A DNA stretch of 64,000 bases from Vicinamibacterales bacterium (GTDB lineage Bacteria; Acidobacteriota; Vicinamibacteria; Vicinamibacterales; SCN-69-37). A model generated the notes under the pieces. It did not search any database, had not been told where the DNA came from, and saw nothing but the letters and a program-made list of their open reading frames with translations. The position numbers and the translations under genes were made by a program. Positions within the stretch are counted from its first letter, which is position 1. Each line of letters opens with the position of its first letter. Of the stretch, positions 1-64,000 are shown in pieces. The stretch covers positions 62,001 to 126,000 of the forward strand of contig JAURFE010000002.1 in NCBI GenBank assembly GCA_030827135.1, in the 5' to 3' direction.

Positions 1-305
1 GCCTTGTAAATCAGGCTCTCCATCGGTTTGTGGGCGACCACCGCTTTCCCGTTGCGGCCGCCCTGCTGGAGCCCTTCTTCGGTGCGCAGGTCAAGGCCGC
101 CCTCTTTCGCGGGGCCGTGACACTCGAGGCAGCTCTTCTTGAAGATGTCGTAGACGTCTCTGGCGAGCTGGTCGGCGCTTCGGGGATCCTGCCCGAGGGC
201 CAGGTCCTGGGGCGCGCCCGCCCGCACGGCGATCGCTGCGCTCCACACCAGCGCCACTGCGACACCGCTGACGACACTCCTCCGGCCGAACATCCGTGGA
301 CCCAT
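1..305 (-). CDS. PSCyt1-type c-type cytochrome, N-terminal part (cut by window edge)
   Basis: The first 101 residues of a leftward gene are present. It opens with a twin-Arg/Sec-like signal (MGPRMFGRRSVVSG then a hydrophobic stretch ending near AVRAGA). A single heme-binding motif CLECH follows about 60 residues in, then a GGLDLRTEEGLQQGG stretch. That layout matches the planctomycete cytochrome C (PSCyt1) domain, which usually precedes PSD1/DUF1553 domains in large periplasmic proteins; the downstream part is outside the window. The ATG is supported by a GAGGAG Shine-Dalgarno about 4 nt upstream. It is divergent from the next cytochrome gene, so the two may share a promoter region. The role is presumably periplasmic electron transfer; the substrate is unknown. 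Confidence 0.75.
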   Translation of the reverse strand, partial: MGPRMFGRRSVVSGVAVALVWSAAIAVRAGAPQDLALGQDPRSADQLARDVYDIFKKSCLECHGPAKEGGLDLRTEEGLQQGGRNGKAVVAHKPMESLIYK

Positions 306-389
306 CAAACTCCTCTGTACGAATTGCGGGGATTTTACCCGGTCCAAGGGGCCAGGGTCCAGGGTCTCGAGTGCGATATCTTCTTGGGC

Positions 390-833
390 ATGCGAATGAC
401 TGCACACCTCCTGGTATTCGGCAGCGCGTTGGTCTGCGCGGCCACCCTCACCACCCGCGCCACCGGCGCCACCGACGCGCCCATGCGCCAGACGGCGCCG
501 CGCTGGACGATTCCCGCGACGGCGGCGGAGGAAAAGAACCCGCTGCCCGTGAATGCCGCGACCCTCGCCGGGGGCAAACGGTTGTATGACCAGAAGTGCC
601 AGAACTGTCACGGCGCGGCCGGCAAGGGCGACGGCCCGGACGCCGACACCAAATACGCCGACACGATGGACCTGACGCAGGCCGCGCGCGCGGCCCGCAA
701 CTCGGACGGCCAGGTCTTCTACAAGATCTGGAACGGCCGGCTGAATCCGAAGATGCCGGCCCAGTCGGCCGACATGACACGCGATCAGGTGTGGGCGGTC
801 GTGGCCTACGTCCAGAGTCTCCGACAAAAATAG
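390..833 (+). CDS. small c-type cytochrome
   Basis: A 147-residue monoheme cytochrome c. An N-terminal signal peptide (MRMTAHLLVFGSALVCAATL) targets it to the periplasm. The heme site is CQNCH around residue 70, followed by a GAAGKGDGP stretch. The likely axial Met lies in NPKMPAQSADMT, before the C-terminal helix VWAVVAYVQSLR. This is the standard class I cytochrome c order. ATG 390 or ATG 396 could be the start; the longer upstream reading frame has no signal-like sequence and was dropped. The stop codon TAG overlaps the GTG of the following SRPBCC gene by one base, so the two are probably cotranscribed. The electron partner is not shown by the context. Confidence 0.85.
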   Translation: MRMTAHLLVFGSALVCAATLTTRATGATDAPMRQTAPRWTIPATAAEEKNPLPVNAATLAGGKRLYDQKCQNCHGAAGKGDGPDADTKYADTMDLTQAARAARNSDGQVFYKIWNGRLNPKMPAQSADMTRDQVWAVVAYVQSLRQK

Positions 834-1369
834 TGGCGACGCCACCACACGATCCCGCAGGGCGGTTCGAGCAAAGCCTGTTCATCAACGCCAGACCGGC
901 GGCGGTGTTTGCGTGTTTCTTCGATCACGCCGCGCTGAAGGTGTGGTGGCAGGCGCTGCACGCGGTGGTCACGCCAGTGCCGTTCGGCGTGTTCGCCGTG
1001 CAGTGGACGCAGACACCGTATCGCGACGAACTGCTCGGCCCGCTGGGCGGTGTGTTTCACGGCACCGTCGTCGACGTGCGGCCCGGGCAGCAGCTTCTGG
1101 TCGCCGATTGCTGGTGGATTCCGCCTGAAGGTGATGCGCTCGGCCCGATGGCGCTGCACGTCAGTTGCCAGCCGGAAGGTGAGGGCTGCCGGTTGACCGT
1201 CCGGCAGGACGGGTATGAGCCGTCACCGCGCTGGCGCCGCTACTACGCGGTCGTCTCGCGCGGCTGGCAGCTCTCACTCACAGCACTGCGTCGCCACTGT
1301 GAGTCCGGCGAGGCATCACCCCCAGCAGCCGCGCCGCCAGGATCGCCAGCGGTGCCGCCAGGAAGCTGA
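833..1369 (+). CDS. SRPBCC (START-like) domain protein
   Basis: A 178-residue protein with the AHSA1/SRPBCC pattern: an FEQSLFINARPAAVFACFFDHAALKVWW start, a GGVFHGTVVDVRPGQQL core, and a C-terminal helix with WRRYYAVVSRGW. The fold forms a hydrophobic ligand pocket, but no ligand can be named from sequence. The GTG start overlaps the stop of the upstream cytochrome gene. The last 30 residues (rich in Ala, Pro and Ser) lie antisense over the 3' end of nhaA, a 92-bp convergent overlap; this tail may be non-conserved read-through. No catalytic motif is visible. Confidence 0.75.
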   Translation: MATPPHDPAGRFEQSLFINARPAAVFACFFDHAALKVWWQALHAVVTPVPFGVFAVQWTQTPYRDELLGPLGGVFHGTVVDVRPGQQLLVADCWWIPPEGDALGPMALHVSCQPEGEGCRLTVRQDGYEPSPRWRRYYAVVSRGWQLSLTALRRHCESGEASPPAAAPPGSPAVPPGS

Positions 1370-2447
1370 GCAGCGCGCCCATCTTCGCCTCCTCAAGGTG
1401 GATGTTGCCCACCGGGAAGGCCGCCGTTGTGAAGAACAACGCGACGGTGAAGCCGATGCCCGCAGCGAGTCCCACCACCAGCATCACCGACAGCGTGAGT
1501 TCCTTCGCGCGCGTAAATCCGATCAGTCCGGCGAGCACGGCAAAGCCCACGATGCCGACAGGCTTGCCGATGACGAGGCTGCCCAGCACGAGCCACGTCA
1601 CCTCACCCAGCGACGACAACATCACGCCGGCGTTGACGAGACCAAAGGCGAACAGGACGACCTGCACCGGAAACTTCCACCAGTGCTCGAACTCGTTCAT
1701 GGTGTCGTGACGTTTGGATTCGTCATCCGCGAACACGCCGAGATCATCCTTGGCGTGCGGCATGAACGGGACCACCGCGACAAGCGCCAGCGCCGGATGC
1801 AGGCCGCCGACGTACAGGCCAATCCACGACATGACGCCGGGCCCGAGCAGGTAGAACCAGAAGTTGGACACGCGCTGTTTCCGCATGAACCACCCCAGCG
1901 CGATCGCGCCGGCCATCCACATCGCCAGCTCGCCAAATGCGAGCGGTCCGCTCGGATAGAACACCGCCAGAATCACCAGTCCCATGGCGTCGTCGGCAAT
2001 CGCCAGCAGCAGCAGGAAGGGGATCGCGGGATGTCCCGCGGGAAAGATCACCCGTGCGACCATGTAGGAGAACGCGATGTCGGTCGCGCAGGGAATGGCC
2101 CAGCCGCGGATGACGGACAGATCGCCGACGACGTAGGCGGAAAGCACGTAGATGCCCGCAGGGACGGCCATCCCGCCCACGGCGGCCAGCACGGGTACGG
2201 CCGCCTGCCGCGGAGAGGACAACGGTCCCCCCGGCAACGTGGCTTCGACCACTTCCTTCGCCGCCAACGCGAAGAAGAACACCATGCCGATGTCGTTGAC
2301 GACAAAGTGCACGGAGTGCGCGAAGTGTTCGTACGCGGCGTGGTTCAGGTTGGCCCAGACCAGCGCGATGATGGTGCCGGCGATCAACAGCAGGGAATTG
2401 TCGAGAATGAACCGCAGCACTCCGGGCGCCTTCGTCGTGTGTGCCAT
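1278..2447 (-). CDS. nhaA: Na+/H+ antiporter NhaA
   Basis: A 389-residue inner-membrane antiporter that exchanges Na+ for protons and so controls pH and sodium. About 12 hydrophobic segments are visible. The ion-binding signature is present: ATDIAFSY with D123 (equivalent to E. coli D133), and LLLAIADDAMG with D152-D153 (equivalent to D163-D164). Length is close to the family's usual 380-400. The start codon lies 3 bp after the stop of pyruvate kinase, so pyk-nhaA looks like an operon. The 3' end overlaps the convergent SRPBCC gene by 92 bp. Confidence 0.95.
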   Translation of the reverse strand: MAHTTKAPGVLRFILDNSLLLIAGTIIALVWANLNHAAYEHFAHSVHFVVNDIGMVFFFALAAKEVVEATLPGGPLSSPRQAAVPVLAAVGGMAVPAGIYVLSAYVVGDLSVIRGWAIPCATDIAFSYMVARVIFPAGHPAIPFLLLLAIADDAMGLVILAVFYPSGPLAFGELAMWMAGAIALGWFMRKQRVSNFWFYLLGPGVMSWIGLYVGGLHPALALVAVVPFMPHAKDDLGVFADDESKRHDTMNEFEHWWKFPVQVVLFAFGLVNAGVMLSSLGEVTWLVLGSLVIGKPVGIVGFAVLAGLIGFTRAKELTLSVMLVVGLAAGIGFTVALFFTTAAFPVGNIHLEEAKMGALLSFLAAPLAILAARLLGVMPRRTHSGDAVL

Positions 2448-2450
2448 GTC

Positions 2451-3860
2451 CTACATCTGCTCCACGGTGAGATAGTTGCTGGCGTCGCGCCCAAGCGACG
2501 TGTGCATTGCGACAAACACGACGGTACTGCCGGCGGGCACCAGGGCGCGCGCCGCAAGGGTCTCGCGTACGGCGGCGAGCGTCGCCGCCTCGGTCACAAT
2601 CGCGGTGACACCCCAGACCAGTCCCAGTCTGGCGGCGGTCTGTGGACTGGCCGTCGCGGCAATGATGCGCGCCGACGGTCGCAGGGCTGACAAGACCCGC
2701 GGCGTCATGCCGGCTTTCGTGACGGCGATGATCGCGGACGCGCCGGCGCGCGCGGCCAGCGCGACCGCCGCTTCACACAGCGCCAGGCCGTGCCGCGTCG
2801 CGCGCACGTCGTCGGCCGGCAGGCGGGGGGGCTGGCCGTCGCGTGCGAGCGCGCGTTCGGCCTCTTGGATGATGGCGGCGAGTGTGGCCACCGTCCGTAC
2901 GGGGTGCTGCCCCACCGCCGTTTCGCCCGACAACATGATCGCGTCCGCGCCTTCGTCGACTGCATGCGCGGCGTCCGTCACTTCCGCGCGCGTCGGCCGC
3001 AGCGCGGTACGCATGGACTCCAGGACTTCGGTGGCGACAATCACAGGAACGCCGCGCCGCCGGGCTTCGCGAATGACCAGTTTCTGGACGGCGGGCACGG
3101 TCTCCAGGGGCAGTTCGATGCCGAGGTCGCCGCGCGCGACCATGATGCCGTCGCTGACCTCCACGATCTCCCGGATGCGCTCCACCGCGAGCGGGCGTTC
3201 AATCTTCGCGATGATCGGCAGTCCGGGAGCGCCGGCCACCCGCGCGGCCTCGCGCGCCGCGAGCACATCCTCCGGCGTCTGCACGAAACTCAGGGCCACC
3301 GTGTCGACGCCCATCGCGATCCCCGCGCGCAGGTCGTCGTAATCCTTGGCGGTCATCGCCGGGGTATGCACCGCGCCGCCGGGGACGTGGATGCCCTTGC
3401 GGCTGTCGAGCACGCCGCCGGCAATCACGCGGGTGGTCAGGACGCCCGGCGTCACATCGGTCACGGCGACTTCCAGGCGCCCGTCATCGATGAGCAGCCG
3501 CTGGCCCGGCGCCACCGAGGTGAACAGCGGCGCAAAGGTGCATCCCACCACGCCCGGCTCATCCGGCGTCTCCCCGAACACGAGTCGCAGGGTGTCGTTG
3601 GTGTGCAGCACGAGGGGCTGCGGGAGTCGTCCGGTCCGGATCTTCGGACCCCCGAGGTCCTGAAGCACGGTGATGACGCGTCCGAGTCGGGCGGCTTCCG
3701 CTCTGGCCATGGCACAGGAGGCGGCGTGAACGTCGGCGGCACCATGTGAGAAGTTCAGGCGCACCACATCGGCGCCCGCGAGGATGACCTCACCGATGGT
3801 CGCGGGATCGGAGGTGGCCGGACCCAGCGTCGCCAGAATTCTCGTTCGTCTCGTCGTCAC
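2451..3860 (-). CDS. pyk: pyruvate kinase
   Basis: 469 residues; converts phosphoenolpyruvate and ADP to pyruvate and ATP, the last step of glycolysis. Visible family motifs are RRTRILATLGPAT at the N terminus, RLNFSHG, the PK signature IIAKIERP, MVARGDLGIELP and IMLSGETAVGQHPV. The usual TQMLESM is TEVLESM here, a mild departure next to the active site. I chose GTG 3860 because it places the ATLGPAT motif at the normal distance from the N terminus; a TTG at 3902 would add 14 atypical residues. It is followed directly by nhaA. Confidence 0.93.
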   Translation of the reverse strand: MTTRRTRILATLGPATSDPATIGEVILAGADVVRLNFSHGAADVHAASCAMARAEAARLGRVITVLQDLGGPKIRTGRLPQPLVLHTNDTLRLVFGETPDEPGVVGCTFAPLFTSVAPGQRLLIDDGRLEVAVTDVTPGVLTTRVIAGGVLDSRKGIHVPGGAVHTPAMTAKDYDDLRAGIAMGVDTVALSFVQTPEDVLAAREAARVAGAPGLPIIAKIERPLAVERIREIVEVSDGIMVARGDLGIELPLETVPAVQKLVIREARRRGVPVIVATEVLESMRTALRPTRAEVTDAAHAVDEGADAIMLSGETAVGQHPVRTVATLAAIIQEAERALARDGQPPRLPADDVRATRHGLALCEAAVALAARAGASAIIAVTKAGMTPRVLSALRPSARIIAATASPQTAARLGLVWGVTAIVTEAATLAAVRETLAARALVPAGSTVVFVAMHTSLGRDASNYLTVEQM

Positions 3861-3875
3861 GGATGCTGCATCAGC

Positions 3876-3881
3876 GTACAA
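3876..3881 (+). promoter_or_regulatory. -10-like hexamer for the DsbA-like gene
   Basis: TACAAT lies 53 nt before the GTG start of the thioredoxin-fold gene, inside the 74-bp divergent gap with pyk. No clear -35 was found at 16-18 bp, so this is only a suggestion. Confidence 0.3.
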
Positions 3882-3934
3882 TCTCCATTCGATCACGGGC
3901 AAGAAAAACCCGTCCCCTCTCAGGAGTGCATCGC

Positions 3935-4657
3935 GTGATACGACGTCTGTTCGGACTCACTCTCGCCGGTCTCGTGGTGATGGCGGCGCCGGCGTGCGCC
4001 CAATCGTCGGAGGTGGAAGCGCTGCGACGCGAGATCGCCGATTTGCGGGAAGACCTCGCCAGCCTGCGCGCGAGTCTCGGCCGGGCGCGGCCGGTGATCG
4101 ATCTCGCCGTCGGCCACCAGAAGGGCAACGCCGAGGCGCGCGTCGCCCTCATCGAATACTCCGACTACGAATGCCCCTTCTGCATCCGGCATTCCCGCGA
4201 GACGATGCCGCTGATCGAGAAGAACTACATTGCCACGGGGAAGATCCTCTACGGCTTCCGCGACTTCCCCATCGATCAGCTCCACCCGCAGGCAATTCGC
4301 GCGCATGAAGCGGCCCAGTGCGCGGGCGATCAGGACAAGTACTGGGAGATGCACGCGCGGTCGTTTGGCCAGCCGTCGCAGCACACGCCGGAAGCCCTCG
4401 AACGCACCGCCACCGAGGTCGGGCTCGACATGGGCGCGTTCCGTGCCTGTCTGGCCAGCGGCAAACCCACGTCCGCGATTCGCGCCTCGGTCGACCAGGC
4501 CAACAGCTTCGGTGCCAACGGCACGCCGGCCTTCTTCATCGGCATCATCGATCCCGAGACCCGGAGCGTCCGCATCACGCGTGCCATCACCGGCGCCGTG
4601 CCGTTCGCCCAGTTCGCACAGGCGCTGGAAGCCGCGCTCGCGCAGGCGAACAAATAG
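3935..4657 (+). CDS. DsbA/DsbG-family periplasmic thioredoxin
   Basis: 240 residues. It begins with a Sec signal peptide (VIRRLFGLTLAGLVVMAAPACA), then a short coiled coil (about residues 25-50, heptads of Leu/Val/Arg/Glu), then a thioredoxin fold with the redox motif CPFC at C80-C83. The cis-Pro region is NGTPAFFIG. The arrangement matches periplasmic DsbA/DsbG-like oxidoreductases that carry an N-terminal dimerising helix. The GTG start is fixed by a CAGGAG ribosome-binding site 8 nt upstream. Oxidase or isomerase activity cannot be told apart from sequence, and no DsbB/DsbD partner is adjacent. Confidence 0.88.
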   Translation: MIRRLFGLTLAGLVVMAAPACAQSSEVEALRREIADLREDLASLRASLGRARPVIDLAVGHQKGNAEARVALIEYSDYECPFCIRHSRETMPLIEKNYIATGKILYGFRDFPIDQLHPQAIRAHEAAQCAGDQDKYWEMHARSFGQPSQHTPEALERTATEVGLDMGAFRACLASGKPTSAIRASVDQANSFGANGTPAFFIGIIDPETRSVRITRAITGAVPFAQFAQALEAALAQANK

Positions 4658-4676
4658 CCGTCCGCCGTCCGGAATC

Positions 4677-4739
4677 GTAGGGCGCGCCGGGGTTGAGCGC
4701 GCCAGCACGGCCCGCTGCAACCCAGCGGGCCCTGCGTAC
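4677..4739. repeat. pair of inverted palindromic repeat elements
   Basis: Two small hairpin elements face each other in the 85-bp gap between convergent genes. The first (4677-4703) is GTAGGG plus a 7-bp stem GGCGCGC/GCGCGCC enclosing the loop CGGGGTTGA. The second (4709-4739) reads on the minus strand with tag GCAGGG, a 9-bp perfect stem GGCCCGCTG/CAGCGGGCC and a loop containing GGTTG. They belong to the same family as copies at 15518-15544 and 57082-57291. They could act as a bidirectional transcription barrier, but no U-tract follows. Confidence 0.75.
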
Positions 4740-4742
4740 GGG

Positions 4743-5846
4743 TTACCCCCAGGGATCAACAAGCGCCTTCGGGATCACGAGTGATTCGGCGATCCGAAGC
4801 GCGTCGTTGATCTGACCGAGGCCGAAGGTCTGGGCACCGATGAGGTGCCACGGCACGTCGTGCTGGTAGCGCTCCAGCACTTGCAACGCGCGCAGGAAGT
4901 GGCCCACCTCGCTTCCCCAGCATCCGCGAATGTCCAGATGTTTGCGATTGATGTGCTCGTGCGCGTTGATCCGGCTGTCGCCGGCGTTGGTGTAGTGCCC
5001 TGCGATCACGTACGCCCCGCCGTTCCTGGCAAGACGCACGCCTTCCTCAAACGCGAGCGCGGATCCCGCCGCTTCGATGACGACGTCCGCTCCGAGCCCT
5101 CCTGTGAGGGCGAGCACCTGCGCCAGTCGGTCGTCGGGTGTCGTCGCCGCGAGGTCAATCACGACGTCGGCCCCCATCCGTGCGGAGAGATCGAGCCGCG
5201 ACGCGGGCCCCCCAATCACGATCACCTGGCCCGCACCCGCCTTGCGCGCCAGCGCCGCCGCACTCATGCCGACCGCCCCGGCGCCCTGCACCACCACGGT
5301 GTCGCCCAGTGCAATACGGGACCGCTCGATGATGTGCACCGCCGTGAGCAGGCCGCACCCGCCCCCGATGTACGCGTCAAACGACACGGCGTCGGGCAAC
5401 CTGGCGACGATGACCCCGGGTTCGAGGTAGACCTTCTGCGCCCAGCCGCCGAACAGGCCCTCGGTCGCGGAGTCCGTGATGCCGTACACGCGGCGCGAGG
5501 GGCACCGGGTGGGCGTGCGATGGGCGGTGCACGCCAGGCATTTGCCGCACGTCCGGTGGACGTCAAAAAATGCCAGGCGGTCGCCTTCCCGCAGTGGCCG
5601 GCCCTCGACGTCGGTCAGCGGCCCGCGCGCCTTGTCCAGGATGCCGGTCGTGACGTGTCCGGGAATGATGGGATACGGGACGCCCGACAGCCGGCCGTGC
5701 CACAGGTGCACATCCGTGCCGCACACCTCGGATCGCGCCGTGCGGAGCAGCGCCGCGCCGACCGGGAGGTCCGGCTCGGGAAATTCGCGGATTTCCACCG
5801 GTACGTTGGGCGCCGGCATGACGGCAGCAAGCACGGGTTCTGGCAT
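4743..5846 (-). CDS. zinc-dependent medium-chain alcohol dehydrogenase
   Basis: 367 residues of the MDR superfamily: an NAD(P)-dependent alcohol or polyol dehydrogenase. The catalytic zinc Cys is C42 in VCGTDVHLWHG. The structural zinc site is complete (C100, C103, C106, C115). The Rossmann motif is GAGAVGMSAAALA. In the usual GHE motif the Glu is replaced (GHVTTG, H64), which is uncommon for catalytic zinc enzymes. Substrate is not assignable. It is divergent from the amidase gene, with only 18 bp between start codons; each strand carries a -10-like word there (TAAAGT, 7 nt before this ATG). Confidence 0.85.
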   Translation of the reverse strand: MPEPVLAAVMPAPNVPVEIREFPEPDLPVGAALLRTARSEVCGTDVHLWHGRLSGVPYPIIPGHVTTGILDKARGPLTDVEGRPLREGDRLAFFDVHRTCGKCLACTAHRTPTRCPSRRVYGITDSATEGLFGGWAQKVYLEPGVIVARLPDAVSFDAYIGGGCGLLTAVHIIERSRIALGDTVVVQGAGAVGMSAAALARKAGAGQVIVIGGPASRLDLSARMGADVVIDLAATTPDDRLAQVLALTGGLGADVVIEAAGSALAFEEGVRLARNGGAYVIAGHYTNAGDSRINAHEHINRKHLDIRGCWGSEVGHFLRALQVLERYQHDVPWHLIGAQTFGLGQINDALRIAESLVIPKALVDPWG

Positions 5847-5850
5847 CCGG

Positions 5851-5856
5851 TAGACT
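5851..5856 (+). promoter_or_regulatory. -10-like hexamer close to the amidase start
   Basis: TAGACT ends 8 nt before the amidase ATG. A transcript from it would start at or next to the start codon, so translation would be leaderless or nearly so. Confidence 0.3.
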
Positions 5857-5864
5857 TTATCGCG

Positions 5865-7199
5865 ATGTCGTCACCCACGACCCTTGTTGATGCCGCCGCG
5901 GCGCTCCGATCCGGCCGTCTGACCGCCGTGGAACTGCTGGAGCGGACACTCAAGGCGATCCGTCAGCACGACGCGCCTTCACACGCGTTCATCCGCGTTG
6001 ATGCCGACACCGCCAGGCTCGCGGCGCGTACGGCGGACGAGGAGCTGGCGGACGGTCACGACCGCGGCCCGCTCCACGGCCTGCCGGTGTCGCTGAAGGA
6101 TTTGATCGACGTCGCCGGCCAGCCCACCACCGCCGCCTCACGTGTGCTCGCCGACAACGTCGCCGGGCGGAACGCCGCTGTCACGGACCGGCTCCAGGCG
6201 GCCGGTGCCGTGCTGATCGGCAAGACCAACCTGCATGAGTTCGCGCTCGGCACCACGTCGGAAGACACGGCCTACGGCAAAGTGCTCAATCCCCGCGACC
6301 TCACCCGGTCAGCCGGCGGCTCGTCGGGCGGCTCCGCCGTGGCCGTCGCCACCGGGATGGGACTGGCGTCGGTCGGCACCGACACGGGAGGATCCGTCCG
6401 TATTCCCGCCGCCGCCTGCGGGGTCGTCGGCCTGAAACCGTCGTACGACGAAGTCCCGGCGGCCGGCGTCATTCCACTGAGTCTCACCCTCGACCACGTC
6501 GGCCCGCTGACCCGCACCGTCCAGGACGCCGCCTGGATGTGGTCCACGCTGGCGAATCGCCCCACCCACACGGTGGCCCCGGTGGCGCTCGGCGGGCTGC
6601 GCCTGGCGATCCTCGGCGGCTACTTCGCCGCGCCGCTCGACGAGGACGTGCGTCACGCGTTCACACGCGCCACGGACGCGCTCGCGCGCGCCGGTGTGCG
6701 GCTGGAGGCGCGCGAATTCGCCGACGCCGCCCTCATCGCCGAAACCTACGTCAACATCGTGCTCCCGGAAGGCGCGTCCTGCCACGCGCAGTGGCTCGAC
6801 AGCCGCGCAGACCTCTACAGCCCGGCCGTGCGCGATCGGTTCCGCGCGGGGCGCGACATCACGGCCGTCGCCTACATCGCGGCCCGGCAGCAGCGCATTC
6901 ACATGCGCCAGGCCGTGGAGGCCCTGCTCGACTCGGTGGACGCCCTCATCCTCCCGACATTGCCCATCGTCGCTCCGTCCACCGGCGTAGCCGACATCAC
7001 GATCGACGACGTGACGATGCCGGTGCGCGCGGCGATGCTCAAACACACCCAACTGTTCAATATCACCGGCCACCCTGCCATCTCGTTGCCGATCGCCACG
7101 CCTGGACTGCCCGTGGGATTGCAGCTGGTTGGTGCGCGTGGCCAGACACCGCGGCTGCTCGACGTGGCCGCCGCCATCGAATCGCTGGTATGCCGATAA
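5865..7199 (+). CDS. amidase-signature family hydrolase (GatA-like)
   Basis: 444 residues with the amidase-signature Ser-cisSer-Lys triad: K78 in SLKDLIDV, the Ser pair in AGGSSGGS (S153/S154) and nucleophile S177 in GTDTGGSVR. The fold and motif spacing resemble GatA of the Glu-tRNA(Gln) amidotransferase, but no gatB or gatC is adjacent, and many stand-alone amidases share these motifs. I therefore call it a general amidase. ATG 5865 is chosen because homology starts at once and the longer upstream frame runs antisense through the dehydrogenase. It overlaps the rhodanese gene by 10 bp, indicating cotranscription. Confidence 0.88.
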   Translation: MSSPTTLVDAAAALRSGRLTAVELLERTLKAIRQHDAPSHAFIRVDADTARLAARTADEELADGHDRGPLHGLPVSLKDLIDVAGQPTTAASRVLADNVAGRNAAVTDRLQAAGAVLIGKTNLHEFALGTTSEDTAYGKVLNPRDLTRSAGGSSGGSAVAVATGMGLASVGTDTGGSVRIPAAACGVVGLKPSYDEVPAAGVIPLSLTLDHVGPLTRTVQDAAWMWSTLANRPTHTVAPVALGGLRLAILGGYFAAPLDEDVRHAFTRATDALARAGVRLEAREFADAALIAETYVNIVLPEGASCHAQWLDSRADLYSPAVRDRFRAGRDITAVAYIAARQQRIHMRQAVEALLDSVDALILPTLPIVAPSTGVADITIDDVTMPVRAAMLKHTQLFNITGHPAISLPIATPGLPVGLQLVGARGQTPRLLDVAAAIESLVCR

Positions 7200-7579
7200 T
7201 CGCTTTGTCCGTCACAGACGCCCACGCCGCGTGTACTAACGGCGCCACACTTGTGGACGTCCGGTCCACACCCGAGTTTGATCCCGGCCACCCGGCCGGC
7301 GCGCTCAACGTGCCGCTGCTGGAGCCGGACGAAGACACCGGCGTGATGCTGCCAAACCCGGACTTTGTCCGCGTGATGCAGGCCAACTTCCCTCCCGACA
7401 CGCCGCTCGTCATCAGCTGCCAGACCGGCGGCCGCTCCGCACGCGCGTCACAGATGCTCGAAGCCTTCGGCTATACCAACGTCTCAAACGTGACGGGAGG
7501 ATTTGCGGCGTGGCACCAGGCGGGCCTCCCTACAGCGCAAGGCGACGGCTACAGCGATTTGCGCGATCGCTGTTCATGA
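7190..7579 (+). CDS. rhodanese-like domain protein
   Basis: A single rhodanese domain of 129 residues without a signal peptide, so cytoplasmic. The conserved VDVRSTPEFDPGHPAGALNVP block is present and the active-site loop is CQTGGRS with C77 as the likely sulfur carrier. Single-domain rhodaneses of this size act as sulfurtransferases or persulfide carriers. The gene starts inside the end of the amidase gene and its TGA overlaps the ATG of the next gene, so the three form a translationally coupled unit. The connection between them is not obvious. Confidence 0.88.
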   Translation: MPIIALSVTDAHAACTNGATLVDVRSTPEFDPGHPAGALNVPLLEPDEDTGVMLPNPDFVRVMQANFPPDTPLVISCQTGGRSARASQMLEAFGYTNVSNVTGGFAAWHQAGLPTAQGDGYSDLRDRCS

Positions 7580-9027
7580 CGCGGCCTGCCGCGACGGCAC
7601 CTCCGCCGTGGGCACGCACAGCCGATGTTCTGGCCCTGTTGGCTTTGATCGTGGCGGCGTGCGTCGCCGAGTGGGGTGGCTTCCAGGAAACCGTCGCCGG
7701 CTTGCACATCAGCCTGACGTCAACCTTCCGGCCGTTGATTGTGGCCCTGCTGATCGTCAGCGTAAGACACAGCCTGGCACCACACCCGCCAATGTACATC
7801 GACCTGCCGCGCCGGTGCCTGCACGCGTGGTGCACCGCCACGATGTGGGCCGCCTTCAGGGTCGCCTTCACCACACGAGTCACGATCCTGGTCGTCGGGT
7901 TCCTGGCAGTCGCGATGTTCGGCTACAACACCGGCGATGCGCCAGGCCGCCTGGCGGATAACGAAGTGGCCAACCTGCAGGCGCGGTGGGACGCGGGCTG
8001 GTACTTCCGCATTGCCGCCAACGGCTACGAGACGTGGACGCCCGACCCCTCTGTGCAACAGGACATCGTGTTCTTCCCGGCGTTCCCGCTGCTGCTCGGT
8101 TTCATCATGCGGTTGTTCGGAGGGACGACGACGGCACTGTTGGCGGGGTCGACTGCGGTCGTGCTGGTGGCGTTCTTCTGGGCCCTGACGTACGTGTTCC
8201 GGCTGGCCCGCGACCTGCTGGGCAACGCGGACGCTGCCACGCACACACTGTGGTTCCTTGCGGCGTACCCGTTCGCGTTCTTCTTCGGCGCGGCCTACAC
8301 CGAGTCGATTTACCTTCTGGGTGTCACCGGAGCGTTTTTCCACTTTCGGCGCCGTGAACTCGTCGCGGCCGCCGCCTGGGGTCTCCTCGTCGGTCTGACA
8401 CGGCCCAATGGCTGCTTCCTCTCCATCCCCCTGGCCATCATGGCCGTCTCGCCGTGGCTACCGCTGTGGCTCAATGGCGGGGCGGCCGGTGCGCCCGAAC
8501 GCGGCAGCGATCGCCGGTCACTGCGCGCACTCGCCCCCGCGATATTCGCGGCCGCCATGCCCGGCGTTGGTGTGCTGTTGTTCTCGGCTTTTGTGTGGAG
8601 CCACACGGGGCATCCCCTGACGTGGGCGGCGGGCCACGCGGCGTGGGGACGCGAGTACAGCGGCCTGGTCGAGTTCGTGTCGTTTCGAGTCACGCTGTTG
8701 ATGGACGAAGGACTCTACTCGTACGTCTGGACCCATGGAAACGACCTGCTGAACCTGCTGGGTGCCGCCTTTGTGCTGATGACAGCCGTGCCGGTCGCCA
8801 GGAGGTTCGGCCTGGCGTACGGGCTCTTCATCCTCGTCAACATCCTGCCACCACTCGCGGCTGGAGGAACGACGTCGGCGGGCCGACTGTCATCCGTACT
8901 CTTCCCGGCGTTTATCTGGCTGGCAGCCGTGGTCCCTGCCCACCAGCGTGCCGCCTGGCTCGCCGTCTTCATGGGCATCCAGGGCTTCGCCGCCGCCCTG
9001 TTCTACACCTGGCGACCGTTGTACTGA
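7576..9027 (+). CDS. PIG-V-like mannosyltransferase, integral membrane
   Basis: 483 residues with about 9-10 hydrophobic helices. A first-loop motif RWDAGWYFRIAANGYE and the FFPAFPLLLG block resemble the GPI mannosyltransferase 2 (PIG-V) family of GT-C enzymes found in bacteria, which use a polyprenyl-phosphate-linked sugar. The Asp in RWDAGW matches the catalytic loop of that family. ATG 7576 overlaps the rhodanese stop (ATGA). Substrate and acceptor are unknown. Confidence 0.75.
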   Translation: MTRPAATAPPPWARTADVLALLALIVAACVAEWGGFQETVAGLHISLTSTFRPLIVALLIVSVRHSLAPHPPMYIDLPRRCLHAWCTATMWAAFRVAFTTRVTILVVGFLAVAMFGYNTGDAPGRLADNEVANLQARWDAGWYFRIAANGYETWTPDPSVQQDIVFFPAFPLLLGFIMRLFGGTTTALLAGSTAVVLVAFFWALTYVFRLARDLLGNADAATHTLWFLAAYPFAFFFGAAYTESIYLLGVTGAFFHFRRRELVAAAAWGLLVGLTRPNGCFLSIPLAIMAVSPWLPLWLNGGAAGAPERGSDRRSLRALAPAIFAAAMPGVGVLLFSAFVWSHTGHPLTWAAGHAAWGREYSGLVEFVSFRVTLLMDEGLYSYVWTHGNDLLNLLGAAFVLMTAVPVARRFGLAYGLFILVNILPPLAAGGTTSAGRLSSVLFPAFIWLAAVVPAHQRAAWLAVFMGIQGFAAALFYTWRPLY

Positions 9028-9063
9028 GGCACGTTACGCAGGGCAGGCCTGTGAAACGCGCTC

Positions 9064-9276
9064 TTAGAGGTACTTGAACAGCCCCCGCAACGCGTCGACG
9101 ATGACGGACCCGAGGGCCTGCATCGCGGGCGCGACGTCACCCTGCGACAGTTGTGACACGGAATCGGCCACGGTCACCGGGTCGGTCAACAGCAGCCACA
9201 CGGTGGCCGCCGCCATCGTGGCGGCCACCAACCCGATGATTCCCATCAGGCTGACGCTCCACCGAGCAAGGCTCAT
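9064..9276 (-). CDS. small single-pass membrane protein, unknown
   Basis: 70 residues with one clear transmembrane helix (about residues 8-30, IIGLVAATMAAATVWLLL) and a soluble C-terminal amphipathic half. I do not recognise a family. Support for it being real: it sits 13 bp after the reductase gene in the same direction and fills the gap before the convergent mannosyltransferase. It has no strong ribosome-binding site. Confidence 0.45.
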   Translation of the reverse strand: MSLARWSVSLMGIIGLVAATMAAATVWLLLTDPVTVADSVSQLSQGDVAPAMQALGSVIVDALRGLFKYL

Positions 9277-9289
9277 GACGTCGATCAGT

Positions 9290-10318
9290 CTAGCAGGTCA
9301 ACACAAGCTTCCCGAATTGGTGTCCGGCGTCGAGACGCCGGTGCGCGCTGGCCGCCTCCGCCAGGGGGAATGTCATGTCCACAACCGGCGCGTACCATCC
9401 ACGGAAGAAGCCGTCCGCGGCCTGCAACAACTCCGATTTTGACCCCATGTAGGACCCGACAAATGTCAGCTGCCGGGCGAACAGGTGCCGCAGATCCAGC
9501 GTGGCGTCGAACCCGGTGGTGGCACCGCACGTCACGAGCCGGCCGCCGGTTGCCAGGCTCCGCACACTCGACGCCCAGGTGGCGACACCAACATGTTCGA
9601 TGACGATGTCCACTCCGCGGCCATCGGTCAGGGCCTTGACCCGCTTCGGCACGTCTTCCGACGACGAATCGATCACCGCGTCGGCCCCGAGCGCGAGCGC
9701 CTTCCCGCACTTCTCCGTACCGCGCGCCGTCGCAATCACGCGTGCGCGCGCCGTGCGCGCGAGCTGCACCGCCGCCTGCCCAACGCCGCTGCCGGCTGCC
9801 ACGACCAGCACGGTGTCTGCAGGCGACAACCGGCCGCCGGCGTACAACATGTGCCAGGCGGTCATGAACGTCAGCGGAAACGCCGCCGCCGCAATGACAT
9901 CGATGTGATCCGGCAACGGGATGACGTTTGCCGCCGGCACCGCGACCAGCTCGGCGTAGCCCCCGTTTGACTGGTAGCCGAGCACGTCGTAGGCCGGGCA
10001 GAGAAAGTCGCGGCCGGACAGACACGCGGCGCACCGGCCGCAACTGAGTCCCGGCTGCAGCATCACCCGCTGTCCGACAGCCAGACCGGTGACGTCCGCA
10101 CCCAGCTCTGCGATCGTGCCCGCCACCTCGGCACCGGAAATGTGGGGCATCGGCAAACGCACGCGATCAAGCCCGCGGCGCTGCCAGAGGTCGAGATGAT
10201 TGAGCGCACACGCCTGCACACGGACGACCACCTGGCCGGGCCGCGCTTCCGGATCCGGCGCGTCTTCGTACCGGAGCACCTCAGGCCCGCCGTGCGCATG
10301 AAATCGTATGCTCTTCAT
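9290..10318 (-). CDS. zinc-binding dehydrogenase / quinone reductase-like
   Basis: 342 residues, MDR superfamily. The N-terminal GroES-like domain has the structural zinc cysteines C93, C96, C99 and C107. The catalytic zinc Cys is replaced in ALNHLDLW, as in quinone-oxidoreductase/enoyl-reductase-like members, so the reaction is likely NADPH-dependent reduction of a carbonyl or alkene. The Rossmann motif is VVAAGSGVGQAAVQLAR. The start ATG overlaps the stop of the upstream M16 gene (ATGA), placing it last but one in a leftward operon. Confidence 0.85.
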   Translation of the reverse strand: MKSIRFHAHGGPEVLRYEDAPDPEARPGQVVVRVQACALNHLDLWQRRGLDRVRLPMPHISGAEVAGTIAELGADVTGLAVGQRVMLQPGLSCGRCAACLSGRDFLCPAYDVLGYQSNGGYAELVAVPAANVIPLPDHIDVIAAAAFPLTFMTAWHMLYAGGRLSPADTVLVVAAGSGVGQAAVQLARTARARVIATARGTEKCGKALALGADAVIDSSSEDVPKRVKALTDGRGVDIVIEHVGVATWASSVRSLATGGRLVTCGATTGFDATLDLRHLFARQLTFVGSYMGSKSELLQAADGFFRGWYAPVVDMTFPLAEAASAHRRLDAGHQFGKLVLTC

Positions 10319-11694
10319 TCGCCCGTCCCTCCCGCCGGATCAACATCGTCAATGTCTTCGACCGGGCGTCCGAACTCTTCCAGCGCCCCGCGCCAGGCGG
10401 AGCCGTCGCCGACGAGCACGATGGTGGCATCCGCCGGCCGGATGTGGCGCACGGCGGCCGCGGAGACATCAGCCGCCGTCACGGCTTCGACGCCGGGCAC
10501 GTAGCGCGCAAAGGTGTCGTCGGGCAACCCGAACGTGGCGAGCCGCGCGGCCGCGTGTGCGAGGTGCGCGGGTGTTTCGAAATGCCGGACGTACCCGCGG
10601 GTGAGCGATGACTTGGCGCGGGCCAGTTCATCCCCTTCGGCGGGACGCGCGCCACCCACCGCCGCAAACTCGGCAAGAATCTCGCGCACGACGAGCGGCG
10701 TGGCATCCGCCTGCACCGCCGTGTCGCACGAAAACGCGCCGCCGGCGACGCGGAAGTCGAAGCCGGTGTGCGCGCCGTAGGTCAGGCCGCGCGCCTCGCG
10801 CAGATTGAGATTGATGCGGCTGGTGAACTGGCCGCCAAGCACGGCGTTCAACGTGACGAGCGCGTGGTATTCGTCCACATGCCGCGACGGGCCGAGATGT
10901 CCGACGCGCACTTCCGTCTGCGGCGACCCGGGCCGATGCACCAGCAGGACCTTCGGGGGCTGGGCCACGGGCGCCGTCGGCGCAGGGAGCGCGCTGTGGC
11001 CGGCCACGGCCGACCAGCGCCGCGCATGACGGGCCACCACCGTCTGCACGATGCCCGCATCGACATCGCCGGCCACGATGCAGGTGGACCCGACCGGCGT
11101 CACCACCCGCCCATGACACGCGCGCACATCGTCGAGCGTGAACCCCTCAAGCGCGGCGGTCGTGCCCAACGTGCTGTGGCCGTACGGATGCGCGCCGAAC
11201 ACGCCGCGCAGCAACGCACGGTCGGCGATCGCCGACGCGGAGCTGCGCAGTTGCCGGAGCCGGTTCACGCGCATCTCGACCACGCGCAGGAAATCGCTCT
11301 CCTCGAATCGCGGACACGCCACGATGTCGAACAGCAAGTCCACCGCCGGTTCGAAACACCGCGAGAGCATCGTCAGGGACAACGTCGTGACGTCGGGCCC
11401 GATGTCCACGGACAACTCGGTTCCGAGCGACGCAAACGCGGCGGCGAGACCAATCGCGTCGCGCGCCCCGGCGCCTTCATCGAACATGTCGGCCACCACA
11501 CCGGCCAGGCCCGGCTGATCGGCCGGATCGTGCCTGGAACCAAACGGCACCATCAACGCAATGGTCGCGATGGGCAGGGCCGTGTGCGGAATGGTCCAGA
11601 GCTGCAGACCGCTGTCGAGCGCCGTCTTCTGCATGCGGGGAAACCGGACGGCTGAGGGCGCGCCAGGATCGGGCGGTGTAAATCGATCGCTCAT
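10315..11694 (-). CDS. M16-family peptidase-like subunit lacking the HxxEH motif
   Basis: 459 residues with the two-lobe M16 (pitrilysin) fold pattern. Where active members have HxxEH, this one reads GLAGVVADMFDEGAG, so the zinc site is lost. The C-terminal half has the RINLNLREARGLTYG motif that is normal for the family. Such non-catalytic proteins pair with an active M16 subunit, as alpha and beta do in mitochondrial processing peptidase and its bacterial relatives. The active partner is the immediately upstream gene, whose stop overlaps this start by 4 bp. ATG 11694 is chosen over a longer frame for that reason. Confidence 0.88.
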   Translation of the reverse strand: MSDRFTPPDPGAPSAVRFPRMQKTALDSGLQLWTIPHTALPIATIALMVPFGSRHDPADQPGLAGVVADMFDEGAGARDAIGLAAAFASLGTELSVDIGPDVTTLSLTMLSRCFEPAVDLLFDIVACPRFEESDFLRVVEMRVNRLRQLRSSASAIADRALLRGVFGAHPYGHSTLGTTAALEGFTLDDVRACHGRVVTPVGSTCIVAGDVDAGIVQTVVARHARRWSAVAGHSALPAPTAPVAQPPKVLLVHRPGSPQTEVRVGHLGPSRHVDEYHALVTLNAVLGGQFTSRINLNLREARGLTYGAHTGFDFRVAGGAFSCDTAVQADATPLVVREILAEFAAVGGARPAEGDELARAKSSLTRGYVRHFETPAHLAHAAARLATFGLPDDTFARYVPGVEAVTAADVSAAAVRHIRPADATIVLVGDGSAWRGALEEFGRPVEDIDDVDPAGGTGE

Positions 11695-12995
11695 ACCGTC
11701 ACCGTCGCCACTACTGACTCGGGCAGGGCCAGTCCAAGCTGTCCCGTCGGCACCACCGACAGCATCGTCGCCAGCGACGGGTCGAGCCACCGCGCGACCG
11801 CGTCGCGGACATCGGCGGAGGTCAGCCGCAGGTACCGCTCGAGGTCGTCACGGAAATACGCAGGCGATCCCATGTAGACGTTGTAGGCGTTCAGCTGATC
11901 GGCTTTCCCCCCGAATCCGCCCAGCGTCTGCAACCGCGACATGAAGGCACTCTCGGCCTGCACACGCGACCGTTCCAATTCTTCGACGGTCGGTCCGTCG
12001 TTCGCCAGTCGCGCGATCTCCGCGGTGACCGCCTGCCGCAGTTCGTCGAGCGACACGTCAGGCGCGGCCGTCGCCACCACCTGGAACAGGCTGCCAAGTT
12101 CCCGCGACCCCTGGGCGGCACCCAGTTCCGCCGCACGGCGACGGTCGTGAATCAGCGTCCGATACAGCCGCGACGTCCGGCCGTTGGCCATGATGTCCGC
12201 CGCCACATCCAACGCGGCATCGTCGGCGCTGAACAACGGCGGGGAGGGCCACAGCAGATACAGCCGCGGCAACTCGACGCGATCCTCGAGCATCAGGCGA
12301 CGCGCGACGGAGGCGGTGGGAGCGGCGGTCACCGGTGCCACCGCGGGGCCCGCGGGAATCTCACCAAACAACCGCTCGGCCAGACCCAAGGCGACGTCCA
12401 CATCGATGTCGCCTGCAATGGCGAGCGAGGCGTTGGCGGGATGGTAGTACGCCGAGAAAAACGCGCGCGCGTCATCGACGGTCGTCGCGCGCAGATCCGT
12501 GGGATACCCAATCGTCGGCCAGTGATACGGATGATCGACTGGATAGATCGCCTCCGACAATGCGAAGTAGGCCAGCCCGTACGGACGATTCTCGTAACTC
12601 TGACGCCGTTCGTTCAGCACGACCTCGCGCTCGGTCTCGAATCGCTCACTGGTGAGCGCGGGCAGGAGCCAGCCCATCCGATCCGCTTCCATCCACAACG
12701 CGAGTTCGGCGGCACCAGTCGGCACCACCGCCCAGTAGTTGGTGCGGTCGGCGCTGGTCGATCCATTCAGCGAGCCACCGGCCTCCTGTACCGGTTCGAA
12801 AAACCCGCGGGGCTGGTGTTCGGCACCCTTGAACATCAGATGTTCGAACAGATGCGCCAATCCGGTCCGGCCCCGCCGTTCGTTTTTTGATCCAACGTGG
12901 TACCACAGGTTCACCGCCACCAGCGGCTGATGGCGGTCCTGATGGACGATGACGTCCAGACCGTTCGCGAGCGTGTGCTTCGTGAACGGAATCAA
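11691..12995 (-). CDS. M16-family zinc metallopeptidase (catalytic subunit)
   Basis: 434 residues. The inverted zinc motif HLFEH lies at H48-H52 in TGLAHLFEHLMFKG, and a distal Glu is available in VVLNERRQSYENRPYG, the usual third ligand region. There is no visible signal peptide, so it may be cytoplasmic or exported by another route. It forms a likely heterodimer with the HxxEH-less protein encoded next. The gene lies between mrp (ATGA overlap) and the inactive partner (ATGA overlap), so production of the subunits is coupled. Confidence 0.92.
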   Translation of the reverse strand: MIPFTKHTLANGLDVIVHQDRHQPLVAVNLWYHVGSKNERRGRTGLAHLFEHLMFKGAEHQPRGFFEPVQEAGGSLNGSTSADRTNYWAVVPTGAAELALWMEADRMGWLLPALTSERFETEREVVLNERRQSYENRPYGLAYFALSEAIYPVDHPYHWPTIGYPTDLRATTVDDARAFFSAYYHPANASLAIAGDIDVDVALGLAERLFGEIPAGPAVAPVTAAPTASVARRLMLEDRVELPRLYLLWPSPPLFSADDAALDVAADIMANGRTSRLYRTLIHDRRRAAELGAAQGSRELGSLFQVVATAAPDVSLDELRQAVTAEIARLANDGPTVEELERSRVQAESAFMSRLQTLGGFGGKADQLNAYNVYMGSPAYFRDDLERYLRLTSADVRDAVARWLDPSLATMLSVVPTGQLGLALPESVVATVTV

Positions 12996-14077
12996 TTGAC
13001 CTGCGTCAGGGGAATCGCCTTGCGGGCATACGACGCAATGGACACCTGCTGTGCGACGCGCTCGGCGGCCGAGGTTAACGCGAGTGCCGCCGGCGAGTCC
13101 GGCAGCGAAACGACGACGGGCATGCCGGCGTCACCGCCGACCCGCACGGGCTCGGAGAGCGGAATGCGGCCGAGGAACGGAATGCCCAGTTCGGTCGCCA
13201 GGCCTTCCCCCCCACCCTTGCCGAAGATGTCCGCTTCGCGGCCGCATCCGGCACACACAAAATGGCTCATGTTTTCGATGAGGCCGATGACCGGGATGTT
13301 GAGCTTCTGGTACATCTTCACGGCGCGGCGCGTATCGGCGACCGACACGGTCTGCGGCGTGGTGACCACCACCGCCCCCGCGACCGGAACGGTCTGGCTG
13401 AGACTGAGCGCGACGTCACCCGTGCCGGGCGGCATGTCGACGACCAGGTAGTCGACGTTGTCCCACTTCACATCGCGGAAGAATTGCTGGATCGCACCGT
13501 GCAGCATCGGACCGCGCCAGATCACCGGCGCGTCATCCTGCGTCAGAAAGCCCATCGAAACGGCCTGAACGCCGTGTGCCACGGCCGGCTGAATCTTCGC
13601 GCCGTCCTGTTCGAGCCGGCGGCCCTTCTCGAAGCCGAGCATGATCGGAATGTTCGGGCCGTACATGTCGCCGTCGAGCAGCGCCACGCGGCTCCCGGCG
13701 CGCGCCAGCGCCACCGCGAGGTTCACGGCCACGGTGGTCTTGCCGACTCCGCCCTTGCCGGCGCCCACGGCGATGATGTTCTTCACACCCTCCACCGCCG
13801 CGCGTCCCGCCTCGGGTCGTCCGACCGCGCGCACCTGCGATGTCATCTGGATGTCGACCTGGGTCACGCCAGGCAACGCACTCACGGCCGCGCGGGCCTG
13901 ATCACGCAGCAGGTCCTTCACCGGACACGCCGGCGTGGTGAGTTCCACATCAAAGGCGACGCGCCCGCCATCAATCCGGACGTTCTTGACGAACCCGAGC
14001 GTGACGATATCGCGGTGAAGATCGGGGTCCTGCACGATGCGCAGGGCTTCCAGGACGGACGACTCGGACACAGGCAT
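12992..14077 (-). CDS. mrp: Mrp/NBP35 (ApbC) family Fe-S carrier ATPase
   Basis: 361 residues. An N-terminal MIP18/DUF59 domain (about 1-85, conserved Cys at C51 in TTPACPVKD) precedes a deviant-Walker ParA-type P-loop GAGKGGVGKTT (residues 105-115). A CAGCG pair in the C-terminal third matches the CxxC that binds a bridging [4Fe-4S] cluster in Mrp dimers. The family loads Fe-S clusters onto target proteins in an ATP-dependent way. A TAGAAT word 6 nt before the ATG may be its -10. Confidence 0.93.
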   Translation of the reverse strand: MPVSESSVLEALRIVQDPDLHRDIVTLGFVKNVRIDGGRVAFDVELTTPACPVKDLLRDQARAAVSALPGVTQVDIQMTSQVRAVGRPEAGRAAVEGVKNIIAVGAGKGGVGKTTVAVNLAVALARAGSRVALLDGDMYGPNIPIMLGFEKGRRLEQDGAKIQPAVAHGVQAVSMGFLTQDDAPVIWRGPMLHGAIQQFFRDVKWDNVDYLVVDMPPGTGDVALSLSQTVPVAGAVVVTTPQTVSVADTRRAVKMYQKLNIPVIGLIENMSHFVCAGCGREADIFGKGGGEGLATELGIPFLGRIPLSEPVRVGGDAGMPVVVSLPDSPAALALTSAAERVAQQVSIASYARKAIPLTQVN

Positions 14078-14083
14078 GCATTG

Positions 14084-14089
14084 ATTCTA
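14084..14089 (-). promoter_or_regulatory. -10-like TAGAAT six nt before mrp start
   Basis: On the minus strand TAGAAT is followed by 6 nt and then the mrp ATG. It overlaps the stop region of the upstream membrane-protein gene. If used, the transcript would be leaderless. Confidence 0.3.
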
Positions 14090-14416
14090 CTTGCTCGTCA
14101 TGGAGTGTGCGAGATCTCCGACGTACGGCAGGCGGTACGCCTCCCCGGACACGGCTTTCACAATCAGCAGCACCCACAGGCAGAACACCGCCATCGTGAA
14201 GAGACTGCGGACGGCCCCGATGTGCCCGATGATCGGGATGGTCGGCAGCAGGATGTAACTGAGCGCAATCGCGGCGAACGTCAGCACCGATTGCATCGCG
14301 TGGAAGCGCACGTACTGGTCGTCGTGTTTCTCCCGCGCGACCAGGAGCACGGCGATGCCGCTGATCAGCCCGAGCGTGTAGGCAAGCGCGGCCCAGAGTT
14401 TCGGATCCCGTTTCAT
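14087..14416 (-). CDS. DUF4870/Tic20-like small membrane protein
   Basis: 109 residues with three or four transmembrane helices. The start MKRDPKLWAALAYTLGLISGIAVLL and the VRFHAMQSVLTF motif are typical of the DUF4870 family of small membrane proteins, whose function is unknown. The ATG overlaps the stop of the next membrane-protein gene upstream by 4 bp, so the two are probably made together. It ends 9 bp before mrp. Confidence 0.8.
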   Translation of the reverse strand: MKRDPKLWAALAYTLGLISGIAVLLVAREKHDDQYVRFHAMQSVLTFAAIALSYILLPTIPIIGHIGAVRSLFTMAVFCLWVLLIVKAVSGEAYRLPYVGDLAHSMTSK

Positions 14417-14769
14417 TGTGGCGCCATCCGTGGCGCGTGGCCGAAGACCTCGCGCGCATCATTGTTGAGCAGGACCCAGAAGGTGTAGACCGCCAGTGCC
14501 GACCCGAACGGTACCAGCAGAAGATTGGGGACGGCCAGGCTCAGGGCCGCCAGCCGCGCCCGCCCGCGCAGACGGCGAATCCCCCAGCCGACAAGCACAG
14601 AGAAGGCGCCCCCCAGAAACAGGACGGCCCCGACGGTGACGAGTACACCAACGGCGACCGGCACCTGCCGGGCGGCGAACGCCAGAATAAAAAGTGAGGT
14701 CCCGGTCAGCAGCCCGAACGCGCCCCAAGCCAGGTGAAGCCAGCCCAGAGCGTCAATATGCAACCGCAT
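14413..14769 (-). CDS. hypothetical membrane protein
   Basis: 118 residues with about four transmembrane helices (roughly residues 8-30, 36-60, 70-90 and 92-102) and a basic loop GIRRLRGRAR. I do not recognise a specific family. It is translationally coupled to the DUF4870-like gene (ATGA overlap) and follows the zinc-ribbon gene after 12 bp, all in the same direction. The pair may form a membrane complex, which is inference from coupling only. Confidence 0.7.
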   Translation of the reverse strand: MRLHIDALGWLHLAWGAFGLLTGTSLFILAFAARQVPVAVGVLVTVGAVLFLGGAFSVLVGWGIRRLRGRARLAALSLAVPNLLLVPFGSALAVYTFWVLLNNDAREVFGHAPRMAPQ

Positions 14770-14781
14770 GGACCACGGACG

Positions 14782-15006
14782 TCATCGGGCGCCGAGAGTC
14801 ACCATCAGCTCGCGGCGCTCCGCGTCGTCCAGGCCTTCGAGGTCGAGGGTGTTTTCGCACTCGTCGCACAGCAATTCGAACAGTGCCGGCCGGCCCTCTT
14901 CGAGCGGCGGCTGGACCTGACCGTCAGCGACGCGCACCAGATGCATCTGGAGGGTCTTGGCCAGGAAGGTTTCAGTATTCCCGCAATTCGGACACGTGAG
15001 TGACAT
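14782..15006 (-). CDS. small zinc-ribbon protein
   Basis: 74 residues with two knuckles: CPNC (C5-C8) near the N terminus and CDEC about residues 48-51, the spacing of a zinc ribbon. The middle (LQMHLVRVADGQVQ) is beta-rich. No enzyme motif is present. It follows the AddA-like gene by 15 bp. A TACACT word 7 nt before the ATG could be a -10. Role unknown; a nucleic-acid or protein-binding function is possible. Confidence 0.7.
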   Translation of the reverse strand: MSLTCPNCGNTETFLAKTLQMHLVRVADGQVQPPLEEGRPALFELLCDECENTLDLEGLDDAERRELMVTLGAR

Positions 15007-15021
15007 CCCGATGAGTGTATC

Positions 15022-18000
15022 TCAGTCCCCGGGCGGCAAATACACGACTTCTCCACGAATTGGTACAGCCGAATAGTGCGCGCGCAGGGCCGCCAGGTAG
15101 GTCTCGACCTGCATCTGATGCTCCGGACGAGGGGTGCCGGTCTTGATTTCAACAACCGTCATCCCACCCGCGGCGTCCACCACGAGGCAGTCGATCGTGC
15201 CGCGGACGACCTCGGCCGACCCCGGCGGCCGCCACGAGAAGGGCGTCTCGTACCAGCAGGTCCCGCCGGCCAGCAGGTCGGCCAGCCGCGTCCGGTTGCG
15301 CAACGCTTCGGCTGCCGTCACCACGTTGGCTCTGAGCGCGTCCACATCGTGAACGTCCACCAGGACCTCCGGACGCGCCAGCCGGTCGTAGGCGGCGAAC
15401 CACTCCTGCGTCGAGGGCTGCCGGGGGCCGGCCCACTGCAGCAACCGGTGGACCAACGTGCCGGCGATGCGTTCCCCGGTGCGGGACAAGGCGGGTGGCG
15501 CAGTTGGTGTGGGTGCTGCAGGGCGCGCTGGGGTTGAGCGCGCCCCGGTCGACGGGTCAGGTTGAGTGGCTGACACAACACTCCCGAGGGCCTTGAGGGG
15601 TTCGCGGTCCAGCGCGGGGAACGGTCCGGCGACCGTCGCATCGACGGCGGCGCCCGCAGACACGGCTGGGCGACACACGCGGAACGCGAACTGACGCCCG
15701 GCGACGTCCCAGAACACCTCGGGCGTGTCGGCCCCGGCGGACGCGGCTTTCGGGAACACCTCGCGCAACGACGGCGGGAACAAACCCGCCAGGCTCCGCG
15801 CGGCGTGTTTCAGGTAGCCGTCTTCATCGACCTGTGCCGACAGATAGAGGCGATCACGGGCGCGCGTCACCGCCACGTACAGCAGGCGGCGCAGTTCTTC
15901 CGCCTCGCGCCGATCCTCCAGCTTCGTGCCGTCCGTCGACCGGAAGGCCACCTCGGGCTCGCCATCCACGCTGCGGTCGATCACGCTGATGCCCTGATGA
16001 CGACCGCGCCCCGGGTTCTGCAGGTTGACGACAAACACGATTGGGAACTCGAGCCCCTTGGCCGCATGGATCGTCATCAACTGCACGCACCCGCGCGCCT
16101 CGACCACCGCGTTGGACTCGTCGCCGGCGCGCAGCGTCTCGAAGTACTCCGCCAGTCGGCCCAGCGTCGCATACCCGCGGTTCTCGACCCGGCGAATGAG
16201 GCTTCGCACCTTCTTGATGTTCTCGCGGGCCTGATCGCGGCGCCGGCCCTGCAGTTCGGACGCATACGCCGACTCGCGCATCACCACATCGATCAGCGCC
16301 CCGGCCGGAATCCGGTCGGCCATGGCGATCCACCGCTGGACATCACCAACCGCGCGGTCCAACAACCGGCGATCGTGGGCCTCAAGCCCATCGGGCACCG
16401 GTTGCGCCCCCGTCAACACCGCGGCGATGCGTGGCGCCAGACGCGCAAGCGCGGGATCCGACACGCGCACAAACCGTGACCGCAGGAACTCTGCGGCGCG
16501 AAGGTCGGAATCCGGCTGTGAGAGAAACCGCAGCACCGCCTGCAGGTCCTGCACTTCGGGTGCGTCGAAGAATCCCAGCCCCTTGTAGACGTAGGTGCGG
16601 ATGCCGAGGCGCTCCAGCGCATCCTCAAACACCTGATGTCCCGCCCGCGCCCTGAACAGGATCGCAACATCATCGGCCGTCGCCGGACGCGGCGGCCCCT
16701 CCTTGTCGCGCACGATCGTGTGCGCCAGAATTTCCGCAATTTCGCCGGCAACCGCCTCGGCCGACGCCTGAATCGACGGCTGCGCGACGACGCCGAGCAC
16801 CGGATGCCCGTCGCGGCGCGCCCCCTCCTCGACCGCATCCACCGGGAACCTGTCGGTGTCGCGATAGGCAAACCGTTCGTCGAGATCGGGGTCCCCTTCC
16901 ATCGAGGACGCCAGGGCGTTCACAAACGCGAGGAGCCCTGACACCGCGCGGAAGTTTGTCGAAATCGCCTGACGCACCCGACGGCCGGGCCGCAACGCGG
17001 CAATGCGCCGCGCCGCTTCGTCGAGCAACACGACCTCCGCGTGGCGGAACCGGTAGATCGATTGTTTGCGGTCGCCCACGATGAAGACCGAGGTCGGGCC
17101 GTCGACGACCCCCTCGCCTTCACCCCACGCATCGACCAGCAGGTCGATCAGCCGCCACTGCTGGCGGCTGGTGTCCTGAAACTCGTCGACCAGCAGATGG
17201 TGATACCGCGACTGCAGCTTCAGACGGCTGCGCGCGAACTCTTCCTGTCGAGACAACAGGGCGACCGCGCGGTCGAGCATCCCCGCAAAGTCGAGCACCG
17301 AGTGTTCATCAAGCAGCCGCTGGTATTCCCTGACGACAATGGCGAGGAGGGTTTGCAGGCCGAGCGCAAGCAACCCATCCACTTCGCGCTCAAGGTCGGC
17401 AATCGCTGCCGCGATGCCCGGCGTGACCGATCCAAACGCCGCATCGTGCCGCTTTTTCGCGGCCGTGTTCGCAAAGTGTTCGGCTTTGGCGAACGACGGC
17501 AGGCGCTTGCGCGGTTCCCCCTTCTGCGTGAGGAAGTACCGCTCAAAGCGGCGCTGCAACTGCGGCACCTCCGCGACCGGGAACGCTTCGCCATCGGCGA
17601 GGCGCGCCAGATCGGCGGCGACCCAGCGGAACTCCGGCGCGCCAAGCGGGCCGTCGGTGACCAGTGACGCCTGTCCGGCGCAGGCGGCGCGAAGCCGATC
17701 CACAAACGCGTGCGCCACATCATCAGCGGACCGACGCGCGACTTTGCGGTGTACAAAAGACGCGATCGCCGGGACGGCAATGTGCCGGCTGTCGAGCAGA
17801 CGCGAGAGGGCGATGCGCAGTGTGCGCGGTTTCACGCGCGTAAACAGCAGACGCAGGGGTTCCTGGCGCGTCACCAGGCCCCGGGCAATTCTGAACGTGA
17901 CGTCAAGCGCTTCGGCCGCAAACCGGGCCATCTCGGTCTCGTCGGCGATCTCGAAGCCGGGATCCACGTCGGCTTCGAGAGGGAACTCACGCAGCAGGCC

Positions 18001-18330
18001 AAAACAGAACGCGTCAATCGTCGCAATCTGAATCTCGGCGAGCGTGGCCGCGGGTTCCGTGTCCCGCAGCTGCATGAGAATGCGCTCACGCATCTCGGCC
18101 GCGGCCTTGCGCGTGAACGTAATCGCCAGAATGTTGCGCGGCGATGCGCCGCCGCGAATCAGGCGGACGTACCGATCCACGAGCACACGCGTCTTGCCGG
18201 TACCGGCTGAGGCCTCAAGCACCACGTGTTCGCCCGGATCGACGGCAAAGTCACGCGCGGCCTGGTCGGGCGGATCCGCCCGCACCGAGGTCGGACGGTC
18301 CGGCGGCGGATCAAACAGGCTCGGCTGCAT
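15022..18330 (-). CDS. AddA-like UvrD-family helicase/nuclease
   Basis: 1102 residues. The N-terminal UvrD/RecB helicase has Walker A ASAGTGKT (residues 40-47), ITFTRKAAAEMRERI (motif Ia), a VDEFQDTS Walker B region and RSRFVRVSDP/VARTRARDRLYL-type C-terminal motifs. The C-terminal PD-(D/E)xK nuclease shows IDCLVVD and VVEIKTG then QVETYLAALR. With the next upstream gene this forms an AddAB/RexAB-type double-strand break resection complex that feeds RecA. ATG 18330 overlaps addB-like by 20 bp. A Pro/Ala/Thr-rich linker before the nuclease domain contains a palindromic repeat element (15518-15544). Confidence 0.92.
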   Translation of the reverse strand: MQPSLFDPPPDRPTSVRADPPDQAARDFAVDPGEHVVLEASAGTGKTRVLVDRYVRLIRGGASPRNILAITFTRKAAAEMRERILMQLRDTEPAATLAEIQIATIDAFCFGLLREFPLEADVDPGFEIADETEMARFAAEALDVTFRIARGLVTRQEPLRLLFTRVKPRTLRIALSRLLDSRHIAVPAIASFVHRKVARRSADDVAHAFVDRLRAACAGQASLVTDGPLGAPEFRWVAADLARLADGEAFPVAEVPQLQRRFERYFLTQKGEPRKRLPSFAKAEHFANTAAKKRHDAAFGSVTPGIAAAIADLEREVDGLLALGLQTLLAIVVREYQRLLDEHSVLDFAGMLDRAVALLSRQEEFARSRLKLQSRYHHLLVDEFQDTSRQQWRLIDLLVDAWGEGEGVVDGPTSVFIVGDRKQSIYRFRHAEVVLLDEAARRIAALRPGRRVRQAISTNFRAVSGLLAFVNALASSMEGDPDLDERFAYRDTDRFPVDAVEEGARRDGHPVLGVVAQPSIQASAEAVAGEIAEILAHTIVRDKEGPPRPATADDVAILFRARAGHQVFEDALERLGIRTYVYKGLGFFDAPEVQDLQAVLRFLSQPDSDLRAAEFLRSRFVRVSDPALARLAPRIAAVLTGAQPVPDGLEAHDRRLLDRAVGDVQRWIAMADRIPAGALIDVVMRESAYASELQGRRRDQARENIKKVRSLIRRVENRGYATLGRLAEYFETLRAGDESNAVVEARGCVQLMTIHAAKGLEFPIVFVVNLQNPGRGRHQGISVIDRSVDGEPEVAFRSTDGTKLEDRREAEELRRLLYVAVTRARDRLYLSAQVDEDGYLKHAARSLAGLFPPSLREVFPKAASAGADTPEVFWDVAGRQFAFRVCRPAVSAGAAVDATVAGPFPALDREPLKALGSVVSATQPDPSTGARSTPARPAAPTPTAPPALSRTGERIAGTLVHRLLQWAGPRQPSTQEWFAAYDRLARPEVLVDVHDVDALRANVVTAAEALRNRTRLADLLAGGTCWYETPFSWRPPGSAEVVRGTIDCLVVDAAGGMTVVEIKTGTPRPEHQMQVETYLAALRAHYSAVPIRGEVVYLPPGD
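15518..15544. repeat. palindromic repeat element inside the AddA-like gene
   Basis: GCAGGG followed by the stem GGCGCGC/GCGCGCC (15522-15528 and 15538-15544) around the loop TGGGGTTGA. It is the same element as 4677-4703 with one stem-flanking change. It is translated in frame as ARSTPARPA on the minus strand and lies in the low-complexity linker between helicase and nuclease domains. Confidence 0.7.
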
Positions 18331-21265
18331 CGTCCTCCCACGTGTATTCCTTGCGGCAGACACCGGAGTACCGGCACCATTCGCATTCGCCGGTGTCCTT
18401 GGGCCGCGGCGGGAACTGCCCCGCTTCGATGCGCCCCACGACGTCGGCGAACGTCGCAGCGCGCGCCTGCACCGCGGCAGCGACCGACTCGTGTTTCGCG
18501 CCGATGGGACCTTCGAGCTTGTATTCGTCGCCGAACGCCAGATACGACGCGGCGGCGATCGGGTGGGACTGCCCGTCGGCCGCCTCGAGCTGTTGCTGCA
18601 CGGCATGGGCGTACGCCGCGATCTGGATGGACGTCGCCAGATCCGGCATCCGGCCAAGTTTGTAGTCGATGACGCGCAGACCGCCGTCGGCACACACGTC
18701 GATGCGGTCTGCCTTGCCGTTGATGGCCACGGTCACCTCCTCCAGTCCGCCGAGCCGCGGGAACCGGAATGGCCCGACGATCTTCTCTTCGAGCAGGCGC
18801 CGCACCACGGGGAGGTCCGACTCCGCCTCGAGTTCAAACACCCGCTCCGCAACCCCCCGGGCGACCAGGGACCCGAGGAGCCGTGTTTCTTCGAGCACAC
18901 GATCGGCCTCGGGCAACCGCGCGAGCGTCTCCGACGCGAGCGCGGTGAACCTGGCCACGGCTTCTGGCAACAGCGCGGGCGTGATGCTGCCGTGCCCGGC
19001 GTCCTGCCAGTCGCGGTAAAAACGCTCGAAGAGATCGTGCAACAACGTGCCGCGTTCGAGGGGCGTGAGGCCGGCCGTGTCCTCACGCTCCTCCGGCAAT
19101 TGCAGGACGGATTCCGCGAAGTACTTGAACGGGCAGGTCACGTAGCGATCCACGCGGCTGACCTTGTACTGCTGCGCGGGCTGGGGGGCCGACTGTCCGC
19201 GATACATCGGCGCCGTCAGTGGCGGTCGCTCCCGTCGCGCCCGCAGCCACGCCAGCGGCACCGGCTCGAGCGTGTCCTCGGCGGCCTGATGCCCGCTGAG
19301 CACTTCGTCGTCGAAGATCGCCGCCGGCGGAGGCACATCACCGCCGACCGACGGCAGCCCGCGGACCACATCCACCATGGGCGACAAGCCGACCACCGCG
19401 TCGGCATCGAGCTGAAAGGCGTGGACGTGGAGGGTGTGCGCGGGCAGGCCCGTCAGATCGCGGAAGGCCGCCAGCTGTGCCGCCGCATGGTCCGCGTCCT
19501 GTGGCCAGCCGAGCGACTTGAGCAGGCCGGAGGTGTAGAAGATGTTCCGTCGCTGACGCTCCGGCCAGTCGGTGTCGACCAGGCCGAGGATGTGCACGTG
19601 ATCGAACTCGCCGAAGCGCGCCGCCACGGCGTCCACCAGATGGACGCCGGCGTGGTCACGCGACGGCGCAAACGTCTGGCCTTCGATGCGGTGACGAATC
19701 AGCGCCACCAGCGCCTCCGGCGCCCTCGGCCGATCGTCGTGACGCCGGCAGGCGTCCGTCACACCGTCGAGCGCGCCGAGCACCGCACCACGGGCGCGCA
19801 ACGACGACTCACGCCATGCCGCACCGGGCGCCGGGCCTCGTTCGTGCTGCCGAAGGAAGGTGGACACCGCCAGCAGTTGTTGTGAGGCCGAGGCCGCGGA
19901 CCTGAACACATCGAGCGCCTCGGCCACGGCGACCGCGCCGCGCGCCGCGCGCCGCGCGGCAGGGGCGTCCACGCCATCACGCCGGTGTTTCCCGTCGAAA
20001 TACCGATCAACTTCTTCCATGTACGTGAGCGCCATCCCAGTCGCGCGCCGCGCGAGCAACACCGCGTCCAGGGCAGTCACATCGGACAACGACACCGGCG
20101 TTTCGTCCACATCGATCCGGAGCCATGGTGATCGCAGCAACGCCACCACCGACTCGCGGGTACCGCCCGTGCGGGCGACCACCAGCACCAGATCCAGCAG
20201 CGCGGCGTACGGTTCACTGGCCAGTGGCAACGCATCCAGCGCCTGACACGGGATCCGCGCGTCGCTCAGAATCTGCCGCGTCAGATACAGGTAGGGCAGC
20301 GGCCGCTGCACCACCAGCGCCGTCGGGGCGAGCGTCGCGGCCGGGCGCGCCGTACGGTGCCGGATGTGGCGGGCCACGTCGCGCACTTCTTCTTCGCGGT
20401 CGCGACTGATCCAGCACCACGCCTCGCCATCGCGGACCACCACCGGCGCCCAGGGCTGCCCCGCCTCCCGCACCTCTTCAATGCCCGGGAGTTCGCGCTC
20501 CAGCCGATCCCGGAATCCGGCGTCGTGCAGTTCATCCGTCACGACAACATCGATCTTTAGCCCGGGACATCGCCCCAGCAGGTCGAAGTCGGCCGGCCAC
20601 AAGCCGCGCGGGTCCGATGGATGATCGGCAACGGCCACCACCACGTGATCGTGCGGGGGCACAAAGCCGGGACGCAGGAACTGCTGCAGACATCCATGTT
20701 CGTCCACGGCTCCGGACGCGACCACCAGGCGTTCGTACTTGAGGAACGTCAACCCCAGAAACGCCGTCTGGTGAATCAGGCTGTCCGTCCCCCGGTCAAA
20801 GCCGCGCTCGCCCCTGAGCTCCCGAAACAGCTCCCGACGCAGCCGCCCGACGGAGCGCTGACGGCGCCGCAGTTCGTCGTAGAAGTCCAGCATCGCGCCC
20901 ACGAGTCCCGGGCGCAGATGAAAGGGCGCGTGATGCATCCGCGGCCGCGCCGCTGTGGCTTCAGCGGCGACCGTCATGATCACTTCGCGTTCGACACGGC
21001 TCAGCACACGCGACGCATCGGGCCACGCCAGCATCCAGCGCAACATCCACTCGTCACGCGTCACGAGGTCAGGCAGGATGGCCGTCGCCACGTCCGCGGC
21101 GTCCAGATGACGTTCAATTGTCTGCCGCAGCAGTTCCACCGACGCACGCGTTGGGACGATCACGAGACGACGCCGGCGGTCGGCCAGCGTGCCATCGGTG
21201 GCCAGCCGCACGCAGGCCCGACGGAATCCGGCGACGTCGGTGGTTCTCACCAGGCGGCGCGTCAT
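18311..21265 (-). CDS. AddB-like nuclease subunit with Fe-S cysteines
   Basis: 984 residues. The N-terminal helicase-like part starts LVIVPTRASVELLRQTI and lacks a Walker A motif. The C-terminal nuclease carries VIDYKLGR and a following Gln-Tyr helix (IQIAAYAHAVQQ). Cysteines in YVTCPFKYF and in CEWCRYSGVC enclose the nuclease, the four-Cys pattern that holds a [4Fe-4S] cluster in AddB. It is shorter than B. subtilis AddB (about 1160). The start overlaps the stop of the secreted coiled-coil gene (ATGA) and its end overlaps addA-like by 20 bp. Confidence 0.9.
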   Translation of the reverse strand: MTRRLVRTTDVAGFRRACVRLATDGTLADRRRRLVIVPTRASVELLRQTIERHLDAADVATAILPDLVTRDEWMLRWMLAWPDASRVLSRVEREVIMTVAAEATAARPRMHHAPFHLRPGLVGAMLDFYDELRRRQRSVGRLRRELFRELRGERGFDRGTDSLIHQTAFLGLTFLKYERLVVASGAVDEHGCLQQFLRPGFVPPHDHVVVAVADHPSDPRGLWPADFDLLGRCPGLKIDVVVTDELHDAGFRDRLERELPGIEEVREAGQPWAPVVVRDGEAWCWISRDREEEVRDVARHIRHRTARPAATLAPTALVVQRPLPYLYLTRQILSDARIPCQALDALPLASEPYAALLDLVLVVARTGGTRESVVALLRSPWLRIDVDETPVSLSDVTALDAVLLARRATGMALTYMEEVDRYFDGKHRRDGVDAPAARRAARGAVAVAEALDVFRSAASASQQLLAVSTFLRQHERGPAPGAAWRESSLRARGAVLGALDGVTDACRRHDDRPRAPEALVALIRHRIEGQTFAPSRDHAGVHLVDAVAARFGEFDHVHILGLVDTDWPERQRRNIFYTSGLLKSLGWPQDADHAAAQLAAFRDLTGLPAHTLHVHAFQLDADAVVGLSPMVDVVRGLPSVGGDVPPPAAIFDDEVLSGHQAAEDTLEPVPLAWLRARRERPPLTAPMYRGQSAPQPAQQYKVSRVDRYVTCPFKYFAESVLQLPEEREDTAGLTPLERGTLLHDLFERFYRDWQDAGHGSITPALLPEAVARFTALASETLARLPEADRVLEETRLLGSLVARGVAERVFELEAESDLPVVRRLLEEKIVGPFRFPRLGGLEEVTVAINGKADRIDVCADGGLRVIDYKLGRMPDLATSIQIAAYAHAVQQQLEAADGQSHPIAAASYLAFGDEYKLEGPIGAKHESVAAAVQARAATFADVVGRIEAGQFPPRPKDTGECEWCRYSGVCRKEYTWEDDAAEPV

Positions 21266-22629
21266 CGCACCTTCCGGGGAAACAGTGCCGGCACAAGGTC
21301 CGTTCTGGCCTGCGCGAGCAGCAGCTCCGCACCGGCGACCGCGGCGGCCGCGTTGCCCGCGATCTCCGAATTCGGTGCCACCGTCAGCCGCTCACCGAGT
21401 GAGAGACCGAGGCGGGCCATCTGCACGGCGCTGCGCAACACCGCGTGCACATCCGCAAGCTCGCGAACCGGCCGCATCGTGATGAGCGCCGCATCGATGC
21501 TCGCAAACCGGCGTGCGGCCCGATCGAGGGACGGTCGCCTGGGCACCGCACCTTCACGGAGGCCGTCGAGCACGGGGCGCTGACTCACCCACCCGTCCAA
21601 CAGCGGCCGCAGCGCCAGTTCGTACGCCAGCAGCTGCGCCTTGACCTGTTGCCACCGCACAAAGGCTTGCCGCTGCGCGGTCGCCAGCGCCAGTTCAGCC
21701 TCAAGACGGCGCGTAAACGCGGCCATCTCGCGTGGACGCCGAGACCCGAGTCTCCCGTCCTGCGCCGCGACATCCCGGATGAGGCGCTCAATTGCGGCTG
21801 GACGGCCCTGTCGCACCGCGGCGTCCGCCCGCGTGACCGCGTCATTGAGCAACGCGCGGTATGCACGTTCACTCGCCTCCTCTGCGCGCCAGGCTGCCTC
21901 CACACGGGCTTTGATCGCCGCCGCGACCGGAGCCGCAGTAGCGACTCGCTGGGCTGACCGCAGGATCGCCAGCCGCTCTGCCGCCGCCTGCGTCACCGTG
22001 GCCGACACCAGTGCCATCTCCAGAGACTCGGTCACGTCAGGCAGCGGGAGGATCGGTATCGTCTCGACTGGCGCCAGATTCGCGACCAGATCGAGGGAAA
22101 ACTTCGTCTGGCCGGCCGCGATGCGCAGCTCGGCGATGACTTCGTCGAGCAACGACACCAGCTGCCGCGTCTCCTCGGCCTTGTAGCCAAAATGTTCCGC
22201 CGACCATCCCGCCAGACGCGCGCGCGCCACCTGGGCGATGCCAAGCCGCCGATCGCGATCCGCACTGGCCTCCAGTTCCCCGAGCACACGCGCCAGCTCG
22301 TTTGTCAGCTCGGTGTATTCCTGCTCCCCGCGCGTCGCACCATAGTGCGCGGCCCGCAGCGCCTGGGCATACGCGGTCGTCCGTTCTTCATTCACCAGCG
22401 CGCGTGGCACGGTGAGCAGATCAAACGACTCCGCGACGTCGCCGCCGCCAAGTTTCACCATGCAGACCAACTCGTCGGGCAGCATGGCGCAGTCCCCATG
22501 GGTGTTCAGGACGCGACCGTCCAGAAGGAAGATGCGCGACTGGGCGGTCTGGCCGGGCGGATGGGCGTGTCCCGGCGCGATGCCGGCCAGCATCTGAATC
22601 GACACGAACACCACTGCCCCAATGAACAT
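21262..22629 (-). CDS. exported coiled-coil protein, unknown function
   Basis: 455 residues. A hydrophobic N terminus (MFIGAVVFVSIQMLAGIAPGHA) looks like a signal peptide. A short beta-rich segment (RIFLLDGRVLNTHGDC, two Cys about 12 apart) is followed by some 350 residues of Ala/Glu/Arg-rich helix with coiled-coil character. I recognise no family. The odd point is context: an exported helical protein is translationally coupled to the cytoplasmic AddB-like subunit by an ATGA overlap, and it is the first gene of the leftward block. Confidence 0.72.
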   Translation of the reverse strand: MFIGAVVFVSIQMLAGIAPGHAHPPGQTAQSRIFLLDGRVLNTHGDCAMLPDELVCMVKLGGGDVAESFDLLTVPRALVNEERTTAYAQALRAAHYGATRGEQEYTELTNELARVLGELEASADRDRRLGIAQVARARLAGWSAEHFGYKAEETRQLVSLLDEVIAELRIAAGQTKFSLDLVANLAPVETIPILPLPDVTESLEMALVSATVTQAAAERLAILRSAQRVATAAPVAAAIKARVEAAWRAEEASERAYRALLNDAVTRADAAVRQGRPAAIERLIRDVAAQDGRLGSRRPREMAAFTRRLEAELALATAQRQAFVRWQQVKAQLLAYELALRPLLDGWVSQRPVLDGLREGAVPRRPSLDRAARRFASIDAALITMRPVRELADVHAVLRSAVQMARLGLSLGERLTVAPNSEIAGNAAAAVAGAELLLAQARTDLVPALFPRKVR

Positions 22630-22653
22630 CCCACCGTCACTCTACCCGGGCAG

Positions 22654-22685
22654 CCGCCCATCTGCCCATCCGCCCATGCGCCCAT
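22654..22685. repeat. 8-bp tandem repeat
   Basis: Four copies of an 8-bp unit with core GCCCAT (cores at 22656, 22664, 22672, 22680), just upstream of the exported coiled-coil gene start. It is one of several unrelated short tandem repeats found only between genes in this window. Confidence 0.7.
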
Positions 22686-22696
22686 CCGAACGTGGG

Positions 22697-22755
22697 TGTG
22701 GAAAACCTGTGGATGACGTGTGCATTGGCTGTGGACGCACTGTGCGTGTGAATAA
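22697..22755. other. cluster of DnaA-box-like 9-mers in a divergent intergenic gap
   Basis: The words TGTGGAAAA (22697), TGTGGATGA (22708), TGTGGACGC (22730) and TGTGAATAA (22747) lie within 59 bp. The last fits the TGTGNATAA (TTATNCACA) DnaA-box consensus exactly; the first two have one mismatch each and the third has two. The stretch sits where 13 kb of leftward genes meets rightward genes. This may be a DnaA-regulated region or an origin; dnaA and dnaN are not adjacent. Confidence 0.35.
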
Positions 22756-22867
22756 AGTCGATCGGAGGGCCAGAGGGAGAACGGACGACCTGCCACTTTC
22801 GTGTGCAGCTTCGTACGCCGCTTCGCTTGCGCAGCTCGTGAAGGACCGCGACAATCGTCGTTCGGCT

Positions 22868-23092
22868 GTGACACCAGTAACCACCACCCCCACCCTCGTG
22901 CGTTTTGAAGACACCATCAACGGGCGGCCCGTCCTGATCGAGGTGTCGTCGCTGGGCCGTGACCGCTGGCGGGCACAAATCGCTCGTGTACCCGGGGGAC
23001 GGACGGCGCTGATGCCGTTCTACGGGGCCACGCCTGTTGAGGCTGCAGAACATCTGAGTGGATGGCTGACGAGAGCGTCGCGGCGGCTATAG
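22868..23092 (+). CDS. small conserved-looking hypothetical protein
   Basis: 74 residues from GTG 22868. It forms a likely beta-rich small domain (LVRFEDTINGRPVLIEVSSLG, then RWRAQI) followed by the block MPFYGATPVEAAEHLSGWL and a basic end. No known motif. The upstream extension of the frame to 22622 lies in the repeat-rich intergenic DNA and was not used. It ends 7 bp before the asparaginase start. The start codon has no good ribosome-binding site, so the N terminus is uncertain. Confidence 0.5.
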   Translation: MTPVTTTPTLVRFEDTINGRPVLIEVSSLGRDRWRAQIARVPGGRTALMPFYGATPVEAAEHLSGWLTRASRRL

Positions 23093-23093
23093 T
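23088..23093 (+). promoter_or_regulatory. -10-like TATAGT six nt before the asparaginase start
   Basis: TATAGT ends 6 nt before ATG 23100 and overlaps the preceding stop codon. A start site at the normal distance would make the mRNA leaderless. No -35 was identified. Confidence 0.3.
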
Positions 23094-23099
23094 AAACGC

Positions 23100-24200
23100 A
23101 TGGTGAAGTCGATTCGAGGCGCGGCCGCCCTGACGGGTCTTCTGGTTCTGAGCTGGCCGCTGGTGGGTGCGGCACAGACACCCGCTCCCCCATCTGCACA
23201 GCAACCCGCCGCCACCGCTGACACAGCACCCCTTCCAAAGGTGGTCCTGTTTGCCACCGGCGGCACCATTTCCAACCGGGCGGGGGGCCGGCTGACGGTC
23301 GAGGAACTCATCGCGTCGGTTCCAAACCTGACGCGATACGTTCAGCCGGAGGCCGTGCAGTTCGCCAATACCGCCTCCAGTTCGATGACGCTGGACCAGT
23401 GGCTCGACCTCTCCAGGCAGATCAACGCGCGCTTCACAGCCGACCAGGACCTGGCAGGCGTGGTGGTCACCAGCGGCACGGATACGCTGGAGGAACTCGC
23501 CTACTTCCTCCACCTGACCGTGCGGGATGAACGCCCGGTGGTGGTGGTCGGCTCCATGCGTAATCCCAGCACGCTCGGGTACGAAGGCGCAGCCAACCTG
23601 GAAGATGCCTTCCGCGCCGCCGGCGATCCGATGTCGCGCGGCATGGGTACGGTGGTTGTGCTGAACGACGAGATCAACTCCGCGCGGGAGGTGACCAAGA
23701 CCGACGCCCTGAGTCTCGATACCTTCCAGTCGGGCCGGTATGGCGTGTTGGGCGTGGTGGACTCGGCAGGCGTGGCGTACTACCGGCGTACCGTCCGGCG
23801 TCATTCCGCGAAGAGCGAATTCGACGTGGACGCGATCAAGGCGCTGCCGCGTGTGGACGTGGTCTACACCTACCAGGGCGCGACTGGCGACGTGATTCAG
23901 GCGGTCGTCGACGCTGGTGCGAAGGGCGTGGTGATCGCCACGGCCGGAGCCGGTGCCACCAGCGGCACCCAGGGGCAAGGCACGGCCTACGCGATCGGCA
24001 AACAGGTGTTTGTCGTGACCACAACCCGCGCTGGCCAGGGGCGCATCGCCGCCGGCGGCGGGGGCCGAGGCGGCAACACCCCCACGTACCGCATCGCGGG
24101 CGATGACCTGACGCCGATCAAGGCCCGCATCCTTCTGATGCTCGCCATTGCGACCACCACCGACGGCTCCCAGATTCAGCGGATGTTCAGAGAGTACTGA
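23100..24200 (+). CDS. periplasmic (type II) L-asparaginase
   Basis: 366 residues; hydrolyses L-asparagine to aspartate and ammonia. It begins with a signal peptide (SIRGAAALTGLLVLSWPLVGAAQ) and a Pro/Ala linker, then the catalytic domain. Nucleophile T56 is in ATGGTIS, and the second signature VVVTSGTDTLEE carries the Thr-Asp pair. The block VVVGSMRNPSTLGYEGAANLEDA is also typical. A Gly-rich insertion near the C terminus (AAGGGGRGG) is unusual. It appears to be a single gene followed by tRNA-Ala. Confidence 0.93.
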   Translation: MVKSIRGAAALTGLLVLSWPLVGAAQTPAPPSAQQPAATADTAPLPKVVLFATGGTISNRAGGRLTVEELIASVPNLTRYVQPEAVQFANTASSSMTLDQWLDLSRQINARFTADQDLAGVVVTSGTDTLEELAYFLHLTVRDERPVVVVGSMRNPSTLGYEGAANLEDAFRAAGDPMSRGMGTVVVLNDEINSAREVTKTDALSLDTFQSGRYGVLGVVDSAGVAYYRRTVRRHSAKSEFDVDAIKALPRVDVVYTYQGATGDVIQAVVDAGAKGVVIATAGAGATSGTQGQGTAYAIGKQVFVVTTTRAGQGRIAAGGGGRGGNTPTYRIAGDDLTPIKARILLMLAIATTTDGSQIQRMFREY

Positions 24201-24280
24201 GGAATGGGCGAATCCCCCAATCCCATTCAGTGACATTGCGGCCATTCAATTGACCCACTCACCCATTCCGGCCATTCCAC

Positions 24281-24312
24281 TGCCTCATTGCCCCATTGCC
24301 TCATTGCCCCAT
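24281..24312. repeat. 16-bp tandem duplication
   Basis: Two identical copies of TGCCTCATTGCCCCAT lie back to back, preceded by looser CCATT-rich repeats from 24240. They fill the gap between the asparaginase gene and tRNA-Ala. Confidence 0.75.
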
Positions 24313-24333
24313 ATAATCAGGAACTCTGAATGT

Positions 24334-24409
24334 GGGCCTGTGGCGCAGCTGGGAGCGCGCCTGAATGGCATTCAGGAGGTCACCGGTTCGATCCCGGTCA
24401 GGTCCACCA
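24334..24409 (+). tRNA. tRNA-Ala (anticodon GGC)
   Basis: 76 nt with encoded CCA. The acceptor stem GGGCCTG/CAGGTCC pairs with one G-U. The anticodon stem CCTGA/TCAGG encloses the loop ATGGCAT with anticodon GGC, reading GCC alanine codons. The T arm ACCGG/CCGGT contains GTTCGAT. No intron. Confidence 0.95.
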
Positions 24410-24422
24410 AATTCCCCCCTTC

Positions 24423-24452
24423 TTGACTTGCCCCCGGTGCCGTGCCTAGACT
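24423..24452 (+). promoter_or_regulatory. sigma70-type promoter of the cold-shock gene
   Basis: -35 TTGACT (24423-24428) and -10 TAGACT (24447-24452) with an 18-bp spacer. A start site near 24460 would leave a 5' leader of about 50 nt before the cold-shock gene, enough to fold. Confidence 0.6.
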
Positions 24453-24507
24453 GGCCGCCGGATCTCATTGAATCAATTGGCCCTCGCGGGCCTCGGAGGA
24501 CACAATC

Positions 24508-24714
24508 ATGCCCAATGGCACGATTGCACGGCTGTTGATCGACAAGGGTTTTGGGTTCATTCGTGACGAAAGTGGCGTGGAACACTTCTTCCACCGGTCG
24601 GCCATCCGTGGCGCCGTCTTCGAACTGCTCCGGGAAGGGCAGCGCGTGGATTTCATCGTGGAGGACTCCCCCAAGGGCCCTCGCGCCGGTGAAGTACGCC
24701 TGCTTGACGAGTAG
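24508..24714 (+). CDS. cold-shock domain protein (CspA family)
   Basis: 68 residues, a single cold-shock domain that binds single-stranded RNA or DNA. RNP1 is KGFGFI and RNP2 is VEHFFH, in the order MPNGTIARLLIDKGFGFIR... EHFFHRSAIRG. The RNP2 motif normally reads VFVHxS, so the FFH version is a variant seen in some family members. A GGAGGA ribosome-binding site lies 7 nt before the ATG. It has its own promoter. Confidence 0.93.
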   Translation: MPNGTIARLLIDKGFGFIRDESGVEHFFHRSAIRGAVFELLREGQRVDFIVEDSPKGPRAGEVRLLDE

Positions 24715-24761
24715 CCGCCCCCACACCCCCCCTGATTAATCGATCGCGTAAATGGCGCCTC

Positions 24762-25364
24762 GTGTTGGGCTCCGGGCTGCTGCTCGGGGCCGCCACGATG
24801 GCCGGCGCCGGACGGCTCCTGGTCCGTGTGGACCCGTTCGATGCGGCCGCACCGGCGGATGTCGTGTACGTGCTTGGCGGTTCCCGCGTGGACCGCTGGC
24901 TGGAGGCGGTGGAGATCTATAAAGCGGGCGGCGCACGCCGGATCCTCATCAGCCGCGGCGGTACCGAACGCGCGGAGGCAGTGCTCGCCTCGCAGGGCAT
25001 CATCGTGCCCACCACCGCCGACATGGCGCGCACCCTGATGGTCGACCACCTGGGAGTGCCCGCAGACGCGGTGGAGGTGCTGCGCGACCCCATGGACAAC
25101 ACGGCGCATGAGGCCGTCATGATCGAAGCCCGCGCCCGCCGCGACGGCTGGACCAGAATCGTTGTCATCACCACACGCGCGGCCACCCGCCGCGCCGGCT
25201 ATGCGTTCAGGCGCGTCCTTGGTGACGACATACAGATCGTGATGCGGGACACGCGGTACGACGACTACGACGCCGTTTGGTGGTGGCGCACCCGCGGGGA
25301 CTTCAGACAGACGTTTATCGAATTTCCCAAACTGATGGCCTACTGGCTGGGCCTGGGCGCCTGA
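24762..25364 (+). CDS. YdcF/ElyC-family (DUF218) protein
   Basis: 200 residues from GTG 24762. The DUF218 pattern is clear: VVYVLGGSRVDRWLEAVEIYKAGGARRILIS, then an alpha/beta core with ADMARTLMVDHLGVP and DNTAHEAV, then IVVITTRAATRRA. Members are membrane-anchored proteins linked to envelope biogenesis, with unknown chemistry. The N terminus is a hydrophobic anchor. Translation from CTG 24732 or ATT 24735 would add a basic stretch (NRSRKWR) before that anchor, which is what such anchors usually have, so the true start may be upstream. It is followed by tRNA-Sec. Confidence 0.78.
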   Translation: MLGSGLLLGAATMAGAGRLLVRVDPFDAAAPADVVYVLGGSRVDRWLEAVEIYKAGGARRILISRGGTERAEAVLASQGIIVPTTADMARTLMVDHLGVPADAVEVLRDPMDNTAHEAVMIEARARRDGWTRIVVITTRAATRRAGYAFRRVLGDDIQIVMRDTRYDDYDAVWWWRTRGDFRQTFIEFPKLMAYWLGLGA

Positions 25365-25377
25365 TAGGCTGGTGTCT

Positions 25378-25475
25378 GGAAGCCCCCGGGGCCCGGTGGC
25401 CCTCCCGGTCTTCAAAACCGGTCGCACCCCACCTTTGGTGGGATGGGAGGGTTCGACTCCCTCGGGTTTCCGCCA
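25378..25475 (+). tRNA. selC: tRNA-Sec (anticodon TCA)
   Basis: 98 nt with encoded CCA. The features of selenocysteine tRNA are present: an 8-bp acceptor stem GGAAGCCC/GGGTTTCC, a discriminator G, an anticodon loop CTTCAAA with anticodon TCA reading UGA, a long variable arm (CACCCCACC/GGTGGGATG hairpin) and a T arm with GTTCGACTC. The length is far above that of normal tRNAs. It implies that the genome has selA, selB, selD and at least one selenoprotein; none was identified in this window. Confidence 0.95.
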
Positions 25476-25478
25476 CCC

Positions 25479-26165
25479 TCAAAACCAGTCGGGCGGCACC
25501 GCGGTCAACGTAGGCACGGTCAGGTCAGCGCCCGTGGCACGCAACACGTCCTCGGAGTACATCCCGGTCGCCACGGCGATCGCCCGCGCGCCATGCGCCT
25601 GCGCGCAATCCACATCCAGGGGCGTGTCCCCGATGACCACAATGCGGTCGGGAGTGAAGGAGGCGTGCCCACGCTGCGCGGCCTCCGCAACCGCGACCGG
25701 CACCAGCGCACGGCGCTCGGTATGGTCGTCGCCGAAGGCCCCGAAGGGAAACCGTTCCCACAGATCGAAGTGGCCCAGTTTGAGGGCGGCACCCGCGGCA
25801 AAGTTGCCGGTCAGCAAGCCAATCACCACATCCGTGCGCGCTTCCAGGGCCGTCAGCAGATCCTGCACTCCTGGCAACACCCCCATGGGACGCGAGGCCG
25901 GATCGGCGAGCGCCTCGGGCAGCCGGCGGCAATATTCGTCGCGGACACGGCTGATCGTGCCGGGCTCGGCAGGCTGTCCGATCCTTCGCAGCGCCTCGGA
26001 CACGATCGCGCGATCCGTGCGACCAGCGACCGGCACACCATCGAGGGCATCCGGAGCCCCGAACAAATCCGCAAACGCGCGATTCATCCCTCGCACGCCG
26101 GCACGGCCGGTCTGCACCAGCGTGCCGTCAATATCGAACAGCACCAACGTCACCATATTTTCCAT
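25479..26165 (-). CDS. HAD-superfamily hydrolase, phosphoglycolate-phosphatase-like
   Basis: 228 residues. Motif I is LFDIDGTLVQTG (nucleophile Asp and DxD), motif II is in GLLTGN, and motif IV is IVVIGDTPLDVDCA. The cap is the helical C1 type seen in phosphoglycolate phosphatases and beta-phosphoglucomutases. Substrate cannot be fixed. The start overlaps the end of the degenerate ABC gene by 16 bp, so it is the last gene of a coupled leftward set; its 3' end stops 3 bp from the convergent tRNA-Sec gene. Confidence 0.87.
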   Translation of the reverse strand: MENMVTLVLFDIDGTLVQTGRAGVRGMNRAFADLFGAPDALDGVPVAGRTDRAIVSEALRRIGQPAEPGTISRVRDEYCRRLPEALADPASRPMGVLPGVQDLLTALEARTDVVIGLLTGNFAAGAALKLGHFDLWERFPFGAFGDDHTERRALVPVAVAEAAQRGHASFTPDRIVVIGDTPLDVDCAQAHGARAIAVATGMYSEDVLRATGADLTVPTLTAVPPDWF

Positions 26166-26845
26166 CCGGACCGGGCGGGTTTCAGTGCGCCAGTCCCCGC
26201 ATCAAGCTTCAGCACCGTCCCGCCCAGCGCCTCGACAAACGCGTCGTCTTCGCTGAGGGCGATCCAGGCCAGTTTGCGAGCATCGGCGATCGTCACAAGG
26301 CTCTGTCCGAGTTGCGCGGCATCGGCCGGCGTCAGTGGCGCCGTGACGTGTTCCAGCACCAGCAGCTGCGGCGAGACGGCCAGGGCACGCGCCAGGTGCA
26401 GACGCACACGGTCAGCCGGCGACAGCGACTGCACGGACGCCGACAGCCGTTCGCGGCCAAGTCCGACCTCGTCGGCGAGGTCCGCGACGGCCCGGCGAAT
26501 GTCTTCCGGCACGGGATCGATCGAGAGCGTGAACGGCAACGCGAGGTTCGCCTCGAGGGTCATCGTATCGAGCAACACCGCCCGTCCGGTGACCATGCCG
26601 AACAGGTCCAGCGACTCGAGCCACTCGGTGTCGGTGGCGATGTCGCGGGTGTCGCGGCCGGCAACCGTGACCACGCCCTCGTCGGGAAGCGCCGCGCCAG
26701 TCAGAAGCAGCGAGAACATCTCGGCCGCCTGCGCATCGAAGCCCCGCAGCGTGACGCGTTCGCCCGGCGGCAGTTGCCAGGCGTTGACGCGCAGCGGTCG
26801 CAGCGCCCCGTACTGTTTGCGGATCCCCGAGACCTCAATGAGCAT
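26150..26845 (-). CDS. degenerate ABC ATPase-like protein
   Basis: 231 residues with overall ABC ATPase layout but decayed nucleotide-binding motifs. The start MLIEVSGIRKQYGALRPL is ABC-like. The Walker A position reads LRGFDAQAAEMFSLLLTGA, with no GxxGxGK. The signature region is LSPADRVRLHLARALAV, and Walker B is LLVLEHVTAPL instead of LLLLDEPT. A C-terminal IALSEDDAFVEALGG follows. It therefore probably does not hydrolyse ATP. No permease gene is adjacent. It overlaps the PHP gene (11 bp) and the HAD gene (16 bp). Confidence 0.75.
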   Translation of the reverse strand: MLIEVSGIRKQYGALRPLRVNAWQLPPGERVTLRGFDAQAAEMFSLLLTGAALPDEGVVTVAGRDTRDIATDTEWLESLDLFGMVTGRAVLLDTMTLEANLALPFTLSIDPVPEDIRRAVADLADEVGLGRERLSASVQSLSPADRVRLHLARALAVSPQLLVLEHVTAPLTPADAAQLGQSLVTIADARKLAWIALSEDDAFVEALGGTVLKLDAGTGALKPARSGWKIW

Positions 26846-27677
26846 GGATCGTGAGCCACCCCGCACGCGCGGCCAGCCGTGCATAGTCGGCCGCGGGCAG
26901 GTGGATATGGCCAAACGCTTTTTCGCGTGTGCTGCCCACGCCATGAAAGTCCGATCCACCGGTGACCAGCAGCCCGAGCGAGACGGCGATCTGCCGGTAG
27001 CGCGCGGTGTCGATCGGATCGTGATCGGGGTGATACACCTCAATGGCCTGCAACCCGGCATCGGCCAGTCCGGCGATCAGGTGATCGCGCTGTGACTTGC
27101 CGGGATGCGCCAGCGACGCGACGCCGCCCGCGCGGGTGATGAGTGCCACCACATCGGCGGGTGACGGACCGATGCGCTCGACGAACGCGGGCTTGCCCTC
27201 GCCGAGATACCGGTCAAACGCCTCGCGGATGTCGGCGACGTGTCCGGCCTTCACCAGCGCGGCGGCGGCCATCGGCCGGCCCATGGCGCGACCGGCCAGC
27301 CGTCCCGCGTCGGCCATCGCCGCCGTCAGGTTCACGGGCACGCCGAGGTGGGCGAGCCGTGTGCCGATTTCCTCAAGCCGGCGTAGCCGATCCGCGCGCT
27401 GCCGCGCGAGGAACCCCTGCAGTTCGGCCTGCCCGGGATCAAACCCGTACCCGAGCATGTGCACGTCGCGTCCGCCATCCACGGACGTGATTTCGATGCC
27501 CACATGACAAATCAGACCGGCGTCACGGGCAGCCGCGCGGCAGGCGTCCACACCGGCCGTGGTGTCGTGATCGGTCACGGCCATGATGCGGAGGCCCTTC
27601 GCGGCGGCCTGGGCGACCAGTTCTTCCGGCGTGGACCGCCCATCAGAAGCGGTCGTATGCATGTGGAGATCGATCAT
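26835..27677 (-). CDS. PHP-domain phosphoesterase
   Basis: 280 residues of the PHP family, resembling RNase AM/3',5'-nucleoside bisphosphate phosphatases. Metal-binding motifs are present: DLHMHTTASDG, AVTDHDT, GIEI, SLAHPGK and GSDFHG. These coordinate a trinuclear metal centre for phosphomonoester or nucleotide hydrolysis in the cytoplasm. The start overlaps the stop of the Fur-ferritin gene by 4 bp and the end overlaps the ABC-like gene by 11 bp. Confidence 0.9.
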   Translation of the reverse strand: MIDLHMHTTASDGRSTPEELVAQAAAKGLRIMAVTDHDTTAGVDACRAAARDAGLICHVGIEITSVDGGRDVHMLGYGFDPGQAELQGFLARQRADRLRRLEEIGTRLAHLGVPVNLTAAMADAGRLAGRAMGRPMAAAALVKAGHVADIREAFDRYLGEGKPAFVERIGPSPADVVALITRAGGVASLAHPGKSQRDHLIAGLADAGLQAIEVYHPDHDPIDTARYRQIAVSLGLLVTGGSDFHGVGSTREKAFGHIHLPAADYARLAARAGWLTIHAH

Positions 27678-28645
27678 GTGGCGATCAATCGACGACCCTT
27701 GCGGCCCTTCAGGCTGGCTGTCTGACGTTCCACCAGGCTGCGATACTCGCGAATCAGCAGGTCGAGGTGTTCACGCTCCTCGGCGGCAAATTCCAGGAAG
27801 ATCTGCTTGCCTTCGGATTCCTCGAACCGTTCGCCATACCGCTTGAAGAACTTGTGCGAGCCCCGCTCGCAGCGGATCCCGATCAGCAGCGCCTGCCGAT
27901 CATCCACACCCTTGACGAGTTCCTCGGTGCCGGCGGCAAAGATCCCGTTGGCCGCGCCCTTGAAGAACAGGAACGTCGGGTGCGCCTCCAACTCCGGATC
28001 CGCCTTGACCAACTCGCGATACCGCCGCTCCAGGGTCCCGAGATGCTCTTTCTCTTCTTCGGCGAGACGCCGGAAGACCTTCTTGCCTCGCGCGTCCCTG
28101 GTGATGGCCGCGGCCCGTGTGTAGAACTCAAGTCCGCTGCGCTCGGTCGCAATCGCAATCCGCAACGCGTCGCGCGCAAACAGCGCGTCAGTTGGCGCCG
28201 CGATCCGCTCAGGCTGGCGCCCGGCCTGGCAATCCTCACAGGTGCCGTAGATCTGCAGCACACTCTGCCGCGCCGAAAACCGGCGCGCGTCGGCAATCTC
28301 CTCGATCAACGCCTCGATGTCGGAACTCAGAAACTCAAACGACTGGTTGCAGGCCTTGCAGATGAGGTGAAAGTGCCGCGGATGCCGGTACGAATGTTCG
28401 TAGCGGAACCGGCCTTCGCCGAAGTCCACCTTCTGGGCGATCCCGGCGTCCACCATCCACTGGAGCGTGCGATAGATCGTCGCCCGGCTGATCCGCGCGT
28501 CTTCCGCTCGGATCAGTTCCACCAGTTCGTCAGCGGCCAGATGGCCCTCCTGACGCAGGAAGATTTGGACGATGACATCACGTTTGCCGGAGCGGCGGCC
28601 CCCAGCCGGGCGCAGTTGCTCGACAAACTCCTTGGCGGACTGCAT
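27674..28645 (-). CDS. Fur-family regulator fused to a ferritin/rubrerythrin-like diiron domain
   Basis: 323 residues in two parts. Residues 1-145 are a Fur/PerR-type repressor: a winged helix with ISRATIYRTLQWMVDAGI, the HFHLIC metal region and structural zinc cysteines C96/C99 and C136/C139. Residues 150-320 are a four-helix ferritin-like domain with a full diiron ligand set: E168, E198-x-x-H201, E260, and E290-x-x-H293. The normal Fur length is about 145, so the second half is a real C-terminal extension. The fusion suggests a regulator that senses iron or peroxide through an attached diiron site. It sits 15 bp after an A-type Fe-S carrier gene and overlaps the PHP gene by 4 bp. Confidence 0.9.
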   Translation of the reverse strand: MQSAKEFVEQLRPAGGRRSGKRDVIVQIFLRQEGHLAADELVELIRAEDARISRATIYRTLQWMVDAGIAQKVDFGEGRFRYEHSYRHPRHFHLICKACNQSFEFLSSDIEALIEEIADARRFSARQSVLQIYGTCEDCQAGRQPERIAAPTDALFARDALRIAIATERSGLEFYTRAAAITRDARGKKVFRRLAEEEKEHLGTLERRYRELVKADPELEAHPTFLFFKGAANGIFAAGTEELVKGVDDRQALLIGIRCERGSHKFFKRYGERFEESEGKQIFLEFAAEEREHLDLLIREYRSLVERQTASLKGRKGRRLIAT

Positions 28646-28660
28646 GAACGGTCGTCCGGC

Positions 28661-28990
28661 TTACGCGCTGAACGACGAACCGCAGCCGCAGGTGGACTTG
28701 GCGTTCGGGTTCTTGATGGTGAACCCGCCGCCCATGTTGTTGTCCACGAAGTCCACTTCCGCGCCGCTCAGATACCGCAGGCTGATGGGATCCACCAGCA
28801 GTTTGACGCCGTTGACCTCAAACACCTGATCGGACTCGGCATCCCCTTCGCCTTCATCGATCATCAGGCCGTACTGGAATCCCGAGCACCCGCCGCCCTG
28901 CACGAACACCCGCAGGCCCGCGCCCAGACGTCCCTCCTCCACGAGCAGTTCGGAAATGCGCGATGCCGCAGTTTCAGTCACATTAATCAT
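28661..28990 (-). CDS. A-type Fe-S cluster carrier (ErpA/IscA family)
   Basis: 109 residues. The three invariant cysteines are C35 (GGGCSGFQY) and C101/C103 (STCGCGSSF). They hold a [2Fe-2S] or [4Fe-4S] cluster that is passed to apo-enzymes. Both ErpA and IscA share this pattern, so I leave the symbol blank. It is the first gene of a leftward set with the Fur-ferritin regulator next, a sensible iron-related pairing. A perfect TATAAT lies 7 nt before the ATG. Confidence 0.93.
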   Translation of the reverse strand: MINVTETAASRISELLVEEGRLGAGLRVFVQGGGCSGFQYGLMIDEGEGDAESDQVFEVNGVKLLVDPISLRYLSGAEVDFVDNNMGGGFTIKNPNAKSTCGCGSSFSA

Positions 28991-28997
28991 GTCTTCG

Positions 28998-29003
28998 ATT
29001 ATA
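28998..29003 (-). promoter_or_regulatory. consensus -10 TATAAT of the Fe-S carrier operon
   Basis: TATAAT on the minus strand is separated from the carrier-protein ATG by 7 nt, so the mRNA is probably leaderless. I saw no good -35 and no obvious palindromic Fur box around it. Confidence 0.5.
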
Positions 29004-29032
29004 CGGGGCGGGACTCCAAGTAGGATCCTGGG

Positions 29033-30469
29033 ATGACCTGGCCTGTGTTGCTTGCCGGACAGTGGACCCCCCTGCCGACCTCCCTTGAGGTGCGCAGCCC
29101 CTTTGACGACCGTCTCGTCGGCCTGACGTCGGTGGGCACGGAGACCGACGTGGAGGCGGCGATCGCTGCGGCCGTCACAGCGGCCCCCACGATGCGTGCC
29201 TGGCCCTCCCATGCCCGCGTCCGGACCCTCCGGGCCGTGGCTCAGGCCCTGCGCGCGGACCGGGACGCGTTTGCGCTGCCACTCTCCGACGAGGCCGGAA
29301 AACCCCTGCGCGACGCCCGTATCGAGGTGGAGCGGGCGGCGTTCACCTTTGACACCGCCGCCGACGAGGTCCCCCACATCGGCGGAGACGTGCTGCCGGC
29401 CGACATGATGCCGCACGGTGACGGTCGGCTGGCGATCACGCGCCGGGTTCCCCTCGGCCCCATCGCCGCGATCACGCCCTTCAACTTCCCCCTGCTGCTC
29501 ACCGCGCACAAACTTGCGCCCGCGCTCGCCGCCGGCAATCCGGTGGTGCTCAAGCCGGCCACCAAGACGCCGCTGTCGGCGCTGGGCGTTGCGCGCCTTC
29601 TCCACGACCACGGCGTGCCCCACGGCGGCCTGAGCGTGCTGCCGCTGACGCGCGGCGCGGCCGACCGGCTGGTCACGGACGACCGCTTCCGCCTGCTCAC
29701 GTTCACGGGCTCCGGCGCCGTGGGCTGGGACATGAAGGCCCGCGCAGGTCACAAGCGGGTCGTCCTCGAACTGGGCGGAAACGCGGGCGTCATCATCGAC
29801 GCCTCCGCGGACCTCGACCTCGCCGTGCAGCGCGTCGTCGCCGGCGGATTCGGGTACGCCGGGCAGAGCTGCATTTCCGTCCAACGGGTCTACATGCACG
29901 AGTCGATCGCCGACCTGTTCTCGGCACGGCTCACAGCCGCCGTGGCGGCGCTGAAAGTGGGCGACCCGCGCGACCCGTCCAACGACCTCGGCCCGATGAT
30001 CACCACCGGGGACGTGGACCGCATCGACGCCTGGGTCCGTGACGCCGTGGCGGACGGCGCCCGGGTGCTGACCGGCGGACACAAACTCACCGCCTCGATC
30101 TACGCACCCACGGTGGTCGAGAATATTCCTGCGTACGCGTCACTCTGCCGCGACGAAGTCTTTGCCCCCATTGTCGGCCTGTACCGGTTTTCGAACGTGG
30201 AGGACGCCATCACCGAGGTCAACAATTCGCGGTATGGACTGCAGGCGGGCATCTTCACCGAGCATCTCGGCGCCGCGTTGACCGCGTTTGATCGACTCGA
30301 GGTGGGCGGCGTGCTGGTCAACGATGTGCCGACCTACCGGATGGATTCGCTGCCGTACGGGGGCGTCAAGGATTCCGGGACCGGCCGCGAAGGCCCACGA
30401 TGGGCGATTGAAGAGATGACCGAGCTGAAGATGCTGGTGATCAACCAGCGACTGGAGCGCGCGCAGTGA
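29033..30469 (+). CDS. NAD(P)-dependent aldehyde dehydrogenase
   Basis: 478 residues of the ALDH superfamily. Catalytic residues are in place: N151 (TPFNFPLLL), E246 (VLELGGN) and nucleophile C280 (GYAGQSCISVQRV). The NAD-binding pattern FTGSGAVGW is present. The GQSCISVQR region is like that of lactaldehyde/glycolaldehyde dehydrogenases and non-phosphorylating glyceraldehyde-3-phosphate dehydrogenases, but substrate is not certain. The stop overlaps the GTG of the phosphoglucose isomerase gene (GTGA), and both act in sugar metabolism. Confidence 0.9.
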   Translation: MTWPVLLAGQWTPLPTSLEVRSPFDDRLVGLTSVGTETDVEAAIAAAVTAAPTMRAWPSHARVRTLRAVAQALRADRDAFALPLSDEAGKPLRDARIEVERAAFTFDTAADEVPHIGGDVLPADMMPHGDGRLAITRRVPLGPIAAITPFNFPLLLTAHKLAPALAAGNPVVLKPATKTPLSALGVARLLHDHGVPHGGLSVLPLTRGAADRLVTDDRFRLLTFTGSGAVGWDMKARAGHKRVVLELGGNAGVIIDASADLDLAVQRVVAGGFGYAGQSCISVQRVYMHESIADLFSARLTAAVAALKVGDPRDPSNDLGPMITTGDVDRIDAWVRDAVADGARVLTGGHKLTASIYAPTVVENIPAYASLCRDEVFAPIVGLYRFSNVEDAITEVNNSRYGLQAGIFTEHLGAALTAFDRLEVGGVLVNDVPTYRMDSLPYGGVKDSGTGREGPRWAIEEMTELKMLVINQRLERAQ

Positions 30470-32061
30470 ACGGCCGGATGGTGGCCAGACTGTGGAACAG
30501 GGACGCGTCGGTGTTCGCCGCGGCCTCCGACCCGGCGGTGCGCGCGGCCATCGAACACCGTTTGGGATGGCTTGATGCCCCCGCCGCCATGCGCGCGCAC
30601 CTCGACGAGATTACGAGCGTCACCCGGCAGGTGCAGGCCAACGGCTTCACCGCACTCTGCCTGCTCGGCATGGGCGGCAGTTCGCTCTGCGCGGAGGTCC
30701 TGCGCCAGACGCTGGCCCCCGCCGCCATGCGCACCCACGTCCATGTGCTCGACACCACGGATGAACGCGCCATCGGCCGGGTTTCGGCGTCCCTCACCCC
30801 CGCCACCACCCTCTTCGTCGTCGCCAGCAAGAGCGGCTCGACGATTGAGGTCACCGCGCTCGAGGCGCACTTTCGTCAGTGGGTGGCTGACGCCGGCATT
30901 GCAATCCCCGGCCGGCACTTCATTGCCATCACCGATCCGGACACGTCGCTGGGGGCACATGCCACGGCGCACGGGTATCGGCACACGTTCATCAATCCGG
31001 CTGATATCGGCGGACGGTTCTCCGCGCTCTCGCTGTTTGGGCTGGTCCCGGCCGCCCTCATGGGCATTGATCCGGCATCGCTGCTCGAGTCAGCCGAGAC
31101 GATGGTGGGCGCGTGCCGTCTCGAGGGCGACGACGCGGATGAGAATGCCGGCGTGGTGCTCGGCGAGTTCATGGCGACGCAGGCAAAAGCCGGCCGAGAC
31201 AAACTGACCGTGCTGCTGCCGGACTCGATGGCTGCACTCGGACTCTGGATCGAACAGCTGGTCGCGGAGAGCACCGGAAAACTTGGCACGGGCGTGTTGC
31301 CGATCGTGGACGAACCGGCGGCCGCCGACTTCGCTGAATACGGCAAGGACCGCGCCTTTGTGCTGGTCGCCGATCCTGCGGCCCCCACCGCCGTGTCGCG
31401 CCGGCAGGCGTTGGCCGCTGCCGGCCACCCCGTCCTGCACCTGCAGAGCACGCCGGCCCATCTGGGCGCGGAGTTCTTCCGGTGGGAGTTCGCCACCGCG
31501 ATAGCGGGCATCCTGCTCAACGTCAACCCGTTTGATGAACCCAACGTGCGTGACGCGAAGTCCCGCACGCAGGCCCTGCTCTCGCGCGGTGAACCGCTGC
31601 CGGTGGATCCGCCGCTCGTCGAGCGGCACGGCGTGCTCGGCCGCTCACATCGCCCTGACGGCGTCAATCGCGCCGGGGGTTTTGTGGCGATTCTTGATTA
31701 CATGCCGCAGGACTCCGGGCGTCATGCGGCGGTCGCTCGCGTGCGTGCCGCCATTCGCCGCCGCACAAAGGCCGCGACGACATACGGGGTCGGACCGCGG
31801 TATCTCCACTCCACGGGCCAGTTCCACAAGGGCGGCACCAACGCCGGCCTCTTCCTGTTGCTGACCGCAGACGACGCGGCACAGACGGCGGTGCCCGGCG
31901 CGGACTACACCTTCAGCCGGCTCAAACATGCGCAGGCGCTGGGCGACTACGAGGCGTTGTGTGCGAACGGCCGGCATGTGGTCCACATGCACGTGGCCGA
32001 TGCGCACGCGGACTTCTCCGCGGCGCTGGAACGCCTGATCACGCAGGCGATGGAGCGCTGA
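30466..32061 (+). CDS. pgi: glucose-6-phosphate isomerase, Tal-Pgi type
   Basis: 531 residues; interconverts glucose-6-phosphate and fructose-6-phosphate. SIS-type motifs are visible: LCLLGMGGSSLCAEVLR, VASKSGSTIEV and GGRFSALS. The GMGGSSL block and the C-terminal RYLHSTGQFHKGG resemble the isomerase half of bifunctional transaldolase/phosphoglucose isomerase proteins. Here the transaldolase half is absent, and no tal gene is adjacent. The start could be GTG 30466 (overlapping the dehydrogenase stop) or ATG 30478. It is convergent with fumarase, 3 bp apart. Confidence 0.88.
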   Translation: MNGRMVARLWNRDASVFAAASDPAVRAAIEHRLGWLDAPAAMRAHLDEITSVTRQVQANGFTALCLLGMGGSSLCAEVLRQTLAPAAMRTHVHVLDTTDERAIGRVSASLTPATTLFVVASKSGSTIEVTALEAHFRQWVADAGIAIPGRHFIAITDPDTSLGAHATAHGYRHTFINPADIGGRFSALSLFGLVPAALMGIDPASLLESAETMVGACRLEGDDADENAGVVLGEFMATQAKAGRDKLTVLLPDSMAALGLWIEQLVAESTGKLGTGVLPIVDEPAAADFAEYGKDRAFVLVADPAAPTAVSRRQALAAAGHPVLHLQSTPAHLGAEFFRWEFATAIAGILLNVNPFDEPNVRDAKSRTQALLSRGEPLPVDPPLVERHGVLGRSHRPDGVNRAGGFVAILDYMPQDSGRHAAVARVRAAIRRRTKAATTYGVGPRYLHSTGQFHKGGTNAGLFLLLTADDAAQTAVPGADYTFSRLKHAQALGDYEALCANGRHVVHMHVADAHADFSAALERLITQAMER

Positions 32062-32064
32062 CGG

Positions 32065-33591
32065 CTAGCCCTTCAACACCGTCAACCGCTTGCCGGATTC
32101 CTCCTCGATCACCTTGTGGAGGCTGTTGCCGTGGGCGTCCATGGTCACGATGGCCGGAAACTCCTTCACACGCAGATGCCACATGGCTTCGGGCGTGCCG
32201 AATTCCAGCAACGAGACGTCGTCCACGCCCTCGATGCACCGCGCGTAGAACTGCGCGGCACCGCCGATGGCATTGAGGTACACCGCGCCATGCTCCTTCA
32301 GGCCGGCTGACGTCTTCGCGCCCATCCCGCCCTTGCCCATGACAACGCGGATACCGAACTTGCCGATGATGTCGGCCTGATAGGGCTCCTCGCGCATGCT
32401 GGTGGTCGGCCCGGCGGCCGTCACGGTCCATGTGGTCCCGTCCTTCTTCACAACGGGACCACAGTGATACAACACGCCGCCCTTCAGATCGACAGGCGCG
32501 TCGTGATGCATGAGGTGGTGATGCACGGCATCGCGACCGGTGTACATCTTCCCGGAAACCAGCACGACGTCGCCGACCCTGAGGCTGCGGATGGTGGCCT
32601 CGTCAATCGGCGCCTGGAGGACGACTTCGCGCCCCGTGCGCGGGAAGCCGCCGGCTTCACCAGCCTTGAGCATCGGGGCCGACGGCGTTGCGGGATCGCG
32701 ATACAGCCACCTGGTGATGGCGCCCGTCGTGGCGTTCACGTGGACACCGAGGCGACGGAACGCCCAGCAGTCGTACGCGACGGACACAAAAAAGCTCGCC
32801 GGCAGCCGGTTGAGCGCGCCGATCTTGCAGCCGATGAGCGACGTCTCGCCGCCAAATCCCATCGTGCCGATCTGCAGGCTGTTCACGGTCGCCATGATCT
32901 GCGCTTCGAGTTCCGCGAGTCGCGGGTCCGCATTCACGTCGTCGAGCGTCCGGAAGAGCTGTTCCTTGGCGTGCTGATAGCCGGCGGTGCGATCACCGCC
33001 CACGCACACGCCGACGGCACCGGGGCTGCAGCCTTTGCCCTGCGCCTTCCACACCGCATGCAGGATGCACTTGCGCACGCCCTCGAGCGAGCGGTCCGCC
33101 CGGCCGAGATGGTCAAGCTCGACGGGCAGGGCGTACTGGGCGTTGACGTTTTCGCAGCCACCGCCCTTGAGGAGCAGCTTCACCTCGATGTCGTCGCGAT
33201 CCCACTGGTCGAAGTGAATCACCGGCGTGCCGGGGCCCAGGTTGTTCCCGCTGTTCTCACCCGTGATCGAATCCACCGAGTTGGGACGGAGCTTGCCGCG
33301 CTTTGTCGCTTCCGCGACCGCGTTCCGAATCTGCTCGCGCACCCAGATCTGACTGACGCCCACCGGCGTGTGCACCTCGAATGTGGGCCAGCCCGTGTCC
33401 TGACACAGCGGCCCCTCGCAGGCCGCGGCCTGATCGATGTTCTCCGCGATGACGGCCAGCGCCTGCGCACCGCGGGTGCCCGGTGTTTCCTGCCCCATCG
33501 CCTGCCGCATCGCCGACCGGACGTCCGGGGGCAGATCGGTGGCAGTGCGGGTGATGAGTTCAACCATGCTGTCGAAGAATGCAGAGGCCAT
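32065..33591 (-). CDS. class I (Fe-S) fumarate hydratase
   Basis: 508 residues; hydrates fumarate to malate in the TCA cycle, using a [4Fe-4S] cluster. Cluster cysteines are available in GPLCQDTGWP, GKGCSPGAVGVC and LIGCKIG. The N-terminal TtdA-like and C-terminal TtdB-like halves are fused in one chain, as in FumA/FumB (548 residues). The C-terminal half has VVMGKGGMGAKTSAGLKEHGAVYL. I chose ATG 33591 (MASAFFDSMVELI); an upstream in-frame ATG lies at the repeat hairpins and looks non-coding. Confidence 0.93.
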   Translation of the reverse strand: MASAFFDSMVELITRTATDLPPDVRSAMRQAMGQETPGTRGAQALAVIAENIDQAAACEGPLCQDTGWPTFEVHTPVGVSQIWVREQIRNAVAEATKRGKLRPNSVDSITGENSGNNLGPGTPVIHFDQWDRDDIEVKLLLKGGGCENVNAQYALPVELDHLGRADRSLEGVRKCILHAVWKAQGKGCSPGAVGVCVGGDRTAGYQHAKEQLFRTLDDVNADPRLAELEAQIMATVNSLQIGTMGFGGETSLIGCKIGALNRLPASFFVSVAYDCWAFRRLGVHVNATTGAITRWLYRDPATPSAPMLKAGEAGGFPRTGREVVLQAPIDEATIRSLRVGDVVLVSGKMYTGRDAVHHHLMHHDAPVDLKGGVLYHCGPVVKKDGTTWTVTAAGPTTSMREEPYQADIIGKFGIRVVMGKGGMGAKTSAGLKEHGAVYLNAIGGAAQFYARCIEGVDDVSLLEFGTPEAMWHLRVKEFPAIVTMDAHGNSLHKVIEEESGKRLTVLKG

Positions 33592-33612
33592 GGGGTGAGT
33601 GTATACAAGGAG

Positions 33613-33660
33613 CACGCGGGCTTCAGCCCGCGTGTTGTCCCAGGGACGGACGCCCCTGGG
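33613..33660. repeat. two adjacent perfect hairpins in a divergent gap
   Basis: The first hairpin is CACGCGGGC/GCCCGCGTG (9 bp, loop TTCA, 33613-33634). The second is CCCAGGG/CCCTGGG (7 bp, 33639-33660). They lie between the fumarase start and the methyltransferase start. Neither is followed by a U-tract. They differ in loop sequence from the GGGGTTGA family. Confidence 0.65.
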
Positions 33661-33688
33661 CTCCGTTCACGCTCCGTTGGTCTACGAT

Positions 33689-34348
33689 ATGGGCGTGCGG
33701 ATGATGGTGCTGAGCGCGATTCTGGCCGGGGTGTGCGTGGCGGTGTCCGCCGCGCCGCAACAGCCGCGTGCGGCACACGGCCGGTTGTTCCCGCCCGAAA
33801 AACTGGGTGAGCTCGAAGGCCCGGATCGCGACGAATGGCAGCAGCCCGAACGCATCATGGACGCACTGGCCATTGCCGACGGATCGCGGGTGGGCGACAT
33901 CGGCGCCGGCGGCGGCTGGTTTACGGTGCGCCTGGCCCGGCGTGTCGGCCCGAATGGCCGCGTCTTTGCCGAAGACATTCAGCGTCAGATGATTGAATCC
34001 ATTCAGCGCCGCGTCGCGCGCGAAGGCCTGCGCAACGTGGACCCGATCCTCGGCACGCCGCGGGATCCGAGACTGCCCGCCGACCTCGACGCGGTCCTGA
34101 TGGTCGACACCTACCCGCAGCTGGACGATCCGGTCGGCCTGATGACCCATGTCCGCCGCGCGCTCACGCCCGGCGGACGGCTCGGCATCGTGGACTTCAA
34201 GAAAGACATCCTCGGCCCCGGTCCCGATCTCGACGAACGGCTCGAACCGGAAGTCATCATTCGCGATGCCGAACGCGCCGGCCTGAAGCTGCACGCTCAC
34301 GAGACGTTTCTGCGTTACCAATACCTCCTGGTGTTCACCCCGCGCTGA
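33689..34348 (+). CDS. exported class I SAM-dependent methyltransferase-like protein
   Basis: 219 residues. A signal peptide (MMVLSAILAGVCVAVSAAPQQP) precedes a Rossmann methyltransferase domain. The SAM motif I is VGDIGAGGGWFTVRLARR, with an acidic post-motif (FAEDI) and MVDTYPQLDDP for motif II. The domain looks complete. An exported SAM enzyme is odd because SAM is cytoplasmic; the protein may bind another ligand or the signal may be a membrane anchor. Start options are ATG 33689 and GTG 33695. The stop overlaps the prenyl synthase ATG (TGATG). Confidence 0.78.
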   Translation: MGVRMMVLSAILAGVCVAVSAAPQQPRAAHGRLFPPEKLGELEGPDRDEWQQPERIMDALAIADGSRVGDIGAGGGWFTVRLARRVGPNGRVFAEDIQRQMIESIQRRVAREGLRNVDPILGTPRDPRLPADLDAVLMVDTYPQLDDPVGLMTHVRRALTPGGRLGIVDFKKDILGPGPDLDERLEPEVIIRDAERAGLKLHAHETFLRYQYLLVFTPR

Positions 34349-35211
34349 TGTCGTCACTTCCCGGGTTCTTCCAGACGTACCAGCCCCCCATCGCGCGCGC
34401 GCTCGAGGCCTTCGTGCCGGCCGGGCCCGGCGGCCCCGTCGTCGAGGCGATGCGGTACACGCTGCTGGCGCCGTCCAAACGCGTCCGAGCCGTACTCGTC
34501 CTCCTGTCGGCCGAGTTGTGCGGGTCAGCCTCGCGCGCGATGCCGGCCGCCTGTGCGGTTGAAGCGATTCACGCGGCATCGCTCATCCTGGACGATTTGC
34601 CGAGCATGGATGATGCGCCGTTGCGCAGGGGGCGGGCGTCCGCGCACATCGAGTTCGGCGAGGCGGTCGCCATTCTCGCGGCGTTCGGCCTCCTCAACGA
34701 TGCCTACGGACATCTGGCGCGCAGCTATGAACCCGCGCTCGCCGCCCGCATGTCGGTGCTGTATGCCGATGCGGTCGGCCTCGATGGCCTTGTCGCCGGT
34801 CAGGCGGAAGACGTGCTCGCCACCGACCAGGCGCTGACCTTTGACACCCTGGAGCGCATTCACCGGCGGAAGACCGGCGTGTTGTTCAGCGCGGCTGCGA
34901 CCGCGGGTGCGTTGTCGGCCGGCGGATCGGTGGACGACATCGCGGCATTGACCGCGTATGCGAAGAACCTCGGGCTGGCGTTTCAGATCGTTGATGACCT
35001 GCTCGACGTCACGGGCACTCCAGAGGAAACCGGCAAAGCCGTCAGAAGTGACGTGCGCAAGACCACGTTTGTGTCGTTCAGCGGCGTGGAGGGTGCGCGT
35101 GAACTCGCACTGGAACTGTGCCGCACCGCCACCAGCGCCCTGGCGCCCTTCGGCCGGCGCGCGACCCCCCTGGCCGAACTGGCCGAATTCGTCGCGCAAC
35201 GGAGGCTGTGA
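34348..35211 (+). CDS. short-chain polyprenyl diphosphate synthase (FPP synthase-like)
   Basis: 287 residues. The first Asp-rich motif is LILDDLPSMDDAPLRRG and the second is FQIVDDLLDVTG. The KTGVLF motif is present too. The family condenses isopentenyl diphosphate with allylic diphosphates, and this size suits geranyl or farnesyl diphosphate synthesis (IspA type). The N terminus is a little short, with a Pro-rich start. It overlaps the upstream gene by one base. The product would feed undecaprenyl and quinone synthesis; the next gene encodes a membrane AlkP-like protein. Confidence 0.88.
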   Translation: MSSLPGFFQTYQPPIARALEAFVPAGPGGPVVEAMRYTLLAPSKRVRAVLVLLSAELCGSASRAMPAACAVEAIHAASLILDDLPSMDDAPLRRGRASAHIEFGEAVAILAAFGLLNDAYGHLARSYEPALAARMSVLYADAVGLDGLVAGQAEDVLATDQALTFDTLERIHRRKTGVLFSAAATAGALSAGGSVDDIAALTAYAKNLGLAFQIVDDLLDVTGTPEETGKAVRSDVRKTTFVSFSGVEGARELALELCRTATSALAPFGRRATPLAELAEFVAQRRL

Positions 35212-35213
35212 CG

Positions 35214-37139
35214 ATGACCGCCGGCCCGCCGACAAATGACGTGGAGGCCCTGCGCGAGCGACTGCGCGCACTCGGGTACCTCGACGCGCGGGTGGACCGC
35301 TTCGTCCTCGGTGGCGGCGCCACCCGCGGACGCGCCATCTCGCTGGCCCTCGCCGCATCGGCCAGAATCGGCCTGCTCGCCGGCGTGCTTCTGGGGCCCG
35401 CAGCGGTCATCGGCATCGCCACGCGCGCGCCGGGCCTTGTCACGAGCGTGACCGACGCGCTGGTGCTCGCGGCGTATCTCACCGTGCCGTTCGGACTCGC
35501 GTCCGCGCTCCTCGCGTGCGTCGCGATTCTGACGGCCGGCTGGCTCGCACGACAGGGCGCATCCGATCCCGCCTTTGCCGCACGCGCACGCCGTGCCGCC
35601 ATCACTGCCGGTCTCATCGTCGCCGCCGCGTGCCTCGTGTACCTGACGTTGTGGTGGCGCGCCGCCGTGCCTCCCGGCGCGTGGGTGGCCCAGCTCCTGG
35701 CACTCGCGGTTGCCGCGTCGATCGCGATTCTCATCGGGCATGTGGTCACGATCAGTGTGCTCGCGTATCTCGTCCGGCTCGGCCTGTCGGGGTTACCCAC
35801 AGGCTCCCCGCTGTCATCACTCCGGGTCGTCGTGCCCCTCGGGGTCATTGCCCTCGGCGGCGCGATGGTGCTGCTGCGCGCGCTCGCGCCCTCGTCAGAC
35901 ACGACCGTCCAGACCACCCCCCTGACCGTGGTGCCAACCGGCGTGCGCGTGCTCGTCGTCGCGGTGGATGGTGTCGATGTGCCGACGCTCACCCGCCTGC
36001 GTGCGGGGGGAGGTCTTCCCACTTTTGATCGACTCCTGAGCGGCGCGACGGCGCCACTCGCCGTGAGTCTCGACCGCGACCCCGCGCAGGTGTGGACCAC
36101 CCTGGCCACGGGACAGCCTGTGGGCCGACACGGCATTCGCGCGCTCGAAGGGCGCCAACTGGCCGGTGTGGAAGGCCGCGTCGGCGCGGGCTCACTGCTG
36201 ACCACGGCCACCGACCTGCTCCGGCTGACGCGACCGACGCTTGCGTCCGGGGATGACCGGCGCGTGCCGACATTCTGGGAAGTGGCCGCCACCGCCGGCC
36301 TGCGCACCGCCGTCGTCCACTGGTGGGCCACCTGGCCCGCAGCGGAGGACTCGCTGGCGACGGTCCTCTCCGACCGCGCGATCCTCCGCCTCGAACAGGG
36401 CGGCGTGCTGTCGGGCGAGATTGCGCCGACGGCGGTCTACGAGCCGCTGCGACAGTCCGCGGCGGCCCGCACAGCGCGAGTCGACACACTGGTGACGGGG
36501 GTCTCGACGAGCCTGACGGCGGACATCGCGGCCATCGTCGATCGATCGGCGCGTCTCGACGCCACGGTGCTCGACCTGGCGGCCGACCCGGCCCTCGGCG
36601 AGCAGGATTTGTTGACGATGTATCTGCCGGGACTCGATATCGCGCAGCACGCGCTGTTTCCAGTGGCGCCTGCGGAGACGCTGGCCCCGGCCGCGGCAGC
36701 CGAACGCGTCCGCGCGCTCGAGGCGTATTACGCGTTTCTGGATCGCGCGATCGGCGCCACCGTGCTGCGACCGCAGCACCCGTCGCGCGTGACGGTGCTG
36801 ATCACACAGCCGGGTCGCGTCGCGGTCGACTCGGTCACGGCGAATGGGTCGGTGCTCGCGCTGGCCGGCGCCATGGCCGCCACAGGCACCACCCCGGCGC
36901 CGCCGCTGCCCGCAGAAGCGCTTGCGCCAACGGTGTTGCGTCTGCTCGGCGTGCCCGTGGCATCGGACCTGGCCGCCACGGCCGCAGACGTGTTCCTGAC
37001 GCCGGAGTTCAGACAGGCGTTCCCGCTGCGGACGATCGCCACCTACGGTGAACGACGCGCGCGCACGGCGCCGGCCACCGGGCAGCCGCTCGACCGGGAA
37101 ATGATCGAACGCATGAGAAGCCTGGGTTATGTCCGATAA
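35214..37139 (+). CDS. membrane protein with AlkP/PDE-like catalytic domain
   Basis: 641 residues. About five to six transmembrane helices occupy residues 40-230. The soluble half starts RVLVVAVDGVDVPTLTRL, with QVWTTLATGQPVGRHGI, TFWEVAATAGLRTAVVHWWATWPA and MYLPGLDIAQHALF, the type I phosphodiesterase/nucleotide pyrophosphatase arrangement of the alkaline phosphatase superfamily. The C-terminal RMRSLGYVR is also common to these proteins. ATG 35214 has a GGAGG at 8 nt; a GTG at 35208 is too close to it. It overlaps the truncated glycosyltransferase start by 11 bp. Confidence 0.82.
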   Translation: MTAGPPTNDVEALRERLRALGYLDARVDRFVLGGGATRGRAISLALAASARIGLLAGVLLGPAAVIGIATRAPGLVTSVTDALVLAAYLTVPFGLASALLACVAILTAGWLARQGASDPAFAARARRAAITAGLIVAAACLVYLTLWWRAAVPPGAWVAQLLALAVAASIAILIGHVVTISVLAYLVRLGLSGLPTGSPLSSLRVVVPLGVIALGGAMVLLRALAPSSDTTVQTTPLTVVPTGVRVLVVAVDGVDVPTLTRLRAGGGLPTFDRLLSGATAPLAVSLDRDPAQVWTTLATGQPVGRHGIRALEGRQLAGVEGRVGAGSLLTTATDLLRLTRPTLASGDDRRVPTFWEVAATAGLRTAVVHWWATWPAAEDSLATVLSDRAILRLEQGGVLSGEIAPTAVYEPLRQSAAARTARVDTLVTGVSTSLTADIAAIVDRSARLDATVLDLAADPALGEQDLLTMYLPGLDIAQHALFPVAPAETLAPAAAAERVRALEAYYAFLDRAIGATVLRPQHPSRVTVLITQPGRVAVDSVTANGSVLALAGAMAATGTTPAPPLPAEALAPTVLRLLGVPVASDLAATAADVFLTPEFRQAFPLRTIATYGERRARTAPATGQPLDREMIERMRSLGYVR

Positions 37140-37344
37140 GCGCGAACTCTGGATCTGCCTGGCCGTGGCGACGGCGATCGTGGCGCTGCAATCGTTTGTG
37201 CTGCTGCGCTACGAACAGTTCTTTGACTCGGACCAGGCGGTGTACGGCCTGATGGCGAAACACCTGAGCGAGTTCCGCACGTTCCCGCTGTTCTTCTACG
37301 GGCAGAACTACATGCTCGGCGTGCAGTCATGGCTCGCGGTGAGC
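37129..37344 (+). pseudogene. N-terminal fragment of a GT39-like membrane glycosyltransferase
   Basis: The first 70 or so residues resemble GT-C glycosyltransferases: a first helix (LWICLAVATAIVALQSFVLL), then FDSDQAVYGLMAKHL and FYGQNYMLG, the catalytic-loop region. After about position 37340 the reading frame continues to 37794 but the translation becomes low-complexity basic sequence with no membrane helices. A normal member has about 450-550 residues with 9-12 helices, so this is a truncation. The start is intact and coupled to the upstream AlkP-like gene. Confidence 0.65.
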
Positions 37345-37440
37345 AGCGCCGTGCCCCGTGAAAAAATCTCGAGATTCACGGCGGCGTCGAGGCGCTCTCG
37401 CCGGCAGCGCCTCAGCGCTGCAGACAGCGTGGTGAGAAAC

Positions 37441-37620
37441 GAGAGAAATGACCGCCAGGACCGCGCTGCCCATCTCACTCAGTTCAATCAGCAGCATTCG
37501 GCGCGGAGGGGCCGACACCGCGGGCATCACCCGCGCGCGCACGCGTTCAACGATGGACAGGACGGCACACAGGGGGATCCCCACCCAATAGTCCACGACG
37601 TGCATGAACTGCAGATTCAT
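37441..37620 (-). pseudogene. N-terminal fragment of a glycosyltransferase family 9-like gene
   Basis: Read leftward from ATG 37620 or 37605, the translation gives VDYWVGIPLCAVLSIVERV and RRMLLIELSEMGSAVLA, the N-terminal pattern of heptosyltransferase-like GT9 proteins. Homology stops near 37441, where the family would continue into the Rossmann domain. The same frame runs on to 37327 as unrelated sequence. It is tail-to-tail with the broken GT39-like fragment. It lies 45 bp after bioY in the same direction. Confidence 0.5.
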
Positions 37621-37665
37621 CGTGACTGGACGGGCACTGCGCGCGCCGCCTCGACGCGGATGGCG

Positions 37666-38268
37666 CTACTTGCCGAAGAAACGAGCGGCACGCGGCAGGA
37701 GCATTGCGGCGATGGCCACTTTCGCGAGGTCAGCCACGATGAAGGGAGCGATGCCCTGCGCGAAGGCCGCGCCAAACGTCGGGACAAAGCGTGACAGCCA
37801 TGCAAAGCCGCCCATGTAGATGACCGCGAGACCCGCCAGCAGTGCCACCGCGGCACGCAGGATCGAACGATCCCATCCGCGCTCGGCCAGATACCCTGCG
37901 ACGAACGCAGCCATCGGGTACGCCAGCAGATAGCCGCCGGTGGGGCCGAGCAACCGGCCTGCGCCGGGCGGCAGCGCCAGGGACGGCGCAAATACCTGCA
38001 GCCCCGCCACGCCGGCCGCCAGATACGCCACCTGCGACGCCGCGCCGAGGCGCGACCCGAGCACCGCTCCAGCCAGAATCACCACCAGCGGCGTCAGCGT
38101 GAACGGCACCGCCGTGAAGGGCAGCACCACGGTGAACTGCGCGGCGGTGGCTGTCGCGGCGGCCGCCAGAGCCACTGCGGCAACCCGCACGGCCGGCGCG
38201 AGGCCGGCGGTCGACGAAGCGCCCAGGGAAGATTCAAGCATTGAGCTGCGAGCAGTGGAAGCTGACAT
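37666..38268 (-). CDS. bioY: BioY-family biotin transporter (ECF S component)
   Basis: 200 residues with six hydrophobic helices. Family blocks are FTVVLPFTAVPFTLTPLVVILAG, GPTGGYLLAYPMAAF and GWDRS. BioY captures biotin at the membrane, alone or with an ECF ATPase pair; no ATPase genes are adjacent. ATG 38268 or ATG 38241 may be the start; the shorter form loses only polar residues. It faces thiD with about 20 bp between starts, so regulatory sequence for each must lie within the other. Confidence 0.9.
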   Translation of the reverse strand: MSASTARSSMLESSLGASSTAGLAPAVRVAAVALAAAATATAAQFTVVLPFTAVPFTLTPLVVILAGAVLGSRLGAASQVAYLAAGVAGLQVFAPSLALPPGAGRLLGPTGGYLLAYPMAAFVAGYLAERGWDRSILRAAVALLAGLAVIYMGGFAWLSRFVPTFGAAFAQGIAPFIVADLAKVAIAAMLLPRAARFFGK

Positions 38269-38287
38269 GAGGGAGAATTCTAAGCGA

Positions 38288-39079
38288 ATGGTCGTTGCAC
38301 TGACAATCGCCGGCAGTGATTCCAGCGGCGGCGCGGGAATCCAGGCCGATCTGAAGACCTTTGCGGCGCTCGGCGTCTACGGGACCTCGGCCATCACCGC
38401 CATCACCGCCCAGAACACCCGGGGCGTCACCGCGGTCCAAGCCCTGGACCCGGCCCTTGTCGCCGCTCAAATTGACGCCGTGGCCTCGGATCTCTTCCCA
38501 GCAGCCACAAAAATCGGGATGTTGGCCAACGTGGGCATCATCCAGGCCGTCGCCGACGCGCTCACGCGCCTCCATCTGCCGAACGTGGTGCTCGACCCGG
38601 TCATGGTCGCCAAAGGGGGCGACCACCTGCTCGATCCCGCCGCGGTGTCGGCCCTGCGCGACGTTCTTGTCCCTCTGGCCACTGTCGTCACCCCGAATGT
38701 GCCCGAAGCCGAGGTCTTGACAGGCCTGACGATCCACACCACGGCCGACCTTCACGCGGCCTGCCGCCGACTCGTGAGTCTGGGTGCCCGGTCCGTGCTC
38801 GTCAAGGGCGGACACCTCGCCGGAGCCGCCACGGATGTCTGGTCGGACGGCTCGCGATTCGTCGAACTTACCGCCGAGCGCATCAATACGCCGCACACCC
38901 ATGGCACCGGATGTACGCTGTCGTCGGCCATCGCGGCACGACTCGCACGCGGACTGGATGCTGAATCGGCCATCCGCGCCGCGAAAGACTATGTGACGGA
39001 AGCGATTCGACACGCACCGGGACTGGGCGGCGGACACGGGCCGCTGGGACACATGTGGAATCTGAAATCGGGAATCTGA
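38288..39079 (+). CDS. thiD: hydroxymethylpyrimidine/phosphomethylpyrimidine kinase
   Basis: 263 residues; phosphorylates HMP and HMP-P in thiamine synthesis. The ribokinase-family motifs are VALTIAGSDSSGGAGIQADLKTF at the start, VLDPVMVAKGG, VLVKGGH and THGTGCTLSSAIAARLA (anion hole and catalytic Asp region). ATG 38288 gives the typical N terminus; an upstream ATG at 38267 would add seven residues. The last seven codons are inside a 14-bp tandem repeat, so the C terminus (NLKSGI) is repeat-encoded. No TPP riboswitch could fit in the 20-bp upstream gap. Confidence 0.93.
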   Translation: MVVALTIAGSDSSGGAGIQADLKTFAALGVYGTSAITAITAQNTRGVTAVQALDPALVAAQIDAVASDLFPAATKIGMLANVGIIQAVADALTRLHLPNVVLDPVMVAKGGDHLLDPAAVSALRDVLVPLATVVTPNVPEAEVLTGLTIHTTADLHAACRRLVSLGARSVLVKGGHLAGAATDVWSDGSRFVELTAERINTPHTHGTGCTLSSAIAARLARGLDAESAIRAAKDYVTEAIRHAPGLGGGHGPLGHMWNLKSGI

Positions 39080-39127
39080 AATCGGGAATCTGAAATCGGG
39101 AATCTGACATCGGGAATCTGACATCGA
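39058..39127. repeat. five-copy 14-bp tandem repeat at the end of thiD
   Basis: Five copies of GAATCTGAAATCGG; the fourth and fifth have GACATC in place of GAAATC. The array begins inside thiD, supplies its stop codon and stops 8 bp before the PepP start codon. Confidence 0.9.
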
Positions 39128-39135
39128 GGCACAAC

Positions 39136-40524
39136 ATGTTTGGAGCAGAAACGTACCAGCAGCGGCGGGCACGACTGAAGAAGGACATCGGGTCCGGCTT
39201 GATCCTGTTCCTTGGCAACGACGAAGTCGGGCGCACCTACGCGGCGTCCGTCTATCCGTTCCGCCAGGACAGCACCTTCCTGTATTTCTGGGCGGTGGAC
39301 CAGCCGGGGCTGGCCGCGCTCATCGACATCGACGCCAACACCGACAGCCTCGTGGGAGACGAAGCGACGATGGCGGATGTGATGTGGTCGGGACCGATGC
39401 CCACGCTCGCGTCACGGGCCGCAGCGGCCGGCGTCACGCAGACGATCACGCCCGCCGTGCTCCAGCAGCGCCTGGCGGCCGCCCTCGCCCAGGGCCGCAC
39501 CGTTCACTACCTCGCGCCGTATCGCGCGGATCACACCGTGAAGCTGGCGGCGTGGCTGAGCCTCGCGCCCGGCGCGGTAAAGCCGGGCCGCTCGGAAGCA
39601 TTCCACCGCGCGGTCGTCGCCCAGCGGAGTTACAAGAGCACGGAAGAACTGGCCGAGATGGAGCGCGCGGTCGGCGTGTCGCAGGCGATGTACGCCGCGG
39701 CCATGCAGGCCGCCGCGCCGGGCCGGTACGAATACGAAGTGGTCGCCGAAATCGAGCGGGTGGCGGTGGCCTCCGGCGGCACGTTTTCGTTTCTGCCGAT
39801 CTGCTCGGTGCACGGTGAGACGCTGCACAATCCCTACTATCGCAACCAGATGCGCGCCGGGGACGTGCTGGTTCTGGACTCCGGGTACGAAACGCCGCAC
39901 GGCTACGCGTCGGACATCACCCGAACGCTGCCGATTGGCGGACCGTTCACCGCGCAGCAGCGCCTCATCTACGACATCGTCCTGCGCTCGCAGATGGGGG
40001 CGATCGCCGCGATCAAACCGGGCGTGGCCTATCGGGACGTCCACCTCGGCGTGGCGCGTTCGATGGTGGTGGACCTCACGGCCGCGGGCCTGATGAAGGG
40101 CGACCCCGATGCCGCCGTTGCGGCCGGCGCGCACGCGCTGTTCTTCCCGCACGGCCTCGGCCACATGATCGGCCTCGACGTGCACGACATGGAGAATCTC
40201 GGCGAGGAATTTGTCGGCTACGGCCCTGGCTTCACACGGAGCACGCAGTTCGGCCTCGGCTACCTGCGCCTGGCGCGTACGCTCGAACCCGGCTTCGCCC
40301 TGACGGTGGAACCCGGCCTGTACTTCGTCCCGGCGCTGATCGATCAGTGGAAGGCCGACGGGACCAACGCCGCGTTCCTCAACTTCGCCGAGATCGAGAA
40401 GTTCCGCGACGCGCGCGGATATCGCGTCGAAGACGACGTCGTGGTGACGGCGACCGGATGCCGCGTGCTGGGGCCCGCAATCCCGAAGACCGCGGCAGAT
40501 GTTGAGGCGGCGTGTGCGCGTTGA
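39136..40524 (+). CDS. Xaa-Pro aminopeptidase (aminopeptidase P family)
   Basis: 462 residues. An N-terminal creatinase-like domain (YQQRRARLKKDIGSG, FRQDSTFLYF) precedes a pita-bread M24 domain. Metal ligands are visible: VLDSGYETPHGYASDITRT (two Asp), HGLGHMIGLDVHD (His), and LTVEPGLYFVP and the later Glu. It releases an N-terminal residue before proline. No signal peptide, so cytoplasmic. The tandem repeat ends immediately upstream of its start, where no standard ribosome-binding site is visible. Confidence 0.92.
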   Translation: MFGAETYQQRRARLKKDIGSGLILFLGNDEVGRTYAASVYPFRQDSTFLYFWAVDQPGLAALIDIDANTDSLVGDEATMADVMWSGPMPTLASRAAAAGVTQTITPAVLQQRLAAALAQGRTVHYLAPYRADHTVKLAAWLSLAPGAVKPGRSEAFHRAVVAQRSYKSTEELAEMERAVGVSQAMYAAAMQAAAPGRYEYEVVAEIERVAVASGGTFSFLPICSVHGETLHNPYYRNQMRAGDVLVLDSGYETPHGYASDITRTLPIGGPFTAQQRLIYDIVLRSQMGAIAAIKPGVAYRDVHLGVARSMVVDLTAAGLMKGDPDAAVAAGAHALFFPHGLGHMIGLDVHDMENLGEEFVGYGPGFTRSTQFGLGYLRLARTLEPGFALTVEPGLYFVPALIDQWKADGTNAAFLNFAEIEKFRDARGYRVEDDVVVTATGCRVLGPAIPKTAADVEAACAR

Positions 40525-40528
40525 CTCC

Positions 40529-40551
40529 GCCATCAGGCCGTGCCTGATGGC
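40529..40551. promoter_or_regulatory. perfect 10-bp inverted repeat between pepP and moaE
   Basis: GCCATCAGGC and GCCTGATGGC separated by CGT. There is no U-tract on either side, so it is a weak terminator at best. It lies 5 bp upstream of the TATACT word of moaE and could be an operator or an mRNA-end hairpin. Confidence 0.5.
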
Positions 40552-40556
40552 CTCGG

Positions 40557-40562
40557 TATACT
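40557..40562 (+). promoter_or_regulatory. -10-like TATACT six nt before moaE
   Basis: TATACT then 6 nt then ATG 40569. The resulting mRNA would be leaderless; no -35 was found at standard spacing because that position is taken by the inverted repeat. Confidence 0.35.
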
Positions 40563-40568
40563 GATGCG

Positions 40569-41051
40569 ATGCTCGCGGTGACCCGGGACCCGCTGTCGAT
40601 AGACGCGCTGACGACAGCGGTCGAGGCCGCGGTCCGTTCGCGTGGCGAGGGGTGCGGGGCGCTGGCGTCCTTCCTCGGTGTCGTTCGGGCCACCCATCAG
40701 GGCCGGACCGTGCGGTATCTGGAGTACGAGGCCTTCGACGCGCTGGCCGTGAAGACTTTCGCGCAGATCCGGAACGAGGCCCTGGCCCGATGGCCCGAGG
40801 CCGAACTGGCCCTGGTGCACCGGGTTGGACGCCTCGAGATCGGCGAGGCCAGCATCGCCGTCGTCGCCGCCACGGCACATCGCGCCGACGCGTTTTCGGT
40901 CTGCCGCTACGCGATTGAACGGGTGAAGCAGATCGCGCCCGTGTGGAAACACGAGTTCTTCGTCGACGGCGACGCCTGGGTCGAAGGCGCTGTCGCGGAT
41001 CCGGAAGACCCCGACGCCCGCCAGAAAGCGATGGCCATCGCATGCGCATAA
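40569..41051 (+). CDS. moaE: molybdopterin synthase catalytic subunit MoaE
   Basis: 160 residues; with MoaD it converts precursor Z to molybdopterin. Family motifs are FLGVVRATHQGRTVRYLEYEAF, the HRVGRLEIGEASIAVVAATAHR block and the catalytic Lys region VKQIAPVWKHEFF. It ends 10 bp inside moaD. A Moco-dependent enzyme is not in the window. It may be leaderless, starting a moaE-moaD-prfA-prmC-hit run. Confidence 0.93.
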   Translation: MLAVTRDPLSIDALTTAVEAAVRSRGEGCGALASFLGVVRATHQGRTVRYLEYEAFDALAVKTFAQIRNEALARWPEAELALVHRVGRLEIGEASIAVVAATAHRADAFSVCRYAIERVKQIAPVWKHEFFVDGDAWVEGAVADPEDPDARQKAMAIACA

Positions 41052-41287
41052 CCGTGCGACTCTTTGCCCGTCTCCGCGAACTCGCGGGTCTCGAGGTGTG
41101 GCACACCGAGGTCCCGGCCGGCGCCACCGTCGCCGACCTGTGGGCGGCCGTCGCGCAGGCGCATCCGGCGCTCGCGCCGTTCGGCCGTGCCATCTCGTGC
41201 GCGGTGAACGCGAATTTTTCGCGCATGTCCCACCCTCTGCAGGAGGGCGACGACGTCGCATTTTTGCCGCCGGTGTCCGGCGGCTGA
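41042..41287 (+). CDS. moaD: molybdopterin synthase sulfur carrier subunit MoaD
   Basis: 81 residues with the ubiquitin-like beta-grasp fold (MRITVRLFARLRELAG, VNANFSR, LQEGDDVAFLPPVSGG). The essential C-terminal Gly-Gly that carries the thiocarboxylate is present. It overlaps moaE by 10 bp, which is the usual coupled arrangement but in the order moaE-moaD. Confidence 0.93.
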   Translation: MRITVRLFARLRELAGLEVWHTEVPAGATVADLWAAVAQAHPALAPFGRAISCAVNANFSRMSHPLQEGDDVAFLPPVSGG

Positions 41288-41303
41288 TGGAAGCTGAACG
41301 CGC

Positions 41304-42395
41304 ATGACTCCGCAAGTCCTCGACAAACTTCGTTCGCTCGAAACCCGCTACGAGTCGCTGATGCAGCAGGTCTCGGACCCGGCGGTGCAGGCCGACGCGA
41401 CCGCGTATCGCACGCAGTCGAAGGCGCTGTCGGAAATCCAGCCGACCGTGGAAGCGTTCCGTGAATGGCTGCGACTGGACCAGCAGGCGGCCGAAAATCG
41501 TGACCTGATGGCCGGCGATGACCCGGAGATGGCGGCGCTTGCGAAGGAGGAACTGCCGGGCCTTGAGCAGCAGATGGAGACGCTCGAGGGGCAACTCCGG
41601 TTGATGCTCGTCCCGCGTGACGCGAATGACGACCGCAACGTCGTGCTCGAAATTCGCGGCGGCACCGGTGGCGACGAAGCTGCGCTGTTTGCGGCCGACC
41701 TGTACCGCATGTATACCCGGTACGCCGAGCGGCAGGGCTGGAAGATCGACGTCCACACGATGAGCGAAAACGGCATCGGCGGGCTGAAGGAAGTGGTCGC
41801 GTCCATGGAAGGCAAGGGCGTGTACGGCCAGCTTAAACATGAGAGCGGCGTCCATCGTGTGCAGCGGGTGCCGGCCACGGAAGCAGCCGGGCGCATCCAC
41901 ACCTCCACCGCCACCGTCGCGGTGCTCCCGGAAGCGGAGGAAGTCGATATTCACATCGATGCGAAAGACCTGCGCATCGACACGTTCTGCTCGAGTGGGC
42001 CCGGCGGCCAGAGCGTCAACACGACGTACTCGGCCGTGCGCATCACCCACCTGCCGACCAATACGGTCGTGTCGCAGCAGGACGAAAAATCGCAAATCAA
42101 GAATCGCCAGAAGGCGATGAAGGTCCTGCGCTCGCGTCTCTATGAGATGGAGATGCGCAAGCAGCAGGAGGCGATCGCGAAGGAACGGCGCGGCCAGGTC
42201 GGCACCGGCGAACGGTCCGAAAAGATTCGGACGTACAACTTCAAGGAAAACCGGATCACGGACCACCGCATCAACTTCACGATGCACCAGCTCACCGACG
42301 CACTCGACGGCGACCTGACGGAACTCATCAACGAGATTAAGCAGCACGTGCAGGCCGAGAAACTCAGGCAGGCCACCGAGGGGGATTCGGCCTAG
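41304..42395 (+). CDS. prfA: peptide chain release factor 1
   Basis: 363 residues; terminates translation at UAA and UAG. The codon-recognition tripeptide PAT is at residues 190-192 (RVPATEAAG), which identifies RF1 rather than RF2. The catalytic GGQ is at 234-236 in [11 protein letters not shown]. Length is standard. The stop overlaps the start of prmC, whose product methylates that Gln. RF1 does not read UGA, in line with UGA also being used for selenocysteine in this organism. Confidence 0.96.
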
Positions 42396-43285
42396 TGTCG
42401 TCGGTCGCCGCAACGGTCGCGGCGGCGGCGGCTCGACTGCGCGCGGCCGGGTTCGCATCCGACGACGCCGACCGCGACGCCGCCGTGATGGCCCGCGGCG
42501 TGCTCGGCTGGTCCCTGGCGGACTGGCTGTCGCACCGGCACAAAGACGCACACGCCGAGTTCGTCGCCAGGCTCGACGCTCTGGTCTCGCGGCGCACGAC
42601 CGGCGAACCGGTCGCGTACCTGCTCGGCACGCGCGAATTCTACGGCCGCGACTTCATCGTCCAACCGGGCGTCCTGATTCCCCGCCCCGAAACCGAACTC
42701 CTGATTGATGCCGCGCTCGCGTGGGTTCGCGCTGTCGGTGCCCGCACGGTGGTGGACGTCGGCGCCGGCACCGGCTGTGTGGGGATCACGCTCGCGCTTG
42801 AGCACCCTGGTTTGTCGGTCATGGCCACTGATTGCTCGCCCGATGCCCTCGCAGTCGCCCGTCGCAATGCTGCGATACTCGCCGCATCGTCTGTCGAGTG
42901 GCGTCTGGCCGACCTGCTCGACGACATCCAGGAGCCGGTGGACCTCGTCGTGTCGAACCCGCCGTACGTCCCCGAGAGCGATCGCCCTTCATTGCCGCCG
43001 GACGTGCGCAACTTCGAGCCCGCCCTCGCCCTCTTCGGCGGACCCGACGGCCTCGACGTCGTGCGCCGCCTGATTCCCGCCGCCCACGCGCGCCTCGCCC
43101 CCGGCGGCGCCCTGATGATGGAGGTCGGCATCCACCAATCCCCCGTGGTCACCCGGCTTCTCCAGGACGCCGGCTTCTCCGAGATCACCTGGCAGCCCGA
43201 CCTCCAACAAATTCCCCGCGTCGTGACTGCGAAAAAGAGCCTGATTCCGAGACAACGTCGCGAAAAAACCTCCCGACGTCATTAA
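42395..43285 (+). CDS. prmC: release factor glutamine methyltransferase PrmC
   Basis: 296 residues; methylates the GGQ glutamine of RF1 and RF2. A helical N-terminal domain is followed by a SAM domain with VVDVGAGTGCVGITLA (motif I) and the substrate motif VSNPPYVPES. The GTG start overlaps the prfA stop (TAGTG). The C terminus is basic (RREKTSRRH). The classic prfA-prmC gene order supports the call. Confidence 0.95.
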   Translation: MSSVAATVAAAAARLRAAGFASDDADRDAAVMARGVLGWSLADWLSHRHKDAHAEFVARLDALVSRRTTGEPVAYLLGTREFYGRDFIVQPGVLIPRPETELLIDAALAWVRAVGARTVVDVGAGTGCVGITLALEHPGLSVMATDCSPDALAVARRNAAILAASSVEWRLADLLDDIQEPVDLVVSNPPYVPESDRPSLPPDVRNFEPALALFGGPDGLDVVRRLIPAAHARLAPGGALMMEVGIHQSPVVTRLLQDAGFSEITWQPDLQQIPRVVTAKKSLIPRQRREKTSRRH

Positions 43286-43303
43286 TTGGGAATAATTTGA
43301 CTC

Positions 43304-43648
43304 ATGGACTCTTGTTTGTTCTGTCGCATCGTCGCGGGGGAGATTCCGGCGACGACGGTGTATGAAGACGACGACCTGCTGGTGTTCCGGGACATTAATC
43401 CGCAGGCGCCGATGCATGTGCTGGTGATTCCGAAGGTGCACATCGCGACGGTGAACGACCTGACGCCGGCCCATGAGGCGTTGGTCGGCGCGATGGTGCG
43501 GTGCGCGGCGCAGGTCGCGAAGGATCATGGGTTCGACGGGTCGGGATATCGCACCGTGTTCAACTGCAACGCGGCTGCAGGCCAGACGGTGTTCCATATC
43601 CACCTGCACGTGCTCGGAGGACGGACGCTGACATGGCCGCCTGGCTGA
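43304..43648 (+). CDS. HIT-family (HINT-like) nucleotide hydrolase
   Basis: 114 residues. The histidine triad is HIHLH at H98-H102, and the zinc-type N terminus CLFCRIVAGEIPATTVYEDD is standard for HINT proteins, which hydrolyse AMP-lysine-type phosphoramidates. Cytoplasmic. It follows prmC by 18 bp in the same direction and ends 16 bp before the convergent HAD gene. Confidence 0.93.
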   Translation: MDSCLFCRIVAGEIPATTVYEDDDLLVFRDINPQAPMHVLVIPKVHIATVNDLTPAHEALVGAMVRCAAQVAKDHGFDGSGYRTVFNCNAAAGQTVFHIHLHVLGGRTLTWPPG

Positions 43649-43664
43649 ACGGGGTTCCGAAGTC

Positions 43665-44345
43665 CTAGAGCAAGGAGGCCAGTTCCGAGAGTGACTGAAT
43701 TACCGGAATCGAGGCATCGAGGCCCTTCGCGCGGCCGTCGCGATCGAGCAACACGCCACGCATCCCGACCTGGCGGGCACCGAGCACGTCGTGTGCAAGG
43801 CTGTCTCCCACCATCACGGCCTGATCCGGCGCGACCCGTATCCGGCTGAGTGCCTCGTGAAAGATGCGGGGGTCGGGTTTCATCACTCCGAACTCCGCGG
43901 ATGACACGGTCACCGACATCACCCCTGCCAGGTCGAAATACTCGCCGAACGTCTCCAGCGGCCGATGGGAATTGGAGATCAGGCCCATCTGCACCCCTTG
44001 CCGCTGCAGGGTCCTGAGGGCCTCTGGCACCTCCTCGTACATCTCGAAGTGGTGGTGGTGGGCCCAGTCGTCGTAGATCTCGCGCGCAGCCACGGCCACT
44101 CCCGGCCCGGTGCCCCCCATGAGCTCAATGATTCGGCTCGTGTATCGGACGAAGATCTCGTCGTGATAGCGCTGGTCCATCGTGTCCAGCACACCGGCCG
44201 CCGAGGCCACCGCCGCCTCAAACGCGGTCTCGTCCACGGGCACCCCGTGCCGGACACACGTCTCGGCATACCCGGGGCCGAGAAACCGGCGGCCGGGGCG
44301 AATCAGGGTGAAGTCGACGTCAAAGAAGACGGCCAGTGTGTTCAC
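43665..44345 (-). CDS. HAD-superfamily hydrolase
   Basis: 226 residues. Motif I is AVFFDVDFTLIRPG, motif II LISNSH, motif III Lys in MKPDPRIFHEAL and motif IV MVGDSLAHDVLGA. The helical cap is of the C1 type. Substrate is unknown. I selected GTG 44345 because homology begins at once; an ATG at 44396 is also in frame but would overlap the ileS start codon on the other strand (CATG), which leaves no room for promoters. Confidence 0.83.
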   Translation of the reverse strand: MNTLAVFFDVDFTLIRPGRRFLGPGYAETCVRHGVPVDETAFEAAVASAAGVLDTMDQRYHDEIFVRYTSRIIELMGGTGPGVAVAAREIYDDWAHHHHFEMYEEVPEALRTLQRQGVQMGLISNSHRPLETFGEYFDLAGVMSVTVSSAEFGVMKPDPRIFHEALSRIRVAPDQAVMVGDSLAHDVLGARQVGMRGVLLDRDGRAKGLDASIPVIQSLSELASLL

Positions 44346-44394
44346 AGCAGGTCTCACGGTGCGCGCGAATATAGAATAGGGGTTTACATCAGCC

Positions 44395-47157
44395 ATGCGC
44401 GACTGGAAAGACACGCTCAATCTCCCCCGGACCGACTTCCCGATGAAGGCGAACCTGCCGACGGCCGAGCCGGCAGCGATCGCCCGTTGGCAGGAGACGA
44501 AGCTGTACGCCGCCATCCGGGCGCACCGTCGCGGCGCGCCGCGATTTGTCCTGCACGACGGCCCTCCGTACGCCAACGGCGAGATCCACATCGGCCATGC
44601 GCTCAACAAGATCCTCAAGGACTTTGTCGTCAAATCACGGTCGATGGCTGGATTTGATGCACCCTACGTGCCCGGCTGGGACTGCCACGGGCTACCGATC
44701 GAACTGAACGTCGAACGTGAACTCGGCCCCGCTGCGAAGGATCGGTCCATCGGCGACTTCCGTCGCGCGTGCCGCACGTACGCCGAACAATTCGTCGCCT
44801 CGCAGCGCGCAGACTTCGAACGCCTCGGCGTGTTGGGCGACTGGGACGCCCCGTACCTCACCATGCAGTTCGGCTACCAGGCGGCCATCGTGCGCGCCCT
44901 CGGGAAGTTCGTCGAACGCGGCCTCGTTTACAAGGGCAAGAAGCCGGTGCACTGGTGCCTCCGCGACCGCACGGCGCTGGCTGAAGCCGAGGTGGAGTAC
45001 GACACCCACACGTCACCCTCGATCTTCGTCGAGTTCCCATTGGCGGCCGACGACACGGTGCTCGCCTCGCACGTCCCCGCCGTGACGGGACGCGACGTCA
45101 CGGCCCTGATCTGGACGACGACCCCGTGGACGATCCCGGCGAACCTCGCCATCGCCTTCCACCCGGAGCTGGAGTACGGCGCATTCGATTTCGACGGTCG
45201 GCTGGTGATCCTCGCGACGGAGCTGGCCGATGGCGTCTCGACACGCACCGGCCGCGCGCTGGGTGCACCGGTCGCGACCTTCACCGGCGCCCAGTTGGAA
45301 GGCGTGCGCTTCCAGCACCCGCTGTTCGATCGCGACTCCGTCGGTGTGCTCGCGGAATACGTCACGCTTGAGCAGGGGACCGGTGCCGTGCACACGGCGC
45401 CCGGTCACGGCACGGACGACTTCAACACCGGCGTGCGCTACGGGCTGCCGATCACGACCCCCATCGGTACCCACGGCCGGTTCACCGAAGACACGCCCAT
45501 CGTCGGCGGACTCAAGGTCTTCGAAGCCAACCCCGTCGTCGAAGCCGCGCTCGCCGAGCGTGGGCGCCTGTGGCACCGCTCGGACTTCGAGCATTCGTAT
45601 CCGCACTGCTGGCGCTGTCACCAGCCGGTGATCTTCCTGGCGACACCTCAGTGGTTCATCTCGATGGACGGCTTGCGGGACGACGCGACAGCGGCGTCCG
45701 ATGCCACCGCGTGGCATCCGTCGTGGGGCCGTGAACGCATGACCGGCATGTTTGCGACGCGTCCGGACTGGTGCATTTCGCGTCAACGCGCCTGGGGCGT
45801 GCCGATTCCGGCGATCACGTGCACCGGGTGTGGCCACTCGCATCTCACACCCGCCCTGGTCGACCGCGCGGCAGCGGTCTTCGAACGGGACAACGCGGAT
45901 GCGTGGTACGACGCGCCCCTGGAGACGTTTGTGCCCGCTGATTTCCGCTGCGCCAGCTGCGGCGGATCGTCGTTTGAACGGGAACGCGACATTCTCGATG
46001 TGTGGTTCGACTCCGGGTCGAGCCATGAGGCGGTGCTCGCCCAGCGACCGGATCTCCGGTGGCCGGCGGATCTCTATCTGGAAGGCACGGACCAGTACCG
46101 CGGCTGGTTCCAGTCATCCCTGCTGGTGGGGGTCGGTACGCGCGGACGCGCCCCCTACGACGGCGTGCTCACACATGGCTTCGTTGTGGACACCCACGGG
46201 CGCAAGATGTCGAAGTCGATCGGCAATGTGATCGCGCCGCAACAGATCATCAAGGAGAGCGGCGCGGATGTGCTGCGCCTCTGGGTCGCGATGGTGGATT
46301 ACCGCGACGAGATCCGGCTCGGCAAGGAGGTGCTCGCGCGCACGGTCGAGGCGTACCGGAAAATCCGCAACACGTTCCGGTATCTGCTGTCGAATCTCTA
46401 CGACTTCGATCCGGCCGTGCACCAGGTCCCCCACGCGCAGATGCACAGCGCGGATCGGCACATCCTGTCGCGCTACACGCGCCTCGAGCGAACGGTGCGG
46501 GCGGAATACGACGCGTACGACTTTCAGGCCCTCGCACACGCGGTCAACGAATTTGTGACGGTCGAACTCAGCGCGCTGTATCTCGACGTCTCCAAGGACC
46601 GCCTCTACACGTTCCGCGCGGACTCCCCGGAGCGCCGCTCCGCACAAACCGCGCTGTATGTGCTGGCCGACGGCCTTGTGCGGCTGATCGCGCCGATCCT
46701 CTCGATGACGGCCGACGAAATCTGGCCGCGCCTCCCGGGACCGCGCGAGGCGTCCGTGCACCTGGCCGACTTCCCCAGCAGCCCGCAGGCGTGGATCGAC
46801 GACACGCTTGATGCGCACTGGGAGGCGCTGTCGAACGTTCGCCGGACCGTCAATGAAGCCCTCGAACGCGCCCGCGCCGCAAAGACGATCGGTGCACCGC
46901 TCACGGCGCACGTCACGCTCACGGCCGGCGGCGACCTCTACCACCGGCTCAAGAGTGCGGAAGCGGACCTGCCCATGTTGTGCATCGTGTCCGCGGTGAC
47001 GCTGCGCGAATCGACCGACAGCCCGCTGATCGTCGAGGTCACCCACGCGGCCGGTGACAAGTGTCCCCGATGCTGGCGCTTCGTCCCGGCGCTGACCGGT
47101 AACGGCGACGATGCGGTGTGCGAACGCTGCGCGGATGCCCTGGAACCCGTCGCATGA
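44395..47157 (+). CDS. ileS: isoleucyl-tRNA synthetase
   Basis: 920 residues; charges tRNA-Ile and edits valine. The N terminus [19 protein letters not shown] is typical. HIGH is at residues 65-68, KMSKS at 604-608 ([10 protein letters not shown]), and the editing domain has [14 protein letters not shown]. The C-terminal zinc knuckles are CPRCW and CERCAD. A TAGAAT word at 44372-44377 may be its -10. The stop overlaps lspA (ATGA). Confidence 0.97.
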
Positions 47158-47648
47158 TGGCGCGTCTCCCGGGTCTCGTGTGGGTCGTGCTCACGTTGGT
47201 GGTGCTCGACCAGCTCACCAAGGTGTGGGTGCATGCCACGCTGGGCCTCTACGACAGCATCACCGTCATTCCGGGCCTCCTCAATCTGGTCCACGTCCGC
47301 AATGAGGGGGTGGCGTTCGGGCTGCTGAATGACCTGGATCTGCCCTACAAGCCGCTGCTGACGATCGGCCTTGCGTGCCTCGCGCTCGTGGGGATGGTGT
47401 TCTACTACAGGCAGCTGCAGCCGCATGAACGCCTCGCGCGACTGGGCGTGGCGTTCATCGCGGGCGGCGCCATCGGCAATCTGATCGACCGCGTGCAACA
47501 GGGATACGTGCTCGACTTTGTCGACATCTACTGGGGCACGTGGCACTTCTGGGCTTTTAATGTCGCCGATGCGGCGATCAACGTCGGCGCAATTCTCGTC
47601 TTTGCAGACCTTCTGCTGGTGAAACGTCATGTACCCGATTCTGTTTAA
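47154..47648 (+). CDS. lspA: lipoprotein signal peptidase LspA
   Basis: 164 residues with four transmembrane helices; cleaves the signal peptide of diacylglyceryl-modified prolipoproteins. Catalytic Asp pair: the first in [10 protein letters not shown], the second in [11 protein letters not shown]. The [13 protein letters not shown] motif is present. Start ATG 47154 overlaps the ileS stop; ATG 47157 is an alternative. It overlaps lgt by 20 bp, so the two steps of lipoprotein maturation are coupled. Confidence 0.96.
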
Positions 47649-48414
47649 TGTTGGCGACTGGCCCGTCTACTCCTATGGCGTGCTGCTGGCCGCCGCCTAT
47701 CTCATCGGCCTGCAGCTTGCGGTCGTCCGGGCGCGCAAGGCGGGTGTGGACCCGGCACGGGTCATGGACCTCGGCATCTACCTCATCATCGCGGCGCTCG
47801 TTGGCGCGAAGCTGATGCTCATCGCGGTGGACTGGAACTACTTCCGCCAGCAGCCGCGCGAACTGCTCTCACTCGTCCGGGCGGGCGGCGTCTTTTACGG
47901 AGGCCTCATCGGCGCCGTGCTGGTCGGACTGGTGCTGGTCCGCCGCTACAAACTCAACGTCTGGGCGACCGGCGACCTCATGGCGCCCGGTATCGCCCTC
48001 GGTCACGTCGTGGGCCGCTTCGGGTGTCTGCTGGCGGGCTGCTGTTACGGCCGTCCGACGGATGCGGCTTGGGGCATCACGTTCACCAATCCCATTGCCA
48101 ACGCGAATGTCGGGACACCGCTCAACCTGCCGCTCCACCCCACGCAGCTCTATGACGCCGGTGCGGAACTCCTGATCCTCGGCGTGCTGCTGCTGACCGA
48201 GCGCAAGGGCAAGCCGTTTGCCGGCCGAACGTTCTGGCTGTACATCGGCCTGTATGCCATCTCCCGCTTCATCATCGAGTATTTCCGAGGCGACATTCAG
48301 CGGGGGGCGATCGGCGACATGTCCACCTCACAGTTTGTGTCGCTGTTGCTGGTGCCTGCCGCGCTCCTGATGTTGTGGTATCTGAAGCGGCAACCGCAGC
48401 CGTCGGCGGCCTGA
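47629..48414 (+). CDS. lgt: prolipoprotein diacylglyceryl transferase Lgt
   Basis: 261 residues, seven transmembrane helices; transfers diacylglyceryl from phosphatidylglycerol to the lipobox Cys. The signature HVVGRFGCLLAGCCYGRPT and LHPTQLYDAG are present, as is YFRGDIQRG near the end. The gene order ileS-lspA-lgt-rluD is consistent across many bacteria. Confidence 0.96.
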   Translation: MYPILFNVGDWPVYSYGVLLAAAYLIGLQLAVVRARKAGVDPARVMDLGIYLIIAALVGAKLMLIAVDWNYFRQQPRELLSLVRAGGVFYGGLIGAVLVGLVLVRRYKLNVWATGDLMAPGIALGHVVGRFGCLLAGCCYGRPTDAAWGITFTNPIANANVGTPLNLPLHPTQLYDAGAELLILGVLLLTERKGKPFAGRTFWLYIGLYAISRFIIEYFRGDIQRGAIGDMSTSQFVSLLLVPAALLMLWYLKRQPQPSAA

Positions 48415-48418
48415 CCCG

Positions 48419-49369
48419 ATGTCCGGACTGACGAGACTTGTCGCCGAGGCGGCCGACGCCGGGCTGCGGCTCGATCAGTTCATCACGTCGCGCCTGCCTG
48501 ACGTCTCACGCTCGCAGGTCCAGCGCCTGCTGCGCGACGGACGTGTCACCTCCGAGCCCCACTCCGCGAAGCCCGGGCTCGTCGTCACCGAAGGCCTGCG
48601 GGTTGACGTGGACGTGCCCCCGCCGATGCCGGCCACGCCCGCGGCTGAAGACCTCCCCATTACCGTGCTGTACGACGATGCGGATCTGGTGGTGATCAAC
48701 AAGCCCGCGGGGATGGTCGTGCATCCCGCCGCCGGCCACGCCCACGGCACGCTGGTCAATGCCCTGCTCCACCATGTGAAGGGCCTCTCCGGAATTGGCG
48801 GCACCGAGCGGCCAGGCATCGTGCACCGGCTGGACCGCGGCACGTCAGGCATCATGGTCGTCGCCAAACACGACGCCGCACATCGCACGTTGTCCGCGCA
48901 ATTTCACGACCGCGTCGTCCGCAAGGAATACCAGGCGGTGGTGTGGGGCGCCCCGGAGAAAGGAACGCGGTATGACAATCCCATCGGCCGCGATCCCAAC
49001 AATCGCAAGCGGATGTCGAGTCGCGCCAGGGGCGGACGGTCGGCGCTGACCGAGGTGGTCGGCGTGGAGGTGTTGCGGGGCGTCTCGTTCATCACGTTGC
49101 TCATCGGCACCGGGCGCACACACCAGATTCGCGTGCATTTGTCCGAAGCGAACCACCCACTGGTCGGCGACGAGCTGTACGGCGGTGTGCGGAAACGCCT
49201 CCCCACGCACCTTGCCTCACTGGCGAAACTCGAGCGGCCGTTCCTCCATGCGGCACGCCTGTCGTTCGCCCATCCGCGTGACGGCCGTCCGATGGACTTC
49301 AGGGCAGACCTGCCGCTGGACCTGGCCCGGGTGCTGAAGGCGCTGCGGCAGTCCAGCGCGAGGAAGTGA
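48419..49369 (+). CDS. RluA-family pseudouridine synthase (RluD-like)
   Basis: 316 residues. An N-terminal S4 RNA-binding domain (LDQFITSRLPDVSRSQVQRLLRDGRV) precedes the catalytic domain. The catalytic Asp lies in GIVHRLDRGTSGIMVVAK. The IGTGRTHQIRVHLS motif completes the signature. It modifies uridines in 23S rRNA in the RluD subtype, but RluA/C/D cannot be separated by eye. It follows lgt by 4 bp. Confidence 0.92.
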   Translation: MSGLTRLVAEAADAGLRLDQFITSRLPDVSRSQVQRLLRDGRVTSEPHSAKPGLVVTEGLRVDVDVPPPMPATPAAEDLPITVLYDDADLVVINKPAGMVVHPAAGHAHGTLVNALLHHVKGLSGIGGTERPGIVHRLDRGTSGIMVVAKHDAAHRTLSAQFHDRVVRKEYQAVVWGAPEKGTRYDNPIGRDPNNRKRMSSRARGGRSALTEVVGVEVLRGVSFITLLIGTGRTHQIRVHLSEANHPLVGDELYGGVRKRLPTHLASLAKLERPFLHAARLSFAHPRDGRPMDFRADLPLDLARVLKALRQSSARK

Positions 49370-49869
49370 GATGGCAGCGGAGGTGATGTTCACGGGGCGG
49401 GTCATCCGCGTCGAACGCGAGGACGTCGTCCTGGCGAACGGACGGACGATCACAATCGAAGCCGTGCGGCACCGAGGCTCCGTCGTGATCCTCGCGCAGC
49501 CGTCCCCCGACACGGTGATTCTGATCCGCCAGTACCGCCCGGTGATCGGCCGCTGGATCTGGGAACTCCCGGCCGGCAGCCTCGACCCGGGTGAAGCGCC
49601 GGACGCCGCCGTGGTCCGCGAGTGCGAAGAAGAGACGGGGCAGTCTCCGCAGCGGGTCACGTTGCTGGCGTCGTGGTACCCCACGCCGGGGTTCTGCGAC
49701 GAGATCATGCACTTCTACCGGTGCGAATCACTCGTGCCGCCCACGGGCCCGGTCCACCAGGACGAGGACGAACAGATCGAGCCCGCGGTGGTCACACTGG
49801 ACACGCTCGCCGAGATGATTCGCGACGGACGTGTCGCCGACATCAAAACCGTTGTCGGCCTGCAGTTGC

Positions 49870-52230
<2,361 letters not shown>

Positions 52231-52266
52231 GACATCCACCTTCACGTCTCGCCCTCTCGTGGGCAC

Positions 52267-52302
52267 AAAAAACACAGGCCCCGCCTTGCGGCGGAGCCTG
52301 TG
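52267..52302 (-). terminator. rho-independent terminator after the DksA-type gene
   Basis: On the minus strand CACAGGC...GCCTGTG with an inner GC-rich extension (one mismatch), a 4-nt loop and six Ts. It ends transcription from the DksA-type gene before lon. Confidence 0.88.
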
Positions 52303-52326
52303 AAGAAACACGCCGGAGTCGGAAGC

Positions 52327-52797
52327 TTAATTCATATCCAGCATCAAACCCGACGACCGGCGATGTGAGAGCCGCTCGCGGCGTTCCGCCACCTCGCGGG
52401 CCTCTTCGCAATCCTTGCAGCGAACGGCGAACGGCAGCGCCCGGAGGCGACGCTCGGAGATCTCATCGCCGCACTCGAAGCAATCGCCGAACTGGCCGCT
52501 TTCGAGTCGCGCGAGCGCTTCCTCAATCCGATGAAGCGTTTCAGACTTCATCTGGATCAGGGCAAATTCGATGTCGTCCTGGATGTCGGCTTCTGAGGTC
52601 TCAGCAGCATCCAGCACGCCCTTCCCATCGGCCGCTCCGCCGTCGGCACGAACGTCGCGCATCTTCTCCTGCACCTGCGCAAGAATTTCACGCCGACGCT
52701 CTTCGAGAATCCGCTTGAGTTCGACATACCGCTGCCGGGTCGAATCCGTCTTTGTGGCCTTTCCGGCCGCCTTCCGTGGGGTTGTGTGCGCCTTCAT
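52327..52797 (-). CDS. DksA/TraR-family zinc-finger protein
   Basis: 156 residues. A basic N-terminal tail and a long coiled coil (about 20-110, with an acidic tip region AAETSEADIQDDIEF) are followed by a C4 zinc finger CFECG...CKDCEEAREVAERRERL. This is the DksA/TraR architecture; DksA proper binds the RNA polymerase secondary channel and acts with ppGpp. A RelA/SpoT gene lies 1 kb away. An AAGGGAG ribosome-binding site precedes the ATG. It has its own terminator. Confidence 0.88.
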   Translation of the reverse strand: MKAHTTPRKAAGKATKTDSTRQRYVELKRILEERRREILAQVQEKMRDVRADGGAADGKGVLDAAETSEADIQDDIEFALIQMKSETLHRIEEALARLESGQFGDCFECGDEISERRLRALPFAVRCKDCEEAREVAERRERLSHRRSSGLMLDMN

Positions 52798-53154
52798 GAT
52801 TGCTCCCTTCTCCTCCGCTACCGCTCAGTGCAGACCTGTAATATGCAAACAAAATGCCAATACTAACCCAATCCGCTGGTCCGGGTAAAGTCCACGGACT
52901 GTTCTAGCCTTCCCTAGGGCATCAGGCGTCAACTTGGATGCCGTGCCCATCATGAGGTTTCAATGTAACTACTAGGACAAAAGAGGGTTACATCTTGCAC
53001 CTCAGTAGGGGACTTATTAGGTCCGCCTTAGGTTGTCGCTTTAGACGACGACAGGAGGGTGCCGGTTCTCCTAAAAAGTGGACACAATTTGTCACCGGGT
53101 CATGGGCCGGTCGGGCAACTCCTGCTATACTTCGGAGTTTGGAGAACGTGTTGT
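52798..53154. other. 357-bp intergenic region with inverted repeats, possible structured RNA
   Basis: No open reading frame of note. Lower GC than its surroundings. Inverted repeats include TGTAAC/GTTACA (52964-52969 with 52987-52992), GGCATC/GATGCC near 52918-52942, GTCC/GGAC, GTCG/CGAC near 53034-53050 and AGGAG/CTCCT near 53052-53071. A TATACT word at 53126-53131 lies 23 nt before rpmB. The minus strand must also hold the promoter of the DksA-type gene. None of the standard bacterial ncRNAs (SRP RNA, RNase P, tmRNA) was recognised. Confidence 0.4.
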
Positions 53155-53346
53155 ATGGCCAAGCAATGTGAAGTGTGTGGCAAGAAGCCGGTCATGGGGC
53201 GTCAGGCGAGCCACGCGAACAACGTGACCGCGCGCCGATTTGAACCGAACCTGCAGAAAATTCGCGCAGTGGTCGACGGGGCGACCCGCCGTGTGCGTGT
53301 GTGCACCCGGTGCATCCGCTCGAATAAGGTCGTCAAGGCGGCGTAA
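53155..53346 (+). CDS. rpmB: 50S ribosomal protein L28
   Basis: 63 residues: [17 protein letters not shown] start, [12 protein letters not shown] middle and VCTRCIRS end. Two CxxC pairs (CEVC, CTRC) make this a zinc-binding (C+) L28. A GGAG ribosome-binding site lies 10 nt before the ATG. rpmG is not adjacent. It is followed after 8 bp by ridA. Confidence 0.96.
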
Positions 53347-53354
53347 CGCCAGCC

Positions 53355-53744
53355 ATGGCCACCCCGCTCGTCCAGATTTCGACCTCCGAAGCTCCCGCCG
53401 CGATCGGCCCATACAGCCAGGCCATCAGGGCTGGTGACTTTCTGTACGCCTCTGGGCAGATTCCACTCGACCCGACGACGGGCACGATCACCGAGGGTGG
53501 GATCACGGCGCAGACTCATCAGGTCCTGCAGAACCTTGGTGCGGTGTTGCGCGCCGCCGGCGTGTCGTATGACCGGGTGGTGAAGACCACGGTCTATCTC
53601 GCCGACATGGGGGATTTTTCGGAGGTGAATGAGGTCTATGCGGGCTACTTTTCCGCACCGGCACCGGCCCGCGCCACCATCCAGGCTGCAGCCCTCCCGA
53701 AAAACGTCCGCGTCGAAATCGACGTCGTCGCCTACCTCAAATAA
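53355..53744 (+). CDS. RidA/YjgF-family enamine/imine deaminase
   Basis: 129 residues; hydrolyses reactive enamines such as 2-aminoacrylate. The signature block [11 protein letters not shown] (with its Arg) at the C terminus and the GPYSQAI start with [12 protein letters not shown] are diagnostic. Trimer-forming small protein, cytoplasmic. It follows L28 in the same direction. Confidence 0.95.
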
Positions 53745-53748
53745 CGAA

Positions 53749-53776
53749 GTTCCGGGGTTCCGGAGTTCCGGAGTTC
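53749..53776. repeat. 8-bp tandem repeat between ridA and relA/spoT
   Basis: Three and a half copies of GTTCCGGA (first copy GTTCCGGG), filling the 30-bp gap between the convergent stop codons. The last partial copy supplies the relA/spoT stop. Confidence 0.8.
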
Positions 53777-55928
53777 AGCGGCTGGACCGCTCCACGGCCA
53801 GCACCCCGTCAATGGCTCTTAGTGCCTTGACCACCCGGTCGAGGTGTTTCAGGTCGGTGATTTCCACGGTCATGTGGATCGAGCCGCCGCCGTCGGCGTC
53901 CGACGTCGCTTCGACGTCGCGAATGTTCGTGTTGATGTCGGCGATACGTGTGCTGACGTCCGCCAGAATGCCGCGGCGATCGGCCACGTGGATCTTGAGG
54001 CGCACCACGTACGGCGCGGCGTCGCCTCCCTTGTCCCATTCGACGTCGATGCGCCGCTCCGGGTCGTACAGCAGATTCACGACGTTTGAACACGTGGCTG
54101 CGTGGACGGACACCCCTTTGCCGCGTGTCACGTAGCCGACGATGCGCTCACCGCGAATCGGGTTGCAGCAGCGCGCACGGAACACCATCAGGTCGTCGAT
54201 ACCTTTGACCGTAATTTTCGCGTCGCCGGTGCCCAGCACGCGCTTGACGACACTCGCGATCGCGCCGTCGGGAGGACGTTCGCGCAGCGCATCCTGACCG
54301 ACGAGCCTCGTCAGCACGGCGCGCACGGTGAGTTTGCCGTAGCCGATGGCCGCGTAGAGATCGTCGAGCCGCTGGGCCCCGAAGTCGAGGCCGGCCTTCG
54401 CGAGGGCCTCGGGGGCCACCAGTGCCTTGTCGACATTGAAGCGCCGCACGTCCTTGTCTAACAGGCGTTTGCCCAGTTCGATGCTGCGCGCCTTCTCCTG
54501 GGTCTGCACAAAGTGCTTGATCTTGGTGCGGGCGCGTGACGTCTGGACAAACGTGAGCCAGTCGCGGCTCGGCGTGTGCCCCGCCTGCGTCAGGATTTCC
54601 ACGATGTCGCCGTTGGAGAGCCGCGTGCGCAACGGCACCATCCTGCCGTTGATGCGCGCCCCGACACACTGGTGGCCGACGTCGGTGTGGACCGAATAAG
54701 CGAAGTCCACGGGCGTCGCCCCCTGCGGCAGCGACTTGACCTCTCCTTTCGGCGTAAAGATGTATACCTCGTCCGGATACAACTCCACGCGCAGGTTCTG
54801 CAGGAACTCGGCCGGGTCGCGCACGTCCTGCTGGGACTCCAGCAACTGCCGCAACCACGTGAAGTACTGTTCATCACGCTCGGCGCCGACGCGGCCCTCC
54901 TTGTATTTCCAATGGGCCGCGATGCCCTCCTCCGCCACGTGGTGCATTTCCTCGGTGCGGATCTGGACTTCGAACGGCGTGCCCTTCGCGCTGACCACCG
55001 ACGTGTGCAGCGACTGGTAGCCGTTGGGCCGCGGCATCGCGATGAAGTCCTTGAAGCGGCCCGTCACCGGCGACCACGTCTGGTGAATGATGCCGAGAAT
55101 GCTGTAACAGTCCTTGACCGCGTGCGTGACAATCCGCAGCGCGATGAAGTCGTACACCTGCTCAAGACCCGCGTTCCGGCGCTTCAGCTTCTGGTGAATC
55201 GACCAGAGACGCTTGATGCGGCCGTCAATCGACACCACGGGAATCTGCGCGTCGGCCAGCTTGGCCGCCAGCATCACCCGCAGTTCCTCCATCAGCACCT
55301 CGGACGCCTTGCGGCGCGCCTCCACGTCGGCGCGAAGCTTCTGGTAGGCCTGGGGCTCGAGGTGCCGGAAGGCCAGTTCCTCGAGCTCGTTCTTCACCTT
55401 GCTCATGCCCAGCCGGTTGGCGATGGGCGCGTAGATGTCGCGGGTTTCCTGGGCGATCCGCACCCGGCGATCTTCGGGCAAATGGTGCAGTGTCCGCATG
55501 TTGTGGAGCCGATCGGCCAGCTTTACCATGATCACGCGGACGTCGTCGACCATGGCCAGGAGCATTTTGCGGAAGCTTTCAGCCTGGCGTTCCTCGCTGG
55601 AGGCGAACTGGAGGCCGGACAGCTTGGTGACCCCCTCGACCACGTGGGCGACCTCGTGGCCAAAGAGCTCGCGGATCTTCTCGATGGAGTTGGGGGTGTC
55701 CTCGACGATGTCATGGAGCAGGCCGGCGGCGACGGCCACCACGTCAAGCCGCTGATCGGCCAGCAAATCGGCCACTTCCAGCGGGTGCACCAGGTACGGC
55801 TCCCCCGAGCGGCGGACCTGTCCCTTGTGCTCGTAGGCGGAAAACACGTACGCCCGGCGGAGCAGTTCGGTGTCGGCGTCCGGATTGGCCGTCCGCACCT
55901 TGTCGATGAGGTCTTCGAACCGAATCAT
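53775..55928 (-). CDS. bifunctional RelA/SpoT (p)ppGpp synthetase/hydrolase
   Basis: 717 residues. The hydrolase HD domain has HDIVEDT with H72-D73 and RLHNMRTL. The synthetase domain has the RVKGRxxS-type region around SIHQKLKRRNAG and GYQSLHT (reads PNGYQSLHTSVV). TGS (about 385-450, DEVYIFTPKGEV) and ACT (C-terminal) domains follow. The intact HD motif argues for a bifunctional enzyme. Start ATG 55928 (MIRFEDLIDKVR) matches the family. The DksA-type gene is 1 kb downstream. The upstream side is divergent from the TPR lipoprotein. Confidence 0.95.
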   Translation of the reverse strand: MIRFEDLIDKVRTANPDADTELLRRAYVFSAYEHKGQVRRSGEPYLVHPLEVADLLADQRLDVVAVAAGLLHDIVEDTPNSIEKIRELFGHEVAHVVEGVTKLSGLQFASSEERQAESFRKMLLAMVDDVRVIMVKLADRLHNMRTLHHLPEDRRVRIAQETRDIYAPIANRLGMSKVKNELEELAFRHLEPQAYQKLRADVEARRKASEVLMEELRVMLAAKLADAQIPVVSIDGRIKRLWSIHQKLKRRNAGLEQVYDFIALRIVTHAVKDCYSILGIIHQTWSPVTGRFKDFIAMPRPNGYQSLHTSVVSAKGTPFEVQIRTEEMHHVAEEGIAAHWKYKEGRVGAERDEQYFTWLRQLLESQQDVRDPAEFLQNLRVELYPDEVYIFTPKGEVKSLPQGATPVDFAYSVHTDVGHQCVGARINGRMVPLRTRLSNGDIVEILTQAGHTPSRDWLTFVQTSRARTKIKHFVQTQEKARSIELGKRLLDKDVRRFNVDKALVAPEALAKAGLDFGAQRLDDLYAAIGYGKLTVRAVLTRLVGQDALRERPPDGAIASVVKRVLGTGDAKITVKGIDDLMVFRARCCNPIRGERIVGYVTRGKGVSVHAATCSNVVNLLYDPERRIDVEWDKGGDAAPYVVRLKIHVADRRGILADVSTRIADINTNIRDVEATSDADGGGSIHMTVEITDLKHLDRVVKALRAIDGVLAVERSSR

Positions 55929-55969
55929 TTTCGCGGTGTCTAACAGAATCAAGGATACCCTTACGAGCC

Positions 55970-55999
55970 TTGACGGTCGTTTTGGGGGTTCACTATACT
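55970..55999 (+). promoter_or_regulatory. sigma70-type promoter of the TPR lipoprotein gene
   Basis: -35 TTGACG (55970-55975) and -10 TATACT (55994-55999), spacer 18 bp. The start site would be near 56006 and give a leader of about 35 nt with GAGGAG before the ATG. Confidence 0.7.
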
Positions 56000-56042
56000 G
56001 GCCCGGTTTCGGCCAAAGTTTCGCCCTGATTTGAGGAGCCAC

Positions 56043-57005
56043 ATGCAGTCTCGATTCACCTCGCTTCGCGTTTTTGTCCTGGTGCTCCTGGTGGCCGTGT
56101 CCGCCTCGGCCTGCGGCAAGTATTCGATCGGCAACCTCCGTATGCTGATGGCCTTCAAGGAAGGCAACATGCACTACGGCAAGGCCGACTTCACGAACGC
56201 CGCCCAATCCTACGAAGAGGCCGTGCAGCACAATCCCGACTTCGGGATCGTGTATTTCTTCCTGGCCAACTCCTACGACAACCTGTCGACCAAGGCCGGA
56301 GACAACCGGACGGAGTTGCTCAACAAGGCGGTCGACAACTACAACAAGGCCATCACGGTCATCAAGGACGAGGAGCCGTCTGGCGCCCAGATCAGAAAGT
56401 TGTCCTATGAATACCTGATCGCCGCCTATGGGCCCGACAAGCTCAACGACTTCAGCCAGGCCGAGCCAATCGCCAAGAAACTGATCGACTTGGAACCCAA
56501 CGAGCCGAGCAACTACCGCACGATGGGCGACCTCTACGAAAAGCAGGGCATGTACGACGAGGCCGAGGCCTACTTCCTCAAGAGCGTCGACGTGCGCAAG
56601 GACGACGCCCTCGGATACAGCGTGCTTGCCGGTTACTACAACCGCCAGGGCAACTTCGAAAAGACCATGGAGGCCTGGGAAAATCGGGCGAAGGCAGAAC
56701 CGAACAACCCCGAAGCCCATCACACCATCGCCCACTGGCTTTGGGAGAAGGCGTTCAAGGACTACACCCTGAACAACACCCAGAAGCGCGCCTACATTGA
56801 GCGGGCGCTCGCTGCGGAGGAGTCCGCTCTGGCCCTGCACGGCGACTACATCGAGGCCCTGACGTACAAGAACATCCTGCTCCGCATGAAGGCCAACATG
56901 GAACGTGACCGCAAGGTCATCGATGCGCTGATCGCCGAAGCCGATCGGCTCAGGAACCGCGCCATGGAGCTCCAGAAGGCGCAGGGCGGTGGCGGCGGCA
57001 ACTAG
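56043..57005 (+). CDS. TPR-repeat lipoprotein
   Basis: 320 residues. The N terminus SRFTSLRVFVLVLLVAVSASACGKY is a signal peptide ending at a probable lipidated Cys, although Ala rather than Leu at -3 makes the lipobox imperfect. About six tetratricopeptide units follow (ADFTNAAQSYEEAVQHNPDF, MYDEAEAYFLKSVDV, GNFEKTMEAWENR). It ends in a Gly-rich tail. The role is protein-protein interaction at the envelope; partner unknown. GAGGAG precedes ATG 56043. It has its own promoter and terminator, so it is a single-gene unit. Confidence 0.85.
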   Translation: MQSRFTSLRVFVLVLLVAVSASACGKYSIGNLRMLMAFKEGNMHYGKADFTNAAQSYEEAVQHNPDFGIVYFFLANSYDNLSTKAGDNRTELLNKAVDNYNKAITVIKDEEPSGAQIRKLSYEYLIAAYGPDKLNDFSQAEPIAKKLIDLEPNEPSNYRTMGDLYEKQGMYDEAEAYFLKSVDVRKDDALGYSVLAGYYNRQGNFEKTMEAWENRAKAEPNNPEAHHTIAHWLWEKAFKDYTLNNTQKRAYIERALAAEESALALHGDYIEALTYKNILLRMKANMERDRKVIDALIAEADRLRNRAMELQKAQGGGGGN

Positions 57006-57034
57006 CCTCCCCCGAGACAATCAACGCTCTCAAA

Positions 57035-57067
57035 ACGCGCCCAGGGGCTCCCTGGGCGCGTTTTTTT
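57035..57067 (+). terminator. strong rho-independent terminator after the TPR gene
   Basis: A perfect 12-bp stem ACGCGCCCAGGG/CCCTGGGCGCGT with a GCT loop, followed by seven Ts. Confidence 0.95.
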
Positions 57068-57081
57068 AGGGCTGGGTTCTC

Positions 57082-57291
57082 CAGGGCTGCCTAGGGTTGA
57101 GGCGGCCACAGCAGCAAGTTCTGGGGTCCAAGGGGCCACGTAGGGCCGCCTGGGGTTGAGGCGGCCACAGCAGCGAGTCCTGGACTCCTGCGGGCCACGT
57201 AGGGCCGCCTGGGGTTGAGGCGGCCACTCGGGTCCGGACTGCGGACTGAGAGCTGCGGACTGATGGCCGCCTCAACCCCAGGCGGCCCTAC
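57082..57291. repeat. array of palindromic repeats (three direct, one inverted)
   Basis: Three direct copies at 57082-57107 (degenerate), 57140-57166 and 57199-57225, at periods of 58-59 bp, each built as GTAGGG plus stem GGCCGCC/GGCGGCC around TGGGGTTGA, with shared flanks such as CACAGCAGC. A fourth copy is inverted at 57265-57291 and is identical to the two intact direct copies. The array fills the 240 bp between two convergent terminators, so it is not transcribed from the neighbours. Confidence 0.9.
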
Positions 57292-57306
57292 GAAGGGTAC
57301 GCGCAC

Positions 57307-57341
57307 AAAAAAAGCGCGCTCAGGATGAACCTGAGCGCGCT
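57307..57341 (-). terminator. strong rho-independent terminator of the tonB operon
   Basis: On the minus strand a perfect 11-bp stem GCGCGCTCAGG/CCTGAGCGCGC around a 5-nt loop, with seven Ts. It closes the tonB-exbB-exbD-exbD unit. Confidence 0.95.
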
Positions 57342-57374
57342 CGAAGAGCCGACCTGAAGGGGTGGGCTGTATGC

Positions 57375-57839
57375 CTAGTTGCCGCCGGCCGCGGACTGCC
57401 GCATGCCGTCTGTCACGATACCGACCTTCGTCACTCCTGCGCCGGACGCAGCGTCGATGATGCTGACGATCTCGCCGTAGCGCACGGACCCGTCACCGAT
57501 AATGAACACGGTCTTTTCCTTGCGGGTCTCGAAGAGCACCCGGAGGTGCTCCTGCAGTGCGGACAGACCGACTTCGGTCTTGTTCACCGTGAGACGACGG
57601 TCGGCCGTGTAGTCGATGACAATCTGCCCGAGCACGTCGGCGGCCGCCGCGGACTTGTTGACCTCGAGCGGCAGGTTGATGTCCTGCCCCTTCTGCGTCA
57701 ACGGAAGCGCCGCGATGAAGATGACCAGGAGCACGAGCAGGACGTCGATGAGCGGCGTCACATTCATGTCCGACGAAGCTTCGGACTTCGAGACCTGGAC
57801 GTTCTTCTCGGCGCCGTGGTGCATGTGGTGATGAGCCAT
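57375..57839 (-). CDS. ExbD/TolR-family biopolymer transport protein (second copy)
   Basis: 154 residues. A His-rich start (MAHHHMHHG), one transmembrane helix (LIDVLLVLLVIFIAALPL with the conserved Asp at the helix start) and a periplasmic domain. ExbD uses that Asp for proton flow with ExbB/TolQ. It ends the operon, overlapping the first ExbD gene by 1 bp. The His-rich head is unusual and may bind metal. Confidence 0.93.
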   Translation of the reverse strand: MAHHHMHHGAEKNVQVSKSEASSDMNVTPLIDVLLVLLVIFIAALPLTQKGQDINLPLEVNKSAAAADVLGQIVIDYTADRRLTVNKTEVGLSALQEHLRVLFETRKEKTVFIIGDGSVRYGEIVSIIDAASGAGVTKVGIVTDGMRQSAAGGN

Positions 57840-58276
57840 TACTGACCGCCCCCTTCCACGTTGCCGCCACGCTTCTCCGTGATGAGCCCGACCGTTTCGA
57901 TGCCGGCGCCGCGCAGGGCGTCCATCATCTTCATGACCGAGGAATACGGCGCGTCCTTGTCGCCCTTCAGATAGACAATTTTGTCCGTCTTGGTTTCGAG
58001 GGTCGCTGTCAGGCGCGAAATCGCCTCACCTTCGCTGACCTCAATCGCATTGACGTACAACTTGCTGTCCGGTCCGATGTGCACCACGGTCTGATCGGCG
58101 GTGTCGGGTTTGTCCCCCGAGTTGTCCGCCTCAGGCAGCGCCACATCGACGCCCTTCTGCATCATCGGCGCGATCAACATCACGATGATGAGCAGCACGA
58201 GCATGACGTCGACCAGCGGGGTGACGTTGATGTCTGATTTGGGTCCGCCTTTGGCGCCCCCAACGTCCATCGACAT
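57839..58276 (-). CDS. ExbD/TolR-family biopolymer transport protein (first copy)
   Basis: 145 residues. A short Gly-rich cytoplasmic start, then DINVTPLVDVMLVLLIIVMLIAP as the helix with the conserved Asp, then a periplasmic domain. Sequence is clearly different from the second copy, so the two may form a mixed complex or serve different loads. It begins 24 bp after the ExbB-like gene. Confidence 0.93.
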   Translation of the reverse strand: MSMDVGGAKGGPKSDINVTPLVDVMLVLLIIVMLIAPMMQKGVDVALPEADNSGDKPDTADQTVVHIGPDSKLYVNAIEVSEGEAISRLTATLETKTDKIVYLKGDKDAPYSSVMKMMDALRGAGIETVGLITEKRGGNVEGGGQ

Positions 58277-58300
58277 GGAAAACTCCCTTTACGAACCGGG

Positions 58301-58984
58301 TTACGCGGTCTTCTTGATGAAGTAGTCCACGAGTTCCGACGACGAGTTATCCATCTCGACGTTGAAGTACTCGAGGGCGCCGCTGAAGTAATTGTAGAGC
58401 CACACGGCGGGGATGGCCACGACCAGCCCGAGTGCGGTTTCGATGAGCGCTTCCGAGATACCGGCGGACACGGCGCCGAGGCCCGCGGATCCGGTGCTGC
58501 CGATGCCGGCGAAGGCGTTGATGACGCCGACGACCGTGCCGAGCAGACCGACGAACGGCGCCGTGGCGCCGATGGTCGCAAGCGCCGGGATGCCCTTCTT
58601 GAGGTCATTGGCGGTGAGGGCCGTCGCACGCTGAATCGCTCGGCGGACCGTGTCTACCAGGTCGTCGCGGGTCAGATTCGCACCCGAGTCCACCTGGAAC
58701 TGGTATTCCTGGAGACCGGCGAGCACGACCTTGGCGAGATGGCTGTACTGGTAGGTCTTCGACTGTGACACGGCGAGCGCGTCCTTCAGGCGGCCTTCCT
58801 TGAGGTGCTTCGCCACCTGCGGCGCATACAGCTTCGACTGCTTCTTCGCCTGCATGAACGTGTAGTACCGCTCAATTGCCACGCCGAACGACCACATCGA
58901 CATGAACACCAGAATGAAAGCGACGGCCTTCGCGATGAAGCCCATCTGCTCCCACATGTGCATCAGATCCATCTCACCACCCAT
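58301..58984 (-). CDS. MotA/TolQ/ExbB-family proton channel
   Basis: 227 residues with three transmembrane helices (about 18-40, 130-155, 175-200). The long cytoplasmic loop and conserved block GLLGTVVGVINAFAGIGSTG then SEALIETALGLVVAIPAVWLYNYF identify the ExbB/TolQ channel. ATG 58984 is preceded by GGAGG at 6 nt; a GTG two codons upstream is an alternative. It energises TonB with the two ExbD proteins. Confidence 0.94.
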   Translation of the reverse strand: MGGEMDLMHMWEQMGFIAKAVAFILVFMSMWSFGVAIERYYTFMQAKKQSKLYAPQVAKHLKEGRLKDALAVSQSKTYQYSHLAKVVLAGLQEYQFQVDSGANLTRDDLVDTVRRAIQRATALTANDLKKGIPALATIGATAPFVGLLGTVVGVINAFAGIGSTGSAGLGAVSAGISEALIETALGLVVAIPAVWLYNYFSGALEYFNVEMDNSSSELVDYFIKKTA

Positions 58985-59065
58985 TGACACCCTCCGACGA
59001 AAACTCAGACAACCAAGAAACGAACTGTGAATGACACCTGAAAACTAACGAGAGACGGCCACCAG

Positions 59066-59791
<726 letters not shown>

Positions 59792-59841
59792 GGTTACCTC
59801 CTGCGCCTTGCACTTTCTTCGACAGCCTAACGAAGGCCGGG

Positions 59842-59871
59842 ATTATAGTCAGCCGCGAAAAACCGTGTCAA
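59842..59871 (-). promoter_or_regulatory. consensus sigma70 promoter of the tonB operon
   Basis: Minus-strand TTGACA (59871-59866), 18-bp spacer and TATAAT (59847-59842). Both hexamers are perfect. The leader is about 45 nt and carries AGGAGG before GTG. Confidence 0.92.
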
Positions 59872-59902
59872 CAAACGACACTGCATTTGGCGCTTGTTTG
59901 GT

Positions 59903-60526
59903 TTAGACACCGGTTCCAGAAAAATGGCTCGGCGGTGCCTGGCTGGCCTGCACCCGCCCCAGCAGCCCCATTCCGCCGGTCAAAAACACCCGAATTCCCT
60001 GTTCCACCGTCAGGTCCGGATAGTGCACGCGCTCCACCGGGCACACCACAACGTCGCCCAAATAGAGGTGATTGGTGGGAACGTAGACCGCCATAAACGC
60101 CTCAGGTCCCGCCCCCCGATCGAAAAGGAATTCCCGCGTCAGAAACCCCAGCAGGAATCCCCGTGACGGATCCTCAATCATCACCACACGCTTGAACCCG
60201 GATTCATTGTCCGGGGAAAACGCAAAGATGAGCTGCTTGACGGGAGCGTAAATCGTGCGAAACACCGGCACTTGCATGAGGATTTGCTCGCCCCGACCGA
60301 GAATCCGCCGGCCGATCACGTTGGTGGCAAATGTCCCAATCAGCAACACAAGCGCCAGCGTGGTGACCAGCCCCAGCCCCGGCACGTGGGTGCCCGTCCA
60401 CTGCTCCCAGAACCCTTCCGTGAGGCCATCCACCACACGAAACATCCACAGCAGGGCCGCCACGCTGACGACCAGCGGCACCGTCACAAAAAATCCGGTA
60501 ATGAACGAACGGCGGAGCCAGGACAT
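59903..60526 (-). CDS. DUF502-family membrane protein
   Basis: 207 residues with two transmembrane helices (SFITGFFVTVPLVVSVAALLW and GLGLVTTLALVLLIGTFATNVI), then a soluble domain containing VFRTIYAPVKQLI and VVVCPVERVHYPDLTVEQ. It is the DUF502 pattern; function not established. The start ATG 60526 is selected because the MSWLRRSF N terminus fits a membrane insertion signal. It begins 16 bp after uppP. Confidence 0.88.
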   Translation of the reverse strand: MSWLRRSFITGFFVTVPLVVSVAALLWMFRVVDGLTEGFWEQWTGTHVPGLGLVTTLALVLLIGTFATNVIGRRILGRGEQILMQVPVFRTIYAPVKQLIFAFSPDNESGFKRVVMIEDPSRGFLLGFLTREFLFDRGAGPEAFMAVYVPTNHLYLGDVVVCPVERVHYPDLTVEQGIRVFLTGGMGLLGRVQASQAPPSHFSGTGV

Positions 60527-60542
60527 CGGGGACCCGAGCACT

Positions 60543-61340
60543 TTACAACGAGTAGAACAACAGCGCAGCAATCACCAGGCGATACCAGGCAAAAACATCG
60601 AGGCGATGGCTGACCAGATACTTCAGCAGGAAATTCACCGTCAGATACCCGACGATGGCCGACGACAGAAACCCGACGGCAAACACCTGCAGGTCGGTCG
60701 CCGTCAGCGCCACATGCCGCAATTCCAGCATCTCGGCCGCACCGGCACCCGCAATGGCCGGCACCCCAATCAGAAACCCGAACCGCGCGGCGGCCGGACG
60801 ACTCATGCCGAGCAACATCCCGGCCGTGATGGTCGCCCCTGATCGAGACACGCCCGGCACAAGCGCGCAGGACTGCGCCACGCCGATCGCCACGGCGCCA
60901 GCCAGGGTCAGCGTGGCTTCACTCCCGGTGCGCGGCCCCAGGCGCTCCACAAGAAACAACAGGCCCGCGCCCAGGATGAGTGTGTAGGCCACCACACGCG
61001 GATCCCGCACGGCATCAATCGAATCTTTCAGCGTGAGTCCGACGATGACCACCGGAATGGTCGCGGCGACAAGCAGCCAGATCCGGCGGGCGTCAGGTGT
61101 CAGCGGCGCGGCAAACGCGGCCGGCACCGCGCGTACCATCGCCCCCAGATCCGCCCGGAAGAACCAGACAACGGCGGCCAGGGTCCCGAGGTGGCACGCC
61201 ACGTCAAAGGGCAACCCCAGCGCGCCGGCGTCCCATCCCAGCGCCCATCGCGCCAGAATCAGGTGCCCCGAACTCGAGACGGGCAGGAACTCCGTGAGCC
61301 CCTGCACCACCCCGAGAACGGCCGCTTCAAACAGTGACAC
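60543..61340 (-). CDS. uppP: undecaprenyl-diphosphatase UppP (BacA family)
   Basis: 265 residues, eight hydrophobic helices; recycles undecaprenyl diphosphate for cell-wall synthesis. Motifs: VQGLTEFLPVSSSGHLIL at the N terminus and GVSRSGATITAGMLLGM. GTG 61340 follows the secF stop by 3 bp. The call is the BacA type, not a PAP2 enzyme. Confidence 0.95.
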   Translation of the reverse strand: MSLFEAAVLGVVQGLTEFLPVSSSGHLILARWALGWDAGALGLPFDVACHLGTLAAVVWFFRADLGAMVRAVPAAFAAPLTPDARRIWLLVAATIPVVIVGLTLKDSIDAVRDPRVVAYTLILGAGLLFLVERLGPRTGSEATLTLAGAVAIGVAQSCALVPGVSRSGATITAGMLLGMSRPAAARFGFLIGVPAIAGAGAAEMLELRHVALTATDLQVFAVGFLSSAIVGYLTVNFLLKYLVSHRLDVFAWYRLVIAALLFYSL

Positions 61341-61343
61341 CGA

Positions 61344-62291
61344 CTAGGACTTGGCCTTCACCCGGCTGCGCGCGGCACTGCCGGCAGTCGGCGCGGGTTT
61401 GGTCAGCAACAGGGCGATTGCCGCCGCGATGAATACCGTGGAATACGTGCCGCTGATGATGCCGACCAGCAACGTAAACGCAAAGCCCTCAAGGGCCTCG
61501 CCGCCATAGAGGTAGAGGCCGGCCACCGCGAGGAACGTCGTGCCGGCCGTGATGACCGTGCGCGACAGCGTCTGGTTGACCGACGTGTTCACCAGCGGCT
61601 CCAGCGCGTCCTTCCGCATCGACCGCGCATTCTCGCGCACGCGGTCAAAGACGACGATCGTGTCGTTCACCGAGTACCCCGTCATCGTCAGAAGCGCGGC
61701 AATGATGTTCAGGGTCAATTCGTACCCGAACCAGTTCAGGAACACGAGGCAGATGATCACGTCGTGCAGCGTCGCCACGATCGCGCCCGCAGCGAACGTG
61801 AACCGGAACCGCAGGCCGATGTAGATCATGATGCCGGCCAGGGCAGTCAACGTGGCATAGATGCCCTTCTGCCGCAGGTCTTCCCCGATGGTCGGACCGA
61901 CGATGTCGGTGCGCTCAGGCGTGAACGTGCCGATGTTCGCCGCGCGAATCAGATTGAGCACCGAGTCCGCCGCATCGTCGAGCGTCTGGCCCGCTTCCAC
62001 CTCAAGCGCCTGCGGCAGACGAATCAGAACCATGTTGGCGCCGACGTCCCCATACCGCTGCACCGACTTGTCGCCGGGCAGCGAGGCGAGCGCGCCCCGC
62101 ACCGCGTCTTCGGTGACCGGTTGTGCGAACCGCAGCACGAGTTCGGTGCCCCCGGTGAAGTCGATCCCCAGTTTCGGACCGCCCTGGGACACGATTTGCC
62201 CGAGGCCCGCAATGATGACCACGGTCGAGAGCGCGATGGCATGCCACCGCCATTTGATGAAGTTGATATTGGTCTTGCCAAGAATCTGCAT
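61344..62291 (-). CDS. secF: protein translocase subunit SecF
   Basis: 315 residues with six transmembrane helices. Motifs: GIDFTGGTELVLRF, VGPTIGEDLRQKGIYA, GYSVNDTIVVFDRVREN and the C-terminal SRTVITAGTTFLAVAGLYL. It acts with SecD to use proton-motive force for protein export. It follows secD by 13 bp. Confidence 0.96.
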   Translation of the reverse strand: MQILGKTNINFIKWRWHAIALSTVVIIAGLGQIVSQGGPKLGIDFTGGTELVLRFAQPVTEDAVRGALASLPGDKSVQRYGDVGANMVLIRLPQALEVEAGQTLDDAADSVLNLIRAANIGTFTPERTDIVGPTIGEDLRQKGIYATLTALAGIMIYIGLRFRFTFAAGAIVATLHDVIICLVFLNWFGYELTLNIIAALLTMTGYSVNDTIVVFDRVRENARSMRKDALEPLVNTSVNQTLSRTVITAGTTFLAVAGLYLYGGEALEGFAFTLLVGIISGTYSTVFIAAAIALLLTKPAPTAGSAARSRVKAKS

Positions 62292-62304
62292 TTGGGTTCC
62301 GGGG

Positions 62305-63873
62305 TTAGATGCTCAGCCGCGCCGTGCCCGGCTTCCGCGACAGCGAAAGCTCGAACAGGGTCCGCGACGCGAACACGGCGGTGAACACGTTGGAAATGAG
62401 ACCGAAAAACAGCGTGGTGGCAAAGCCGCGCACGGGGCCGGTGCCGAACTGGAAGAGGAACGCAGCCGCGATCAGCGACGCGATGTGCGTGTCAAGAATC
62501 GTCACGAACACGCGATCAAAACCGGCCGCGACGGCCTGCCGCGCACCTTTGCCGTTGGCGAGTTCCTCACGAATGCGCTCAAAGATGAGGACGTTCGAGT
62601 CCACACCCATGCCGATGGTGAGGATGAAGCCGGCGATGCCGGGCAGCGTCAATACGGCACCGACATAGGCCATGAAGCCGAGCAGAATCATCAGGTTGAG
62701 CGAAATGGTGATGACGGCATTGATGCCGGCGAGTTTGTAATACGCGAGCATGAACAACGCCACCAGCACCAGGCCGGCCAGGGAGGCCTGCACGCCGGCG
62801 TCGATCGAATCCTGTCCCAGGCTCGGACCGACGGACTGTTCATACTGCGGCGTGAGCGACGCGGGCAACGCGCCCGACCGCAACACCATCGAGAGGTCCG
62901 TGACTTCGCGCTGCGTGAAGGTGCCCGTGATCTGGCCTTCGTTGGAGATGCGGCCTTCGATGACCGGCGCGGACTCGACGCGATTGTCGAGAATGATCGC
63001 CAGCTGGCGGCCGATGTTGCTGCCCGTGATATCCCCAAACCGGCCCGCGGCCTGACTGTTGAGCGTAAAGCTCACCGCCGGCTGATTGAAGCCATCCACG
63101 GTGGCACGTGCGGTGCGCAGATCGTTGCCGGTCACCGCGGCGAGGCGGCGCACCAGATAGAAGGACGGCACACCGGGCTGACCGGCCGCTGACGCCGACA
63201 GGCCGGGCACGACCTCCATGTCCGGTGGAATCTGTCCACCGGTCGCCTGCAGCAACGTCGCCTGATCGGGGGCCGGCCCCTGTTCGACCAGCTTCAGCTC
63301 GAGCAACGCGGTCCGGCCAATCATCTCCTTCGCCCGAGGAATATCGCTCACGCCCGGCAACACGACGACGACCTGGTTGCCCGCATCCCCGTAGGGCGCG
63401 ACGATGGGTTCGGATACGCCGAGTTCGTTGACGCGGCGGTCGATCGTCTGGATGGCCTGCGCGACGGCTTCGCGTCGCCGATCCACCGCGACGTTCGGCT
63501 TCATCCGGAAGGTGTACGACCCACCCACCCCGGCTTCCCGGTCGAAGGTCAGCCCGATCTGGTCCTGCGCCAGCTGGCGAAACTGGGCGTCCCGATCCGG
63601 CGCGACACCTTCCACGACAAAAGTCGTCAGGTCCTGCGGACGCACGCTCGTCGTCGTGACACCGGCGGCGGCGAGCGACTCCTGCAACTGGGCGGCCGTG
63701 GTTTCGGTTTCGTACGTCAACGCCTCCTCGGTGTTGACGCGCAGCACCATGTGGATGCCGCCCTGAAGGTCCAACCCCAGCTTCAGACGGTCCTCGGGAG
63801 GATAAAACGCAGCGACGGCCAGCGCGGCCGTGGCAATGATGGCGACAACTTTCCAACGAAGGTTCTTATACAT
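62305..63873 (-). CDS. secD: protein translocase subunit SecD
   Basis: 522 residues. N terminus NLRWKVVAIIATAALAVAAFYPP, then LGLDLQGGIHMVLRV, a periplasmic P1 domain and six transmembrane helices with ILTIGMGVDSNVLIFERIREEL. Together with SecF and YajC it forms the accessory part of the Sec translocon. The yajC-secD-secF order is canonical. Confidence 0.96.
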   Translation of the reverse strand: MYKNLRWKVVAIIATAALAVAAFYPPEDRLKLGLDLQGGIHMVLRVNTEEALTYETETTAAQLQESLAAAGVTTTSVRPQDLTTFVVEGVAPDRDAQFRQLAQDQIGLTFDREAGVGGSYTFRMKPNVAVDRRREAVAQAIQTIDRRVNELGVSEPIVAPYGDAGNQVVVVLPGVSDIPRAKEMIGRTALLELKLVEQGPAPDQATLLQATGGQIPPDMEVVPGLSASAAGQPGVPSFYLVRRLAAVTGNDLRTARATVDGFNQPAVSFTLNSQAAGRFGDITGSNIGRQLAIILDNRVESAPVIEGRISNEGQITGTFTQREVTDLSMVLRSGALPASLTPQYEQSVGPSLGQDSIDAGVQASLAGLVLVALFMLAYYKLAGINAVITISLNLMILLGFMAYVGAVLTLPGIAGFILTIGMGVDSNVLIFERIREELANGKGARQAVAAGFDRVFVTILDTHIASLIAAAFLFQFGTGPVRGFATTLFFGLISNVFTAVFASRTLFELSLSRKPGTARLSI

Positions 63874-63875
63874 GG

Positions 63876-64000
63876 TTAAAGACCGCCGGATTCCTTGACG
63901 ACCGGCTCCTGCCCCTGATAGCCGCCGACCGCGGCGCGCGCCACTTCGATGCGCACCTTGTCGGCAATCTGAATCTGCACCGACGCATCGGTCAGCTTCG
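63876..64000 (-). CDS. yajC: YajC, C-terminal end (cut by window edge)
   Basis: The last 41 residues are visible: KLTDASVQIQIADKVRIEVARAAVGG, then the tail GQEPVVKESGGL and a TAA. The IADKVRIEVARAAV block is the YajC pattern, and the position ahead of secD fits. The N-terminal transmembrane part is outside the window. Confidence 0.85.
   Translation of the reverse strand, partial: KLTDASVQIQIADKVRIEVARAAVGGYQGQEPVVKESGGL

Follow-up and report, generated by a model that had tools for sequence, protein, structure and literature searches.

The window, a stretch of 64,000 nucleotides from the genome of a Vicinamibacterales bacterium, contains on its reverse strand a gene encoding a Fur-family repressor whose chain continues into a ferritin-like domain (FLD). 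The Vicinamibacterales are an order of soil and water bacteria within the Acidobacteriota. The gene, here called fur-FLD, is a single unbroken frame that opens with an ATG at 28645, closes with a stop at 27674 and has no internal stops. The gene, its parts and its neighbors are as follows.

26835..27677, reverse strand: PHP-domain phosphatase-like gene (Pfam PHP; ORF coordinates; synteny in the order)
27674..28645, reverse strand: fur-FLD gene, 323 amino acids (ORF and translation; Pfam FUR and Rubrerythrin; fusion recurring in 69 of 396 phylum genomes)
28226..28612, reverse strand: Fur half, residues 12-140, winged helix and dimerization domain (Pfam; invariant ligands; Foldseek matches to Fur structures)
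28184..28225, reverse strand: variable linker, residues 141-154 (35% mean identity in the order against 75-80% in the flanking domains)
27731..28183, reverse strand: FLD, residues 155-305, with predicted diiron ligands (Pfam; conservation; 1vjx profile match, E 1e-18; four-helix model)
28661..28990, reverse strand: erpA, iron-sulfur cluster insertion protein (NCBIfam PRK13623 ErpA above cut-off)

The erpA gene lies 15 bp upstream of fur-FLD, and the start of the PHP-domain gene overlaps the fur-FLD stop by 4 nt, so the three genes probably form one operon. An upstream erpA on the same strand was found at 73 of 73 loci of the order, a few of which represent the same genome reached twice, but not near the 12 divergent fusions examined. 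Elsewhere in the window, ARAGORN predicted a tRNA-Ala at 24334-24409 and, on the forward strand, a selenocysteine tRNA (anticodon tca) at 25378-25475.

Two domains in one chain

The original prediction described a single chain carrying a Fur-family repressor and a ferritin-like domain, and the unbroken frame, the Pfam matches and the predicted fold all agree with this description. Pfam FUR matches residues 15-133 with an E-value of 9.6e-25 and 87.5 bits, against a curated cut-off of 23.1, and Pfam Rubrerythrin (PF02915) matches above its cut-off with an E-value of 7.8e-12 in two stretches, the better of which spans residues 159-215. The AlphaFold2 model (mean pLDDT 84.9, pTM 0.75) comprises a Fur fold and a four-helix bundle. 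Within the order, mean identity is 80% and 75% in the two parts of the Fur half and 76% in the FLD; the FLD matches the Fur half in conservation, unlike the linker. Production of the FLD as a separate protein from an internal start is unlikely, since a methionine occurs in the linker of just 5 of 65 homologues and the FLD encoded in the window contains none.

The Fur half shows the complete set of metal ligands of its family. Both the regulatory-site residues (H35, E83, H91, H93 and E104) and the zinc-binding Cys4 set (C96, C99, C136 and C139, arranged as two CxxC motifs) are invariant in 66 homologues from the order, apart from one or two gapped rows. PerR proteins have Asp at positions 85 and 104, while Fur has Glu at 104, and this residue has been proposed to control whether H2O2 gains access (PMC4866751). 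In the fusion both positions are Glu (E83 and E104), and Glu was found at 104 in every aligned fusion covering that position. The Fur half is thus Fur-type and not PerR-type: of the earlier Fur/PerR label, the family assignment holds, on Pfam and ligand evidence, while the PerR part does not. The structural neighbors found by Foldseek for one half of the model are Fur-family chains. With Fur (PF01475; Magnetospirillum Fur, 4rb1/4raz; Campylobacter jejuni Fur, 4ets) the fusion shares the winged helix, the zinc Cys4 site, the ligand set with Glu104 and the dimerization domain. However, a standard Fur ends after about 140-150 residues, where the fusion continues with a complete ferritin-like domain.

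All six predicted diiron ligands named in the original prediction (E168, E198, H201, E260, E290 and H293) are present in the FLD, and they are invariant in 66 close homologues save for one gap at E290/H293. They coincide with conserved columns of stand-alone diiron-type proteins from other phyla, and their spacing is two-fold symmetrical, with 30 residues separating both E168 from E198 and E260 from E290, and with the ExxH motif occurring twice. The FLD profile matches 1vjx (TM1526) end to end with an E-value of 1e-18 and also aligns to 2fzf, with agreement of the ligand columns in both cases. In the model, each of the four FLD helices (152-181, 185-215, 249-273 and 278-322) bears its expected ligand or ligands. 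The closest structural neighbors of the modeled domain were 2oh3 (Z 13.4, 136 residues, 2.7 Å) and rubrerythrin 1b71 (Z 12.6, 133 residues, 2.8 Å), although Z values of 12.6-13.4 are not in themselves proof of kinship for a helical bundle. The Pfam match, the ligands, the model helices and the 1vjx match together place the domain in the ferritin-like superfamily (PF02915), which is characterized by four helices bearing E, ExxH, E and ExxH.

The FLD shares this bundle and ligand pattern with rubrerythrin and COG1633-type proteins (1b71, 1vjx, 2oh3, 2fzf), but differs from them in being fused to a DNA-binding repressor and in lacking a rubredoxin domain: the Cys4 rubredoxin domain of classical rubrerythrin has no match in the fur-FLD chain, and C259 is the only cysteine of the FLD. 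A weak NCBIfam match links the FLD to MbfA, where a ferritin-like domain is likewise an accessory module on an iron-homeostasis protein. MbfA, however, is a membrane transporter that combines its FLD with a VIT1-type iron exporter, whereas the partner here is a transcription factor. No other part of the fur-FLD chain matches MbfA, and Pfam found no transporter domain, VIT1-type or otherwise, in it.

Distribution of the fusion

A profile of the fusion was searched against 396 genomes of the phylum. Both domains were matched in 69 of them (counted by hand), one of which is cut by a contig end. One further genome, G156, is not included in this count; it was considered as a split fusion and rejected, as its Fur half is masked as N. 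Among the 42 genomes sampled from the order, 41 have the fusion, which also occurs in ten families outside the order; four genomes that belong to the class but not to the order carry an unfused Fur. Across two other phyla (198 and 398 genomes, 596 in all), none of the matches listed covered both domains.

By our count, about 56 of 60 genomes of the order encode a Fur frame of sufficient length to be the fusion; in about 35 of the 56, it is the sole Fur-family gene. The genome containing the window has one further Fur-family gene, which is unfused (L002). These data support well the view that the fusion is the regular iron-uptake repressor of the order rather than a one-off. The best tree of Fur halves requires three changes, but the tree is poorly resolved and is also compatible with one change and hence a single origin.

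G212, a complete genome of the order, is an outlier that lacks both the fusion and the operator described below. A contig titled 'Acidimicrobiia bacterium' (L033, VFZF01000002.1) encodes a fusion 96% identical to that of the window, and its taxonomic label looks wrong. The nearest other relatives of the FLD include the C-terminal domains of long proteins of 884 and 1002 amino acids (L108, 2701-5352, and L190), which resemble PRK12775, in which oxidoreductase parts are joined to a ferritin-like domain.

The ligands are also kept in most other families in which the fusion was seen. In the sister genus g48, several fusions retain the FLD although between one and four of its six ligands are gone: L029 and L030 carry E168A/H201Q/E260G, L031 carries E260N, L032 carries E198V/E260N, and the site of L122 is more degraded. 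A related fusion from the same family, L028, keeps all six. The losses in g48 weaken the case for an indispensable metal function of the FLD, and these proteins offer a natural control for the contribution of the diiron site.

A candidate operator at iron-uptake genes

The regions upstream of FeoB genes in the order were inspected, and a palindrome, TGAGA-N4/5-TCTCA, recurs in them. The candidate operator, TGAGAYTNARTCTCA, is a Fur-box-like 7-1-7 palindrome of 15 bp; the ten outer positions of its consensus were set by the pattern used in the search. At feoAB the operator reads TGAGACTGATTCTCA; ATGAGAACTGTCTCAT shows the 14-bp form with its flanking bases. This shorter form characterizes the family to which the window belongs (G000:C11:870135 and 1358273, or L241 and L242; also L222, L224 and L299); it has one base less than in the rest of the order, and its dyad is therefore centered between bases.

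In the genome of the window, the 14-bp form occurs exactly twice, and the reversed control pattern does not occur. One site immediately precedes feoA (PF04023), with feoB next in line, and the other lies about 50 nt upstream of a gene for a TonB-dependent receptor (PF07715). Over 40 genomes of the order, there were 123 operator sites against 22 for the control (summed by hand). Of 33 sites of the 15-bp form that were examined, 20 are located at genes for FTR1 permease, FeoAB, TonB receptors, PepSY_TM proteins or Rrf2 proteins, a proportion that is indicative only because the sites were chosen with a preference for single-Fur genomes and for the 15-bp form; four more lie at genes for a phosphonate-type binding protein or a recurrent protein family, and nine are unexplained. 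The recurrent family comprises proteins of ~430-470 amino acids behind the operator in three genomes (L285, L298 and L306), with no Pfam hit for the one scanned; in L306 its gene is divergent from one resembling a phosphonate-type binding-protein gene. Its members are possibly unrecognized iron-uptake proteins.

A classical box resembling that of E. coli (TGANAATNATTNTCA, up to two mismatches) was also tried. In the genome of the window it gave 19 sites, compared with 3 for the control; most were intragenic and none stood at an iron-uptake gene, and the box was rejected as the operator.

In six genomes (G159, G107, G206, G222, G200 and G209), the operator stands at iron genes and the fusion is the sole Fur, which makes the fusion its likeliest reader. 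Judged from this co-occurrence, the fusion probably controls iron-import genes through the candidate operator. Standard Fur shares with it a 7-1-7 operator near feoAB and other iron-uptake genes; the candidate operator is distinguished by its TGAGA half-sites and, in the family of the window, by being one base shorter.

Role of the ferritin-like domain

The reading that we prefer, with confidence that is about evenly balanced, is that the fusion is the Fur repressor of the order, that its metal-loaded Fur half represses iron import through the candidate operator, and that the attached diiron domain most likely adds a second input. The invariable position of erpA upstream of the fusion in the order and the lack of another PF02915 domain in the genome of the window are in keeping with it. 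A Fur dimer loaded with Fe2+ would bind the palindrome and block uptake genes, namely those for FeoAB, FTR1 permease, TonB-dependent receptors and PepSY transmembrane proteins, as well as, in one genome at least, the gene for an Rrf2-family regulator. From what is known of its family, the FLD would hold two irons in a second, oxygen-reactive center. Its input could be the sufficiency of iron or the redox state that the diiron center assumes after exposure to O2 or H2O2, and, more speculatively, it would report iron load or oxidant to the DNA-binding half. Since the Fur half lacks the peroxide-sensitive Asp, the diiron center would add chemistry that is otherwise missing. Sensing by the FLD, the role suggested in the original prediction, is plausible, fits the strict conservation of its site in the order, and is weakened by g48. 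In its most specific form, which we put forward tentatively and at somewhat less than even confidence, the proposal is a dual-input Fur in which the classical site reads Fe2+ and the redox state of the diiron center, set by iron load or oxidant, alters DNA binding within the same chain. If true, a whole bacterial order would use it as its standard iron switch.

The FLD might instead be a tethered enzyme, a rubrerythrin-like peroxidase or ferroxidase that clears H2O2 or surplus Fe2+ in the vicinity of the repressor; we consider this unlikely, if still a credible alternative. PerR belongs to the same family as the Fur half, and perR and rubrerythrin genes share operons in Desulfovibrio, Geobacter and Desulfuromonas (PMC545781), which suggests that the two functions were already partners and that the fusion may fix an old partnership. 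The fusion, a single chain as opposed to the separate genes of the perR-rbr systems, would then be the 'Rosetta Stone' of those operons. An enzymatic role is also consistent with the complete set of predicted diiron ligands and with the genome of the window, which has no PF02915 domain other than that of the fusion. Furthermore, one divergent fusion (G005) is directly preceded by a ferredoxin-like gene with two CxxCxxC-type clusters (L123, 9505-9753), a possible electron donor for its diiron domain. On the other hand, with no rubredoxin domain and a single FLD cysteine the fusion has no built-in electron donor, its Fur half is not of the PerR type, and a ratio of one FLD per repressor is unfavorable for detoxification.

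Quite unlikely, in our estimate, is a structural or docking module that serves dimerization or contacts with bacterioferritin or another FLD protein, with its metal site unused in signaling. The FLD of MbfA dimerizes in solution, and its interaction with Bfr has been examined (PMC4902296); the persistence of the FLD in g48 in spite of its lost ligands points in the same direction. However, the six ligands do not vary across the order and are retained in most of the other families seen, which a purely structural role would not require.

Doubt may also fall on the reader of the operator. TGAGA-N5-TCTCA could be bound by another iron regulator, such as an Rrf2 (RirA-like) or DtxR/MntR-type protein, with the fusion regulating other genes, a possibility that we rate as distinctly unlikely. 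RirA sites have a layout of the TGA-N9-TCA kind, with which the motif is also compatible, and an Rrf2 gene itself carries a site (L275). Moreover, the operon of the fusion has no operator upstream of erpA, the best candidate being no better than shuffled sequence, and autoregulation was therefore rejected; five of the fusion genomes among the 40 likewise have no exact site. Against this, the 15-bp inverted repeat has the 7-1-7 layout that Magnetospirillum Fur binds at feoAB1 (PMC11353095), and the site is absent from G202 and G212, the two sampled genomes lacking the fusion, whereas 33 of the other 38 genomes carry one.

Finally, a missed stop or misassembly joining two genes has a negligible probability even though the genome of the window is a draft of 80 contigs, since dozens of genomes assembled independently, the single-contig G125 and G205 among them, show the identical architecture, which excludes an assembly join and, with the open frame, disposes of the earlier concern about a stop between the halves.

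We conclude that the fusion is a real and conserved new variant of Fur. Fur ranks among the most thoroughly studied regulators of bacteria and is regarded as a sensor with a single module. No description of a Fur-rubrerythrin fusion was found in full-text searches of open-access papers, and rubrerythrin goes unmentioned in a 2024 review of Fur structures (PMC11353095). Throughout one order, and in parts of ten other families, iron control appears to depend on a Fur with an attached FLD, often the sole Fur-family protein, in which the sensing of iron, the redox chemistry of a diiron site and the binding of DNA are linked within a single chain. As the predicted operator provides an immediate assay and the degraded site of g48 a natural control, the contribution of the diiron domain to Fur function is directly testable. 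Separate Fur and FLD genes adjoin each other in a WOR-1 bacterium (G249:C46, 6467-9743) and in G247:C145, an arrangement from which such a fusion could arise.
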